From Entophlyctis helioformis (lineage: Eukaryota > Chytridiomycota > Chytridiomycetes > Chytridiales > Chytriomycetaceae), in assembly GCA_025526915.1 (NCBI GenBank), contig JAHLKH010000049.1:1-64000 (forward strand): a DNA stretch of 64,000 nt. Direction: 5' to 3'. Positions 1 to 64,000 of the stretch are shown here, in pieces. Below the pieces are notes generated by a model. It was not told where the DNA came from and did not search any database. It worked only from the letters and a program-made list of their open reading frames with translations. The position numbers were made by a program, and so were the translations under genes. The first letter of the stretch is position 1; every line of letters begins with the position of its first letter.

Positions 1-24
1 GGGATGGAGTAGAGTGGCTGCCAG

Positions 25-3000
25 ACTTTGACGGTTTGCGATTGCCGTCCGTTCGTATGCAGGCTTTGCAGCATGTCTCTCTCCGATGGCCACGCCAACC
101 ATGCGAAGGGCCAACAAGGCTACGATCTCGCAGCGAGCCCATCGCAAGAATCTCACGATCCGCAAACGCCACTTGTGCAGGAAGCGCCGCCGATGCCCTA
201 CTGGGCATTGTCGCAAAGGCCACCATCTGCCCGTGCAGTCAGGGCATGGTGTAGAGCGCAACGATTGCACAGGCAAGCCTCGAGTGAAAGCAGCAAGACC
301 AAGACCAAGTTGGGTCCAATCACCAAAGACGATGTAGCAAGCACGGATCGAGAGGCCGTTTCATGCATCGAAGGTCCAACGCCGGCCAACACCAATGGCT
401 ACAAGTACACTCAGGTCCAGCTCGGCCATGACGCCACTGACAGAAACAATCTGTGTTTGCTCAGCCTCGAGTTACATGGTAACGGTTGCGACAAGGGGAT
501 GGAGTCATGAACGCTTTTTGCTGACCAACGCCACCTGTTACATGCCTGGATCTGTTGGAGGGCAGTTGCGACGCGAGGGACGTTGATGCCAGATCCTGTC
601 CAGGACCCGATTCGCAGCATGTTTTACTGCATCCAGAGCAGCGACGAAACGCGCTTCAAGAGCAATGGTCGCCGTCTTGGCTACCACGTAGGGATGCTGG
701 TTGTGGCAGATGGGCTGAATCCTCGACGCTCTGGCCTCGGTGGCTTTGAAGTCACGACTGTGCAAACCGAGCGCGAGCTGCTGCAGACGCTTGTTGAACT
801 GGTGCGCGAGTGGGATCCAGACATGCTTGTTGGATTCGAGATCCAGAGTGCGTCGTGGGGATATGCCATGATGCGTGCAGAGGCTGCGTATCAGCTGGAT
901 CTATGCCAGGGTCTCGCCGCAATTCAAGACGATACGGCTCGTGCACACCATGAGGCAGATCAGGATGCGTGGGGAGCCAAGAAACAGTCGTCGTTGCATG
1001 CAACTGGCCGTATCTTCCTGAACGTGTGGCGACTGCTCAAACACGAGCTTGCGCTCACGTCATACTCTTTGGAGAACCTTGCCTTTCATGTGCTTCACAA
1101 ACGGTTGGTGGCTAGCTTTGCTCTTACAGCTGTTCTGGCAATGTCGGCTCCCAGTCGATGGATGCCATGCTGAGCGCGAAATGGATCATCTATTCTTGCA
1201 GTATCCCCAAGTTCTCGCACCAAAGCACCACAGCATGGTGGGAGGGCGGTCTTTTGTCCCGGTGGCGGACCATCAAGTATTTCATCGAGCGTGTACAGGA
1301 CAATCTGGAACTGTTGGATGCAACAGAGTTAATCAACCGCACAAGGTAATGACATGCAGGCGTCTGATCTTCATTGGGTTTGCGAAGCAAAGGAGACTTG
1401 TCGAGCTCAAATATTCTTCGGGGGCTGTGACGCGGCTCGCAGCGAGTTTGCCAAAGTGTACGGCATAGATATCTACTCTGTGGTGAGCCGTGGCTCGCAG
1501 TTCCGCGTCGAGTCCGTCATGGCGCGGATCACACGTCCAGAAAACTACCTCATGTTTTCGCCGAGCAAAGAACAGGTAAGTCTGCTCTTGTGCAAGTGTT
1601 AATGCATGCATGTGCAGGCAGCTCATGCCACTGGCTTCACAACGGACTCGGTCATACAGATCCGCAAAATGCGGGCATTTGAGTGTCTGCCGTTGACCAT
1701 GGAGCCACGCACAGAACTGTACACTAGCCCGATGCTTGTACTTGACTTTCAGTCGCTGTATCCATCCATGATCATCGCGTACAACATGTGGTACGTACTC
1801 GCTGGACGTGCGATGCTGTCCTTGCCCCCACCCCTTCCTGTCCGCATTGATGCAACCTGCCGTGAACATGGGCAGCTTTTCAACCGTCCTTGGACGCGTT
1901 GAGACGCTTGGAAAGCACGAGGCGTTGGGTGCACAGTCGCTCTATCAAATCCCCGTCGGCCTACTTGAGCGGCTTCGTGACCACGTGAATGGTACGAGGA
2001 TGCTAGAGCATGGCTCGATTATTGCCAAAAGACAACCGTGTACTGACCATTGGCGCGCTCGCAATAGTGACTCCCAATGGCGTGGTGTTTGTCAAGCCGC
2101 ACATTCGTGAGGGTGTCCTTGGACGTATGCTCAATGAGATTCTTGAGACACGCGTCATGGTCAAAAAGTCCATGAAACTGTACAAGGACAACAAGGTAGG
2201 CTTGCCGGGTGTGTTGCTCATGTTTTTGACGAGCCAATGTTCCAGCCCAATGGAATGCGTGTCCTGTGCTGATGTCTTCTGCGTACCGTCAGGGTCTGCT
2301 GCGCGTGTTGGATGCAAAGCAACTCGGTCTTAAGCTGCTTGCCAATGTCACCTATGGATACACTGCTGCCAGCTACTCTGGCCGCATGCCATGTTCAGAG
2401 ATTGCCGATTCGATCGTGCAATCAGGACGAGTCACACTTGAACGGGTCTGTATATGGAGTTGCTCGAGAAAAGTGGCTGGATGGCAGGTACACCAAACTA
2501 ACCGTAGTATTGCAGGCGATTCGCATGATCAACGCCACCGAGAGATGGGGAGCCAATGTTGTCTACGGAGACACCGACAGCATCTTTGTGCAACTGCAAG
2601 GCAGAACCAAAGAAGAAGCCTTTGCGATTGGCAACGAGATGGTCAATGCTGCCACACGAGCCAATCCCGATCCGATCAAGCTCAAGTTTGAAAAGGTGTA
2701 CTTGCCGTGTGGTCTTCTCGCCAAGAAGCGATACGTTGGCTTTGCGTTCGAGACGGTTGAACAAAAGGAGCCCGTGTTTGATGCCAAGGGTATCGAGACG
2801 GTCCGACGCGATGGATGCCCAGCGGTTGCCAAGATGATGGAGCAGAGCCTAAAGTAACTATTGTCATTGGCAGCCCTCCATGGTCGTTGCAGATTGACCA
2901 ACGTTACTGTTTTGACCACATATTGTGTATTCTACGATCAAGGATCCTGTTCCGAACCCAAGATCTGTCCCAAGTCAAGGACTATCTCACGAGACAGTGG

Positions 3001-3894
3001 ACCAAGATACTCACAGGGCACATTTCTTTGGAAGACTTTATCATCGCCAAGGGAGTCAAGCTTGGCGCATACAGTGCCAAAGGGCCGCTTCCGCCAGGCG
3101 CACATCTGAGCAGCAAGCGCATGGCTCAAGACCACATGGCAGAACCGCAGTATGGCGAGCGCGTGCCATACGTTGTGGTGCACGGTGGACCAAGAGACCG
3201 ACTGTGGATGCAGTTGTGTCGCCGGACGAGCTGCTTCTAAACCGGGCATTGAGGCTTCATGGCACATACTATATCACAAAGCAAATCATCCCAGCTCTTG
3301 CGCGAGTGTTTAACCTCGTTGGTGCTGGTGAGCTGCATGGCTGCCTTGCTTCGACAGCGACACTGGATGACTGGCACTAACACACAGTGCGATCATGGCC
3401 CAAAATACGTGGATGGCACAGATGTCGAGCAGTGGTTCCACGATATGCCCAAGGTGTATCGTGCTGAACAGTATGCGGATCTGCAGCCGGCAGATGGCAA
3501 CCAAGGGCAGCGGCACCATCATGTTGCTCTAAACCGCGGGCGGACGATAGACCAATTCTACGCGTCGCGCCACTGCATTGTCTGCAACACACTCTGCCAG
3601 AACACCGTCTGTGACACATGCACGGCAGATCCAACACGCACGCTGATCACGCTGTCGATGCGTGCCAGCGAAGCACAAGAGCAGGCGTCTCGGTTGCAAG
3701 CCACATGCCGGTCATGCACTGGACACCAGACCGTTGGCCTGGATTCCAATTCTGCATGTGTCTCTCTGGATTGTCCCACCTACTTTGCCAGGCAAACGAG
3801 CCTTACCAAGCTTGCTGTCGCTCAAAAGGCTCTTGGGCAGGCAAACAGCATCGACCGTGCCTGGGCAGCAGATCGTCTTTTGCAACACGACTAA
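25..3894 (+). CDS. REV3: DNA polymerase zeta catalytic subunit (REV3), 5' end outside window
   Basis: Family-B translesion polymerase that extends past damaged bases with REV7. Exons by phase and homology: 25-478, 566-1103, 1202-1345, 1443-1575, 1618-1790, 1876-1991, 2068-2195, 2293-2445, 2516-2853, 2943-3327, 3422-3894. Visible motifs are the exonuclease-like region with LSLELH and QDPIRSMFYCIQS, then DFQSLYPSMIIAYN (motif A), KQLGLKLLANVTYGY (motif B) and YGDTDSIF (motif C). The C-terminus has two cysteine clusters (CIVCN..CDTC and CRSC..CVSLDC), the latter the site for an Fe-S cluster and accessory-subunit binding in this family. A stop at 10-12 and a CAG at 22-24 suggest the first visible exon starts at 25. 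The reading frame breaks near 3200-3205, where one base seems missing between the GERVPYVVVHGGPRD and VVSPDELL segments. The last intron needs the second AG (3421) to keep frame. Family assignment is very secure. Confidence 0.95.
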
Positions 3895-3961
3895 TGCATT
3901 TCATTTGAGGCATTCCACTGCCATTCTGTTGCCATTCTGTTGCCATTCTGCTGCCACTTTG

Positions 3962-5912
3962 CTAGTCAAATGACATGAGCGTAAATGGCTTGAACTCGGC
4001 GTTGCCAGGCGTCTGAGAGACCCACGCACTACCCCGCGCAAGAAAGCCTTGATCACGCCACGCACGCATGTGTGATGCCGGAAACGGGCCAAAGACTTGG
4101 GTTGCATCCTGGCCCCATTTGTAATGATACATCGTTTCGGGCTTGGATAGTGCAGCAGACGCCAAAGAGCTCGGCTTCCCAAGCGGCGGCAATGGCGTGC
4201 CAGGTATCCAGTTGTCGTCTGGTGGCGTGAGATGGCATTGGTGTCAGCCACATGCATTCACCAACATCGCTCGTGTTCAACGAGACGCATTCAAGAGTGC
4301 AGTATGGCTTACCAATGAGACCCTTGATGCGTTGAGCACGCACAATCTGTTCATAGGTCTTTTCGTACGCAGCCGCATCTTGGTCAAACAGGTGGGTGCC
4401 AAGCACAGTCAGACGGTCTAGGTCTGCTTTGCTTTTTTGAAGAGCTTCGCTGTGCTCGACGCCAGATGCATCGGCGGTGTCCATCTGCTGTTGCTGTTGA
4501 TGCTGCTCGATCTTTTTCTTTCTCCACTTTGGCGTCTTTGAGCTGCCGGATGCGGCAAGTCGCTGGATGGCCTGAATGTGCACCAAAAGAATGCAGCATT
4601 CATGGGGGTGCGTCAGCGTTGGCGACGGCCAAGTGAACAGGTGAGCAGGTGAACAGTTTGGGCTCACGGTTAGAAGGGTCTCGCGCGATTTCATGTATCC
4701 AAGAGCCTCGCGCCAGATGAGGTTGGCATCCTTTGGAATGTCGTCTGCAGCAAGAGTCTGCTGGGCACGCTCAGACTGCGCCGCATGTGCACGGCGTGCC
4801 TGATGGTCGGCACAATGGCAAACGCACAATGGAAAAAAGGATGTGTAAGCATGGACAGCAGTCGCCTACCACACAGAAAGAACGCGAGAGGCCGCGTGCC
4901 CAGTTACCTTTTCCATGTCCGACTTGGTCAACCCATCGAGCCACAAGTCGTGGATGGCGTTGGCGTCCTTCTTCCGAACAAAATGGCCGCTCTCGTCAAA
5001 TGCGCCGTCTTCGAGGTCGCGATCCATGTTAAAGGGCTCAAGTTGCACTCCGCCGTTCTCCGGGTCCATGTCGTCAAAGTCATCGCGCCATTCTTGGCCT
5101 TTGATCTGGGATGTCTTGCCAGCGGGCTGTTGGGCACCTTCAAAGTCATCTCCAAACATGTCGTCGTCGTCGTCGTTGTCTGAGCCACCACGAGCCTTTG
5201 CACCATGCGCGTCTCTGGGCCGCTCTCTTATGCAAAAGTCGTCATCCTCATCTGCAAAAGCAGCCGCTCCTGCGTTGCCCTTCTTTTGGCGCTTGATGGC
5301 TGCGACTCGCTCTGAGCTCAGCCCGTGGCCGATGACGTCGTCTTGGGCGTCGCCGTCATTGTCATCGTCGTCGTCAACGTCGCCACGACCAAACGCACCC
5401 GTGCCAGACGGATTGGTCTGATCGCCGTCCGATCCGTCGTCGTCTGAATCCTGCACGTCATCGTCAGTGTCGTATCCGTCCTGGCGCACACCTCGACGAC
5501 GGAGCTTGGCTGAGCCCGTCAAACGGAAAGCATGAGTCAGTGCTCAAGGCACGGCGAGGTGCAGCGGGGCATTGGACATACATGGCTCAAGGTCTTCGTC
5601 ATTGTCGTCAGCATCGTCGATGCTGGTGCTCTTGGTCTTGGAGGCCCAGCCGGTGCCCGTCATGTTGTGTGCAGACGGACGCAGGACCTGCTCGTCGTTG
5701 CTCGCAGCCTTGCTTGTTGAACCTTGACGGGGTTTGGCGGCCGTCGCAGCCTTGGCACGGCTGCCATTGTCGTCGTCGCTGCCGTCGTCAAAGCCTCCAA
5801 ACGTCTTGATGTCGCCTATCCGCACCTTCTTCTTGACAGGCTTCTGCTGCCCGGCACGTCCAGATGGTATCCCAGTGTCGTCGTCGCTGCCATTGCCGCG
5901 TTTGAACGTCAT
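3962..5912 (-). CDS. LIN1: LIN1/CD2BP2-like U5 snRNP protein with GYF domain
   Basis: About 526 aa from exons 5582-5912, 4908-5509, 4668-4799, 4313-4571 and 3962-4218 (minus strand, phases 1,0,0,1). Homologs bind U5 snRNP proteins during tri-snRNP assembly in the nucleus. Seen directly: a basic and acidic low-complexity N-terminus (KKKVRIGDIKTFGG), a very Asp-rich middle, the family signature around EPFNMDRDLEDGAFDESGHF followed by DLWLDGL, and a C-terminal GYF domain with MYHYKWGQDATQVFGPF. GYF domains bind proline-rich ligands. The start at 5912 (MTFKRG) is preferred over the Met at 5951 because family members begin with such a basic stretch. It is convergent with REV3, 67 bp apart. Confidence 0.93.
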
Positions 5913-5955
5913 TGGGAAAGGTGGAGAAGAAGGGCCCGGTTCCCATACCATTACC

Positions 5956-6035
5956 CCTGGTGGAATATTCCTGATTGGTCAACTCCTGGTGGAATCGCTG
6001 TGATTGGTGATCCTGGTGGAATCGCTGTGATTGGT
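5956..6035. promoter_or_regulatory. Three near-identical 24-bp units each ending in an inverted CCAAT box
   Basis: Units begin at 5956, 5985 and 6012. Each starts CCTGGTGGAAT and ends TGATTGGT, which reads ACCAATCA on the other strand, toward LIN1. They lie 44-123 bp upstream of the LIN1 start codon. CCAAT boxes bind the HAP/NF-Y complex. The repeats are seen; a role in LIN1 transcription is inferred from position. Confidence 0.6.
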
Positions 6036-6059
6036 CGATCTAGAGAGCCCTTGCAGGTG

Positions 6060-8210
6060 CTGACACTGCGCGATGCGAGCACAGCAGCAACGCGCCATGC
6101 CAGATCCAGACGCTGCTGCACTTGCCGCCCAACTGCACACAAGCAACAACGAGCCAAACGACAACGACGGCAACACGCAGGCGACAGCACGGATATGGGA
6201 CAACACTCGCTTGCTGGACGAGTCCTTCAGGGGAGACGGCGAGGCTCACTGCTCATGGTGGCATGCAGCAGGCCGTCGAGCAGGCCTGCAGCAGAGCAGC
6301 GTGGTCGTGGCCGTCTGAGAGGCGTGTCCAACAAGGCGGGCGGACAGAAGGCAGGCTGCAGACAGGCAAGCAGGTGCGTTGACTCGCTGTCTGTCCAGGC
6401 ATGCTCCATTGCCATGACGACGACGGCACAGCAGTCTGACGGCCGTGTCTGTGTGGTCTTGGCACTGACTGTGTGCTGTCTGATGGCTCCAAACAGCAAG
6501 GGACGTTGGCAAGACGGCCGTGAACAGGGCGATCTGGCTGTTGTTCAAGAGGACAGCGAGAGCATTGGCATCGCAGGACCAAGCTGCTTGGTGCTTTCCG
6601 ACTGCGACATGGGATGCAGCAGCAGCAGATGAGCAGCCACTGAGACGTGCTCAATGGGCCGATCCTTGGAGTTGGCTGCAGGAACTGCTTGCTGGACAGC
6701 TGGATTGGCATGCCAACTTGGATGCCAAACAGACAGTGGCAGCACACTCGACGAGCAGCACACTCGGCAACACTGATCCAGACGAGATTGGTGAGGAGGA
6801 CGCGAGTTCTGGCAGGCGTGTCTGGCCACATTGCACTTGGTGCGATGGCATCTTGGATGCGATCCACTGAGCAGCACATGGAGTGGCCAGACAGACCAAG
6901 CACTCTCCATTCATTCAACAACCACAACAACGACGATGATGATGGCGACGATCCTGACTACCCAAGTCTTGCATGCACTGTGCTTGTTGACAAGGACGAT
7001 CCAGAGCAGAGGGGCGATGCAGGCAGTGCGCCAACGGCCAACCTGTCCATGGACCATCCGGCCAGTCAGGCTACACCAACTGCATCGCACTGGGTCACAG
7101 GACGATTGTTGGATGCAGTGGGACATTGACTGAGAAGACGACACTCGGAGAGGGGCTTGTTGCAATACTAGAAGAGATCCTTGTGTCAGGACGATCCAAT
7201 ACGGTTAGCGGTCATCACAGGCAATCTGGTGCTTTACAGCCAGAAGGCTGCTGGCAAACCATGACTGCTTGGATCGGCCTGACCTTGAAAGACAGCACTT
7301 CATTCCCATGACTGTGCCACCAGAAGTCGCAGAGTACCCCACCAAGTAGAGCAGGCCCAATGGATTCTTTCCCAGCATGGATGCCTCTGGGCCATGCCAC
7401 AGGCTTCCATGGTGACGACGATGATATCCAAGGAATGCAACTGGTGAACAACAATCGAGCTGCTGTCATTCATTGAGATTGCAGACGGCCCTCAGAAGTG
7501 CATCCAATGCGGCCAAGTGTCTCGCATCAGCACGATCATCAAGGGCTTTGACCCACAGCGACTGGAGAATGGCGGCAATGGTCCCTCTCTCAAAGGGAAC
7601 CTCGGCAGCCATGTGGCATGGGTGGTGCCTCTCAAAGACATTGGCAAGCCTCTTGGCATGGTCTCATGCCTCCAAGACCGCAGCAATACTGACTGTGTGA
7701 TGCACTGCAAGGCAACCGAGATCACTCTCTCGTTCAAAGACAGCGTCTACCAACTTGACTTGCATAGTGCAGAGTACAGCAAGCAGAATGCCTGATCACC
7801 CACAACACAGAATAAGCAGTGCAATCACCTCCAAGACGGGCTGCGTGCCAGCCTCAAAGTGGAGACGATCTGCATCAACAGCATCGCTGCTCAGAGTGGC
7901 ATGGCAATCCAGCCAAGAAGAATGAAGTTGAAATCAAACCAGGCGTCAACCTGAACAAAAGTCAATGCGAGCCAGCCAGCCAGTCAGCGGCACGTGCACG
8001 GTCGTGGATGAGAACACACGCCTCGTGACAGATCCATGCCACGAGATCCACAACAAACATGGCTGTACTGGTGGAAGAGGCGGCATTGTGGACCTTTTCA
8101 AAGACTTCTGATTGTCGGCTGTTTGGTCAAGCAATAAAAGGCGAGTTTGCTCTTTGCTTGCCCCAACTGTCTGCAACCGCACTGCCTGATCTGACTTTTG
8201 CCGAGGTCTG
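6060..8210. other. About 2.1 kb without a supported gene
   Basis: All six frames are interrupted and no run of exons with matching phases was found. The longest plus-strand stretches (6647-7129 and 7517-7795) match no family I recognise. Two short segments about 450 bp apart look alike when translated: one near 7280-7345 (LTLKDS then VAEYPTK) and one near 7720-7790 (LSFKDS then SAEYSKQ). This hints at a decayed internally repeated coding sequence or old mobile-element remains. Nothing firmer can be said. Confidence 0.3.
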
Positions 8211-8220
8211 CGTCTGTTGA

Positions 8221-8237
8221 GAGAGATCTCTCGAGAG
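8221..8237. repeat. Two overlapping perfect palindromes
   Basis: GAGAGATCTCTC (8221-8232) overlaps CTCTCGAGAG (8228-8237). Both are perfect inverted repeats with no spacer, 250 bp upstream of the XPG-Fanzor start codon. Such a site could bind a dimeric protein or be an element end. Function is unknown. Confidence 0.4.
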
Positions 8238-8371
8238 GCAAGTTACAAACCCCACTGCCTGTGCACTCGGCGCATGATAAGAATCCCAGCTCACAGACTA
8301 TCAATCCTCATCGCTCAGCTTCCAGCGACGCACGCCGGCACACCGCCGGCACGCAGGATGCAGGATCGCAG

Positions 8372-8484
8372 GCACGATCGCTCGCAGACACACAGGATCG
8401 CACGATCGCACACAGGCACAATCGCAGGCACGACCGCACACAAACAAACGCACGATCGCACACACAAACAATCGCACGATCGCA
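8372..8484. repeat. Repeated GCACGATCGC motif in the leader of the XPG-Fanzor gene
   Basis: The motif GCACGATCGC (core CGATCG is self-complementary) occurs four times between 8372 and 8484, separated by CACA-rich spacers, and ends 5 nt before the ATG at 8489. The array is unlike any other leader in the window. It may be a protein-binding site or just simple sequence. Confidence 0.5.
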
Positions 8485-8488
8485 CAAC

Positions 8489-11400
8489 ATGGGGGTCATT
8501 GGGTTATCTGCACGTGCCACAAAGGCAAAGTCCGTCGGCGTATACAACAAAGACGTGCCTTGGTCCCAGATCGCGCAGCTTGTGCTTGCCAATGGACTGC
8601 ATTCACGAGATCCAAACGACACCGAGGCGACCACATCCAGCATTACGGGCATCTTCCTCGTCGATGCGGTGAGCGTGCTCTATCCGCACTTCAGGGGGGC
8701 AGGAGAGCGTGATCAACAACCATCCACAGCCGAGTGGGTGACCGTCCTCACGCCCGTCATCGAGTCGCTTATTGACAAGTTCGGTGACGAGCACACATAC
8801 ATTTTTCATGTGGACGGCCAGAACGGCGATTCTGGGATCAAGACTGTGCACAAGGGCCGTGCCCAGCAAGTGCTGCATTGGACGGGCGTCGTCCTACGGT
8901 GCATTCTCAAGCGCCGCAAGGGCAAGCGATGGCGGCATCTGATGCGGTACGTTCACTTGTTTGTGTCGCATTGAGACTGTCGCATCAGACGATTCTAACA
9001 TTTGGTTGATGATCCAGCAAGGAGCGGCAAGCTCTGCAACGTTCATTCACATTGACACAGGCCGACAAGGGCAACATCAAAAAGGCGATCGCGGAGATTC
9101 TCGGCTCTGGGTCTCGACACAAGGTCTGTTGGTGCGACCATGAGGCGGACGTCTGTATTGCCCGCCACGCTGCCAAGTATGCAAGCAATCCAAGGTATAG
9201 ATCGCCATGACATCTGTCTGTTATGATTGACAGCTAACAGTCTTTGTCTCGCATCAGCAACACGCCGATGGCCGTCATTTGTAACGACTCGGATCTCATA
9301 ATACACTGCGACGGTCGCTGCCCGGTCATCACAACATGCATGCGCAAGGGCGGCCTCAGCCCAATCAAGTCGTATAACCACAAGGGCATTGCCTCCACTA
9401 CCTCGGCCTTGAGGGTGTACAATGTCCCCTTGGCAAGCCGGTTGGTCGCCGCCATGTCCAAAAACGACTGTCACAACTGCCCTGACCGTGGTTCGTGCAA
9501 TGCGTGGCTTCATGCTCTGTATTGTCATCCATGCTGCAATGCCGACTAACTCGCCTCGCTACTCCCACTGCCTGGAAGGTATTCCTGCTGCCTCCAAGTT
9601 CATCAACGATTTTGTCGATGCCGAGGCAAGCAAGGCGGGCTTTGACGATCCAGCCAAGTATTGTGCTCAACTCCACGAGCCCGACAAGGCCGAGAAGTTT
9701 TTAGAGGCAATCAGGATTGCATACGTCAAGGATCTGTGGAAGGTTGGAGGCGAGGCTCTGGTCAAGTCGTTCTTAAATGCATTCGACGTCTTCATCAATC
9801 ATGATGAGTCGGGGGCATTGGCCAAATCATTCATAGCCCCGACTGGCTCCAGCAGCCCATCTGGCAACGCACCTGTGCAGAGGCAAGTCATTGCGTGACT
9901 GGCTATGGCATGGTGGCATGGACGCGTTTGCATGCATAGCACCATACTGACCATCCATCGCAACATGGCAATGACAACAGCACGGCTGTTGACAGGACTG
10001 CCACGCCTCAAGCAAGGTATGCATGCACGCATGTGATCTCTTGGTGTGTCTCGCATGACTAACTCGTCATTCCTGTCTTTGATGCCATTGTTGGATCGTG
10101 ATGCAGCTGTCAGCTACACGCTGGATGCGTCCTTGTTCATCCCAAGTCGCAGCAAGGCAACCGCGATCCCAACATTGTCCACCTTACGCGGGATGACATT
10201 GGCCGGCACCTCGACAGCATTGTCAAAAACGCCGAAATGGCCACTACGCTGGAGGAGGTCAAGCGATGTCCTGTCGCGTTCAATTGCATCGTCAAGCATG
10301 CGGCAGGTCGCCTTGCCGGCAATCACAATGGAGTCGTGGGCCGTGACGTTCTGGCGACGATCAGCAGGGCGGCAAGTGCGCAACTTTTTGAGATTGTCCG
10401 CGAGACGTCTCCTGCGGTGGAAGTGCGTGCAGAGTTCAACAAAGCAAATCAGACCATTCGGCACACACTTGTACGTTGCTGCATGACTTGGATGCATGTG
10501 CATATCTTGCCTTGAAGTGTCTAACTCGACCTACTGCCCGCTGGACAGAAAGCTGCTAGGGTGATTCAGAGGCAGTTGAACAAGATCATCCATCTTGCAT
10601 GCGTACCGTTCCGGCGTCTATCGACTCCGAGTACGTCCTGCTTGCATTGGAGTGATGTGACATTGTGTACTGACAGCACCTTCTTTGTCGACCATGCCGT
10701 TCCAGACCCAAACAAACAGAAAGCCAAGTATAAAGCAAAGGCCAACACCCGAGGCGTTTCCTCAAAGACATTTGCGGAGATATGCAGCAATGCCAGAGAC
10801 AAGCTGAAAACCCTGAGAAACCACGAGGTTCTCAACTCGATGACACTTGTCGAGCAGTGGGACGAGGCCATTGAACTGCTAGAGTCAATCATTGAGCAAG
10901 CCGAGGTGCGTCTTAATCTTCACTGCCTGTGTGTGTGCATGCAGTGACTTGGCACGATCACTCATTGCTCCACTCGGCAGGAGGCTCAACATGCAAAGCA
11001 GGGCAAGCAACAGCAACCATCCACCGACGTTCAGGCTGGTCAAGAACACCGCGAGGTCTTGAATGTCAATCAAGCTGCTGACACCAAGACGACGGTTAGT
11101 TCTGGCGCATCATTGGTACTCGCATATGCATTGCGTGCACTCGGAATGCATTGCTCATGCTGCGTCCAACCTCCACAGGCACCACGCCAACTCACAGAGA
11201 AGCAGTTGAACGCGCTCAAGAAGAAGCTCGCAAAGGCAGCTGAAAAGGCCGAGGCGAGGAAGGAAAGCAAGGCCAACAGGACAAAGTCAGGCCGGCTTGC
11301 CCGCAGTAGTATACCTACTGGCTCGAGACGGGTGTAAGTGATGTATGCTCTGCCACGGGTCTTGAGTATGCTTGCTGACATGCGTGTTTTTGACAGATAC

Positions 11401-14400
11401 GTGTTTCGCTCACGACGGGCACTACGTTTGAAGCTTGAGAAGATGGGCCGCATCATTACAGCGCGATTCATGACCCTCGTTGCGGCCATCGGTGAGAAAG
11501 TGCGAAAATCTAAAAGGATTGCGACCAACCGACCTGCTGCGACCACAACCAATCGACCTGCTGTTGATGAGACTGATTGTCCAAGCTTCAGGAAGCTGCT
11601 GCAGGTACGATTTAGGATGCCATTCTGCCTGTCTGCATTGCTTTGCATGTGCTGACTCAGAGGTTGGCGTGATGTCCAGGCCTTGTTGTCGAGTGACTCA
11701 AAGAGCATCAAGGTGCTCGGCAGCGAAGCCAGGAAGACGCCAAAGAAATGGACGCGCCGTCTGATCGTCGAGGACACATTTGCAAAGGTGTACTCGTTCA
11801 CGGTCGGTGCTCGGCAAGCCGGGCTTATTGTGATCGGCGCCCTCATTGAGGATCTGCTCGATCTCGACCTGGATGCGCCGCTCCCCCCCAAGTACCACAT
11901 GTACAAGTGGTTCGAAGGAGAGCAGGTCAGGCACTGTTTCTTGGACCTTGACTTCAAGGGCATCGACAACTCAACGACTGCGACGGCATCGACGGCCTCG
12001 GCGGCGTGACCAAGGCGCAGTTCTTGTCTGGACAATTTACCCTCGGAAAGGACGTCCTTGCACGCCTCATGTACGGTTCAAGTTGTTACAATCAGGAGAG
12101 CATGGACCCTCGCTTTGGAGACCCGGTACAGCTGGCAACGGGCACGACGCTCGAGATCTGTCTGCACGAGAAGGTCGAGAAGCCCAAGACGGCCGAGGAG
12201 TCAAAGGACACTGAGGATGACGAGGACGCCGAAGAGTATGAGGATGACGAGGACGCCGAAGAGTATGAGGACGTTGAGGATGTCGATGAGTATGAGGACG
12301 CCGAGGACATTGACGATGCTGAGGACGCCGATCAGCCCGACATTCACGAGCAGCCTGAGCAGCAAGCAGCAGCAGGAGCACCAGCAGTGCCGACAGCCAA
12401 CCAGCTGCTCACGGCATTCATCAGCAGCACCTCTGGTGGCGAGACGTCCGTGACCTGCATGCTGCGCCACTTGTCGTACATCTTTACTGGCAAGCAGATG
12501 GCTAAGCCAGATTTGAAGATGGAGACGACCAACGCGTGGATCGTCACGGCCATGCAGCTGATGTTCCATCGCGAATGGACGCGGGGGATGGTGCACACCA
12601 ACGCGGTCAAGGTGTATGAGACCAAGAAAGGCAAGCAGCAGGACGTCGCGATCCCGAAGGACATGCGGCAGGACGTCGCGCAACAGCCGGCTCTACCATA
12701 CCTCCTGGACGGCAGCTTCTGCCCGGACGCAGTGAATGACATCTTTAGCAACCTCGCCAGAGAAGTGTGCACCATACTCGCACGGCACTACATTGGAAGT
12801 CAGTTCGACCTGGCGGTTGATGCGGCCCTCCAGCTGGTACCCGGTGCATCTTACGCGCAGGCAGTAGCGTGGGTTAAGCACCTGAAACAGCAAGCCAAGG
12901 ATGCCAAGGCTGCTGTTGCCAAGCGTGCTGCCACCGACAACACCGAGTCAGGACCATCGGCGGCCAAGAAAGTGAGGTGCGAGAGCGTTGCGCCAGCCCC
13001 ATCGACGGCCGCTCAGGATGCCACCCCTTCTAAAGCAACTCACAAGAGAGACCGGTCCAGCACTCCGTCAGCCAATGAGGGTGCTGCGAACAAGAAGCCA
13101 TGCCGCAAGAAGGCTGCCAAGGACGCCACGTCAAGCACGCCTTCAGACACGGAGGGCAAGGTCACTGTCGAGCTACCGCCAGCGTTGGACGTGCTTGCTG
13201 CAATCATGCTTGATGAGTCGCTGTCGCAGATCGGAAGGTTCAACGCGCTGGTCAACCTTGGTGGACGAAGGAGCATCAAGCTGTGCCCACAGCCATCCAG
13301 CCGCGATCCATTCGTCCTTGTCACCGAGACCACGCTCTTTTGGTCGGTGATGGGGACAAAGGATGAGCGCATGAATGGCAAGCAGGATCCAGCACTGAAA
13401 GGATTGCGAAAGCGTCTCCTGGCTGCGATCAGCAGTAGGTCGCACTTGTTTATGCCATGCTTACATGATGAGATACTAACACTCCACTCTTCTCAAAGAG
13501 CCTGGCTCACAGGCCTTGACACTCGAGTCATTCAACAGCGAGATCGAGCGCGCGTTCAGCTCAAGCCGCGAGCTGTGCGTCATGGACATCCTGCTTCCTG
13601 GACTCGCCTCGGACAAGCGACGGTATCAAACGCCGGCAGAGGCCCAAGCAGATATGGACGCGGCCAACGCCAAGGCAAAAGAAGACGCCGAAGCCAAGGC
13701 GACGCGAGAGGCCGAGGAGTGGCGTCTGGATGACAAGGAGCGCGAGGAGCATATCAAGGCTGCGATCAAGGCCGTGCGTCCAGCGAGACCAACCAAGCGG
13801 ACACGGCTGAGCAGCGTCATGACGGATGGATACACCATCTGCCAGCTGGCTCTCGATTATCGCACAGACCGTCTAGAGTCGCCTGCAGTATGTGCCGTGC
13901 TTGAATGTTTTGGTGTACACATTGGTTCTGACCACTGCCTTGCTCTGCAGGTTCCAAACGAGCATCCAATAAGGCGTTTTCTGCCCAGCTTCAAAGCCTC
14001 ATTGATGCGACTAATACTGGTGACTGCGAGCCTGATTACCTGAATGGCACATGTGAGTTGCTGTGCCAATCCAGACGCCACTTGTTGTCCACACCGACTG
14101 ACATGCCATCCACAGCTGCCAATCCAGCCGACCCATCAGCCACCAAGCAAAAGCGACCAATCCTGTAAGCCACTTGCATGCTAAACTCGCGCATTGGTGC
14201 ACTTGCATTGCACATTCCTCACTCATGCCATGGCATGACAGGCCCAGCGCAACTTTAATGCATCCCAGTGGCTGCCCAATGTTGCTGATGCCAACAATCT
14301 GTTCACTAACCAAGGCTATGAGACTGTTCGTGTTGTCAGCTTTGACTGGGGCGAGCGGTACCTGTATGGCGCGTCCAGCATGCTGGTCAATGTCGAGGAC

Positions 14401-15338
14401 GAGACATACACGATGGAGTCCAACTACGTGCTCTCCTCTGGCATGGCACGAGCCGAGCACAGCCTTCAGCGGTGGTATGCATGCAATGACTCTGCCACGC
14501 GCACTCTTGACCAGATCAACTCACAGTGCCTGCCTCTTGTGCCAGGCTCAACAATCGATATGCCAAGGCAGCCGACGTCCACGAGGTTATTGCATTCAAG
14601 ACAGCAAAGCATGCCGATCCAAACGTCAAGCCTGGCGAGAGAGCCTTTTGGGATCTGCGCTGCCATGCGTACTGCTCGCCATTCCTGAATGCACGGGTAC
14701 GTTTTCTCTGTTTCTGGATGCCCATTGCCATGGCCGTCATGCTGCTTGATCGCCTGCTGATCGCACTGGATTGCATGGCATGGCATGGCATTCCACAGAA
14801 GGTCAAGGCCAAGCGGTTCACCAAGCGCAGCAACAGCACGTCTGATCGCGGAAACGCTCTTGAGGGCATCATGAATCTGGCAGGATCAAGACTGGAGAGC
14901 GTGCATCTGATGCATCTCAAGGCCGCTGTGACAAGCCAACAGAGAAGGACATTCCCGTTGTGTGGGCATTTGGCATCGACTTTACAGGCCAAGGTGGCCG
15001 GCACGCTGTGTTTGAGAAGTTTCTCATCAGGCATCTGCGGTCGTCTGAATATGCCTATGTGCGTCTGATGCCACACGCTGTCCATCCATCCATCCATCTG
15101 TGCACCAACTGACCACACAATCATGCACACACCACAGATCTACCGCTGCAACGAGAACCTGACCAGCCAGATGTGCCCGCAGTGCAAGCAGCGGATCCCA
15201 GACGAGAACCGCACCAACCTGCGACGCTACGAGTGCACAGACTGCACGACCGTCTACCACCGCGATGTGCTTGGAGCCACCAACATCGGGATGGTCGCAC
15301 TGGAGCATCTGTTTTTGGACAACGGCCGCTCTACTTGA
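8489..15338 (+). CDS. Predicted fusion protein: FEN1/XPG-type nuclease plus Fanzor (TnpB-like) RuvC nuclease
   Basis: Phase-consistent model of 20 exons, about 1783 aa: 8489-8946, 9018-9194, 9258-9490, 9579-9882, 9981-10016, 10107-10470, 10549-10905, 10981-11094, 11179-11333, 11397-11604, 11680-11925, 12021-13434, 13499-13887, 13974-14052, 14148-14164, 14242-14474, 14546-14696, 14799-14900, 14945-15058, 15138-15338. Residues 1-330 look like a FEN1/XPG nuclease: MGVIGL start, IFLVDAV (D59), FHVDGQ (D109), CDHEADVC (E195, D197), ICNDSDLI (D222, D224), SKNDC (D282), then GIPAASKF like the helix-two-turn-helix. The middle is Lys-rich, with an acidic repeat near residues 740-780. The C-terminus has a RuvC-I-like VVSFDWGERY (D1552), NENLTSQ (E1723), a zinc ribbon (C1730, C1733, C1750, C1753) and HRDVLGATNI (D1760), as in Fanzor/TnpB. 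One intron (9883-9980) is GC-AG. Joins around 13888-14164 and 14901-14944 are least certain. A two-gene alternative is possible, but no stop plus new start is visible between the halves. Confidence 0.7.
12213..12266 (+). repeat. Perfect 27-bp tandem duplication coding for an acidic repeat
   Basis: Two identical 27-bp units inside the largest exon of the XPG-Fanzor gene, each encoding EDDEDAEEY, followed by degenerate Glu/Asp/Tyr copies to about 12330. The unit length is a multiple of three, so the frame is kept. It gives a disordered acidic linker between the two nuclease halves. Confidence 0.8.
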
Positions 15339-15354
15339 CGCACACGCCAGCCGG

Positions 15355-15475
15355 TCAGCCTGTCGTCCAGCAGCCTCCAGCACCGGATCAGCCTGTCGAC
15401 CAGCGGCGTGCAGGACAGCCACAGCGTCCAAGACAGCCACAGCGTGCCAGCAAGTCACGTGCCACTCCACGTGAC
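15355..15475 (+). repeat. Short direct repeats and a CACGTG hairpin just after the Fanzor stop codon
   Basis: Beginning 17 bp after the stop there are two copies of TCAGCCTGTCG(T/A)CCAGC 33 bp apart and two copies of GACAGCCACAGCGT 19 bp apart. A perfect 8-bp inverted repeat GTCACGTG / CACGTGAC follows, with a 6-base loop (15454-15475). In TnpB and Fanzor elements the guide (omega) RNA usually overlaps the 3' end of the nuclease gene, so this is the natural place to look. Assignment as guide RNA or terminator is inference only. Confidence 0.45.
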
Positions 15476-15479
15476 AAGC

Positions 15480-15913
15480 CTATGGCGCACTGACTTGCAC
15501 CACCACTACCAACACTTTGAATCGGGGCACCTCCCGATCGACCAATAGGGTCACTTTATCACACTGTGATACAAGGTGAGACCCTTGTTGGATGTGCCTC
15601 GCCCGCCTGTCGTCGCATGCTCGTTGCTGACTCGAACCTTCCATCGTGTGATATATGGGTTTGCATTCGTCGCCTCTCGGGTCGAATATAACTCCAAAAT
15701 TCTTGGTAATTGTATGAATATCGGGCCGAAGTCTCCAGAAAAATGACAACCTCGAGATCCACTACAGAGTGTAAAGCCAAGATGCCAAGGTGGACAGGAG
15801 AAACACTGCTTCATTGCAGTGGTTGGTACAATGAAAGAAATCTATCCAACAAGAGAAAGGGAGAGACTGGAGACTGGAGACGAGAGGGAAAGGGAGGCAG
15901 CCAGCAGACCGAT
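15480..15913. other. Intergenic 0.4 kb, relatively AT-rich, no gene seen
   Basis: Lies between the XPG-Fanzor gene and the convergent membrane-protein gene. It contains TATCACACTGTGATA, a perfect short palindrome near 15558-15572. A GGTTCGAGTC string on the minus strand resembles a tRNA B box but does not fold as one. No ORF is supported. Confidence 0.5.
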
Positions 15914-16951
15914 CTAGTCCTTCTTGGCAGCGCTCTTGCGCTTCTTGGCGGCGCTCTTCTTCTTGCTGCCCGACTTGCCCTTGAGCGGCGTGTTCTCGGT
16001 GGTCTCGGCGTCGTCGTCCGAGACCGAGTCCTTGTCGTCCTTCTCGTCGTCCGTGTCCTCCTCGTCCACGATCTTCTTGTGCACGACGGGCTCGGGTGCA
16101 GCCGACTCGGGCACGGTGCCGTCAGCAGCAACGGGCATTTCGTCGCCGTCCTCGGCGTGCTTGATCAGCCATCGCCTCTCAACGACAAACTTGAGGAGAC
16201 CGGCAATCTCGAGACCGACAATGAGGTAGCCAATGTAGAACTTGTACGACGTCGCGGACGACACATGCGACACAAACTGCTGCGAGAGGATGAACGGCTT
16301 GCCGGCGGACTCGGCGATCTCGAACCAGCCCAGGAACGAGGCAGCGGACATGTTCTCGAACATGTCGAGGGCACCGTAGACGGACGGGAGGCGGTAGGCG
16401 AGGCTGAGGAGGAAGTCGCCGAGGTCCTGGTCGTCGCGGTAGAAGAGCGAGAGGATGGTGCGGTGCATCCAGATGAACACGAGCACGTTGACGCAGTCGA
16501 CGGCGAGGTAGGCCGAGTAGGCGCCACGGCCCTGGTCGCCCGAGAAGAGCAGCAGACGGGTGACGTTGCGGATGCCGTACTCGGAGGTGGCAAAGTCGAG
16601 CGGGAGGATCGGGTTGAACTCGGACGTCAGGTTGTGGGCGGCGTGGAACTCGTGCTGGAAGTAGAAGATGGAGTTCATGAACTTGAAGCCGAGGGCGGCG
16701 AGCACGCCAAAGATGACGCCCGAGGCGACGATGCCGGACCAGTGCGGCGCACGCAGGCGCACGCCAAACGTGCCGACGAGCAGCAGCGCAATGACGCCGA
16801 GCGCCACCACGTCCGAGTGCTCGGCGGCGGTGTCGAGCAGCGGGCGGGCGGCCTCGGGGGCGGCGGCGTAGACCTTGGGCCACGTCTCGAGGACCCACTC
16901 GATGTTCCTGACGATTTTGGGCACGACCGACGCTGACATGGCCTGCGGCAT
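15914..16951 (-). CDS. Multi-pass membrane protein of unknown function
   Basis: Single-exon gene, 345 aa, Met at 16951 (or MSASVV at 16939). Four clear hydrophobic segments lie near residues 48-64, 73-90, 145-162 and 238-256. Between them is a stretch containing FSGDQGRGAY and LPSVYGALDMFENMSA. The last 75 residues are hydrophilic, first Asp/Glu-rich, then ending in Lys-rich KKKSAAKKRKSAAKKD, probably cytosolic. I do not recognise the family. Strong codon bias and an uninterrupted frame support it as a real, well-expressed gene. A long open frame on the opposite strand over the same bases is taken to be its shadow. Confidence 0.8.
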   Translation of the reverse strand: MPQAMSASVVPKIVRNIEWVLETWPKVYAAAPEAARPLLDTAAEHSDVVALGVIALLLVGTFGVRLRAPHWSGIVASGVIFGVLAALGFKFMNSIFYFQHEFHAAHNLTSEFNPILPLDFATSEYGIRNVTRLLLFSGDQGRGAYSAYLAVDCVNVLVFIWMHRTILSLFYRDDQDLGDFLLSLAYRLPSVYGALDMFENMSAASFLGWFEIAESAGKPFILSQQFVSHVSSATSYKFYIGYLIVGLEIAGLLKFVVERRWLIKHAEDGDEMPVAADGTVPESAAPEPVVHKKIVDEEDTDDEKDDKDSVSDDDAETTENTPLKGKSGSKKKSAAKKRKSAAKKD

Positions 16952-17235
16952 GCGGTCAAGTGTGCGGTCGAGTGTGTAGTGGTGTGAGCGGTGTGGTATG
17001 GTAAGGTGTGAGCGGTGAATGGCGGATGGCGGATGGGGTCAGCATAGAGGTCGTGCAACGGCATGCAGGGCAGGCAGGGCAGGCAGGGCACGACGAAGCA
17101 GCAGCGAGCACACGGCAGCAGCGGGCAGCAGCGGGCACAGGTGTTTGCGCCTTCGACGCCACTGGCCGCCTCGCATGTGATGCGCACCTTGTTTTGGAAA
17201 CTGTGGGAACGTTGAATGCGCCTTCATTCGCAGCG

Positions 17236-20200
17236 TCAGTCGACGCTCGTGCGCCGCAACGACGGTGCAAACGAGAAGCGAGACGCTTGCGAGGCCGGCG
17301 ACCGGCCAGCAAGAAGCGATCCCTGCTCGTCGCCATCGTCGTCTTCGTCCTCATCGTCGTCCTCATCGTCGTCATCGTCGTCTTCGTCGCCAGTGCCGTC
17401 CGTGTCCATGTGGCTGCTGGTGCTGCTGCTACTGCCGTTCCCGCGATCAGACCCTTGGAGACCAAGCGGGCTGCTGCGCCCGTGTCCAGCGGCAAGCAGC
17501 GTGGGGAACCGAGATCCAGCCTGCCCAGCCTGTCCTTGTCCTTGTCCTTGTCCTTGTCCGTGCGATTGTCCTGCCGACAACGATCCAAACCCCCATTGCC
17601 AGTGCCATTGCCTTACCACTGCTGCCGCTCAGCGTGCCATGCCGAGTCACAACCGACCCCATCAGCCCGCCGCCCGTCTGCGAGAACCGGCCCGGCCCGC
17701 CCATGAACGATAACGAATGTCCCAGTAATGATGGCGATCGCAGCAGGCTCGTGCTCACGCTCTGTCGCCGGACAATGTTGCCGCCATAGTGGCCGTGATA
17801 GTATCCGCCGCCGTCGCTCGAGCTGCTCGCATCGCCGTGGTTGTGATGGTGGTGGTGGCGGTGGTTGTGTAAATGCCCGCCGTGGCTGATGTTGACACCG
17901 TGCCCAACAGTGCCCGAAGTGCTGCTGCGCGGGCTGATGCTGCGCGCAAGACCGCCGTCCTCGTCGGTCGCAAACCCTGCATGGCTCGTGTCCGACGTGT
18001 ACGCGCGTGGCGGGTCAATGCGCACCATGGGATGCCGCGTGCTGCCATGATCGACATACTCGGGCTGCAGCATCTGGCTGCCCATCTCCTGGCTGCGTCG
18101 GTACTGGTGGTACGACGGATGCTGATGCTGGTGTCGACGCGACCGTGTCCGTTGTGCGCCATCGGCTGCCGGCAGATTCGCGCTGCTGCCACCAGCACCA
18201 AGCGCTCCGTCCATGGCATGCACAGACGCGGTCGATCGGCCAGTCGGTATGGGCCGTTCTGGCGACCGTGCAATGTCAATCCCTCCTGCTCCAGTCCCGG
18301 GCACCTCTCCCCCACCACCTCCACCTCCCTCTGCCCCTCCACTACCAGCAGCCCCAGCATCGGCATCAGACGGGCCATGAACGTCAACAGCCACATCGCC
18401 CGTCCCCACATCCGCATCCGGCTTGCCGTGAGTCTCGGTCACAGCACTCGCACTCTCCTTCCCCTTCATCTTCCGGTCCCGCCCCGCAGCATCGCTCAAG
18501 CCTGCGCCAGCGCTTGCGTTCCCGCCTTTGCGTCCCTTCTTCTTGCCATACAGTTTCTTGAGCTGCGCTTTGCGCTCGTACCGGTCCACGCGCTTCTCGA
18601 TATGGTCGATCGTGACAATCCACTGGTCTAACGCCAGCTCAGCGCACATGGAGCCAAGGTACGTCGACGACCCAATGGCGAGGAAGATGTACCAGATAAA
18701 GAGCGACCGGCCGACGTTGGAGCAGAGCGAGTAGTCGCCATAGCCAATCGTCGAGACGGCGCAGTAGGCAAAGTAGAAGCCCTCCCACACGGTCCACTCC
18801 TCGAGCCACGCAAAGATGATGCCGAAAAAGACAATGTTGGTCAGGACCATGATCGATCCAATGAGGATCTGCGAGTGCAGGGCGTGGCGTGTGGCTTCTT
18901 CGAGCTTCTTGGTCGCCATGCCGCCAGAGTCGGCGACAATGGTCACTTGTGGGAGGTACTGCGACCGCGAGATGGTCATGGTCTGCTGAAGCTGGACGCC
19001 GGGCCGCGAGGTGGGGCTGAGACGGTCAGGGTCACGTGGCATGTTGCGGCGTCGTTCGCGGATCTCGTATTCGGTGGTCGTGTGTGCGCGTGTGAGAGGC
19101 ACGGGCAGCTGGCCTGGATCTAGCGCGGCTTGAAGACCCACTGGCATGGCTGCCATGGACAATCGCAGGTCAGCGAGCCCGGCACCCGTGCTTGGGTCAA
19201 CAGCAAACGCGACCATTGGGCTGACAGCCATGGACTTTGGTCGCTGCATGTCTGTCCGTCCGAGCGACCCCGACGACGCTGTGCGCGGCATCGGATGCAT
19301 TGTGGATGCGCTGATGACGTCGGTCGGTGCTACTGACGCAGGCCTCAGCATGGAGTTGTCGTATGTAGACAGCAGGCCAGACGACGGCATATACAGCTCC
19401 GAGGATCGGTTGGGATTGCTGGATGCGGCGCGTGCAGCAGGCGACCGCGGGATCGGAGTCGTGCTGCCAGAGATACCGCCAGCGTGTCCAGGGGTTCTGA
19501 TCATGTCGCTGCTGCTCCTTGGATCAGCGATGCCAGCCGCGGCATTCGTCTTGTCCGGCTGCATGTCCTGGTTGGACACGGACGCTCTGATGAGCGGCGT
19601 GCGCTCATTGACAGAATCGTCCGAGCCAGATGCGTGTCTTGAACTGGTCAGCATGGCGTCGCTCGCCGATGCAGGACGCGGCCGTTGGCGCACTCTTGGG
19701 ACAGAAGCAACGATCGGATTCGCGCCTGTGCTGATGCTTGTGGACACGGTGTTGTCAAACCGCGCACGGTTCCTTGGTCCGCGCGGACGCGGCATCCCAT
19801 CGCCTCCACCCGAACTTCCGGTCCCACCCATGTCCACGCGTGCATCTGCTCCCGCCCCGCCACCGGAAATGGGAGACCCTGTTCCCTGCCCCTGGCCGTC
19901 CGACAGCCACTTGGAGTACTGCGACGCCAGCTGTAACGTCAGCAGTTCGAGCACAACGTTTCGCAGCGACCAAATGAGACCGCCAATGAGACCAATGCCG
20001 ATGATGGTGACGCCGGGAAGAAGGAACCGCCCGGTGATCGTCGTGGGCACAAAGTCACCAAACCCAATTGTCGAAAACGTGACTATGGACCAGTAGAGGG
20101 CATCGTCAAAGACCCAGCCCTCGAGCACGCTGTAGATGCCGGCCGTCAGGGTCATGTATCCGAGCGACAGGATCATGAGGAGCGTCAACTGCCGCTGCGA

Positions 20201-21102
20201 CAGTGACAGCTCGTACATGGTGTACGAGTACCACTGTGCCTGGCTCGTCAGATGGTGGTACGTGAGGAGCGCGGCCGAGATGAGCGACGACACGGACGCG
20301 ATGATGTTGTATGTGACTGCCTCTGAGTAGCTGCCGCTGATGGTTGTGCTGCCCATGTAGTGGAAGATGAGGAATGTGAGCATGGCAAAGATTCCTGTGG
20401 GTTGCACGGCACACGGGTGAGCGGGAGTTGGTCTGGGCAGGACGAGCGATCGCTGCACACGCACCTTGCAGCCAGCTGCCGGCGATGATGAGCCGGGTCA
20501 TCCACTTGATCTTGCGCTCAAGCATGCGCACAAACAGAGCGATGGTGGCCATGGTGCCAAAGCCCAGCGATACAATCAGAAGCGACAGAATGAGCGTCGA
20601 TCGTCGCAAGGAAGGTTCTTCTGGCGCCAGCCAGTCGTCGCTGCCTGCTGTGCGAGCTGCGTGCATCGCACCAGTGGCTGGATGGTTGCTGCTGCTGGAT
20701 GACTGGACGCGCCACCAGCCAGATGAGGCGTGCTGCTGCTCACGGTCTGGATGTGCTGCTCGCCGTCGTGGTGCGGTTGTTGTGGTTGTGATTGCTGCGA
20801 TACCAGGCCGTCCTGTACACTTGCGAGTGGCAGATGGACGCCGCACGGATGGGCCGCCTGTATGCCGGATCGGGCATGAACGGCGACGCATCCGGCGCAT
20901 GCTCCTCCAGGCCGTCGCTGTTGCTGCCGTCGCGGCGAATGTGGAAGTGACTCAGAAGGCCGAGCGAGTGCAGGCGGGCAGACAGCGACGTCTCGAACGA
21001 CCAGCCGGGCACGGTGATGGACTGGAGGTTGAGGAACGTCGACAGCGGCAGCAGGATGCCAGCCAGCAGCGGAATGTACTTCTTGATGCCCAGCAACGAC
21101 AT
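17236..21102 (-). CDS. TOK-like outwardly rectifying two-pore K+ channel
   Basis: About 1233 aa from exons 20744-21102, 20465-20694, 17617-20394 and 17236-17570. Eight hydrophobic segments and two pore loops are visible: TIGFGDF near residue 309 and TIGYGDY near residue 748. This is the S1-S4 plus two-pore layout of fungal TOK1 channels, which pass K+ outward across the plasma membrane. The first Met (MSLLGIKKYIPLLAG) is just before S1. Unusual are a Ser/Pro/Arg-rich loop of about 350 aa between S6 and S7 and a long C-terminal tail with a Gly- and His-rich part (HNHRHHHHHNH), a GQ repeat and an Asp/Glu cluster ending SLRRTSVD. The 46-nt last intron and 49-nt first intron were chosen by phase and are less certain than the channel core. 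Confidence 0.85.
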
Positions 21103-21409
21103 CGCAAGTGGCTGCGCACTGTCCGGGCAGCGAGCCGTGGCACGGCCAACGGGTCAGCAGCATGCACGCACGGACGGACGGACGGCCCGCAGACAGCGCA
21201 CACGCATCTGCGGCCAGGCCGCACCACGCACGCACCGAGACTGCCGCGTGGCTTTGGGCCGATCGGGAAGCAAGACGTCGGGCGGGGCAGTCGACGCGGG
21301 AAGTGGCCGGATGGCAGCCGTATCACGTGAGAGGCACGTGACGCTGTGGCTTGGACCCCGTCGGCCAATCAGCGGCGCGCGCTCAAACACTCTCGCCGCC
21401 GGCCATTCA
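21103..21409. promoter_or_regulatory. Bidirectional promoter of the TOK channel and ERI1 with CACGTG and CCAAT boxes
   Basis: The 307-bp space between two divergent start codons holds TCACGTGA (21323-21330), a second CACGTG (21335-21340) and CCAAT (21365-21369), all within 90 bp of the ERI1 ATG. CACGTG is bound by bHLH factors and CCAAT by HAP/NF-Y. Sites are seen; regulation is inferred. Confidence 0.55.
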
Positions 21410-22535
21410 ATGGGTGGACGGGCCCGAGTCCCGCAGCCAGACGACCTGGCAGACGCTCTCGACACACTCGCCCTCGACGACGCTCCCGGCACAGAGGGCA
21501 CCGCCACAGCCACGCCACATCTGGACGCCCTGCGCAGAGAGCTTGCCGAGATGGGCATCACCGACGTCAAGGGCAACAAGGCCGACCTCAAGAAGCGGCT
21601 CGACAAGGCCAAGAAGCGCCAAAAGGCCCAAGAGGACCGCATTGCCAAGGAGGCTGCTGCCGCTGCTGCGGCGGCGGTGCAGGCCGCCAAGTAAAGTTGG
21701 ATGCTCTGGCCGGATGCCCTGTCTGGATGCTCTGGCGGCCCCGCTGTCCTGACAGCCGATCGCTTGCACGGACAGGCCGCAACCGTACGACATATACCTC
21801 GTGTGCGACATCGAAGGCACCTGCACGGACGACTCGTCGTTTGACTATGCCAACGAGATCATCGAGTTCCCCGTCATTGCCGTCGACGCCGCCACTCTCG
21901 AGGAGGTGGGTCAACGCAGCCGTTGTTGCCGTTGCGGCCGTTGCTGCCGTTCCTTGCCCCAGATCTGCCGACTGATCACGGCACCTTGGCCACAGCTCGG
22001 CACGTTCCACAGGTTCGTGAGGCCGCTCATCAACCCGACCCTGACAGACTTTTGCACGCGCCTCACGGGCATCACCCAGGACATGGTCGACGCGGCCGAT
22101 CCCTTCCCCACGGTCTTTGCAGACTTCCAGACGTGGCTGTCCACCCTCACGGCCACCGACGCCGGCGCGGACCCGCGTTCGGCCATCTTTGTCACCGACG
22201 GGCCCTGGGACCTGCGCGACTTTGTCGAGAAGGAGCTGGTGTACTGCGGCATCGAGCGGCCGGCGTTCATGAAGAAGGTGGTGGATATCCGCAAGTGCTA
22301 TGCCGAGATGTACAAGACCAAGGCCAATCTGGCGGGAATGCTCGAGGGCCTGGACATGGAGTTTGAGGGGCGGCAGCACTCGGGGCTGGACGACACGACC
22401 AACATCGTGCGCATCTTTAGGCGGCTTGTTGCCGACGGGTGTCGCATGGCTTCCAACACGAGCGTGCACAAAAAGGCCAGCGGCGGTGCCTGGAAGACGC
22501 AGCGCAAGAAGGTCGCTCCGCCTGCTCTGGAATGA
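21410..22535 (+). CDS. ERI1: ERI1-like 3'-5' exoribonuclease with SAP domain
   Basis: 316 aa from exons 21410-21690, 21776-21905 and 21996-22535. An N-terminal SAP motif (LRRELAEMGITDVKGNKADL) is followed by an Ala/Lys helix and a DEDDh exonuclease domain. That domain has VCDIEGTC (first Asp and Glu), DGPWDLRDF (second Asp) and RQHSGLDDTTNI (His and last Asp). YANEIIEFPV and CTRLTGITQ are typical of 3'hExo/ERI1. Family members trim histone mRNA, 5.8S rRNA and small RNAs. The start follows the promoter motifs directly. All catalytic residues are present. Confidence 0.95.
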
Positions 22536-22620
22536 AGCCGTCACTGCCACATCAGCCTCCGCTTTTTCGACTAAAGTTGCCACAAGTTGGGGCAACAGCA
22601 GCAACAGCAGCAACAGCAAG

Positions 22621-24021
22621 ATGGGTGACTGCTCGGTCGTCCGCAACGCTTTCCCGTCCGTCTACACTGGCATCGGCGACTGCTGCACCTTCCCTGGCAT
22701 CGTCTGCTCCAACGGCTCTTCCGGCAGAGTCACTGCTTTGTGAGTTTGCGCTCTGCCACTTTGAGCCGGTGCACACTGCTCAACCCTGAACGTCCCTGGG
22801 CACTGCAGGTACCTGTACGACGCCAAGCTCGGTGGCACTATACCAGGCGGTCTCGACGCTCTCACCGAGCTCACGGCGCTGTAAGTCGACGGGCTGTGCT
22901 GTGGGTTGTGGCAGCTGCCCGCTTGTCCGTCAGGCTGCCAGCTTGAACGGGCAGCCACAACGACCCAAATCTGGCTTGCGCCTCATTGCCGGCGATCCCA
23001 CTGACACTCTGACGAGCAGCAACCTGGGAAAGAACGGCCTGACGGGCCAGATCCCTGCGTCGCTCGGCAACTTTCAGAAACTCACCTGGCTGGCCCTGCA
23101 TGACAACTCGCTGAGCGGCCCTATCCCTGCCGAGCTGGGCCGCTTGACGACGCTGCAAAAACTGTACGCCGCTCAAGCCGAGATGTGCTGGCGGACGTCC
23201 GCAGGCTGACTGGCTGCTATGCGAACAGGGACATCTTCAACAACAAGTTCACGGGGCCTATCCCAGAGTCTATTGCACGACTGCCCAATCTGATCACATT
23301 GTAAGTGCTGCACGGCGGCTGCTGCCGGAGGCGTTGTGGTCACTGACGCGAGATGATCAACAGCGCGTTCAACGACAATGCCGGGTTGTCGGGCACGATG
23401 CCCAACGGGTTCCCTGCTCTCCTGGCATGCCGCGGCCAGAACAGCGGTGTGTGCACCACAAGCGAGAACCTGCGGTCCATGTGTGACGTCAAGACATGTG
23501 CGTATCTGTAGCCAGCCTCCCCTCTGTCGGCAGACGGCGTGCCACTGACCTTGTCCAAACCAGGCCTCATCACGCTCGCTCCGCCCGCAGCAACAGCCAC
23601 CAGCACGGCAACTGCTGTCGATTCAAAGGCATCAGACGGACTGCCGGTTGCAGCCATTGCCGGCGGCGTTGTTGGCGGCGTCGCCGTGATCGCAGGCATC
23701 ATCGCCGCCATCTTCTTTGTCCGACGCCGCAATCCTGGACCTGCACCTGGCAAGACGACGGCGGCCGGCGGTCGCGTTGGCGCCTCGCATCCGCCGGCCG
23801 GCCTGGTCGAGCGCGCGATGGAGGATGGCACAGGCATGTCGTCTCCGTCGACGGGTCTGGTCGAGCGCACGACGGAAGCTGGCGCAGACGCGACGGCTGT
23901 CACCAAGACGGCGACGCCTGCGACGGCCCCTCTGCGCGTTGTTGCCGACGAACCCGCCGGCGACGATCAGGAGCCCCGCCCCATGCCTGCCCGGGCCAGG
24001 CGCACCAACATGCCCCGCTAG
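22621..24021 (+). CDS. Leucine-rich-repeat single-pass membrane protein
   Basis: About 332 aa from exons 22621-22739, 22809-22880, 23020-23163, 23229-23300, 23364-23497 and 23564-24021. The N-cap (CCTFPGIVCS then GRVTAL) and repeats such as LGKNGLTGQIPASLGNF resemble plant-type receptor LRRs. A second Cys-containing cap, a transmembrane segment (VAAIAGGVVGGVAVIAGIIAAI) flanked by FVRRR, and a short hydrophilic cytoplasmic tail follow. No kinase domain is present. No signal peptide is visible in front of MGDCSVV, and only 85 bp separate it from ERI1, so the true start may differ. The first four introns all split a leucine codon in phase 2 at the same repeat position. Confidence 0.85.
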
Positions 24022-24113
24022 GCCTGCCACGGCGTGCCACCTGTGCGTCTGCCGTTCATCTACCGTCGTCCATCCCCCAATACATGTACTTGCCCGCACT
24101 TTCCTCATCTCAG

Positions 24114-26480
24114 ATGATCAACAGGCGGACGCTTCGCCGCTTCGTCGCCTTTGCGCTGCTGGTCATCGGCGGCCTGGCCCTCATGTCGTACCTGGACCAG
24201 CCACCGGCGCCGGCATCGACGCCATTCCAGCAGTCGCTTGACACCTCGGCCAGCAGCACAGGCGGCACAGGCGGCACAGGCGGCCTGGGCAAGCAGGGAG
24301 TCATGCCTGGCGGCGGCGTTGTCAACAGCGATGCTCTGGTTGATGCTCAAGCGGCAGATGCGTCCAAGGCAGCCAACAAGCCGGCTGCTGCACCTCCTGC
24401 GGCCGCGGTGCCCAGCAAAAAGACCAGCAGTGCTCCCCCTGCTGCTGCCTTGAGCAGGCCCAAGTTCAATGGCAAGCCTATCAAGCTCGACAACGTCCAA
24501 GTGTTTGAGCACGACGGATCCGCCGACACCGCCAAACGTGACCACGTCCGCCAAGTACGTCCTGATTCTGGCAGCCAGATCCGCACCTGACACCGCTGAC
24601 AACGTGCCGGCATGAGCCAGATGATCAAGCATGCATGGGACGGATACCGCCAGCATGCGTGGGGCTACGACGAGCTCAACCCGCTGTCCAAGACGGGCCA
24701 CAATTGGACCGTCGGATCGTCGCTGCTGTTCACGCCTGTCGACTCCATGGACACGCTCTGGCTCGCGGGGCTCCGCGCCGAGTTTGCCGACGCCAAGCGC
24801 CTCGTGCTGAGCAGCCTGAGCTTTGACGTGGATGCCGAAGTCAATGTGTTTGAGACCACGATCCGCGTGCTGGGCGGGCTGCTCGGTGCGTACGAGGTCG
24901 ACGGCGACGAAAAGATCTTGGAAAAGGCTGTCCAACTGGCCGACAAGCTCATGGCTGTGTTTGACACGCCGACCGGCATCCCCAAGAATTTGCTCAACCT
25001 GGCCAGGTACGCAAGCTTTGGCCTTGAGCCTGCCGTCTGCGCTTGTGTGCCGCGTGCTGACTCGCGTTCTGATCTGCTCAGTGGCCGGGCCACGGCTGGC
25101 GCGGTTTCGCTTGCAACAGCGGGCACGCTGCAGCTCGAGTTCCAGTATCTCTCCGACGTCACGGGCATTGCCAAATACGCCAATGCTGTAAGGCGTCCCC
25201 ATGCCGTCTCGCCAGTCTTGCCAATCGGCTGCTGACGCTACTCTGCTTGGTATCGCGTAGGCACTGTATGCAATGGAGCAGCTGTACAAGACTCCACAAG
25301 TTATCCATGGATTGTACCACTTGCATATTGAGATCCAAACCACCCTCAAGTCGGCACTGGGCCGTAAGTCCAACTGGAGGGCCAGCCATGACGGTCGGTG
25401 TCGAGGCTGACCGTTGACATGCCACCAGAGGAGTACGGTATTGGCGCAGAGGGCGATTCGTTCTACGAGTATCTGCTCAAGCTGGCCATTTCCACAAAGG
25501 ACGAGCGGTATCGCCAACTATACGACGATTCGGCAGATGCAAGTGACCATTGGCTTGCCATGGGCAAGTGCGTTCATGTGCACTGACATGCTGGGCTGCA
25601 GGCGGTCGTGAAGAATATGCTGGTCACCACGAGCGATGGCGAGCATGCCTACCTGCCCAACCTCAAGTACGGCCGGCACGACTCTTCCTTCCACCATCTG
25701 GTCAGTGTTTAGCATTTGTGCCGTGACGCTCCATCGCAGGGTCGCTCATTCATGCCACGGCACACGACAGACCTGCTTTGCTGGTGGCATGTTTGCGCTG
25801 GGTGCCGTGTCCCAGCCCGACGGCAACTCGACGCGCATGTTCAAGACGGGCGAAATAGTCACCAAGACGTGCTATGACTCGTACCAGGCTGCGCCATCGC
25901 GCCTTGGTGGCGAATGGGTTGGCGCCAACAGCGATGGCAAACTCAGGATCGACTCGGCCTCCTACCTGCTCAGGTACGCTGCTGCTCTACCAGACGCTGC
26001 ATGCAGCGCGTGCCACTGACTGTGCAGGCGCAACGCAGACCTGAAGTCGTCGAGTCCATCTTTTACATGTGGCGGTTCACCAAAGACGTCAAGTACCGCG
26101 ACTGGGGATGGAACATTGTCCAGGTAAACGCCCCCAGCTTTCCGCCCAGCAAGCGACCCATCCATCTGTTGACCTACGCTCACACCTGCACGTCTTTCCC
26201 CCAGGCGCTCGACAAACAGTGCAAGCATGCCGCTGGCTATGCAGGCATCAACGACCAATCCCGGCCACACGACCGCCAGGAATCGTTTTTCCTGGCCGAG
26301 ACGCTCAAGTACCTCTACCTCCTCTTTGCCGAAGACGAGGCCCTTGTTCTCGACAAGTACGTGCTCAACACCGAGGCACATGTGCTGAGCATCCGCTCGC
26401 ACGGCAAGCGGTCGCTGGCAAGCAAGTGGATCACCATCCCGCCCGCTGGCGCGTTTCCCCGACAAACGCGTCCATCCTGA
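24114..26480 (+). CDS. GH47 alpha-1,2-mannosidase, copy 1 (one frame break)
   Basis: Type II membrane glycosidase that trims N-glycans in the ER/Golgi. Exons: 24114-24554, 24621-25006, 25082-25187, 25261-25363, 25429-25542, 25602-25700, 25771-25973, 26039-26123, 26205-26480. A short basic cytosolic end, a signal anchor ([18 protein letters not shown]) and an Ala/Pro-rich stem precede the catalytic domain: [85 protein letters not shown] and the calcium-binding NTEAHVLS. The join 25542/25602 leaves one extra base, so either the assembly has an indel or splicing is non-standard there. The tandem partner lies 104 bp downstream. Confidence 0.9.
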
Positions 26481-26518
26481 ACCACTCCCACTCTCCCTCT
26501 CCTCCCAACAACAACAAC

Positions 26519-26524
26519 AATAAA
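26519..26524 (+). terminator. Poly(A) signal AATAAA after mannosidase copy 1
   Basis: Perfect AATAAA 39 bp after the stop codon, inside a CAA-rich tract and 61 bp before the next gene's ATG. Confidence 0.6.
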
Positions 26525-26584
26525 GCGACCGCCCCCGCCAACAACAACAGCAACAACAACAGCAGAGCCTGCCAAGCATCCGCG

Positions 26585-28899
26585 ATGGTGACCATGGTGA
26601 AAATGACTCGGCCGCCGCGACGGAGTCTCCGGCGCATGGTGCTGGCCGGTGCCTGCGCGCTCGTCTTGGTGGTGATGGTGGCGCTGGTGCGGTCTGGTCT
26701 TGACGGGTTCGACCCGGCTCGCGGCCCGCGGGTCACGGACCGCCGGCTGGCGGCGGCATTCAGCGACGCCCGCGACCCGCGCACGAGCATCGATTTCAGC
26801 GTGACGAGTCTCAAAGAGTTCAGGACCATGCTGAGTGAGTGGTAGGCGTGCAGTGTGGTGTGGTGCTGTGTGATTCGTGGTGTGTTGCGTGGTGTCTGCT
26901 GCCACTGACGGTGGACGAGTGACTCGTAGACTATAAACAACAAAAGGACGGTGCGCGTGCGCGGCTTGGCGGCCACGAGATCGTCGAGAGCAGCGACAGT
27001 CGCCAGACGCGCACGGGGTTCCCGCCATTCCTTGAAGGCGATCGCGGCTATGTGGATAAGCCCAAGCAGGCCAAAGTCAAGGAGGTGTGAGCGCATTTCG
27101 CTGTATCGCATGCGATGCTGGTAGACTGATGGATGGACTGATGGATGGATGGACACACGCACAGATGATGAAGCATGCTTGGGATGGGTACATGACGTAC
27201 GCAAAGGGGGCCGATGAGCTGCAGCCGCTGAGCCAGACACCCTTTAACTGGTACGGATCCGTGAGTCTGCTCTCGACACCCGTTGATGCTCTCGACACGC
27301 TCTATATCATGGGTCTCGACGCCGAGTACAACGACGCCAAGAACCTCGTGCTGTCACAGCTGCGTCTCGACTCGAGTTTCGGCGTGCGCGTGAGCGTGTT
27401 TGAGACCAACATCCGCGTGCTGGGCGGGCTGCTCGGCGCATATGAAGTCGACGGCGATATGGCGCTGCTGCGCATGGCTGTACGTGTTGGCGATGTGCTC
27501 ATGGGGGCTTTCGATACCCCGAGCGGGCTGCCTGTCAACTGGATCGACCTTCACACGTGAGTTTGACTGCCGGCGTGGTTGCGGCAGTGGGGCCGTGGTG
27601 CTGATCCGGTCTGAATGGGTCTCGACCCGCGTGCACCTGCAGTGGGGTTGCCAGCGACAACGAAGGGATGCAGCGGAGCTCGTGTCTGGCCGAGATTGGC
27701 ACACTGCAGCTCGAGTTTCAGTACCTGTCTGACGTGACGGGCGATTCAAAGTATTCCGACGCGGTAAGGAATGGTGGCTGATGGCATGACAGGCGTGATG
27801 TCTAACAAGCGTACTCGGTGCAGGCATTGTACGCACTGGAGCAGCTGTACAAAATGGACCGCCCTGTGCGTGGTCTCTACCCTCTCTACGTCAACATCCA
27901 TGAGCGCAAGTTCAAAGGTTTGCACCAACACACAACTCGGCTGTTGATCAAGGCGAGCGTAGACAGGCTAACCATTGTTGCCCAGCTGCGTACGAGTACT
28001 CGCTGGCAGGTGAATCAGACTCGTTTTACGAGTACCTGCTCAAGCTGTTCATTTCGACGGGAGAGAAACGGTACCTGGACCGGTTCCATGAGGCTGGTCA
28101 GGCCATCGATCAGTACCTTGTCAAACGCAGCGAGGACGGCACGCGCGCGTTTCTATCGCACGTGTACGCGGATCTGCGTCCAGGCGCCAACACGTTCCAC
28201 CACCTGGTAAGCGCATCCGCGACCATTTCCAGATCCCGCCCATGCCGGGCGATGCAGTCTCGCTGACGCACGCGTCACCAACAGAGCTGCTTTGCCGGCG
28301 GCATGTTTGCGTTGGGAGGAGCCGTCGATCCATCGTCGCCCCGCTCAGACAAATGGAAGCAGCTCGGCGCATCCATCACCGAGTCGTGCTACGGCTCGTA
28401 CGCGTCTTCCAACTCGGGGCTGGGTGGCGAGCAGGTGGACGGAACCTCGCTGCGGCCTCTCACGGAGTCATACTACCTGCGTCCAGAAGTCGTCGAGTCG
28501 CTGTTCTACATGTGGCGGCTGACGCATGACATCAAGTACCGCACATGGGGATGGTCGATTGTCGAGGCACTCGAGTCCCGCTGCCGAGGCGCGGCCGGGT
28601 TCCATGGGCTCAGCGGCACATCCGCGGCCAATGGCGGCGGCCATGATCGGCAAGAGTCGTTCTTCTTGGCCGAGACGCTCAAGTACCTGTTTCTGCTGTT
28701 CTCGGACGACGACACGGTGCCGATCGAGGGCTACGTGTTCAACACCGAGGCGCATGTGCTGAGCATTCGCGGCTATGGCCGGCGCACAGATGCGAGCCAG
28801 TGGGTGCCTGTTCTTGGTGTCAACGCGTCGCAGCCTGCCGGCCGCACAGCCAGTGCATCGGCGAGTCGTCCGCGCAGAAGCACTTCCAAGCGCCCTTGA
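26585..28899 (+). CDS. GH47 alpha-1,2-mannosidase, copy 2
   Basis: 615 aa from exons 26585-26834, 26930-27084, 27165-27556, 27643-27763, 27824-27917, 27986-28206 and 28285-28899, all in phase. It has the same layout as copy 1: signal anchor (LAGACALVLVVMVALV), stem, then [92 protein letters not shown] and NTEAHVLS. The C-terminus carries an extra Ser/Arg-rich tail. Three intron positions of copy 1 (near 25550, 25974 and 26124) are absent here. The donor at 27918 is GTTTGC. Catalytic residues are intact, so both copies are probably active on glycoproteins in the secretory pathway. Confidence 0.93.
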
Positions 28900-28918
28900 T
28901 AAGCATCGGTCAAGCGAC

Positions 28919-28924
28919 AATAAA
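28919..28924 (+). terminator. Poly(A) signal AATAAA of mannosidase copy 2, 8 nt before the DET1 ATG
   Basis: AATAAA begins 20 bp after the stop codon at 28899. The candidate ATG of DET1 is at 28932, so cleavage should fall within the next gene's 5' leader or coding start, and the two transcription units must overlap. Confidence 0.6.
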
Positions 28925-28931
28925 GGGTTGC

Positions 28932-31900
28932 ATGTGGAAGTTGCAACACGACATGAACGTGGGCGGCTTCAACGACGATGGCGGCGGCGACCAGGAGCCA
29001 CCGCTGCCACCGTTCCTCGCGGACACGCAGGCCGACATACCGGCACGCAGCCTGCGCCCTCGCCTGCCGCGCGCAGGCACCAGCATGCTGCTGCCGACCG
29101 GCTCCAGCACCAACCTGCAGCGTCGGCTGGCCGCACGCGAACTGCACAGCGGCTGTGGCGGCTCGTGGTGGACCGCCACGGGCGGCGACGGCACCAGCAG
29201 CCACGGGTCCCGCTCGCCGGCCCTGGACGCCCGCCTCGTGTACGCCAACGTGTATCCGAACCGCACGGCCTTCAATGCGGGTGCGCCGGCCTTTGTCATC
29301 CGCAAGTTCACGCCAGACGGCCGTGTGAGTGGTGCAGCGCCGATGCTTTCTGCCGGTGGGCGGCCCGCCCGCCCGCTTGCTCTTGCCATGCATCTGTTGT
29401 CGCTGGCAACAGAGAGCGGCGGCGCAGAGTGGCCACAGCGGCTGACGTGCCTTGGTTGCCGTGGACAGCATCTCGTGTGCTTTGGCCAGAACATGCACTC
29501 GGTCATGCTGTTCTCGTATGCGATGCCGCACAGATCGACGACCGCTCCTGCTGCGACTGCGACTGCGACGTCCTGGCGACTGCGACTGGCTGCTACAGCC
29601 ACAGAGGACTGCAATGCTGCCGGGCCATCGCTGGCGACGTCGTCATCCCTCGACTCTTCTGTGCATCCATCGTCTCCATCCCCTGCCGGTCCGTTTGCTG
29701 CATTGCCGAGCCGCCACCATCTGCTTCTGTTCGAGCCGCCGCGTCCAGAGCAGCCGTCGTCATCCACAACAGCTGGGCAGGCACCGGATCTGTCGTTTGA
29801 CGACGTGTTCAAGCTCAAGTACGAGCGCCCCATCACCAGCGGCCATGAGATCCTGTGCAAGGACTTTTGCCTGTTTACCAGCAACAAGCGCCACGTAAGA
29901 GTGTCAAAGTGAGGACTGCCGAGTGGTGCTGGCGCTGACACGGCTCTGGCGCAACAGATGATCCTTGCATCGGTCGAGTCTGCATCGGCGGCATCGGCAC
30001 CGTCGCAAGGCCGTCGGTTCCCAACGTCGCTCGACTGCATCTCGAAGCTGGACCATATCACCTTTTGGGTCGTGGACGTCGAGTCGGGCGATGTGCTGGA
30101 CAAGAAACGGTACAAGAACGAGTACATGTATCTGACAAATCACGCTGGCGTGCATTTGTACGAGGATCTGCTCAGCATCACATCGGTGCAGAACCAATGC
30201 ATCTATCTGCTGCATGTCAAGGTGCGTCAGAGTGCATGGTTGGCTCAGGTGCAGTGGTTGGCTGGCGCTAACCAGCGAGTGGGATTGGGCAGGAGTCTGG
30301 ACGGCTTGTTGAGCTCAACACGATAGGATACTACACCAACGACGACGACGAGCTTGTGCTGTCGATGCAGCGCGAGGCTGAAAAGCGCTATCGTCGCCGT
30401 GTGACGGAAGAGGCACTGTCGAGTTTGCGGTCGTTGAAGCAGCCATCATCGTCGTCATCAGAGTCTGATACAGACCCCATGGCCGGATTATTGCCCCAGC
30501 AGCTTGGTGCAACGCAGCCAGCCAGCGATGCAGAAGACATGCATGTGGATGACAGCAGTGCAGGAGCCGAAGACGACGATTTCCAGGTTGGCGATATGCA
30601 GGGTACAGAGCCCGCGGGGTCGCAGCGGCTAGGCAGACACCGAACGCGAGTCATGAAGCCGCAGCTAGCGTACCGATCTGCGTCGGAAGCACGACCCGAG
30701 GCAAGCCATGTTGCAACGGTGATGACATACCTTCAGCGATCTGCGCGCAATCAGCAGCACTACCCATACATGATACCACGTGGTCCAATGGCATCAGCGG
30801 CATCGGCGTCAGGTATTAGGCTAACCGGGAGCTTGCAAGCACGACGACGACATCGATCTGAACAGTTTTCGGAGTTGCGGAACACCGACGTTCCAAGAGC
30901 GTCGGATGTGCCCGCGACTCCAATCCCACAAGCCTCGCCAGTCCTTGTAGCGCCTGGAGCGCCGCTTATTGGCCGTCGGTCACTGCAACGCCAGTCCCGT
31001 TCCATTTTCGGCCGCACACAGCCATTGCTGTTCGCACCCCGAAATGTGCCTGCATTCGCGGCCACCGCAGCAGAGCGAGTCATCACAGCAGCGGCAGCGT
31101 CAGCAACAGCACTCGCGCAGATGGATGAGGCTGTCGCTTCGCATTCATCGACTCGGCAAGCGAACGGGCGGCTGGTGGTACAGCATGCACAACGTCGGCT
31201 GCACCATTTGTTTACAGACGATTGGGTTCAAGCACCGTTTGAGTCTATCATGCAACTGCAGCAATCGTTACGGCCGACTGTACAGCAGCCTGTCCAACCA
31301 CCGCGACGTCGCGTGCCGTCGTTCCCAGCCAATGTCGCATCCGTTTACCGCTCGCTCGTTGACGCTGAGCAGCTGTCAACAATCACTCGACAGCAGCCGG
31401 CACAGCAACTCCGAATCCAGATTCCTGTACAGCCCAATGACTTGCCGTTGCCCACGCTGATGGAGCCACTGCATGAGCCCGAGAAGACGCTTGACGAGTC
31501 CGCTGCGCCTCTGGGCGGACTCAAGCACCGCATCATGGCCTACTTGTACCAGCAGGCGGCTGCAAGCAGCTCCCCAGGTGCACTCACGCACTTTTATCGC
31601 ACATACGGCCACTTTCTGTCGCTTGTCATGTGGCGCACGCAGTTTCTTGACCGGCACAGCCTGCTGATCAAGTATGGCAGCGCAGAGATGGCGATTGGCC
31701 GCGGACTCTCGAGACCGAGCGTGTCCAGTGCCACCAATTCGGCCTTCTTTGTCATTTACTCGATTCGCGAGGGGCGAGTTGTTGGCGTGTACGAGAACAA
31801 CTCTGTGGATATGCTGCGGATGGCCGTGTCGTGGGGCACGCTGTTCTGTGATGGCAGCCATGGATCCGAGATGGGCACGTGGGTGCACAACAATGTACAT

Positions 31901-32465
31901 GCGCGGGAGAGTGTTGAGCGGAGCATGTATGCCGTCTGCCAGGCTCGCAACGGCGGGTGAGCTTGGCCATCTTGCCATGCACGGGATCTGACCGAGGGAC
32001 CCTGTTTGCTGACGCAAAAATGTGTATGTGAATGTGCGGGCAGAACTGCGCAAGCGATCCGGCGCTTGTTGTCTACCTTGCCGGTTGGCACGCAGACGCA
32101 CATTGAGTCGCCGTACTTTGACCATGACGTGTACTCGTTTGACGACAAGAGCATATCGGCGAGCGACCGCATGCGACTCCTGCAAGACTGTCCGCCCAGG
32201 TTTTATTGCCGCGCCACGGGAGCGTTCAAGTTTTGCATCGAGAGTGGGCCGTCTGCGGATGCATCGAGTCGGACGCAGCAGATGTGAGTATGGGGCTGTG
32301 GTGCGTGCTGGTGAGATCGCTGCATGTATGGATGGCTAACGAGCAGTCTGGCCGTACAGACGGTTTGTGATGTACGTGTTCCATCCGACGGATCCGTTTG
32401 TGATGACTGCGGAGCATGTGCAAGGACGCATATCTGTGCTCAACCTGCACTATGCGGATTTCTGA
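28932..32465 (+). CDS. DET1: DET1 homolog (DDB1/CUL4 ubiquitin-ligase adaptor)
   Basis: About 1030 aa from exons 28932-29324, 29469-29894, 29958-30221, 30293-31956, 32044-32283 and 32360-32465, phase-consistent. DET1-type landmarks in order: FTPDGRHLVCFG, HEILCKDFCLFTSNKRH, LDHITFWVVDVESGDV, HAGVHLYEDLLSITSVQNQ, then after a long Ser/Gln/Arg-rich insert LKHRIMAYLY, MWRTQFLDRHSLLIKYGS, FFVIYSIREGRVVGVYEN, ARNGGTAQAIRRLLSTLP, SPYFDHDVYSFDDKS, FVMYVFHPTDPF. Known DET1 acts with DDB1 and COP10-type E2 partners in CUL4 ubiquitin ligases. The start may be 28932 or 28953. The insert between about residues 370 and 760 is unusually long. The last intron skips a nearer AG. Confidence 0.88.
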
Positions 32466-32487
32466 GGCTCGCGAATGAAGGGCATGT

Positions 32488-33856
32488 CTATTCTGGCTGT
32501 ATTGGCAGAGCAACAATGTCGATGGCGAATGCCGACAGCCTAGTCTTGGCGCCCTGCTTTGCGGTGCCGGCGAGTGCAACGACCAGGACCGAGGGCGACG
32601 CATGCAGGATGGCGAGCGCGTTGATCTTGCGAGCGGCCTTGTAAGCAAAGATGGGTGTGTCTGCCGTCACTGGCGAGGTCGCAGGCGGCGGCGGCAGGTG
32701 CCACACACAGACGACGCCATCGATGGAGGCAGACACGAGGAGCACCCTGTCTTGCACGGTGATCATCTCGACGGCGACCACGGACCATTTGTGTGGCCCG
32801 ACCAACCGGCGACTGGTCTCTTCATACACGGCCTTGGGTCTCTGTTTCCCCTTTCCTCGCCCGCCACCACTGCCGCCACCACCGCCACTGCTGACTGTCT
32901 TTCGTGTCCACCGCACCACCTCGATCGACCCGTCGCCCAGACCGGCTGCCAGCCAGTCGCCGCTCTCGTCAAACGCGATACCGCCCACAAACGGCGGGTT
33001 GAGTCCGCGAATGCCCCCCGTGTCCTGTGCAGCCGCTGCCGCGCCGTCTGGCTGATCTGTCTCGTCGGCAGGCATCTCGGCAGCCTCGCACGTGCGGACA
33101 GCGCCGCGGCGTGCAGTGGCAGCGTCCCACTGGACCACGGCATAGTCCATACCGCCCGAATAGAGTTGTGCGCCATGGTGCGGTCTAAAGGCTGCGCTCG
33201 TGGCGATGTTGCCGTGCACGCCACGGAGACGGACGTGTTCCGCAAACGGCGGCTGCTGTGATGGCTGTGAGTGTGACGGTGGTGTGACGGTTGGTGTGAC
33301 GGCACGGAGAGGACCGATACTCGGCCCGTGTCGTCGGCGAGGGCGATCAGCGCCTGTGTGTGGTTGGCGGCGATGCTGTTGATGTCGTCGGCCGCAGTGT
33401 GCGCCAAACGGACGCTGTGCGACGGTTGCGTGGCGTGTGAGTGATGACGATGTCGAGCAGGGCACGGCCGAGCGAGGCGAGGATGCGTGTGGCTGGCGGC
33501 AAGGGGTCCGAGGCCGAGGCTGTGGCCGTTGGTGCCGGCGTGCGGAGGATGGCGACTGCGCCAGGCTCTGGTGCGTCGTTGTCGTTGTCGTCGTTGTCGT
33601 CGTTGTTGTCGACGCTGCTGCCAGAAGCGGTAGCAGGCAGCGCCAGCGTGTGCAGGCAGACAGCATCTGCAGGCGTGGCAGACGACAGGGCAGACTGGGC
33701 AGTCAGGGCAGCGAGGGCGGGCGCCACGTCCCACAGACGCAGTTCGCCGGCCTCGTCGACGCTCGCCAGCAGCCGCCGCTCCCGGTCAGCGGCCACGGCC
33801 GTTGCTGGTGCACCGTGGCCGGTTGCACTTGCAAGGCGGTGATCGACGGCCGCCAT
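32488..33856 (-). CDS. WD-repeat protein, WDR53-like (one frame break)
   Basis: Exons 33306-33856 and 32488-33255 (50-nt intron, phase 0). WD-like segments: LLASVDEAGELRLWDV, DDINSIAANHTQALIALADD, LRGVHGNIATSAAFRPHHG then LYSGGMDYAVVQWD, GIAFDESGDWLAAGLGDGS, VLLVSASIDGVVCVWHL. The spacing and the DDINSIA / SGGMDYAVVQWD motifs resemble WDR53, a DDB1-associated protein, but a general beta-propeller scaffold cannot be excluded. Between about 33420 and 33450 the frame changes by one base with no usable GT-AG pair, so an indel is suspected. The start may be 33856 or 33874. The gene is convergent with DET1, stops 22 bp apart. Confidence 0.7.
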
Positions 33857-33859
33857 GCG

Positions 33860-33953
33860 TGCAAATTTGCTCAAATTTGCGCCAAATATGGAACAAAATT
33901 GGGAAAATTTGCGGCCTTTCAGTCTTGAGCCCCCCCCCCCCCCCCCTTTTTTT
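33860..33953. promoter_or_regulatory. AT-rich motif block and long C/T homopolymer at the WD-repeat gene start
   Basis: GCAAATTTGC (33860-33869) is a perfect palindrome, followed by two more AAATTTG copies within 60 bp. A run of 18 C then 6 T follows (33930-33953). It sits immediately upstream of the minus-strand start codon, so it is probably its core promoter. The exact C-run length is unreliable in any assembly. Confidence 0.45.
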
Positions 33954-34991
33954 CACGCATTGTTTGGGCTGCGCCATGGCGGGCTGCTTCAAGTGCAGGC
34001 CACACGGCACTGGCACACGGCACTGGCACTGGCATGTGGTGCTGGCAGTCGTGACCCTGTGCCGCCTAGCCAGCCTTGCGAGACCAGAGCAGCCAGCCAG
34101 TCAGACAGCCAGCCAGACCAGCCAGCCAGTCAGACCAGGAAGTGTGCACAGTGCTTGGTGTGGCAGTGGGCAGCGGGCAGTGGGCAGCGGTGGAATCCTC
34201 CGGCCGTCGCCACTGCCTCGCCCCGATCATTTCTCGTTTTGCGACGCTGCACCGGCAACGATCGCATTGTGCCTGGGCCGGCTGGCTTGGACGCCTTGGC
34301 CCGCTTGGCCCGCTCGGCCCGCTTGGCCCGTCTGGCCCGCTTGCGACCCGCCTTTGTCTGCCAGCGACTGTCGGCGACTGACAGCGACTGCCTGTGCCCG
34401 CCGGCATGGACCCCTGGACCCGTGCGCTGCACCCGCGCAGAGCCCCAGCGTGCGGGGGCATTGGGCAGCCATCCGACAGCCATCCGACAGCCATCCGACA
34501 GCCATCTGACCCGCAGCCAACCAGCGAGCCGACACACTTGAACAATGCCATCGCTCGCGCCGCTTTCCCCCACACTCGGCCAAACTCGTCCGTACACGGC
34601 TCACCGCCAAAAAAGCAACTGCCGCCGGTTGAGCCCGTTGCCGCATCGCACATGTACGCTTCCTGTCGATGCCTGTTCTACGCCTGCCTGCCTGCCTGCC
34701 TGTTGATGCCTGTTCTATGCCTGCCTGTCTGTCGATGCCTGCCTGTCCCTCTGCCCGACTGACGCTGTCCCCCGCGCACGTTCAGCCGTCAAAGCCAATC
34801 GCTGCAGCCCGATTGCGACTTGCCCGATTGCAACCCAGCACACCGACTCGGCCCGCCCCGACCTTCCTTCAACACACGCACGCACACACACCTACACACA
34901 CTCCTACATACGGCTCGATCAGTGCCCAGCGGCCGGCCTGCCAACACAGCATCCATCCCCGCCATCCCCGCCATCCCCGCCACCCAGACGC
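33954..34991. other. About 1 kb of low-complexity intergenic DNA, no gene seen
   Basis: Successive simple repeats: CAGC/CAGT-rich runs near 34080-34140, GCCCGCTTG-type 9-mers near 34283-34335, about four 11-bp units (ATCCGACAGCC) at 34466-34511, CCTG runs near 34680-34745 and CACA runs near 34870-34910. Open frames here are repeat translations. It is the upstream region of the PAS-GATA gene. Confidence 0.6.
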
Positions 34992-36764
34992 ATGACGGCA
35001 CACCCATGCGGCTGCTTCTGGCTGCTGGCTGCACCCGAATCGCTGGCCGTGACCGTCGTCTCACCGTCGCTGCAGTCGCTCCTCTCGCACCGCTTCGGGC
35101 TGGCCCCGAACGCCGTCCTCGGCCGCTGCCTTGTCGACCTGTTTGCGTCCGTCGCACCGGCACCAGCATCGGCACTGGCCGCCACAGCCGCAGAGCCTGG
35201 TTCAACGGCGTCTGCTGCTACTGCTTCTACTGCTGATGCTGCTGCTGCTGCTGCTGCTTCACGGCGTCGTCTGGCTGCAGGAGCGCAGCCGACGGCATAC
35301 AACACGGCATACCACCAGGCATACCACCCGGCATCCCACTCGGCATCCCACTCGGCAGCAGCATGGTCCGAAAGCGCAGCGGCCCTGACCAGCGATTTGG
35401 GCCGCTTTCGGAGCATCGCAAGCCGGCCCCTGCAGTCGAGTGTGTTCAGGTGTGTTCCTTGCCGCCGTGCTCCCCTCTTGTTTGCAGGATAATGCGGCGT
35501 GGGGCTGTGGCCAGTGCGGCCAGCGTGGGCTGCGTGAGACATCCCAGGCTTGGCACAGGCACGGGCACGGCACAGGCACGGGCACGGGCACGGCACGGCA
35601 CAGGCATCTGCTCGTCTGCATGGAGCCCGCCTGCGCGATTCCCCCCTCCCTCCCTCTGGCTCGCACGGTGCCTGCAGCAACTCCGTCCTGTTGTGCCGCC
35701 CACTCGCCCGTGCCCGCCTGTCCTCGTGCTCGCCAGCCACTCGCCACACTGTCTCATCGATGCACGCTCGGCTCGATTATTTCCATCAATCGACGAGCGA
35801 ACGCCACCCGCCCTTCCGCCCACCGCCTGTCTTTCTGCCTTTCTGCCTGCGCCTGCCTTTCTTCCCGCCTGCCGTTCTGCCTGCACTGCTGTCCTGTGCC
35901 GTCTGCCACCGTCTGCCACCGTCTGCTCCCATCTGCTCCCATCTGCCGCCATCGCTTCCGTCTGCTCCCATCTGCCGCTGTCCGCCCTTGACCATCACAT
36001 CGATCGATGTGTGCGCATATGCAGTGTCACTTGCTGCCCCCATGCAGTCCATGTGACACAGCCGCTGTGCGCTCGGGCTCATGCGTCCGTTTATGCGTCC
36101 GTTCATGCGTCCGTTCATGCGCCTGTCGTTGTGTGCTCGTCCGCTCGTCCGCTCGAGCACAAGGCTGTGGCCGTGCGGATCAGAGGTGTCTCACCAGCAC
36201 AGCACAGCACAGCACAGCACAGATCGGGAAGCTTTCTCTCCGATCGTGTCGTGACGGCGATATGTGATTGGCTGTTGCGCCGATCGGCGGAATGTGCGGC
36301 TGCAGCGGCATGTCATTGGGGCGGGAGGCTGCCGCTTGGACGCAGCGGCCTTGGGCCCATGGGATGCGTCTGCTGGGTTTGGGTATGTCGCCACCCACCA
36401 CCACGCAGGCACACGCACGCAGACACACGCACGCAACTCCCCAGCCCATGGCTCCTTCCCGCCTTCCCTCGCCATCTGCCACCCCGCCACCACGCCACCA
36501 CGCCACCGACTGACTCGGCTTGCCCTCCTCTGCAGATGGAAGCTGCGGCCGTTTTCCAACGCACCTGCCGACTCAGAGAGCAGCAGCAGCCTGCACTCGC
36601 TGCCAGACGTTGATGTGATTGTCACGCACGGCGGCTCGTTCCTGCTTGTCCTGGTCCACATGGCCGATGGTGCGTTGATGGATCCATGTGCGCATCGTGC
36701 ATTCCTGTATCGCATGTGCATTCCTGTATCCAATGTGCATAACGCATAGCGAGTGTCTCACGCA

Positions 36765-36797
<33 letters not shown>

Positions 36798-39700
36798 CAC
36801 ACTCGTCTGTCTGTCTGTCTCACGCACGCCAGCCTGCTCGGACGGGCCCGTCGAAGACTCGCGCTTCATGCAGGATGCACTCGACGCCCTCGCCGCGTCG
36901 CCTACCGGGCCAAGAGGGCCAGCCGCCGCCCCAACGGCCATCCAGGTGCTGCGCACAAGCGACTGCTCGCTGCTTGCCGCCTTCCCGCAGCACTTCGCCG
37001 CCTCGACGCTCGGCTTCGACATCGCCGCTCTCCACGACCGGCCCAGCTACTTTGGCTTTGTGCTGCCGCGTGTCGAGCTCGACCTCTTCTACGCCGTCAT
37101 GGACCGCCACGCCCCCGCCTCGGTCCAGCCCCAGGCCCAGGCCCGCACGGCCCAGGAACGGCTGGCACACGCCTATCACTCGCAGCCACACCCGCAGCCG
37201 CGCGACGCGAACTCGGACATGGCCCGCACCGCCGCCTACAAGTCGTTCTCCATCTCGCACTCGTTCAAGGCCGCAAACGCCGACCTGCACGCCGCGTCCG
37301 CCGTCCGCCATCTGCCCGTCAAGTCGCTCGTGCTCTTCTTCCACTCGCTGCTCTTTGTGCTCACCGAAGAGTGTCCCATCGACGCCTCGGTGTCGCCCAC
37401 GGCTCCCTTGGCCCATGCACCGTCGCCTGTCGGCCACCCCACCTACAATCACCAGCAGCACGCCCACACTTACAACGAGCAGCAGCAGCAGCAGCAATCA
37501 TACCACAGCAGCCAGCTCAAACAGCAGCAGCAGCAGCAGCAATCACTTGGGCCGCCTTTGATCCCGCCCACACGGTACAATCCTCCACCGTCCTCTTCGT
37601 CTTTGCCGCTGACAGCAGCAGCTGCGCGTCCCTCTATGCCGCCGAGACTCTCTCCTGTCGCACCCGTCTCGCAAACGCCTGAATCCAACCTGCCGTTCCC
37701 GCTTGGCCCGCCAAATGAGTCGGCATCGTCGGAAAAGTCGTCGTTTGCAGGCCCGCCCTCGGAGAGATCAAGTACACCATCGTCAGTAAAACCGCAGCCG
37801 CTCTCCATGCTTCTCTCCGCAAAGTTTGCTAATGGATCATTCGGTTCCCGCGGCGACATGCGCAGTCCCAGCGGCTTCTTGCACCTGGATCAGCAGCCGC
37901 GCCACACGGACCATCAGAACGCGACCGTGGGCCAAGTAGAGCGGCCCATGTACACCAACGCGCCTGGATCGTCCGACCTGGCCTCTGCCTCTGCGTCTGC
38001 TGCCGCATCGTCGTCGTCATCGTCGTACAGTGCACCAAGAGACTCGTCGGCCAACGTGCAGCCGCCTTCAACCGTACCTAGCAACCGATCCTCGGGGACA
38101 CTTGCACCATCGTCCCTGCAAAATCTGCTCGCTCTCTCGTCGTCAAAGTCATACATGGCCGCTCCCCCGCGGTTCCCTGCCCTGACCCACGATGCGCCAT
38201 CCACGGCCAGTGTCTACAACCACTATGCAGACACCAATCGCGGCAAGCACCCGGCTCCACTGTTGTCTCTGCCGCAATCGCGCCAGACCGGAGATGTGCG
38301 GTCCACCCCCTCTCCATCTATTTCTGGCAGCGTCGCGTTGACCTCTGCGCTCGACTCGTCCCTGTCTGGCAAGGACACTCTTGCACCGCTTCGGCACCTC
38401 ACGCCGCCGTCTTCTGGCACCGTGCCGTCATCGACTCCTGCCAACGTCCAGTTTGGCCGCCTGACTGCTGCAGCAAAGCAGGACTCCATCTCGATGCCCA
38501 TGGACAGAGGCATGCTCTTGCCGCCGCCCTCGGCCATGCGCTTTGAAGAGTCGTCCATGGAGCCCTTTCCAAAGGACACGTCGGGCCAACTTCCGCGCAT
38601 CGACCCAAACCGCAAACCCCATGCCACGACCTTGAAGGAACACGCTGTCTCATCGTCCGCCTCAAAGGGCTCTGGAGTCTGGCCACTTGCCTCATGGTCG
38701 TCGGGGTCTTCGTCCAAAGGACCCATGTTCAGGCCGTCTCTTCCATCCAACACAGGCACAGCCATGAACCCGTCCTGGAATGGGTCCGCACCCGCGCTGA
38801 CGGTTTCAACCGTATCCATTCCGGGCATCAGCAAGATGTTTGACACGCTCGGCAAGCCCAGCACTGCCAAACTACCCGACCTGCGAGGAAGTGGTGACGC
38901 TCACAGGACGATGAGCGAAGATGTGGGTCATGCTCCGTCGTCATCGTCCTCGTCGTTGGTTCATCCCAGATCGTATGGCTACCAAGACAACACGCACGCT
39001 GACCAGCCGTCTCAGGAAAAGGCACTCCAACATCGCGATTTGTACAACCTTGGCCATTCGGGCCAGATCCACAAACGCCAGCGCATGGATGTTGACACGA
39101 GCGGTGCAAGAATGCCTGAAAGAGTCTCTGTCTCTCCTCCTCTGCCCCTTGACGGCCATTATAGGCGAGCAGCACAGCCGCTTGTTGGTAGCGAGGCGAC
39201 CAGGAGCCATCCATTGACGACGTCATCATCTTCGTCGGCCTCTTCGTCGCGGTTGCCTTCACCCCGCTACGATCCCAGCATGCAACTACAGAAGCCGCAT
39301 CTTCGCTCTCCTCCTCTGGCACCGTTTGCATATGGACAGCACACTGAGCAGCACAGTCAGCCTCCTCCCCCGCCTACTCGATCTCCTGACCACTATCAGC
39401 AACATCAGCAGCAGCCGCACCAAAAGATCCCTTTGAAGCGACAAGCACCCGATGCTAATGCAACGGCCTACGATCAGACAGTGAGTCGTGAACCTGGGTT
39501 CCCGCCGCACCAGAGCCATTTTGGCCAGCAATCCTCGCAAGGCGCGCATTCCAAGGTCCACCCCGGACAGTCCCACCATCAAACATACCAGCCGCAGCAT
39601 GCTCCGCAGCCGTATCCACGCCAGATCCAAAGGCAGGACCGCTCGAATCTGCCTGCTCCCTTCCCGTCAGACACCGACATCCACAACAGTTTTGTCGATG

Positions 39701-40319
39701 GCTTCTCTGGCCAGCCTGATGACGGACACGGCTTGGCCTTGCTCAGGGGGTATCCGCTGCCACGCCCGCTCGGCATGCGGCGTTCGAAAGCTCCGCCCGT
39801 TGTACGCCAGTGCGAAAACTGCAATACCTCGGATAGTCCCGAATGGCGCCGCGGTCCCAGCGGTCACAAGACGTGAGTTGAATGCCCTGCGTCGAGTACT
39901 TTATTGATGGATGCTACCGTATCTACGCAGATCTTGTTGTCTGACGCCTGATTGCTTGCATATCGACCCACAGACTGTGCAATGCATGTGGACTGCGGTA
40001 CGCGCGCATCATTGCCAAGCGGCGCGATGCCCACCGCAAAAACACAGGTGGCAATGAGCAGGTTCTCTTGCCAGCGCCACCTGTTTCGCAGGTCATGTCG
40101 TTTGAAGCAAGCCAGCGCCACCTGGGTTTGACGGTTAACGGGATGGCGAACGGCACCGAACGCCTTGACACGGCCATGGATCCATCGCCCACTGGACAGT
40201 TCCACCAGGCAGATCAACATCCGCAGCACTCGCATATAGATGCCCAGCCACGGCAACCACAGCAGCCGCCGCATCAGCAATACTACCCTCCGCAGTCGTC
40301 GACGTCTGGATACCAATAG
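34992..40319 (+). CDS. White-Collar-2-like PAS + GATA zinc-finger transcription factor
   Basis: About 1325 aa from exons 34992-35449, 36536-36669, 36833-39872 and 39974-40319 (phases 2,1,2). The N-terminus contains a PAS-like fold: VTVVSPSLQSLLSHRFGL then VLGRCLVDLF, continuing to VDVIVTHGGSFLLVLVHMAD after the first intron. A Ser/Pro/Gln-rich body of about 900 aa has poly-Gln runs. Near the end is one GATA finger: CENC at 1191-1194, SPEWRRGPSGHKT, LCNACGLRYA, then basic KRRDAHRKN. This order matches fungal WC-2, which pairs with the WC-1 photoreceptor to drive light-regulated genes, but WC-2 is usually much shorter. An intron interrupts the zinc finger. Other GATA regulators are possible, though PAS plus SPEWRRGPSG favours WC-2. 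Confidence 0.83.
35450..36535 (+). repeat. 1086-nt repeat-rich intron in the WC-2-like gene
   Basis: About ten times longer than typical introns in this window. It contains GGCACGGGCAC-type repeats (35558-35605), CCGTCTGC(T/C)CCCATCTG-type repeats (35905-35990), GCGTCCGTTCAT repeats (36080-36125) and an AGCAC run (36192-36220). It starts GTGTGT and ends CTGCAG, and the two flanking exons join in frame across the PAS region. Confidence 0.7.
36765..36820 (+). repeat. (TGTC)n microsatellite in intron 2 of the WC-2-like gene
   Basis: Two nearly pure TGTC runs (36765-36797 and 36805-36820) in the 163-nt intron 36670-36832. Confidence 0.85.
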
Positions 40320-40570
40320 CAGCATTACTATGTTTTTTGGTTGTGTTTGTGTTTGTTTTCTTGTTTATTGGGTCTGCCGACGCGTTTTTTGGGGATGTAT
40401 ACGGCGACGGTCAGGCAAGGAGGGCGACCGCAAGCACTTGTACACCACACACACACACAACCACACATACTTGAATGAATTCATAATTAGTCACGGGAGA
40501 TGTGGAGTCGAATGCCACTGGATTTTCGAGGGCACGACAAGGGCACGGCAAGGGCACGGGGCAAGTCTGT

Positions 40571-42388
40571 TCATTTCGGGCCGCCCTGGCCAGCAGAAAA
40601 GTGGAGCAGGGCCGCCTCCATGAAGCCCTGGACGTCGCCATCGAGGACGGCCTGGACATCGCCGCGCTGGTAGCCCGAGCGCGAGTCCTTGATGAGCTGG
40701 TAGGGCTGGAGGACATAGGAGCGGATCTGGTTGCCCCAAGCATTGTCCGAGAGCGAGGCGTGGTGGTCAGCCTTTGCCTTTGCGCGCGAATCGAGCTCGC
40801 GCTGGTACAGCCTGGACTTGAGCATCTCGATCGCCATGGCCTTGTTCTGTGTCTGCGAGCGTTCGTTCTGGCACTGCATGTGGCAGGTGAGGTGGAGTTG
40901 TCAGTCGCGATGGGGTCAGTCGCGATGGGATGGGAAGGGATCGGATGAGGTGAGAGCGGCAAGTCGACTCACAAAAACAGTGATGCCCGTCGGCAGGTGC
41001 ACAATGCGCACAGCGCTCTCGGTCTTGTTGACGTGCTGTCCACCGGCACCCTGCGAGCGCATCACCTCGATCTTCATGTCGCTGGCAGGGATCTCTGCGT
41101 CGCGCGTGCCGGTCCCGTCACCCGCACTGCCGCCACTGCTCCCATTGCTGTCGGGGCCGGGAAACACCTGCACCGAGACAAACGACGTGTGCCGCTTGCC
41201 GTTGGAGTCGAATGGCGAGATGCGCACAAAGCGGTGCACGCCCGACTCGTGCTTTGACCAGCCGTACGCGAACGCGCCCGACACGTGCAGCACCGACGAC
41301 TTGTAGCCGGCCACCTCGCCACGCACTTCTTCGACGAGCTTGGTGGCGTAGCCTTGCTGCGATGCCCAGCGCTCGTACATGCTGTCCATGTGCGATGTGT
41401 TGTGAGTGGGTGAGCGATGAGTCGGTTGGCGAGTCGGTGAGAGGGGATAGGCGTTACCGTGTGAGCATCATGACCCAGTCGCAGGACTCGGTGCCACCAG
41501 AGCCGGCACGGATCTCGATGAAGCAGCCAAGACGATCCGCGTCGTCGGTCCTGTACAGTATTGTGAGTCTGTCATCCCGTCGTCCAGTCGTCCAGTCGTC
41601 CAGTTGAACACAACCACCACTACTACCGCCACGCAACCACGCACATGAGCGACTTGACAAAGTACGACTGCAGCCGCGACTCCAGATCTTCGACATCGGC
41701 CGCCACGTCGTCGAGCAGCACGGCGTCCATCTCCTCGCGCGCGAGCGCAATCATGCCGACAGCCTCGCTCCACCTGGCCGTGTAGCCGCGGTACTCGTCG
41801 AGCGTGTCCGTGAGCGCCGACAGCCGCTTGGTGTGCTCAACGGCCTGCTTGGCGTCGCGTGCCCAGAGCGTGTCGTCCTGTCGAGCGAGGTGAGTGGTGA
41901 GAGGCGATCACAACCACACACAACCACAACCACACACACAGGAGCACACACCAGCAACCACATACCTTCAAGGCATCTTGGATCGACGTGCGCTCAGCCT
42001 CGAGGGCCGGCCAGTCGGTCTGGGCCTCGATGTTGGCCAGCAGACGCTCGATGGACAGCTGCGACGACGCCAGCGACGCCAGCAGGTCCTTGACGTTTGC
42101 CGTGTCGGCTGAAGCGTTGGGAGCAGCGTCTGGAGCAGTGCCTGGAGCGGTGCCCGATGAGGTGCCCGATGAGGTGCCCGATGAGCGCAGCGGGATGTGT
42201 GTGGAAAAGCGCCGTGCCCAAGCGGGCAGGTGTGTGCACTGCGGATGCGCGGGGAATGCGTGTGGTTGTGCTTGTAGTTGTGCATGTGCTTGTGGCTGTA
42301 GTTGTGCTCGTGGTTGTAGTTGTGTAGACGCCAGCCGAGCAGCCGGGCCTCTGGCCAGCAGGCGTCGCAGCGCAAGGCGGCCGGGCAT
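40571..42388 (-). CDS. Peptide chain release factor 2 (mitochondrial-type)
   Basis: 486 aa from exons 41966-42388, 41645-41877, 41458-41550, 40973-41381 and 40571-40873. It recognises UGA/UAA stop codons and releases the nascent chain. The N-terminus (MPGRLALRRLLARGPAARLA) is Arg/Ala/Leu-rich like a mitochondrial presequence. Then come IEIRAGSGGTESCDWVMML, the RF2 codon-recognition tripeptide SPF (305-307), GGQ (363-365) in SQGAGGQHVNKTES, FCQNERSQTQNK and QAVLDGDVQGF. SPF rather than PxT identifies RF2 instead of RF1. The promoter is shared with threonyl-tRNA synthetase (100 bp between starts), an apt pairing of translation genes. Confidence 0.92.
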
Positions 42389-42488
42389 GTCGTGCAGGTG
42401 CAGGTGCAGGTGCCTTGGCGTTAGGCAAACGGCCAAATGCGTTAGAGCAACGAACAAATCTCGTCTTCCAACTGATCAGCTGCCGCCC

Positions 42489-45257
42489 ATGCCCGCAGAC
42501 GCTCCTGCCGCCGCCGCCGCCGCCGCCGCCAAGGACAAGGGAGCCAAGAAGCCCAAGAACCCCAAGCCTGCCGCCGGTGCTGCTGCTGCCGGCGACGCTG
42601 CCCAGCACCCTCTCGAGGTGCGTGCGTGCGTGCGTGCGTGTGGCTGGCTGTCTGTCTGCCTGCTCGCCCGTCCAACCAGCACCCCGCACGCCTCGTCTAA
42701 CCGCCCCGTCCAACAACAGGTGTCGCCGCAGCCCAACTACATCCAGCACCGCATCGACATGTTCGACGAGCTCAAGAAGCAGTACGACGCCGAGATTGCC
42801 GGTGCGTGTCTTGCAGTCAACCTGCCTACCCGTCATCTTGTAGTCTACTCTGTCTTGTAGTCGGTCTACTCGGCTGTCTACTCGTCTGTCTACTGCCTTG
42901 GACGGCCCATCTCGCTCACCCGCTCGCTCGCTCCGTCCGCCACAGCCAAGCCCCGCACGCCCATCGAGATCACCATGCCCGATGCCCGCATCATCAACGG
43001 CACCGCCTGGGAGACCACGCCCTTTGAGATTGCAAAGAGCATCAGCAAGTCGCTGTCGGAGCGCATCGTCATTGCAAAGGTGCCTGCCTACATGTCTGCC
43101 TGCCTGCCTACTTGTTTGCCTGTCGTTCCCATGTACCCATGGCTGCGCCCTTGGCTGCGTCGCCCCCGTCGTCTGACTAACCCGGCGTGGCTTGCACAGG
43201 TCGACGGCGTCCTGTTTGACCTGATGCGTCCGCTCGAGCAGTCGTGCTCGCTGGAGCTGCTCGACTTTGAGCACGACGAGGGTGCGTGCCGCCCGTCCGT
43301 AGCCTGTCTGTCCCGCTGGTCCCTTAACCTCACCCGTGTCTAACCCGCCTCCCACTCTGCGATCGCCCGCCTGTCAATGAGCAGGCAAGAAGGTGTTCTG
43401 GCACTCGTCCGCCCACGTGCTCGGCGAGGCCTGCGAGCTCCACTACGGCTGCCACCTCTGCATCGGCCCGCCCATCGAGGAGGGCTTCTACTACGAGATG
43501 GCCATGGAGCGCGCCGTGTCGCAGACCGACTACCAGTCGCTCGAGACCCTTGCCAAGCGCGCCGTGGCTGAGAAGCAGCCCTTTGAGCGTCTGGTCGTGA
43601 GCAAGGAGAACCTGCTCAAGATGTTCCAGGTGCGTACCTCTTGCGCATCGCTCGTGCACCTCTCGCGCATATCCCCGCCTGTCCATCAGTCGGGCTCGGA
43701 GATCGATCCCAGCTGGCCTCCCTCTCGGCTTGTTGCTGACGGCCGGAATGGCCCGTTTGCGTCTTGCAGGACAACAAGTACAAGGTGCACATCATCAACG
43801 ACAAGATCCCCGACGGCACGTCGACCACCGTCTACCGCTGCGGCCCTCTCATCGATCTGTGCTACGGCCCCCACGTCCCCAACACCAACCGCATCAAGGC
43901 CCTCAAGGTCGTCAAGAACTCGGCGTCCTACTTCCTCGGCAACGCCGCCAACGACTCGCTCCAGCGCGTCTACGGCATCTCGTTCCCCGACACCAAGCAG
44001 ATGAAAGAGTACGAAAAGTTTGTGGAAGAGGCCGAGAAGCGCGACCACCGCAAGATCGGCACCGAGCAGGAGCTCTTCTTCTTCCACGACTACTCGCCCG
44101 GCTCTGCCTTTTTCCTGCCCCACGGCACGCGCATCTACAACACGCTCATTGAGCTGCAGCGCTCCGAGTACTGGAAGCGCGGCTTCCAGGAGGTCGTCAC
44201 GCCCAACATGTACAACACCAAGCTGTGGGAGACGTCCGGCCACTGGGCCAACTACCACGAGGACATGTTCCAGCTCGACATTGAAAAGGACAAGTTTGCC
44301 CTCAAGCCCATGAACTGCCCGGGCCACTGTCTCATGTTTGGCCACCGCGAGCGCTCCTACCGCGAGCTGCCCCTCCGTCTCGCCGATTTCGGTGTGATCC
44401 ACCGTAACGAGGCTTCTGGCGCTCTCTCGGGCCTCACGCGTGTGCGTCGCTTCCAGCAGGACGATGCGCACATCTTCTGCCGTCTGGAGCAGCTCGGCGC
44501 CGAAATGGACGGCTGCCTCGACTTCCTGCAGCACATCTACGGCATCTTTGGCTTCACGTTCAAGCTCAAGCTGTCGACGCGTCCGGAAAAGTACCTGGGC
44601 GAGATCGAGACGTGGAACAAGGCCGAGAAGCTCCTCGGCGACGCCCTCGACCGCTTTGGCTTCCCCTGGGAGGTCAACGAGGGCGACGGTGCCTTTTACG
44701 GCCCCAAGATCGACATTGTCATCTCGGACGCTCTGCGCCGCCGCCACCAGTGCGCCACCATCCAGCTCGACTTCCAGCTGCCCGAGCGCTTCAAGCTCGA
44801 GTACCGCACCGACGACCCGACCAAGCAGTTTGAGCGGCCGGTCATGATCCACCGCGCGATTCTCGGCTCGGTGGAGCGCATGATTGCCATTCTCACGGAA
44901 AACTTTGCGGGCAAGTGGCCGTTCTGGCTGTCCCCGCGCCAGGTGATTGTCGTGCCGATCGCGTCCGCCTATAACGCGTACGCCAAGTCGGTCGCCGCCA
45001 AGATGCACGACGCCGGCATCTACGCCGAGGCCGAGCTGTCGGACCTCACCCTCAACAAGAAGATCCGCAACGCCGAGATTGCCCACTGGAACTTTATCCT
45101 GGTCGTCGGCGAGGCCGAGGCTACCAGCTCGTCCGTCAATGCCCGCAACCGCGATGACCCCAAGTCCAAGCACAAGGGCGAGACGCGGGATCTGGACTCG
45201 ATGATCAAGGCGCTGGTTGACCTCAAGGCCCGTCGCTCGCTTGAGCAGATCATCTGA
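42489..45257 (+). CDS. Threonyl-tRNA synthetase
   Basis: 719 aa from exons 42489-42617, 42720-42801, 42946-43079, 43200-43281, 43385-43629 and 43770-45257, all in phase. The N-terminal Ala/Lys extension is eukaryotic. A TGS domain ([20 protein letters not shown]) follows, then an editing-type domain with [10 protein letters not shown] and [12 protein letters not shown]. The class II core has [49 protein letters not shown] and the C-terminal anticodon-binding domain. No clear organellar signal is seen, so probably cytosolic, though alternative starts could serve both compartments. The first intron begins with a GTGC repeat. Confidence 0.97.
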
Positions 45258-45375
45258 GTCGTGTGAGCGTGGCGTTTTGTCTCCGTTCTCGCTCTTCTCA
45301 CTCTCTCACTCTCTCCTCTCTGGCTTCCCGCCTCGCTTCCCGTCTGTTTCTCTGCTTCTCAATCTATCGAGTACC

Positions 45376-45381
45376 AATAAA
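45376..45381 (+). terminator. Poly(A) signal AATAAA after threonyl-tRNA synthetase
   Basis: Perfect AATAAA 119 bp after the stop and 139 bp before the next gene's ATG. Confidence 0.55.
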
Positions 45382-45519
45382 GTGTCGTCTGTGTGCTCGA
45401 GAATTGGTGTTGCGAAAAGGCCAAAGGGCGATGGGCGATGGGCGATCCACGTTTGTCCAGATCCGTCGAAAGCGGTTCAAGAGCCCAACGGCAAGCGATC
45501 GCACAGCAGACACGCGGCC

Positions 45520-46682
45520 ATGGCCAAGAACGTCATTGACGAGGCGCGCCATCTGGGCCACAAGAACATTGGTCTGGACGACCTCGGACTCAAGGAGGTT
45601 CCGTCTGGCCTGCGTGAGTCGGTTGCTCGTATCGCGGCTCGCATCGTGGCTCGCACCGTGGCTTACTGACCGTGCTGGCACAGTGGATCTGGCCAGCCTG
45701 CTGCGTGTCAGTCTGTCAAACAACAAGATATCAGGCGAGTGGTGTTTGCGCACTGGCAGTCTCGCCGGCAGTCAGCCAGCCAACCAGTCAGCTACAACAA
45801 GGACGTCCGCAGCGTGCTGACTCGCCAGACGCATGCAGAGCTGCCCGACGACATGTACCGCCTCAAGAACCTCGAGGCGCTGTCGCTGTATGCCAACCGG
45901 CTCGCCCATCTGCCGCGCAGCATCAACCAGCTGCAGCTGCTCAAGCGGCTTGTCGTCAGGTGTGTGGACGCGTCCTGATGCCATGGTGCTTGCAACGAGG
46001 CTGTGAGAGGCGTGACAGAGGGAATGCTGACTGACACTGGGATGTCCATGACACTGGATGGCACGACACCACGGCAGCAACAATGCACTCGTTGATCTGC
46101 CGCAAGGCTTTGGCACATCGCCTGCCCTCGAGTATCTGGACCTGAGTTGCAACAAGATCACGACCATCTCGTCCAACTTTGGGTACTTGACCACGCTGCG
46201 GTCGCTGCATCTGTCCGACAACGAGCTGAGCGTGCTGCCCAAAGAGATGGGCAACCTGGTGCTCCTTGAAACGGTGCGTGTTGGCTGCACGATCGCTGCG
46301 TCAACCGGCCGGTTCAGCTGGCACCAATGGACACACACCACCGACTGACGACCACCACAGTTGGTGCTGCGAGACAACAAGCTGCGCGACCTGCCCACCG
46401 AGTTTGCCAAGCTCAAGGCACTCTCGCATCTCAACCTCCAGGGCAACCTGTTCACCACCGGTCCCGCTCTGCCTGCTGGATCTGCACCTGGACCGCAAGG
46501 ACTCGCGGCTGCTGCTGGCCGGCAATCCGCTCGAGGCCGACACGAAGGCCGCCCTCAAGAAAGGCGGCGTCGCCAGGCTCTTTTCTGCGATGCGCGCTCC
46601 AGGGTGGGGTGGTGCATCTGCGAGTGTGGGTGCATCTGCGAGTGCCCAAGAGTCTGCCAGGAACGACAAGACCAAGGAATGA
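45520..46682 (+). CDS. RSU1-like leucine-rich repeat protein (one frame break)
   Basis: About 260 aa from exons 45520-45613, 45684-45734, 45839-45959, 46078-46273 and 46361-46682. LRRs of the Ras-suppressor type: LPQGFGTSPALEYLDLSCNK, FGYLTTLRSLHLSDNELSVL, LVLRDNKLRDLPTEFAKL. Animal RSU1 binds PINCH in the integrin-linked ILK-PINCH-parvin complex. The intron 45735-45838 has a GC donor (GCGAGT) and the RSU1-like join NKIS/ELPDDM is exact. Near 46460 one extra base shifts the frame between LQGNLFTT and VPLCLLDLHLD. Without it the protein would end in an unrelated tail. The Ser/Ala-rich C-terminus ends NDKTKE. SHOC2-like or other short LRR proteins are alternatives. Confidence 0.75.
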
Positions 46683-46820
46683 ACGGCGGATGGATGCTGG
46701 CTGTGCGCATGCCATACTGTGGCATACCGTGCAGATGGATGGATGGACAGTGGTGGTGGATGTGTTGGTGGATGTGGTGTGGACCGACAGTTTATGATGC
46801 AGCATCGATCGCACGCCACG

Positions 46821-46861
46821 GACAGACAGACAGACAGGCAGGCAGACAGGCAGGCAGACAG
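46821..46861. repeat. GACA/GGCA microsatellite
   Basis: Nearly pure (GACA/GGCA)n between the convergent RSU1-like and glutaredoxin genes, within 20 bp of the glutaredoxin stop. Confidence 0.85.
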
Positions 46862-46875
46862 ATACACTGCGCAGC

Positions 46876-47178
46876 CTATGCCGCAAGGATCTTGTCGAGC
46901 TCGCCCGTCTTGTTGAGCGCATCCAGGTCCGACGAGCCGCCAATGTGCTTCTGGTGGATGAAAACGTTGGGCACGGTGCGCTGCTTCGTCTTGTCCAGCA
47001 GGTACGCCTGGATCTCGGCGCCGTTGGCCAGGTTGTCGAGCTCAAACAGCGCAAAGTCGACGTTCTTGGCCTTGAGCAGCGTCTTGGCCCGTGTGCAGTA
47101 CGGGCAGTACGTCTTGGAGAAGACGACGGCGGCGTTGTCCTTGATGGCGTTCTCGACGAGCGTTGCGACGGCAGACAT
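46876..47178 (-). CDS. Dithiol glutaredoxin
   Basis: Intronless, 100 aa, start at 47178. It reduces protein and glutathione mixed disulphides. CPYC active site at residues 25-28 in FSKTYCPYC, followed by the family motifs TVPNVFI and GGSSDLDAL, which bind glutathione. No targeting peptide is seen, so probably cytosolic. It is a standard length for the family. Confidence 0.97.
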   Translation of the reverse strand: MSAVATLVENAIKDNAAVVFSKTYCPYCTRAKTLLKAKNVDFALFELDNLANGAEIQAYLLDKTKQRTVPNVFIHQKHIGGSSDLDALNKTGELDKILAA

Positions 47179-47455
47179 GGTGTGTGCTATATGCAGACGG
47201 TTAGTTGGCAGACAGACAGACACACAGGCTGTGCACCCGTCGGTTGCTGCCAGAGGCGCCGTGCAGCAGCCGCCTTGTGTGTGCTTACAGATGGGCTGCG
47301 TGTGTTGTTGGCGGGGTCAGGAGAACTGCCGCTGCTTTTGAGCGAGCCGTGCGGAGAATCGCGCACGGAGAATTGGGCTGCTGCTGCGATGGTCCGCAGA
47401 GGATCCGCCGGCTCGCCTGCAACAGGCGGACAGCACAGTCGCCACGTCAGACACG

Positions 47456-47486
<31 letters not shown>

Positions 47487-47684
47487 ACAGACACACAGAC
47501 ACACAGCCAGCCCCTGCAGCATGACGAATATGCCGTGCCAATGGCGTACTGATCGCGTGCCGATGCACCACAACCACAAAGCAACCGCTGACATTCCCGC
47601 ACGATAGCAGCCGGCAGAACGCGACTGGTGGCGGCGCATATCCACAGCCCGGTTGGCCACACATCCACAAACATTACACGGGCC
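47179..47684. promoter_or_regulatory. Bidirectional upstream region of glutaredoxin and RhoGEF, with GGCA microsatellite
   Basis: 506 bp between divergent starts, no gene. A (GGCA)n run at 47455-47505 ends in CACA repeats and resembles the one beyond the glutaredoxin stop, so this small gene is bracketed by like microsatellites. Confidence 0.55.
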
Positions 47685-50600
47685 ATGAGCAGCATCGGCG
47701 AGCAGCTGACGGCCGTGTCCGTGCCTGCGCTCAACGACACGAGCAGCTTCGCATCCGACGGCAGCCACAGTCGGCCGGCATCCGGCCTGCCAGGCGACAG
47801 CCAGATGGGCACAACGGGCGGCAGCCTTGGCGTGCCCCTGAATCCACGCGTATCGAGATCCATGCAGCATCTGACCACGCCCCTCTCGGGCATCAGTCCC
47901 AACATCAGCGGCAACACCACTCCACAAAGCCTCCGCATTGGCACGCAGCCACACAGTCATGGCGGCGGCGTATCGACAGACTCGATCATGGCATTGGGCA
48001 GCATGTTGGCTGCCGCTGATCCGTCGTCTGACCCGGCTGGATACTTTGCGAGTCTCGCTGCCAAGACCGAGATGGCAGAGGGCGATGCAGCTCGCATTGC
48101 CATTGCCTCGATCGAGGCCATTTCCAAGCTGGTGAGTTGGCCATTCGGCGTGCATTGCCGTCACACACATCGCATCTGCTATCCTTGTGTGGAGCCACAG
48201 CGTCGCGTTGGTACTTACATGTCCCTTGATGGCCAACACAGCAATATGCTCTGCGAGGCCTCTACGATCGGTCAGGACGCACCACCGAGCAGCTCGACTT
48301 GGGCACCAAAGCCATCACCCTCAAGCTCGAAAAGCTTCTGCTAGACATTAGTCTCGCCAGCCAGGCTCTCGAGACGCTGTTCGATGATCTGGACAACAGC
48401 CGAAGCGATCTGCTCGCTCGCCTCGCCACGCCTGCCGTCATTGACCAAGTGGCGTCTGGCCGCCACACAGCCAAGCTCATTCTGCCTTCGCAGCTAGGCG
48501 ACCAGTCGACCAACCGATACACTGCATCGCCAACGAGCGGCCGTCCATACTCGCTGCTCGTCCAATTGCATGGTGCAGACGGTGCTCAGAGCGGCAGCTC
48601 AGTCGACATGATGTCGTTTCTCAAGAATGCGCCAAACGGTGGCACAGCTGCGTCAAGCCCGACTGGCGGGCCTGCACCGCTGCCTGCGCAGTCCAAAATG
48701 TTTGCCAAGCTTCCAAAGGAAGTGCAGGACGCAAACCTGCCCAAGCCAGAACTCATGCGGCTCATGGCCGTGTACGAGCTCCTAGACACAGAGGCCGACT
48801 ACTGCCGAGACTTGTCCACGATCATAAGTGTATGCTGCCAACGTGCACGCCGCTCACCGTCAGCTTGTGCTGACATTGATGTGCAGTTCCACAAGGTGCA
48901 GATGCGCGAGAGCCGGATGGTGCCCGAGCAAGAGATCAATCACATCTTTTCGAATGTCGAGCAGCTCCTTGCTGCCAATCAGGTAAGGATCCATTCAAGA
49001 CATGCCCAATTGGATCGCACTGACCCTAACCGGCACGATACAATTGCCACAGAACCTGCTCAATAAGCTGCAGGCTCGCAGGGACCAAAATGCAATCATC
49101 CAGGAAATCGGTAGGGCTGGCTGCCGCTTGCTGCATTGCGTACTCGAGACGCTAACGTTCAATCTGCTGCGACCCTTACAGGCGACGTTATCGCCGATGC
49201 GGCCGAGGTAACTTTGCCGACCGCCTACCATGCTCGCTTCTTGCGATCAACTGATGAGCTTCTGCCCTGGCTGACCTGCATGCACCAGTCCCTCAAAGTA
49301 TACACCATCTACGCGTCCAACTATCCGTCAGCCATGAAGCTTGTCTACCAGCTCGCTGCTCGTCCAGAGAACAAGGACACGCTGCAGGTATGCCATGGCT
49401 GTGCGATGCCTCTGTTATGGCTCCCTGACTGACCTGCTTGTATCCTATCAAGAAATGGATGAGCAGTCCCGAGGGACGCGGCCTCAGCCTGGAGTCATTT
49501 TTGGTTTGTGCACGCACTCGTGGCTTGGATGATGTGAATGGCCCGCCATGATTTTCATGGAGACTGACATTCGGATGGCATGCGCACAGATCAAGCCTGT
49601 GCAGAGGATATGCAAGTAAGTGGTGCATGCTCGCTACTGCCATGCCTCATTGCTTCGTCTCACACGGTGCTCTGATGCGTACACAGGTACCCGCTCCTCA
49701 TCCGAGTAAGAATGGCCCGCACGCCATGTCATGGTTTGAGAGGATGTCCGGCTAACAGCCCACGGAACGGTAGGAACTTGAGCGGCATACGGAAAAGGCG
49801 GGCAACACCGCGGACCAAGCCAACCTGCGCAATGCAGCCGAGAAGATCGAGGCTGTTGTGATGCTTGTCAACGAGGCCACACGGCACGCCGAGGAGCGCC
49901 AGCGCGTCTTGAACCTGGAAGCCAGCATCGAGTCGCCCGTTGTAAGTTTGTCGAGACGCTCAGTGCACGTGCCTGTCATGTTACCAGCAGCCAGCCAACT
50001 CGTTCACGTGCACAGCCGCTGGGATTTGCAGACAAGAAGCATATCAAGGACGGACCGCTGCAACGGCTGAGCAACGGCAAGGTCAAGGACCGGTTTGTGT
50101 TGCTGTTCACGGACGTTCTGCTGATCTGCAAGCTGCAAAAGACACCCAACAAATACGAGCTCGAGGGCGGATACTCTCTGGCCGAGCTCATGATGCGAAA
50201 CGATTCGCGAGGTACTCGACATCTGGCATGCTCCCCGACACGCCTGTCCCATACGACTCTAACTATGGTGTGTGGATGCAGACTCGCTGCGGGCCAAGAA
50301 CACGATCCTGCAGTTCAATGTGATCACGTCTGAAGACCGCGAACAGCTCACGCTCGTCGCATCGTCGGAAGAAGAGCGCCAGAGATGGGCAGAATGCTTC
50401 CACTTTGCCTTCAAGGACATCACCGAAGAGCATCGATCGGCTGTCAAGAACACCATCAACGCGTCCCTGACCAAACAGCAGAGTCAGACGGACGTTGGCG
50501 GGACATTTGGTCGCGGCACGCTCAAAATGAGGGGAAAGACTGGCACGGTCCGCCAGACGACTCTGAGTGTCAGTTCTGCCATGATGCGCAAGGTATGCCA

Positions 50601-51334
50601 CGCTGGTCTGCCTGTCCCTGATGCATTTCGTTGTGTTGGCTGACGGCCTTGGCACGAGAGCAGCAAGTCGCTGCACGCAAGAGTCTGATGGAGTCATGGA
50701 TGGTCAGTGCACTGCTTTGCGTGCGTTTTGCATGCTCTTACTCAGCCTTAATGACTGACAAGTATGATGCACTGTGCAGGTCGCGGGGTCAGGGGTAAGA
50801 TGGAGAGTTGCTGTTGGTGCGCACAAGCCAAAGCTGACACGCTTGGCGTCTGATGGCAGAACGCACACTCGCTGCACGAGCCAGAGATTGTCGAGATCTC
50901 AGGTGCCATTTACAAACGGGCATTCGCAGCGACAGGACACATTTACTACTTGTAAGCCATCGGCTGCCCAGTCCGATTGCACGTCATGCAGCCAGCTCAC
51001 ACGTGCCACCCACAGCTGTATCCAGACGCGCCAGACGATTGGGAAACTGCCAGAAAACTACACCATCGTGGACAGTGCCGGGCCGCCGTCAGCGCACGAG
51101 AATGAGAACCAAGACATGCTGGCCGACAACCAGCGCCAGTCGATGGAAGTCGAAGACGAAGACAATGTCTTGCTGGACCTCGTGGACGGGTTCCCGGACT
51201 GGCGGCGTGTCGATCGCGGTGACGGAATGCCGTACTTTTTCAACATCAACACGCAGGAGACGCGATGGGAGTCGCCGGGATCGCCCACGGCTGCTGAAGG
51301 GTCCCAGGCAGAGTCCATTCCGGCAGACGTCTGA
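47685..51334 (+). CDS. Rho guanine-nucleotide exchange factor with DH, PH and WW domains
   Basis: 877 aa from 15 phase-consistent exons: 47685-48131, 48242-48829, 48887-48982, 49053-49110, 49182-49387, 49453-49503, 49590-49615, 49687-49705, 49774-49941, 50016-50211, 50282-50592, 50661-50702, 50781-50795, 50860-50951, 51016-51334. A Ser/Gly-rich N-terminus precedes a DH domain (about 320-530: ELLDTEADYCRDLSTIIS, IKPVQRICKYPLLIREL). A PH domain follows (about 555-680: KDRFVLLFTDVLLICKL, EERQRWAECFHFAFKD), and a C-terminal WW domain (W834, W856; PYFFNINTQETRWESP). It should activate Rho-type GTPases at membranes. The WW domain after DH-PH is uncommon and suggests docking to proline-rich partners. 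Several exons are tiny (15, 19 and 26 nt). The start could be an in-frame ATG at 47628. Confidence 0.9.
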
Positions 51335-51564
51335 TCGGTGTGATTCACACAACGCCACCCACCGGCCTCTGGCATGCTACACTTTGTGCTTCACAACCAT
51401 GACGACACTTGCGACCATGGCCAGCAACCTCCAGTCAGCACCATCAATCGCCGATCTAGTCGCCAGTCCATCTGTTGCGCTCGCTGGTGGTTTGGACCCC
51501 CATACAATACACAGATCAAGTTGTTTCATTCTTGGCCAGTCCCCCGGCCCCTACCCACCAGTCT

Positions 51565-54314
51565 TTATTCAACACTGCCCGCGTCAATGGTGATCTGCGG
51601 CATACCGTTGTTGACAGACGCGGAAAAGTCAGTCTCGATGTCGTTGATGGCAAACAACGGGATCGCCGGGCCGCTAGGCTTGGACCCGCCAAGCGATCCC
51701 TGGTCTTGAGAGCCCGCGAGCCCGTCAGTCTGCTGCTGCGATGCGTTGGGAAGAGGCGGCAGGCTTGACGACAGCTGGTCCAAGCCAGCACTGAAGCCGC
51801 TGCTGCTGAGTGTGCCGCTGACCCCACTCGACGCGCCAAGACTGGACGCCAGCTGTTGCTGCTGCTGCTGTTGGACACCTGCCTGCGAGTTGGGTTCGGC
51901 CTGTGGCGCAATCTCTGGCAACGGCTGCGACTGCCGATGTTGCTGATCACCTGGCGCAGCCTGCTGGTCGCCAAACCCGCTGCCAAACCCGCTGCCAAAC
52001 CCACCGCCGCCGTGCTCATCATCGCTCGGATGGTCAATGTCGACCTCGCGGTCCATGCCGCGAGCGAATCCATTGGCCGATCCCATGCTGCCGCTGCGGT
52101 AAGTGGTCAGCTGTGCGCGGACCCTGTCGGCAGCGTCGGCAGCCTTGGCCAGAGACGTGCCGTTCATCTTGGCAAACAGGATGCGCAGCACGCGCTCCTT
52201 GTCTTCCCACGCAAGGTCCTTGATGTCGACCTTGGCTTTCCCATCAAACTTGGATGGCTGTGCCGCGTCTTGCAGGAGCGTTGCCGCCAGACTCTCGCCG
52301 CGCGGATTGGTGAGCGGCAGCCGGAACGACTGGATGGGCGGCACCGGCGCGGTCTTGTCCAGCATGATCTGTCGCGCCAGCCGCCGCGGTTAGTTTTTGG
52401 TGCAGCTTGCATCACCAGCAGCCTCGTGCGCATGTGGCTCTTACAGCGCGCATCTTCTGGTTGTAGTTTGCCTGTGCAAGCTTGTGTGCCTTTTCGTGGT
52501 TCTTGCGCATCTCGCTCTTGACAAACTCGAGCGAGTCCAAAAAGAACTGCTCCAGCTCGGTGCGCTGGTCCAGAATGTGTTGCGCGAGTCTCTGCCAGCC
52601 ATCGCCGTCAGCACAACCCCCCGCACAACGGCATGTGGCAATGCAGCGTCCCACCTTGATGTGCTTCATCTCGATCGTCTTTCGGGCAAGACTGGCGCGC
52701 AACTTGTCAGCCACCGACCTCACCTCGTCCAGCTCTCGTCTTGCCAGATTGCCGATAATCTCGCGTTCATGCTCAAACTCGCGCACCACGTGCGACAGCG
52801 AGTGCTCCATGCTCGTGATCTTGAGTCTCAGTTCCTTGATCTTTGTGTGTGTCCTGCAGTCAGTCGCCAGCATGCCGCCATTCACGAATCATGCGGGAGC
52901 ACAGGATCGCACCTCTTGCTCCTGCTGCTTGCTCTGCATGATCTTCTCCTTGACAATGACGTTGTGCAGATCCTTTTCCTCGGTCAGCTGGCGATTGGAC
53001 TCGGTCAATTCCGCGTTTGCTTTGCTGAGCTCTTCGCCCTCTTGCACGTGGTACCGCAACGCCTCGGCCATGCGAATGTTTTCCTTGTACACTTCCTTGG
53101 TTGTTTCCTTGAGGTTTGTGACGGCCTCCTGTTGATTGGATCGATCCATGCATTAGCCGAAACGGCTGCTGCCTCATCCCAACGGCCCATCTTGCCTTGT
53201 GCGCTTTCGTTGCCAGCTCGGAGATCTTCCGATTGGCCTCCTTTTGCAGCCTGATCTTCTCCTCAAAGAACTTGCGCTCAAGTCGCGTGATGATGTCCTT
53301 GTGGCGCTTCTCGGTGTCGTTGAGCTCCAGCTTCTGGTACTCGAGCTCCTTCATGAGATCATGCCGTTTTCTCTGTTTTATACCAACCGCATCCATCTGT
53401 TTAGCCAAAGGGCATGGACCAGACGCATGCGATAGTCCTGGTTACCCGGAAGTCCTTGATCACTGAAAACTCTTGCTGCATGACTTTGAAGGCCGCCTCC
53501 TTCTCGTTCAGGATCGAGTTGATCTCTGTCATCATGCCACGACACGGCTGTATGTCAGGCGTGCATGATTCGCGAGTCCTAAGCCATGCCAGACGACCCA
53601 CCTGCCACCTTGCGCTCGCTCTCTTCCACAACAGCATCGCGGCTTCGTCGGGCCTGCTGCTCCTGCTCTTCCATCTTTGCACGGAGATCTTTGATCTGAA
53701 GGTCCTTCTTCTCGCTCTCCTGATGCAATGCTGCAATGACCTCGAGCTATTGATCACGCACAGTCAGCCAGATGTTGCAGGCATTCCCCGTCCGACGGCA
53801 CAGACGTACAGCGTCCTTTTCTTGCTGTTGGCAAGTCTCGTTTAGCAACTCGTTGGTGCGCACCCTGCCAGCGCGCATTGGATGTGGATCAGACTGGTTG
53901 CGTGGCGGTTGCCAATGGCCAACGATTTCCTGCATCGCTCTTACAGCAGTTCCATGCGCTCTTGGGTCTGTCTGAGCGACCGACTCGTTGCCTCGAGCCT
54001 GAAGCAAGACGCGACGTTAGCAAGCGTGGCGCACAGCAGCAGACGCCTCGACACAACGGCGGTCGCTGGCAGACAGCCACATACGTCTTCTCGAGCGCGT
54101 ACTCGCGCGTCGAGACAATCTCGCCGCGCTCGTTGGTGACCATGTCCTTGGGCAGCTTGAGCGCCTTGCCCTTCTTGCCCTTCTTCTTGCCCTTGCCCTT
54201 CTTCTTCTTGCCGCCCTTTGGCTCCTTGGTCTCCTTGGTCGAGGACACCGAGGCCGGCGCCTCTTCCTCGTTGGCGGTCGACACCGTCGGATCGCTCTGC
54301 GCGACTGAGCTCAT
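51565..54314 (-). CDS. BBOF1: Basal body-orientation factor 1 homolog (BBOF1/CCDC176)
   Basis: 705 aa from exons 54085-54314, 53945-53998, 53810-53864, 53602-53746, 53446-53525, 53196-53396, 52913-53128, 52655-52840, 52445-52591 and 51565-52368. A Lys-rich N-terminus (KGGKKKKGKGKKKGKKGK) and long coiled coil follow the BBOF1 pattern: DIITRLERKFFEEKIRLQ, LATKAHKEAV, VYKENIRMAEALRYH, VIVKEKIMQ, LAQHILDQRTELEQFFLDSL, then DIKDLAWEDKERVLRILFAK. A Gln/Gly-rich tail ends it. Vertebrate BBOF1 is a ciliary protein that orients basal bodies, so this gene implies motile flagella. The intron 53129-53195 is GC-AG and the join is supported by homology. Confidence 0.9.
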
Positions 54315-54423
54315 GTCTGCTGCTGTGCTTCTATTGCCGCTGCCTGGATGTCTCTATTGTGGCGTGTGTGGACCCGATGAGTATCGCCGTGAGTTTGCCG
54401 TTTGGCCGGAAAGCGCAGTTGCG

Positions 54424-55918
54424 ATGAGCGCTCCAGAAGCCTTCCAGGCAGCACGCCAGGCAGCAGCAAGGCAGTCACGGCTGGACACGGCCAGACGGGC
54501 CATGGCGAGTGCGGTGGCAGGCACAGACCGGCAGGCTGCGTCCGCTGCCTTTCGATCGCCGGTCAGTCAGCGCCATACGCACTCTGCATCCGCTGCACCA
54601 GTCGCCTCGGCAACGGCGCCTTCAAGCAACAGTGGCCAACAAGCACCAAGACCTCGACACCGCAACCGCCACTGGTCGCATGGGCCGGCCCCGTCCAACG
54701 GCTCCTTCACGCTCTTCTCGTACAACATCCTGGCGCCGTCGCTTGTTCTGTCGCACCCGCATCTGCATCGAGGCACGCCCCGAACGGTCCACCAGAACCG
54801 CACCAATGCCATGCTCCATGAGCTCACGACGGCTGCGTGCGACATTGTCTGTCTGCAGGAGCTCGAGCACCACATCTTTGCAAGCATCTTCATGCCTGCA
54901 CTTGCACCTCTGTCGTACGTCGGACACTATCTCAAGCGCACAGGCGATCAGCTCGACGGCGTTGGCATCTTTGTCAAGACATCCAGGTGCGCATCCGTGC
55001 ATCGGCCCAGATGCACCGAACGCAGCCATGTGGCGTGTTGCTTCTGACCCATGTGTGGCACACAGATTCAAGGTGCTCCAGGTCGAGACGGTCGAGTACC
55101 GCACGGCCGCGTCGCTTGGCCAGCGAGACAATGGCGCGATCGTCACGCTGCTCCAGTGTCTTCACACGAGCAGCAAGCTGGTCGTCGCCACCACGCATCT
55201 CACATGGAGCCCCAAGCGCGGCGAGGTCAAGATGGCTCAAGTGGATGCGCTGTTGGAAGCTGTCGGCAGATTCGTGGCCATGTCGGGCGACCCCGACACG
55301 CCTGTTGTGCTCGCAGGCGACTTCAACCTGACGCCTGATGGCGATATCTACAAGTACATTGCCGGAGAGAGCACCGAGGGCGATATCGCACACACTAGAT
55401 ACATGTCTGGACAGAACAAGCGACCGTCTCGCGGCAGCAACGCAAGCAACCACACATCCACTTCGTCACTCGCCGGCTCATCGCCAGCAACAATCAGCTC
55501 TGGCAATCCAGCAAGCCCGTACCAGATTAACGGATGCAACTTTACAATGCCGCCGCCGCACGCCTTTGCCCTCAAGTCTGTGTATGCACCGCACCGAGAC
55601 GCGAGTGGGCCGTGGGTATCCACATGGCACCTCGGCGCCAAAGAGCTCGTCGACTTTATCTTTTACGGATCCAAAAGGGCGGCATCAGACTGCCGACTTG
55701 TGACGGAACGGTTTCTCAAGCTGCCAAGGGTCGACGACATGCGGCTCATGCCCAACAAGCTGGACGCCAGCGACCATCACCCCATTGGCGCGCAGATGCG
55801 ACTCGTTTGCGCCAAGCGGCCCATCTCTGGTAGCTTGGCGTGCCTTGGCGAGCAGCAGCAGCATTCGCCAAAGCGGCCTGCTCCGTCTCGCAGCTCTGAT
55901 CGCCTGAATGAAGACTGA
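54424..55918 (+). CDS. Endonuclease/exonuclease/phosphatase-family protein, CCR4/Angel-like
   Basis: 471 aa from exons 54424-54986 and 55066-55918. After an Ala/Ser/Arg-rich N-terminus, the EEP fold shows FTLFSYNILAPSL, DIVCLQELEHH (catalytic Glu), VVATTHLTW, LAGDFNLTPDGDIYKYI (Asp/Asn), KELVDFIFYGS and DASDHHPIGAQM (catalytic Asp-His). These are the residues used by CCR4, nocturnin and Angel enzymes to remove poly(A) or 2'-phosphates from RNA. No LRR domain of CCR4 is present, so Angel/nocturnin-type is more likely. It diverges from BBOF1 across only 109 bp. Confidence 0.9.
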
Positions 55919-56018
55919 GTGGGCGACTGCCCGACTTACAGGCCACCTGCACGGCTTGCACCAAAACGCTTCGTTGCATTTCTGCACCTTTGTCCAATCA
56001 ATCCAAACCGCCACCAGT

Positions 56019-57995
<1,977 letters not shown>

Positions 57996-58162
57996 ACCAC
58001 CCATTCGTTGTTTTTGGTCCATGGGCAGTGTATTCCCCCTCGTCGTGACGCAGACCCTCCTCGGTCAACTTTGCTGTCCTCGTCTCATCTTTATCCTATA
58101 AGAACGCTGCGATGCCTGCGTTCAATTAAAAATGGCTCTGCTCATCGCATCCGTCCTCACTC

Positions 58163-59045
58163 CTACTCGAACTTTTCAAACGACTCGAGCCGTTGAAGGA
58201 TGACGGGTTTGCTGTCCACACACACACACACTGTCAGTCATTGAAGTCGGCCAAGCCTCTTGTATTTGCAGCCTCACCTCATCTCCTGGATCTCGCCGCC
58301 CAGAAACACTTCGTCCAGAATCGCATACACGCGGTAAAACTGTCGCCATCGTCATCGTCATTGCCATCCCCACCACCAAGCAAGCAGGCAAACAGGCAGA
58401 CGTCAGTCTCTCCAGCACCAGCACTGATCCCGCACGCATCCACTGCACCAGCCACCCACGTTGAACACTAGATCCAGCTCGCACACGCTCTTGAAGAACG
58501 TGTCCAGGACCTCGACAAAGAAATGGATGGCCTCGAGGTACGCCAGCTCATTGTCATTCGTGTCGACACAGAAGCAGAAGAACAGCCCGGCGTATCTCCT
58601 GTACACGATCTTGTAGTTGCGGAACTGGTGCGATGGGTTAGCGAGGCCGGTGCGGCGACAAGATGACGACAAGATGACGACAAGATGAGCGGAGGAGGTG
58701 AGCGGAAAAGCACTCGCCTCGACAAAGTTGGACTGGTACTTTTGGTCGCGCGCTGCAACGAGTTTGTGGACCTCGGCTTTGAGCTTGAGCTTCTCGTCGT
58801 CCTCGAACGGCATGTACCATTTGGCCAGCCGGGTCTTGCCCTGGCGGTTCTGAACGAGAATGAACCTGGAGTGTGGCGCATGAGTGAGCGGTGTGAGTGG
58901 TGTGTGCGGTGTGTGCTGTGTGTGCAGTGTGTGCGGTCGGGCGGTTACCGTATCTGGACAAGCAGCAGGCGTGTTAGCACATGTGGCCGCACACCATGCC
59001 ACACAGGCCATGCAGACACGGCTGCAACAGTGGCCAACGCACCAT
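58163..59045 (-). CDS. AP-2 complex subunit sigma (clathrin adaptor small chain)
   Basis: 143 aa from exons 59043-59045, 58949-58953, 58718-58865, 58460-58624, 58278-58339 and 58163-58211. It is a core subunit of the plasma-membrane endocytic adaptor. The sequence follows AP-2 sigma closely: [73 protein letters not shown]. The first exon holds only the ATG and the second is just five bases (ATACG). Both are needed to give MIR, and length and phase then fit exactly. The intron 58625-58717 has a GC donor (GCGAGT). AP-1 sigma is a less likely alternative. Confidence 0.93.
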
Positions 59046-59165
59046 CTTGGCAAGATTCGCGTTCAGTTGCAGGTTCAACGGGCGAGCACAGATTCATTGA
59101 TCGACAAGCACAACTCGGCCAGACCCAACACGATTCCAGGCTTACAGCCACTGGCTGCCACTGGC

Positions 59166-62100
59166 TTATCGCTGGTAGAGGAATGTCTTGAGACTCGTGC
59201 TGGGATCGGCAGGCGCCTTGCCCTTGTCCCTGCGCGGCACGACAACAACCGGCTCGGCATTCTCCTTGTCGGCAGTCTCGTCTCCATTGCCGGCCATCTC
59301 TGCATCCCCATTTGCATCGCCAGTGTCGCTGTCAGAGTCGGCCGCCACGTATGCCCTGTTGCCGTTTGCCGGTCTGGGTGGTGACTGCGGGGCAGCAATG
59401 CCCTGGTCGGGTTTGGCGGGCAGCTGTACAGCAAACTTGTCGAGTGTGGCCGGTGGGGCGATCTTGGATCCAGACGCAACAGCTGGCATGGCAGTATCCG
59501 TGTCGTTTCGCGCCTTCTTGACCGTCTTCTTGGCATCGCCATCGCCTCCCACTGCCGCATTCTGTTCATCCATGGGCCGGGATCAATGCCATGAAACGGC
59601 GGCCACTGCACTGCGACGGTTCATACCTCGGGATCATCAGTCGGTTTGCTGACAATGCCAAACAGCGTCATTTGCTTGCGCTTGGTGGGCTGCACATCAG
59701 CCGCAGGCTTCTTGGTCTTGGCAGCCTCTGTGCTCGCGTCCACGCCAGGTCAGCTGCCAGCGCCGTGAGAGCAAACAGCAGCGGCTTGTACCCACCTTGT
59801 TGTTTTATAGCAGCTGCCTGTGCAATCGCGTCGAAAATGCCACCACCGTGTGGTACCTTGGCTCCTCCGCCTGAGTTGGCAGAGTCGGGATTCGTAATGG
59901 CAAACGGGTTGCGTTTCTTGGCTGCCGACGTGGTCGGTGCCGGTGCTGGTGCTGGTGCCGGTGCCGCGGCCGGTGCCTTGACTGCCGGACGTGCATCAGC
60001 AGCATCTGATCTCCGATGAACCTGGTCATGTTGCTGCTGCTGCTGCTGCTGTCCAAGAGCATCCAAAGGCGTCTGCTGGGCATCAAAGTCTGTCGCACGA
60101 TGATCAGTCCCATACTCGACACATCAAGCCACATCGACCTGATGAGCAACTCACCGTCAGCAATGTCGCGGCCACGGTCACGGTCACGGCGTCCGTTCTT
60201 GGTCGAGGCAGTAAACGCAGCATCGGCATCTCCATACGGGTCGCGATCATGGTGCACGCGACTGCCCACGCGAGAATTGCCGCGGTACCCATCGTCGTGC
60301 TCGTACGGGTCAAGAGAGCGTGCCAGCCGCATCTCCCTGTTCTGTCGCTGCTTCTCTTTGAGGTACTTGGCCTGCAGCATGCGGGCTCTCCGTGTCAGTC
60401 TCCATGCGCATCACCTGCCAAGTGCATAGCACCACCGGCAGCTGGTGACATCGACTTGCCTCCTTGATGGAATTCATGCGCTCGGCGAGGCTGGGCAGGT
60501 GGAGGTGGACGGCAATCTTGATGGCGCCTTCGACAGACCGCAGTTGGTGCAGCATGGCACACAGATCCAGCGCGCGTTGGACCTTTTCGGCACCACATGC
60601 AGCCTGGATCAGCTGCAGGATCGTCTTGTCCTGCATCATCCTCTCGCGTGCCAGCTTCGGGTCGTTGTCGCCCATGAGCAAGTCGTCTGTGGCCGCTCCA
60701 ACGGCAAGCGACGACGGCTGTGACGACCGCAGGAGAAGCGACTTGCGGAACCATCTGTCCATCGCGTGGTTGTCAGTCAGCTCAGCCAACATTAGAGGAT
60801 GAAGCAATACGCATAAGGCATACTCTTCCTCCAGCTGTGCACTGGGAGCCTCGAGCTGGGCAAACGGAACCTGCAGCTTGATCTCGTTGATGAGCGGCTT
60901 GGGAAACTGCGGGTACTTGTCGCTCTGCAAAACAACACGGCAAGTCAGCAACGATGTCGCCGACACGGAGGACGGCACCAGAGGCTCACCTTGCACACCA
61001 CACACATGAACTGGTCTTCAGACACGCCCAGAGCCCAGTAATGGTCTGTTTTGGTGCCACGGAAGATGCGCGTGTCGAGGATCGGTATCCAAGACGCGTC
61101 GTCGCTGAGAAAGAGGCCGCGCACAACTCCGGCCGAGTCGTAGGTGAGCGGCACAAGCGTGTCGGAGAACCCAGTCCATTCCAGCGTGGACGACGGCGAC
61201 ATGGGCAGTCGGTCGCGCAGAATGGTCGTGCGTTTCTCGACATCCATGAGGATAAACGACAGGTTCTGGTCACCTGTGGGGCATACGTCAGCGGCAAGAA
61301 GACAAGCCAAGATGCGTGCAATGCAATGCAATCCTGTGCCGTGTCTGTGTGTGCGTACCGTGGAAGGTGCCGCCAGAGTGATAGACGACAAAGAGGTAGT
61401 TTCCTTGTCCTGCCATGGTCAAGATGGGCCCGCCAACAGACCGCACATAGGTCTGCACACCGCCGTACGAGAAGAACCGCAGGTACTGCATGTCTGTGGC
61501 CACCACCACGCCCGTCTTGGTCATTGCAAGCACTGCGCCACGCACACCAACGGGACCGTCAGTGAGCCCGTCAAGGAGACAAGTGGTAAGGCATCTCGCA
61601 CCGAGCCCTACCCTTTGCACTCTCGTTCATGTCGAGCTTGATGGTCCAGTCGCCCTTTGTGGCCCAAATGTCGTTTGACCGGTAGAAGATGGTACTCGAT
61701 CCGGTCGTGGTCAGGTCACACGCAAAGGCAGCGCCATAGTCGGTGAGTGCCGCCATGGTGTAGTTGTAGTGATCAGCAAAATGGAACGAGCGCAGCGACT
61801 TGTCGTGGTATTCCACCTCGATGGTTGCGTGCGTGTCGGCATTGATGGAGCAGATGGAGCCCAGCAGATTAAAGGCTGTTTGGCATGAGCAGCGAGTCAG
61901 TGCACCGATACATGTGCAAAGAGAGGCAGCAGTTGGAGCATGGCGTGCATACCAAGGTACCGCTTGTTGCCGCGCGTTGGTGTCGATCCAGGCTGGAACG
62001 CGCTCTGGATCTCCATGGCAGGCATTGCATGCGATGCGTACACATCGCGACGCCGGCTCTTGGCCAGCATGGGGTCGTGCTCCAGATCGCGAAGAGCAGC

Positions 62101-63923
62101 CGCACGGCTGCGTTCACGGTACCGACGCAGCTCGTCGGGACGCTTGAGATCCTCAATGTATCCTGCACCGTCGTCGTCAACCACAAAGTCATTGAGATCG
62201 GCTCCATCGTCACCGGCATCCTCTTCGTCGCCGTCGTCTTCGCTGACGTGGTCGGCCATGTTGTCGACAAGATCGTCAAGGCTGTCCGAGTTGAACTTGC
62301 GACCTATCGCATCGATGGTCAATGTAAGCCATATCGCTGCACGATGGGTGATGCCGGTTATCAAAAGACACGCGCTGCTTACTCTTGCCCGATCTTCCAG
62401 GCACTGCTGTCCTTTTTCCAGCATTCCCAGCCTGAGCTAGCATGGCTGCAGGCACAATCTCATCCTCGCCTTCGATTTCGCCAAACAGCATCTCCAGCTC
62501 ACGAGCACGCGCGCCAACGTCAGAGGTCTTGGGCTCCTTGGCAACAAGCTTCTTGGTCTCTTGGCCAGTGACGGGATGCGGCAGCTCAGACGGGATGACC
62601 TTTTCCATGTACGAGATCTTGCCGTTGGGATCAATCTGCAAGATGTGGAGTTGAGCGTGTCAGCAGCGTAGATGCTGGCAAAGGAGATGACGGACGGCTT
62701 GAGACGAACCATGAGAAGCTCGTTGACTTTTGGGTGCCATGCCGCATTGCGGATTGGAGAAGAGTGGCGTTCGCTGCACGCATGTCAGAAGCTCGTGTCG
62801 ATGGATGGTCAGCGGGAAAGACGAGTCAGACGAGGACTCACTTGATGAGCGGGATCTCCTTTTCCGTGTCGGGACGCCAGATACGCACGCGGCCCTTTGT
62901 GCCAATGGTCAGCAGATACATGCCATTGGGCGAGTATTCCAAGATCGAGTTGGGCTGCACAGCGAGCGTGTGAGCGTTACGTTCCAGGCGAATGCAGACG
63001 GATCAGCGCATCGAGTGCACGAGCAAACCTCTTGGTTCTCCAGACGGTAGAGAATGTTCCACGAGCCGTTGGCGACCACCACCACCTCTGTTGATCAAGC
63101 TGCATATCAGGACACTAATGACATCCAAGAAGCATCAACGCAGACAATGCCACGGACCGTTGCGCTTGCCACAGACTGCAAAGTGGGATCCGGTCGGATG
63201 CCAAGCAATGCGGCACATTTCGTTGGATCCAGGCGTGCAGCGGTCAATGACATCGCGCAGCACATGGACGCATTCGGCAGTGTCGCCCTGGCCCTCGGAG
63301 CCCGTGCCCGAGATGGAGAGCGACCACATGCGAATGGTGGCATCGGCGCTCGACGTCAGCAGCATGGTGCCGCTCGGATGGAACGCGACGCACTTGACGG
63401 CGTTGTTGTGGCCTTCGAGCGTCACTTTGCGCGACATGTGCTTGACGTGGACCAGGTGGGCCTCGCCGTCTCTGTCGCAGTTGGGCGGTTGCATCAGATG
63501 CTGTCAGACATGCGGGCGACTGCTGGTGGGCACAGGCGTGCACAAAGACGCACTCGTCGGCAATGGCGAGCCAGTTGCCGTTTGGGCTGAATGCCAAGTG
63601 GTTGACGCCCAGAGTGGATCGGAAGAGCGTCGACTTGATCTCGAGGGTGTCGATGTCGATCAGCCGGACGTGCTGGTCCTCGCAGGAGGTGGCCGCAAGC
63701 GAGCCCTGCATGTGTGTGTGCATGTGCATGTGTGTCCAGTGTCAGATCTGCGGCAGCGTGTCGGACAAGCGCACGCCATCGGCGTACGTGGACAGCGACG
63801 GCGGTGATGCCCAGCGGGTGCAGCGTGGTGTTGGTTCTGAGCGGCGACTCTGTGCGGCCCGTGCGGACGGCGGCCGTGGCATACAGCGACAGCGCGCAGT
63901 CTGCACCACCCGACAGCACGTAG
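59166..63923 (-). CDS. WDHD1/Ctf4/Mcl1-like replisome hub protein, N-terminus outside window
   Basis: About 1200 residues in 17 exons: 63788-63923, 63554-63705, 63158-63471, 63029-63087, 62842-62954, 62692-62773, 62383-62635, 61953-62303, 61612-61875, 61359-61532, 60990-61273, 60824-60924, 60456-60754, 60155-60385, 59796-60089, 59627-59727, 59166-59561. N-terminal WD repeats (HLAFSPNGNWLAIAD, GHNNAVKCVAFHPSG, LEYSPNGMYLL) precede an acidic linker. The second propeller/SepB domain has AMEIQSAFQPGSTPTRG, HYNYTMAALTDYG, MAGQGNYLFVVYH, TDHYWALGVSEDQ, then a helical bundle (WFRKSLLLR, LAERMNSIKE). The tail is disordered, with KRKQMTLFGIV, a possible PCNA-interacting motif. Ctf4 trimers link CMG helicase to DNA polymerase alpha. 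The acceptor at 63924 (branch GACTAAC) shows an upstream exon beyond the edge. Joins at 62636-62691 and 60386-60455 are less certain. Confidence 0.88.
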
Positions 63924-64000
63924 CTGTTGGTTCGTTCGTTAGTCGTTCGTTGGTCGTTCGTCCGGTTCGTGTGGTTGTCGGACAGCCAGCCAGCGCCGAT

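Follow-up and report, generated by a model that had tools for sequence, protein, structure and literature searches.

Known systems and the locus

Eukaryotic transposons are known to encode RNA-guided nucleases, whose role for the element that carries them is unsettled. Among the closest described systems is Fanzor1 (SpuFz1) of Spizellomyces punctatus, a eukaryotic homologue of TnpB that resides in a DNA transposon of a chytrid host. Fanzor1 in the form SPu-1-1p has 633 aa in one single reading frame (PMC3627910). According to the accessible text of Bao and Jurka, Fanzor genes are carried by elements of several superfamilies, bacterial TnpB is dispensable for transposition, and the motif characterizing the nuclease is D-X(125,275)-[TS]-[TS]-X-X-C4 zinc finger-X(5,50)-RD (PMC3627910). 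A precedent for added domains in fungal Fanzor1 proteins is PpFz1 of Parasitella, whose extra FRI domain is tied to cyclophilin rather than to a second nuclease, as given in the accessible portion of PMC11423790. Further, “candidate Fanzor flap endonuclease homologs” are named for large viruses in the part of PMC11071296 available to us. Among the openly accessible literature matches listed, including PMC6338049, there is no description of a FEN1/XPG–Fanzor fusion; the terms XPG and FEN1 give no matches in the accessible text of PMC10711439 and PMC10432273, nor do XPG and FEN in that of PMC3627910.

Here we analyze a window, i.e., the first 64,000 nucleotides of contig JAHLKH010000049.1 from the likewise chytrid fungus Entophlyctis helioformis (GCA_025526915.1), which bears a gene family combining features of these systems. 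Like Fanzor1, its product is predicted to be a TnpB homologue of a eukaryotic DNA transposon, with the TDG motif, a RuvC-II glutamate displaced to a position six residues ahead of the C4 zinc ribbon, and RD at RuvC-III. It differs in having DWG for DPG, an N-terminal FEN1/EXO1-like domain and 18 introns, and is about three times longer than SPu-1-1p. With the TnpB of IS605/IS607 it shares the RuvC and zinc-ribbon elements, while a right-end guide RNA is only a candidate here; in contrast to those elements, no TnpA was found in this one, which has terminal inverted repeats, target duplications and a fused second nuclease domain. The likeness to the FEN1/EXO1/XPG (Rad2) nucleases comprises seven active-site acids with a spacing similar to that of the human enzymes, EXO1 and FEN1 as the top fold matches, and possibly the MGVIGL start of the window copy. 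As against these enzymes, it is a transposon protein with no Pfam match above the curated cut-off, and its arch region (D109–E195) is presumably longer.

A decayed copy of a many-copy transposon

On its sequence features, the window element is one of the many copies of an inverted-repeat DNA transposon of E. helioformis, and it has decayed (Table 1). The likeness of its two ends was equaled by only 6 of 200,000 random 24-mer pairs. Both inverted ends and target-site duplications, the hallmarks of such transposons, are present, the window duplication being only 4 bp; in other copies it is an exact 10 bp (L059), 7 of 8 positions (L062) and 9 bp with a 2-nt offset (L061), and none was seen where the ends of copy L060 and of the C168 copy were compared. 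The left terminal region displays many 1-nt indels and no clear codon periodicity across 10 copies, and four translated frames of the left part contain no Pfam domain exceeding the cut-off; given no coding signal over 1.2 kb and no such domain, a gene there is rejected. By the same two examinations, no transposase of its own was found in the element. Beyond what the sequence-only reading had noticed, the FEN1–Fanzor gene is the sole recognizable gene in the roughly 9-kb elements examined, and the window holds a decayed copy of it.

Table 1. Features of the transposon copy and its gene model, in positions of the window
Feature	Position	Strand	Remark
Whole transposon copy, 9,795 bp (9.8 kb)	5933..15727	+	Sharp ends, unique flanks, terminal inverted repeats
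Possible 4-bp target duplication GAAG, left	5929..5932		
Left terminal inverted repeat	5933..5956	+	18/24 positions agree with the right end in reverse complement
Left terminal region, apparently noncoding	5933..7166		Common to many elements; 92–94% in 9 other aligned copies
Exon 1: start of the FEN1-like domain (D59, D109)	8489..8946	+	
Exon 2: FEN1-like, E195 and D197	9018..9194	+	
Exon 3: FEN1-like, D222, D224, D282	9258..9490	+	
Exon 4: FEN1-like domain end	9579..9882	+	Annotated model P0002 splices across
Exon 5, 36 nt	9981..10016	+	P0002 takes earlier acceptor
Exon 6, link region	10107..10470	+	
Exon 7, link region	10549..10630	+	
Exon 8, link region	10706..10905	+	
Exon 9, link region	10981..11094	+	
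Exon 10	11179..11333	+	
Exon 11	11397..11604	+	
Exon 12, acidic low-complexity stretch	11680..13434	+	Frame-broken in window copy near 11968
Exon 13, TDG motif	13499..13887	+	Length out of phase in window copy
Exon 14	13951..14052	+	
Exon 15	14116..14164	+	Frame-broken in window copy
Exon 16: RuvC-I, motif DWG	14242..14474	+	
Exon 17	14546..14696	+	
Exon 18: RuvC-II region	14799..15058	+	Frame-broken in window copy
Exon 19: displaced glutamate, C4 zinc ribbon, RuvC-III RD	15138..15338	+	
3′ noncoding hairpin AATCGGGG..CCCGATC	15520..15539	+	Candidate guide-RNA scaffold
3′ noncoding hairpin, place conserved, sequence variable	15548..15584	+	Candidate guide-RNA scaffold
Right terminal inverted repeat	15704..15727	-	Sharp right end
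Possible 4-bp target duplication GAAG, right	15728..15731		

Related loci in the E. helioformis genome number well over 100. In all 12 other copies compared over the whole gene, the FEN1 half, the middle and the Fanzor half follow one another collinearly, even though the FEN1 half is only about 30–50% identical in 4 of them. Of 47 FEN1-type places, 29 are followed on the same strand, at most 14 kb downstream, by a zinc-ribbon or exon-12 place (zinc ribbon in 19, exon 12 in 26), as compared to no zinc-ribbon places at control positions; the other 18 are unpaired in the lists used. Exon sequences differ strongly from subfamily to subfamily, and the element ends are more alike between copies than the middles. 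Such homogeneity of the ends could equally come from ordinary recombination between repeats. Among the matches listed in two protein searches the relatives are all from E. helioformis (at least seven and at least five, respectively). A full-length protein search that used an early, incorrect splice model as the query gave no match, and scans of viral contigs and of genome contigs found no relatives.

The two nuclease-like halves

The seven acids that the sequence-only reading had listed for a FEN1/XPG active site (D59, D109, E195, D197, D222, D224 and D282) are present at that numbering and invariant across eight aligned sequences, namely the window copy and seven paralogues that are 42–58% identical to it. 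The N-terminus of the FEN1/XPG superfamily reads MGIxGL; the window copy begins with MGVIGL and the copy L052 with MGIPRV. A Foldseek search with the predicted fold of an annotated paralogue returned EXO1 or FEN1 throughout its top 20 PDB matches (E from 9.9e-5 to 1.0e-3, with TM-scores of about 0.34–0.43); since the query model has a low-confidence pLDDT of 53, we take this FEN-type fold match with caution. At the profile level, the Asteroid-type Pfam family XPG_I_2 (PF12813) matches the N-terminal half in four of the eight aligned sequences (best E 0.00076). It is the first match in six of the seven annotated models, at 13.9–16.9 bits and hence below the curated cut-off of 24.2, whereas the seventh has no such match, and no Pfam family matches the N-terminal half of the window copy or of the open copy described below. 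A PDB sequence search with this half gave six weak matches, none of them a nuclease. Together, the residues, the low-confidence fold and the weak profile matches support a putative FEN1/XPG-superfamily nuclease domain. The FEN1 and middle exons show constraint by codon position, which, along with the invariant catalytic acids, points to selection for function over a long divergence.

The C-terminal half is, as judged from motifs and profiles, a TnpB/Fanzor-type nuclease. The RuvC and zinc-ribbon end, which closes with HRDVLGATNI as had been read from the sequence, matches Pfam TNB (E 1.2e-10), and NCBIfam guided_TnpB matches all five sequences scanned (best 2.5e-7). Of the two families that profile searches were expected to return, the C-terminal one came back, while the N-terminal XPG match remained below the Pfam curated cut-off. 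Three published Fanzor hallmarks are found. The spacing motif of Bao and Jurka is present as D35, 167 residues, T203 S204 QM C207..C210..C227..C230, 5 residues, and R236 D237 (numbering of alignment A2); the displaced glutamate, ExxxxxxCxxC, appears as E200-NLTSQM-C207 PQ C210, invariant in all five sequences of A2; and the third is the TDG motif taken up below. As expected of a Fanzor, the gene is also carried by a transposable element. The fourth hallmark, DPG, is absent, with RuvC-I being an equally invariant DWG (D35 W36 G37) in those five sequences. Accordingly, the earlier label “Fanzor” holds for three hallmarks but not for DPG. The TDG motif of the Fanzor1 wedge domain lies in the model frame of exon 13 in 10 of 13 copies; the remaining three, all of them frame-shifted, have it in a different frame. 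A PDB sequence search with this half gave weak matches only, two of them LaTranC, and the predicted fold of the RuvC part has a pLDDT of 41. From its place, exon 12 is possibly the recognition lobe.

Gene structure and the reading frame

The gene runs on the + strand from an ATG at 8489 to a TGA at 15336–15338 and is modeled with 19 exons and 18 introns. For the most part, the copies agree in their splice dinucleotides and exon phases: the donor is GT in 13/13 copies at 15 of the 18 introns, and the acceptor AG in 13/13 at 12 of them. For introns 4, 7 and 18, the boundaries were adjusted after inspection of the frame, and the intron after exon 4 is GC-AG in 10 of 13 copies and has a GT donor in the other three. 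The annotated models P0002, P0008, P0010 and P0012 splice over the same exon junctions. The window copy has 15 exons intact (exons 1 and 19 being exempt from the length test), with exons 12, 13, 15 and 18 out of frame relative to the paralogues, which rules out a single intact frame in it; an early splice model had bridged some of the breaks by means of false introns. Thus, the intact 1783-codon frame with all phases agreeing that was claimed in the sequence-only reading is not found. One of the 13 copies, by contrast, is open over 1,879 codons in 19 exons, from the FEN1 half up to and including the zinc ribbon, with no letter changed and with canonical sites at the two introns of it that were checked. 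The other 12 have at least one broken exon, indicating that most of the copies seen are dead. When the frame is set by modal exon lengths, 211 of 247 exon-by-copy cells are open, as compared to 67 and 65 in the other two frames; therefore, the continuous frame is not due to chance.

We accordingly regard the protein as very probably the product of one fused gene, on the grounds of frame and splice-site conservation. The proposed FEN1/XPG–Fanzor fusion is thereby borne out for the family, through the open copy, conserved splicing and diverged loci, but not as an intact gene in the window. It could be argued that the halves are two neighboring genes of the transposon, joined into a long frame by splice choices: each annotated model found spans one part of the gene only, P0001 ends at RQVLA, directly behind the FEN1 half, and the frame was taken into account in placing three of the introns. 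This would make the fusion an artefactual chimera, a caveat that the sequence-only reading itself had raised and which the open copy together with the conserved splice sites and phases appears largely to answer. With modal exon lengths, the frame is maintained from the ATG as far as the zinc ribbon, the unaltered copy reads open across every one of the 19 exons, and P0002 continues into exons 5 and 6. The conserved stop after exon 4 sits, in all 13 copies, behind a splice donor (AG|GCAAGT in 10, AG|GTATGT in three); likewise, the exon-12 break does not mark a fixed gene boundary, as breaks differ in place among copies and one copy is open. Two separate genes are therefore quite improbable.

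Proposed mechanism and competing explanations

Overall, we lean slightly beyond even odds towards a decayed transposon copy whose fused FEN1/EXO1-like and Fanzor-like protein would couple an RNA-guided cut to trimming. The detailed course can be put forward only tentatively. The 3′ region would be transcribed as a guide RNA, with the sequence just outside the right end as the guide, and the RuvC half would recut the site vacated by the element or the allele without it. The FEN1 half would resect the 5′ ends or remove flaps at this cut, and repair would be pushed towards copying from the element-bearing template, while the jump itself would be left to a transposase, probably supplied from elsewhere. 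That the ends are more alike than the middles fits gene conversion around a recurrent cut. A bolder version, which we consider rather doubtful, is a self-contained homing machine, in which RNA chooses the site, RuvC cuts it, the built-in EXO1/FEN1 domain resects it and the host copies the element in; if so, gene conversion driven by the element itself would have left its trace in the like ends beside diverged middles.

The element could also be moved by a foreign transposase with the protein as a passenger that does something else, or nothing, for it. Terminal inverted repeats with 8–10 bp target duplications, as in three copies, indicate a DDE-type transposase; moreover, no other gene is recognized in the element and most copies seen are broken. 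Fanzor genes riding on elements of several superfamilies (PMC3627910) offer a further precedent, but the codon-position constraint and the invariant catalytic acids speak against a protein of no consequence, making this rather unlikely. That the fusion is the only recognizable gene would equally suit its being the transposase itself, with the RuvC and FEN1 active sites excising and inserting the element. However, no member of either nuclease family is known to join DNA strands, and the staggered target duplications would better suit a DDE enzyme. With bacterial TnpB, too, being reportedly dispensable for transposition (PMC3627910), this role is improbable. Finally, the strong diversification of exons between subfamilies might hint at a host-favoring or competitive weapon with guide RNAs directed against rival elements, but the Fanzor analogy would place the guide at the insertion site rather than in a rival; moreover, none of the copies looked at stood out as a domesticated single copy, and we give this very little credence.

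The fusion to a nuclease type that processes 5′ ends, kept through deep divergence within one genome, points to a possible post-cut step of end resection or flap removal. This question could be addressed with one protein, which might serve as a natural model for a programmable cut coupled to the repair outcome. As for the candidate guide region, the 3′ region as a whole has an unremarkable folding energy (z -1.37). Its second hairpin is present in all 25 right ends extracted, with 10 different insert sequences.

A repeat family pairing the two halves

In the assembly around the window (29.6 Mb in 482 contigs), at least 199 stretches match the FEN1-type piece (110 of 420 candidates scored), at least 205 the zinc-ribbon piece (150 of 429) and at least 150 the exon-12 piece from the middle of the gene (150 of 178). 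The halves recur as a pair: 19 of the 47 exon-1-type places entered are followed on the same strand by a zinc-ribbon place no more than 14 kb away (143 zinc-ribbon places entered), as compared to none at the control positions up to 14 kb upstream or on the opposite strand. With 60 exon-12 places entered from the list of 150, pairing with one of these is seen for 26 of the 47. Together, 29 are paired and 18 lack a partner among the matches listed, with contig ends lying near some of the latter (e.g., on contigs C78 and C236). On contigs C12, C18, C23, C39 and C52 of the genome of the chytrid Entophlyctis helioformis (G000), the FEN1-to-zinc-ribbon spacing is 10.3–12.4 kb versus 5.9–7.0 kb elsewhere, perhaps through nested insertions or neighbouring copies.

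The FEN1-Fanzor gene is carried by a transposon. Left ends begin at the equivalent of the window's element start, preceded by unique flanks, and right ends stop sharply in the compared copies with unique sequence outside, some after an extra short shared stretch. A second class of right end (loci L046–L052) continues past GGCC with ATTTGCC..GCGGTTTGCCGG..CCCACCCCT, with small variations, before its unique flanks. The two ends are inverted repeats of each other at 18 of 24 positions, a likeness equalled by 6 of 200,000 random pairs. Target duplications are 10 bp and exact at locus L059, 7/8 at L062, 9 bp but offset by two bases at L061 and 4 bp at the window copy, with none clear at L060 and none recognisable at the copy on contig C168. 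In an alignment of 10 copies the leftmost 1.2 kb lacks a clear coding signal, and four frames from the left part give no Pfam domain over the cut-off. No transposase was found.

Features of the window copy and the sections compared
Feature	Window positions	Remark
Element	5933–15727	9.8 kb
Left section	5933–7166	much more alike between copies than the gene middle
Gene	8489–15338	19 exons
Gene middle	8489–13434	diverged between copies
Intron–exon comparison	8947–15137	compared with L045–L052 and L059–L062
Right section	14040–15727	much more alike between copies than the gene middle
Hairpin	15548–15584	upstream of the right end

A probable single gene, decayed in the window

The whole gene was retrieved from 12 additional copies, all of them collinear with the window; in four, protein identity over the FEN1 part is only about 30–50%. 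Across these 13 copies, the donor is GT in every copy at 15 of the 18 introns. At intron 1 it is GT in 12 and GC in one, at intron 4 GC in 10 and GT in three (contexts AG/GCAAGT and AG/GTATGT), and at intron 12 it is displaced by an alignment gap. For 12 introns the acceptor is AG in every copy; for the remaining six, between 9 and 12 of the 13 copies have it. With frames carried on from the modal exon lengths, 211 of the 247 exon-by-copy cells are open, as against 67 and 65 for the other frames; the test is not wholly independent, because introns 4, 7 and 18 had their boundaries adjusted with the frames in view. The copy at L052 is open in all exons, with 1,879 codons, its own letters unchanged and no stop within the stretch taken. 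Two acceptors projected onto it from the window (introns 2 and 12) are not AG, and alternative AGs lying 3 nt before and 9 nt after, respectively, keep the frame; its intron-12 donor is G/GTAAGT. Annotated paralogue models splice like our gene model over exons 4-5-6 (P0002, with an earlier exon-5 acceptor), 12-13 (P0012), 13-14-15-16 (P0008) and 13 to 18 (P0010); among the models found in public protein records, none covers the gene from end to end.

The window copy itself is decayed. A sequence-only reading had proposed an intact 1783-codon fusion here, and its start codon, stop and seven named acids are all in place. However, relative to the other copies the frame is broken in exons 12, 13, 15 and 18, and the proposed intact frame was not found; that reading must therefore have bridged these breaks by its splice choices. 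At least one broken exon is found in 12 of the 13 copies.

The two halves

All seven acids of the N-terminal half are unchanged across eight sequences, namely the window and seven paralogues 42–58% identical to it. Pfam XPG_I_2 is matched in 4 of these eight (best E 0.00076), and is the first Pfam match in six of seven annotated models, albeit at 13.9–16.9 bits, under the cut-off of 24.2. Pfam returned no family for the N-terminal half of the window or of L052, and a sequence-profile search of this half found no PDB relatives. The fold model of the paralogue P0001, built from 7 sequences, has low confidence (pLDDT 53, pTM 0.47); even so, every one of its top 20 PDB hits is EXO1 or FEN1 (E 9.9e-5 to 1.0e-3), and the hits further down include T5 FEN, a plastid-localised exonuclease 1, XRN1 and T4 RNase H. 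We take this half as a predicted FEN1/EXO1-superfamily domain.

The C-terminal half matches the Pfam TNB zinc domain (E 1.2e-10 in the window, 2.5e-10 in L052) and the NCBIfam guided_TnpB model in all five sequences scanned (best 2.5e-7), the one sequence with bits shown scoring 26.9, below the model cut-off of 100. An alignment of five C-terminal halves (A2) carries both the Bao-Jurka motif of Fanzor/TnpB proteins (extract of PMC3627910) and the displaced glutamate ExxxxxxCxxC, which with the TDG motif is listed as a Fanzor feature (extract of PMC10711439); TDG lies within the exon-13 model frame in 10 of 13 copies. However, the RuvC-I motif is DWG, rather than DPG, which is described as almost confined to Fanzors, and for this reason the C-terminal half is, by strict fingerprint, Fanzor-like rather than Fanzor. 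At locus L033, the zinc-ribbon exon has an apparent partial duplication directly upstream of it.

Extracts of the literature searched contained no description of a FEN1/XPG-Fanzor fusion. For large DNA viruses that infect animals, a preprint speaks in one sentence of "candidate Fanzor flap endonuclease homologs" (PMC11071296). Accessory domains on Fanzor1 are already known (extract of PMC11423790).

A candidate guide RNA and the divergence of copies

The stretch of about 210 bases leading up to the right end shows good conservation but no coding signal, and contains a hairpin. Its position is kept in 25 of 25 right ends, comprising the window and 24 extracted from 31 loci scanned (the other seven lacked the end motif or duplicated a place already counted), whereas 10 forms of its inner sequence occur. 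Shuffled inserts fold equally well in at most 7 of 500 cases for seven of these forms and in 29, 30 and 48 for the other three, the forms being partly close relatives and hence not 10 independent cases; the fold stability of the whole 218-nt 3′ region is not unusual (z −1.37). Such a hairpin of fixed place and variable insert could be the trace of a structural RNA, e.g., a guide-RNA scaffold as in Fanzors.

The observed element, gene, domains, motifs and hairpin can be placed in a scheme wherein the right end would supply a guide RNA, the RuvC half would cut a site bearing the flank sequence, and the FEN1 half would process 5′ ends, favouring repair by copying. The element ends are about 77–94% alike between copies and the middles far diverged, which gives a mosaic pattern. 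Gene conversion around a recurrent cut would yield this, and so would recombination between repeats.

In the nearer copies, introns are less diverged than their flanking exons: when the window is compared with L050, 17 of 18 introns fall below both neighbouring exons, the remaining one being tied. Even second codon positions differ by 0.24–0.33 in 7 of 12 copies, more than the introns (0.13–0.24); the four L059-group copies show no such excess (0.34–0.36 versus 0.37–0.38), and in L045 the two are tied. Candidate causes of the low intron divergence are constraint on the introns, diversifying selection on the exons, or homogenisation.
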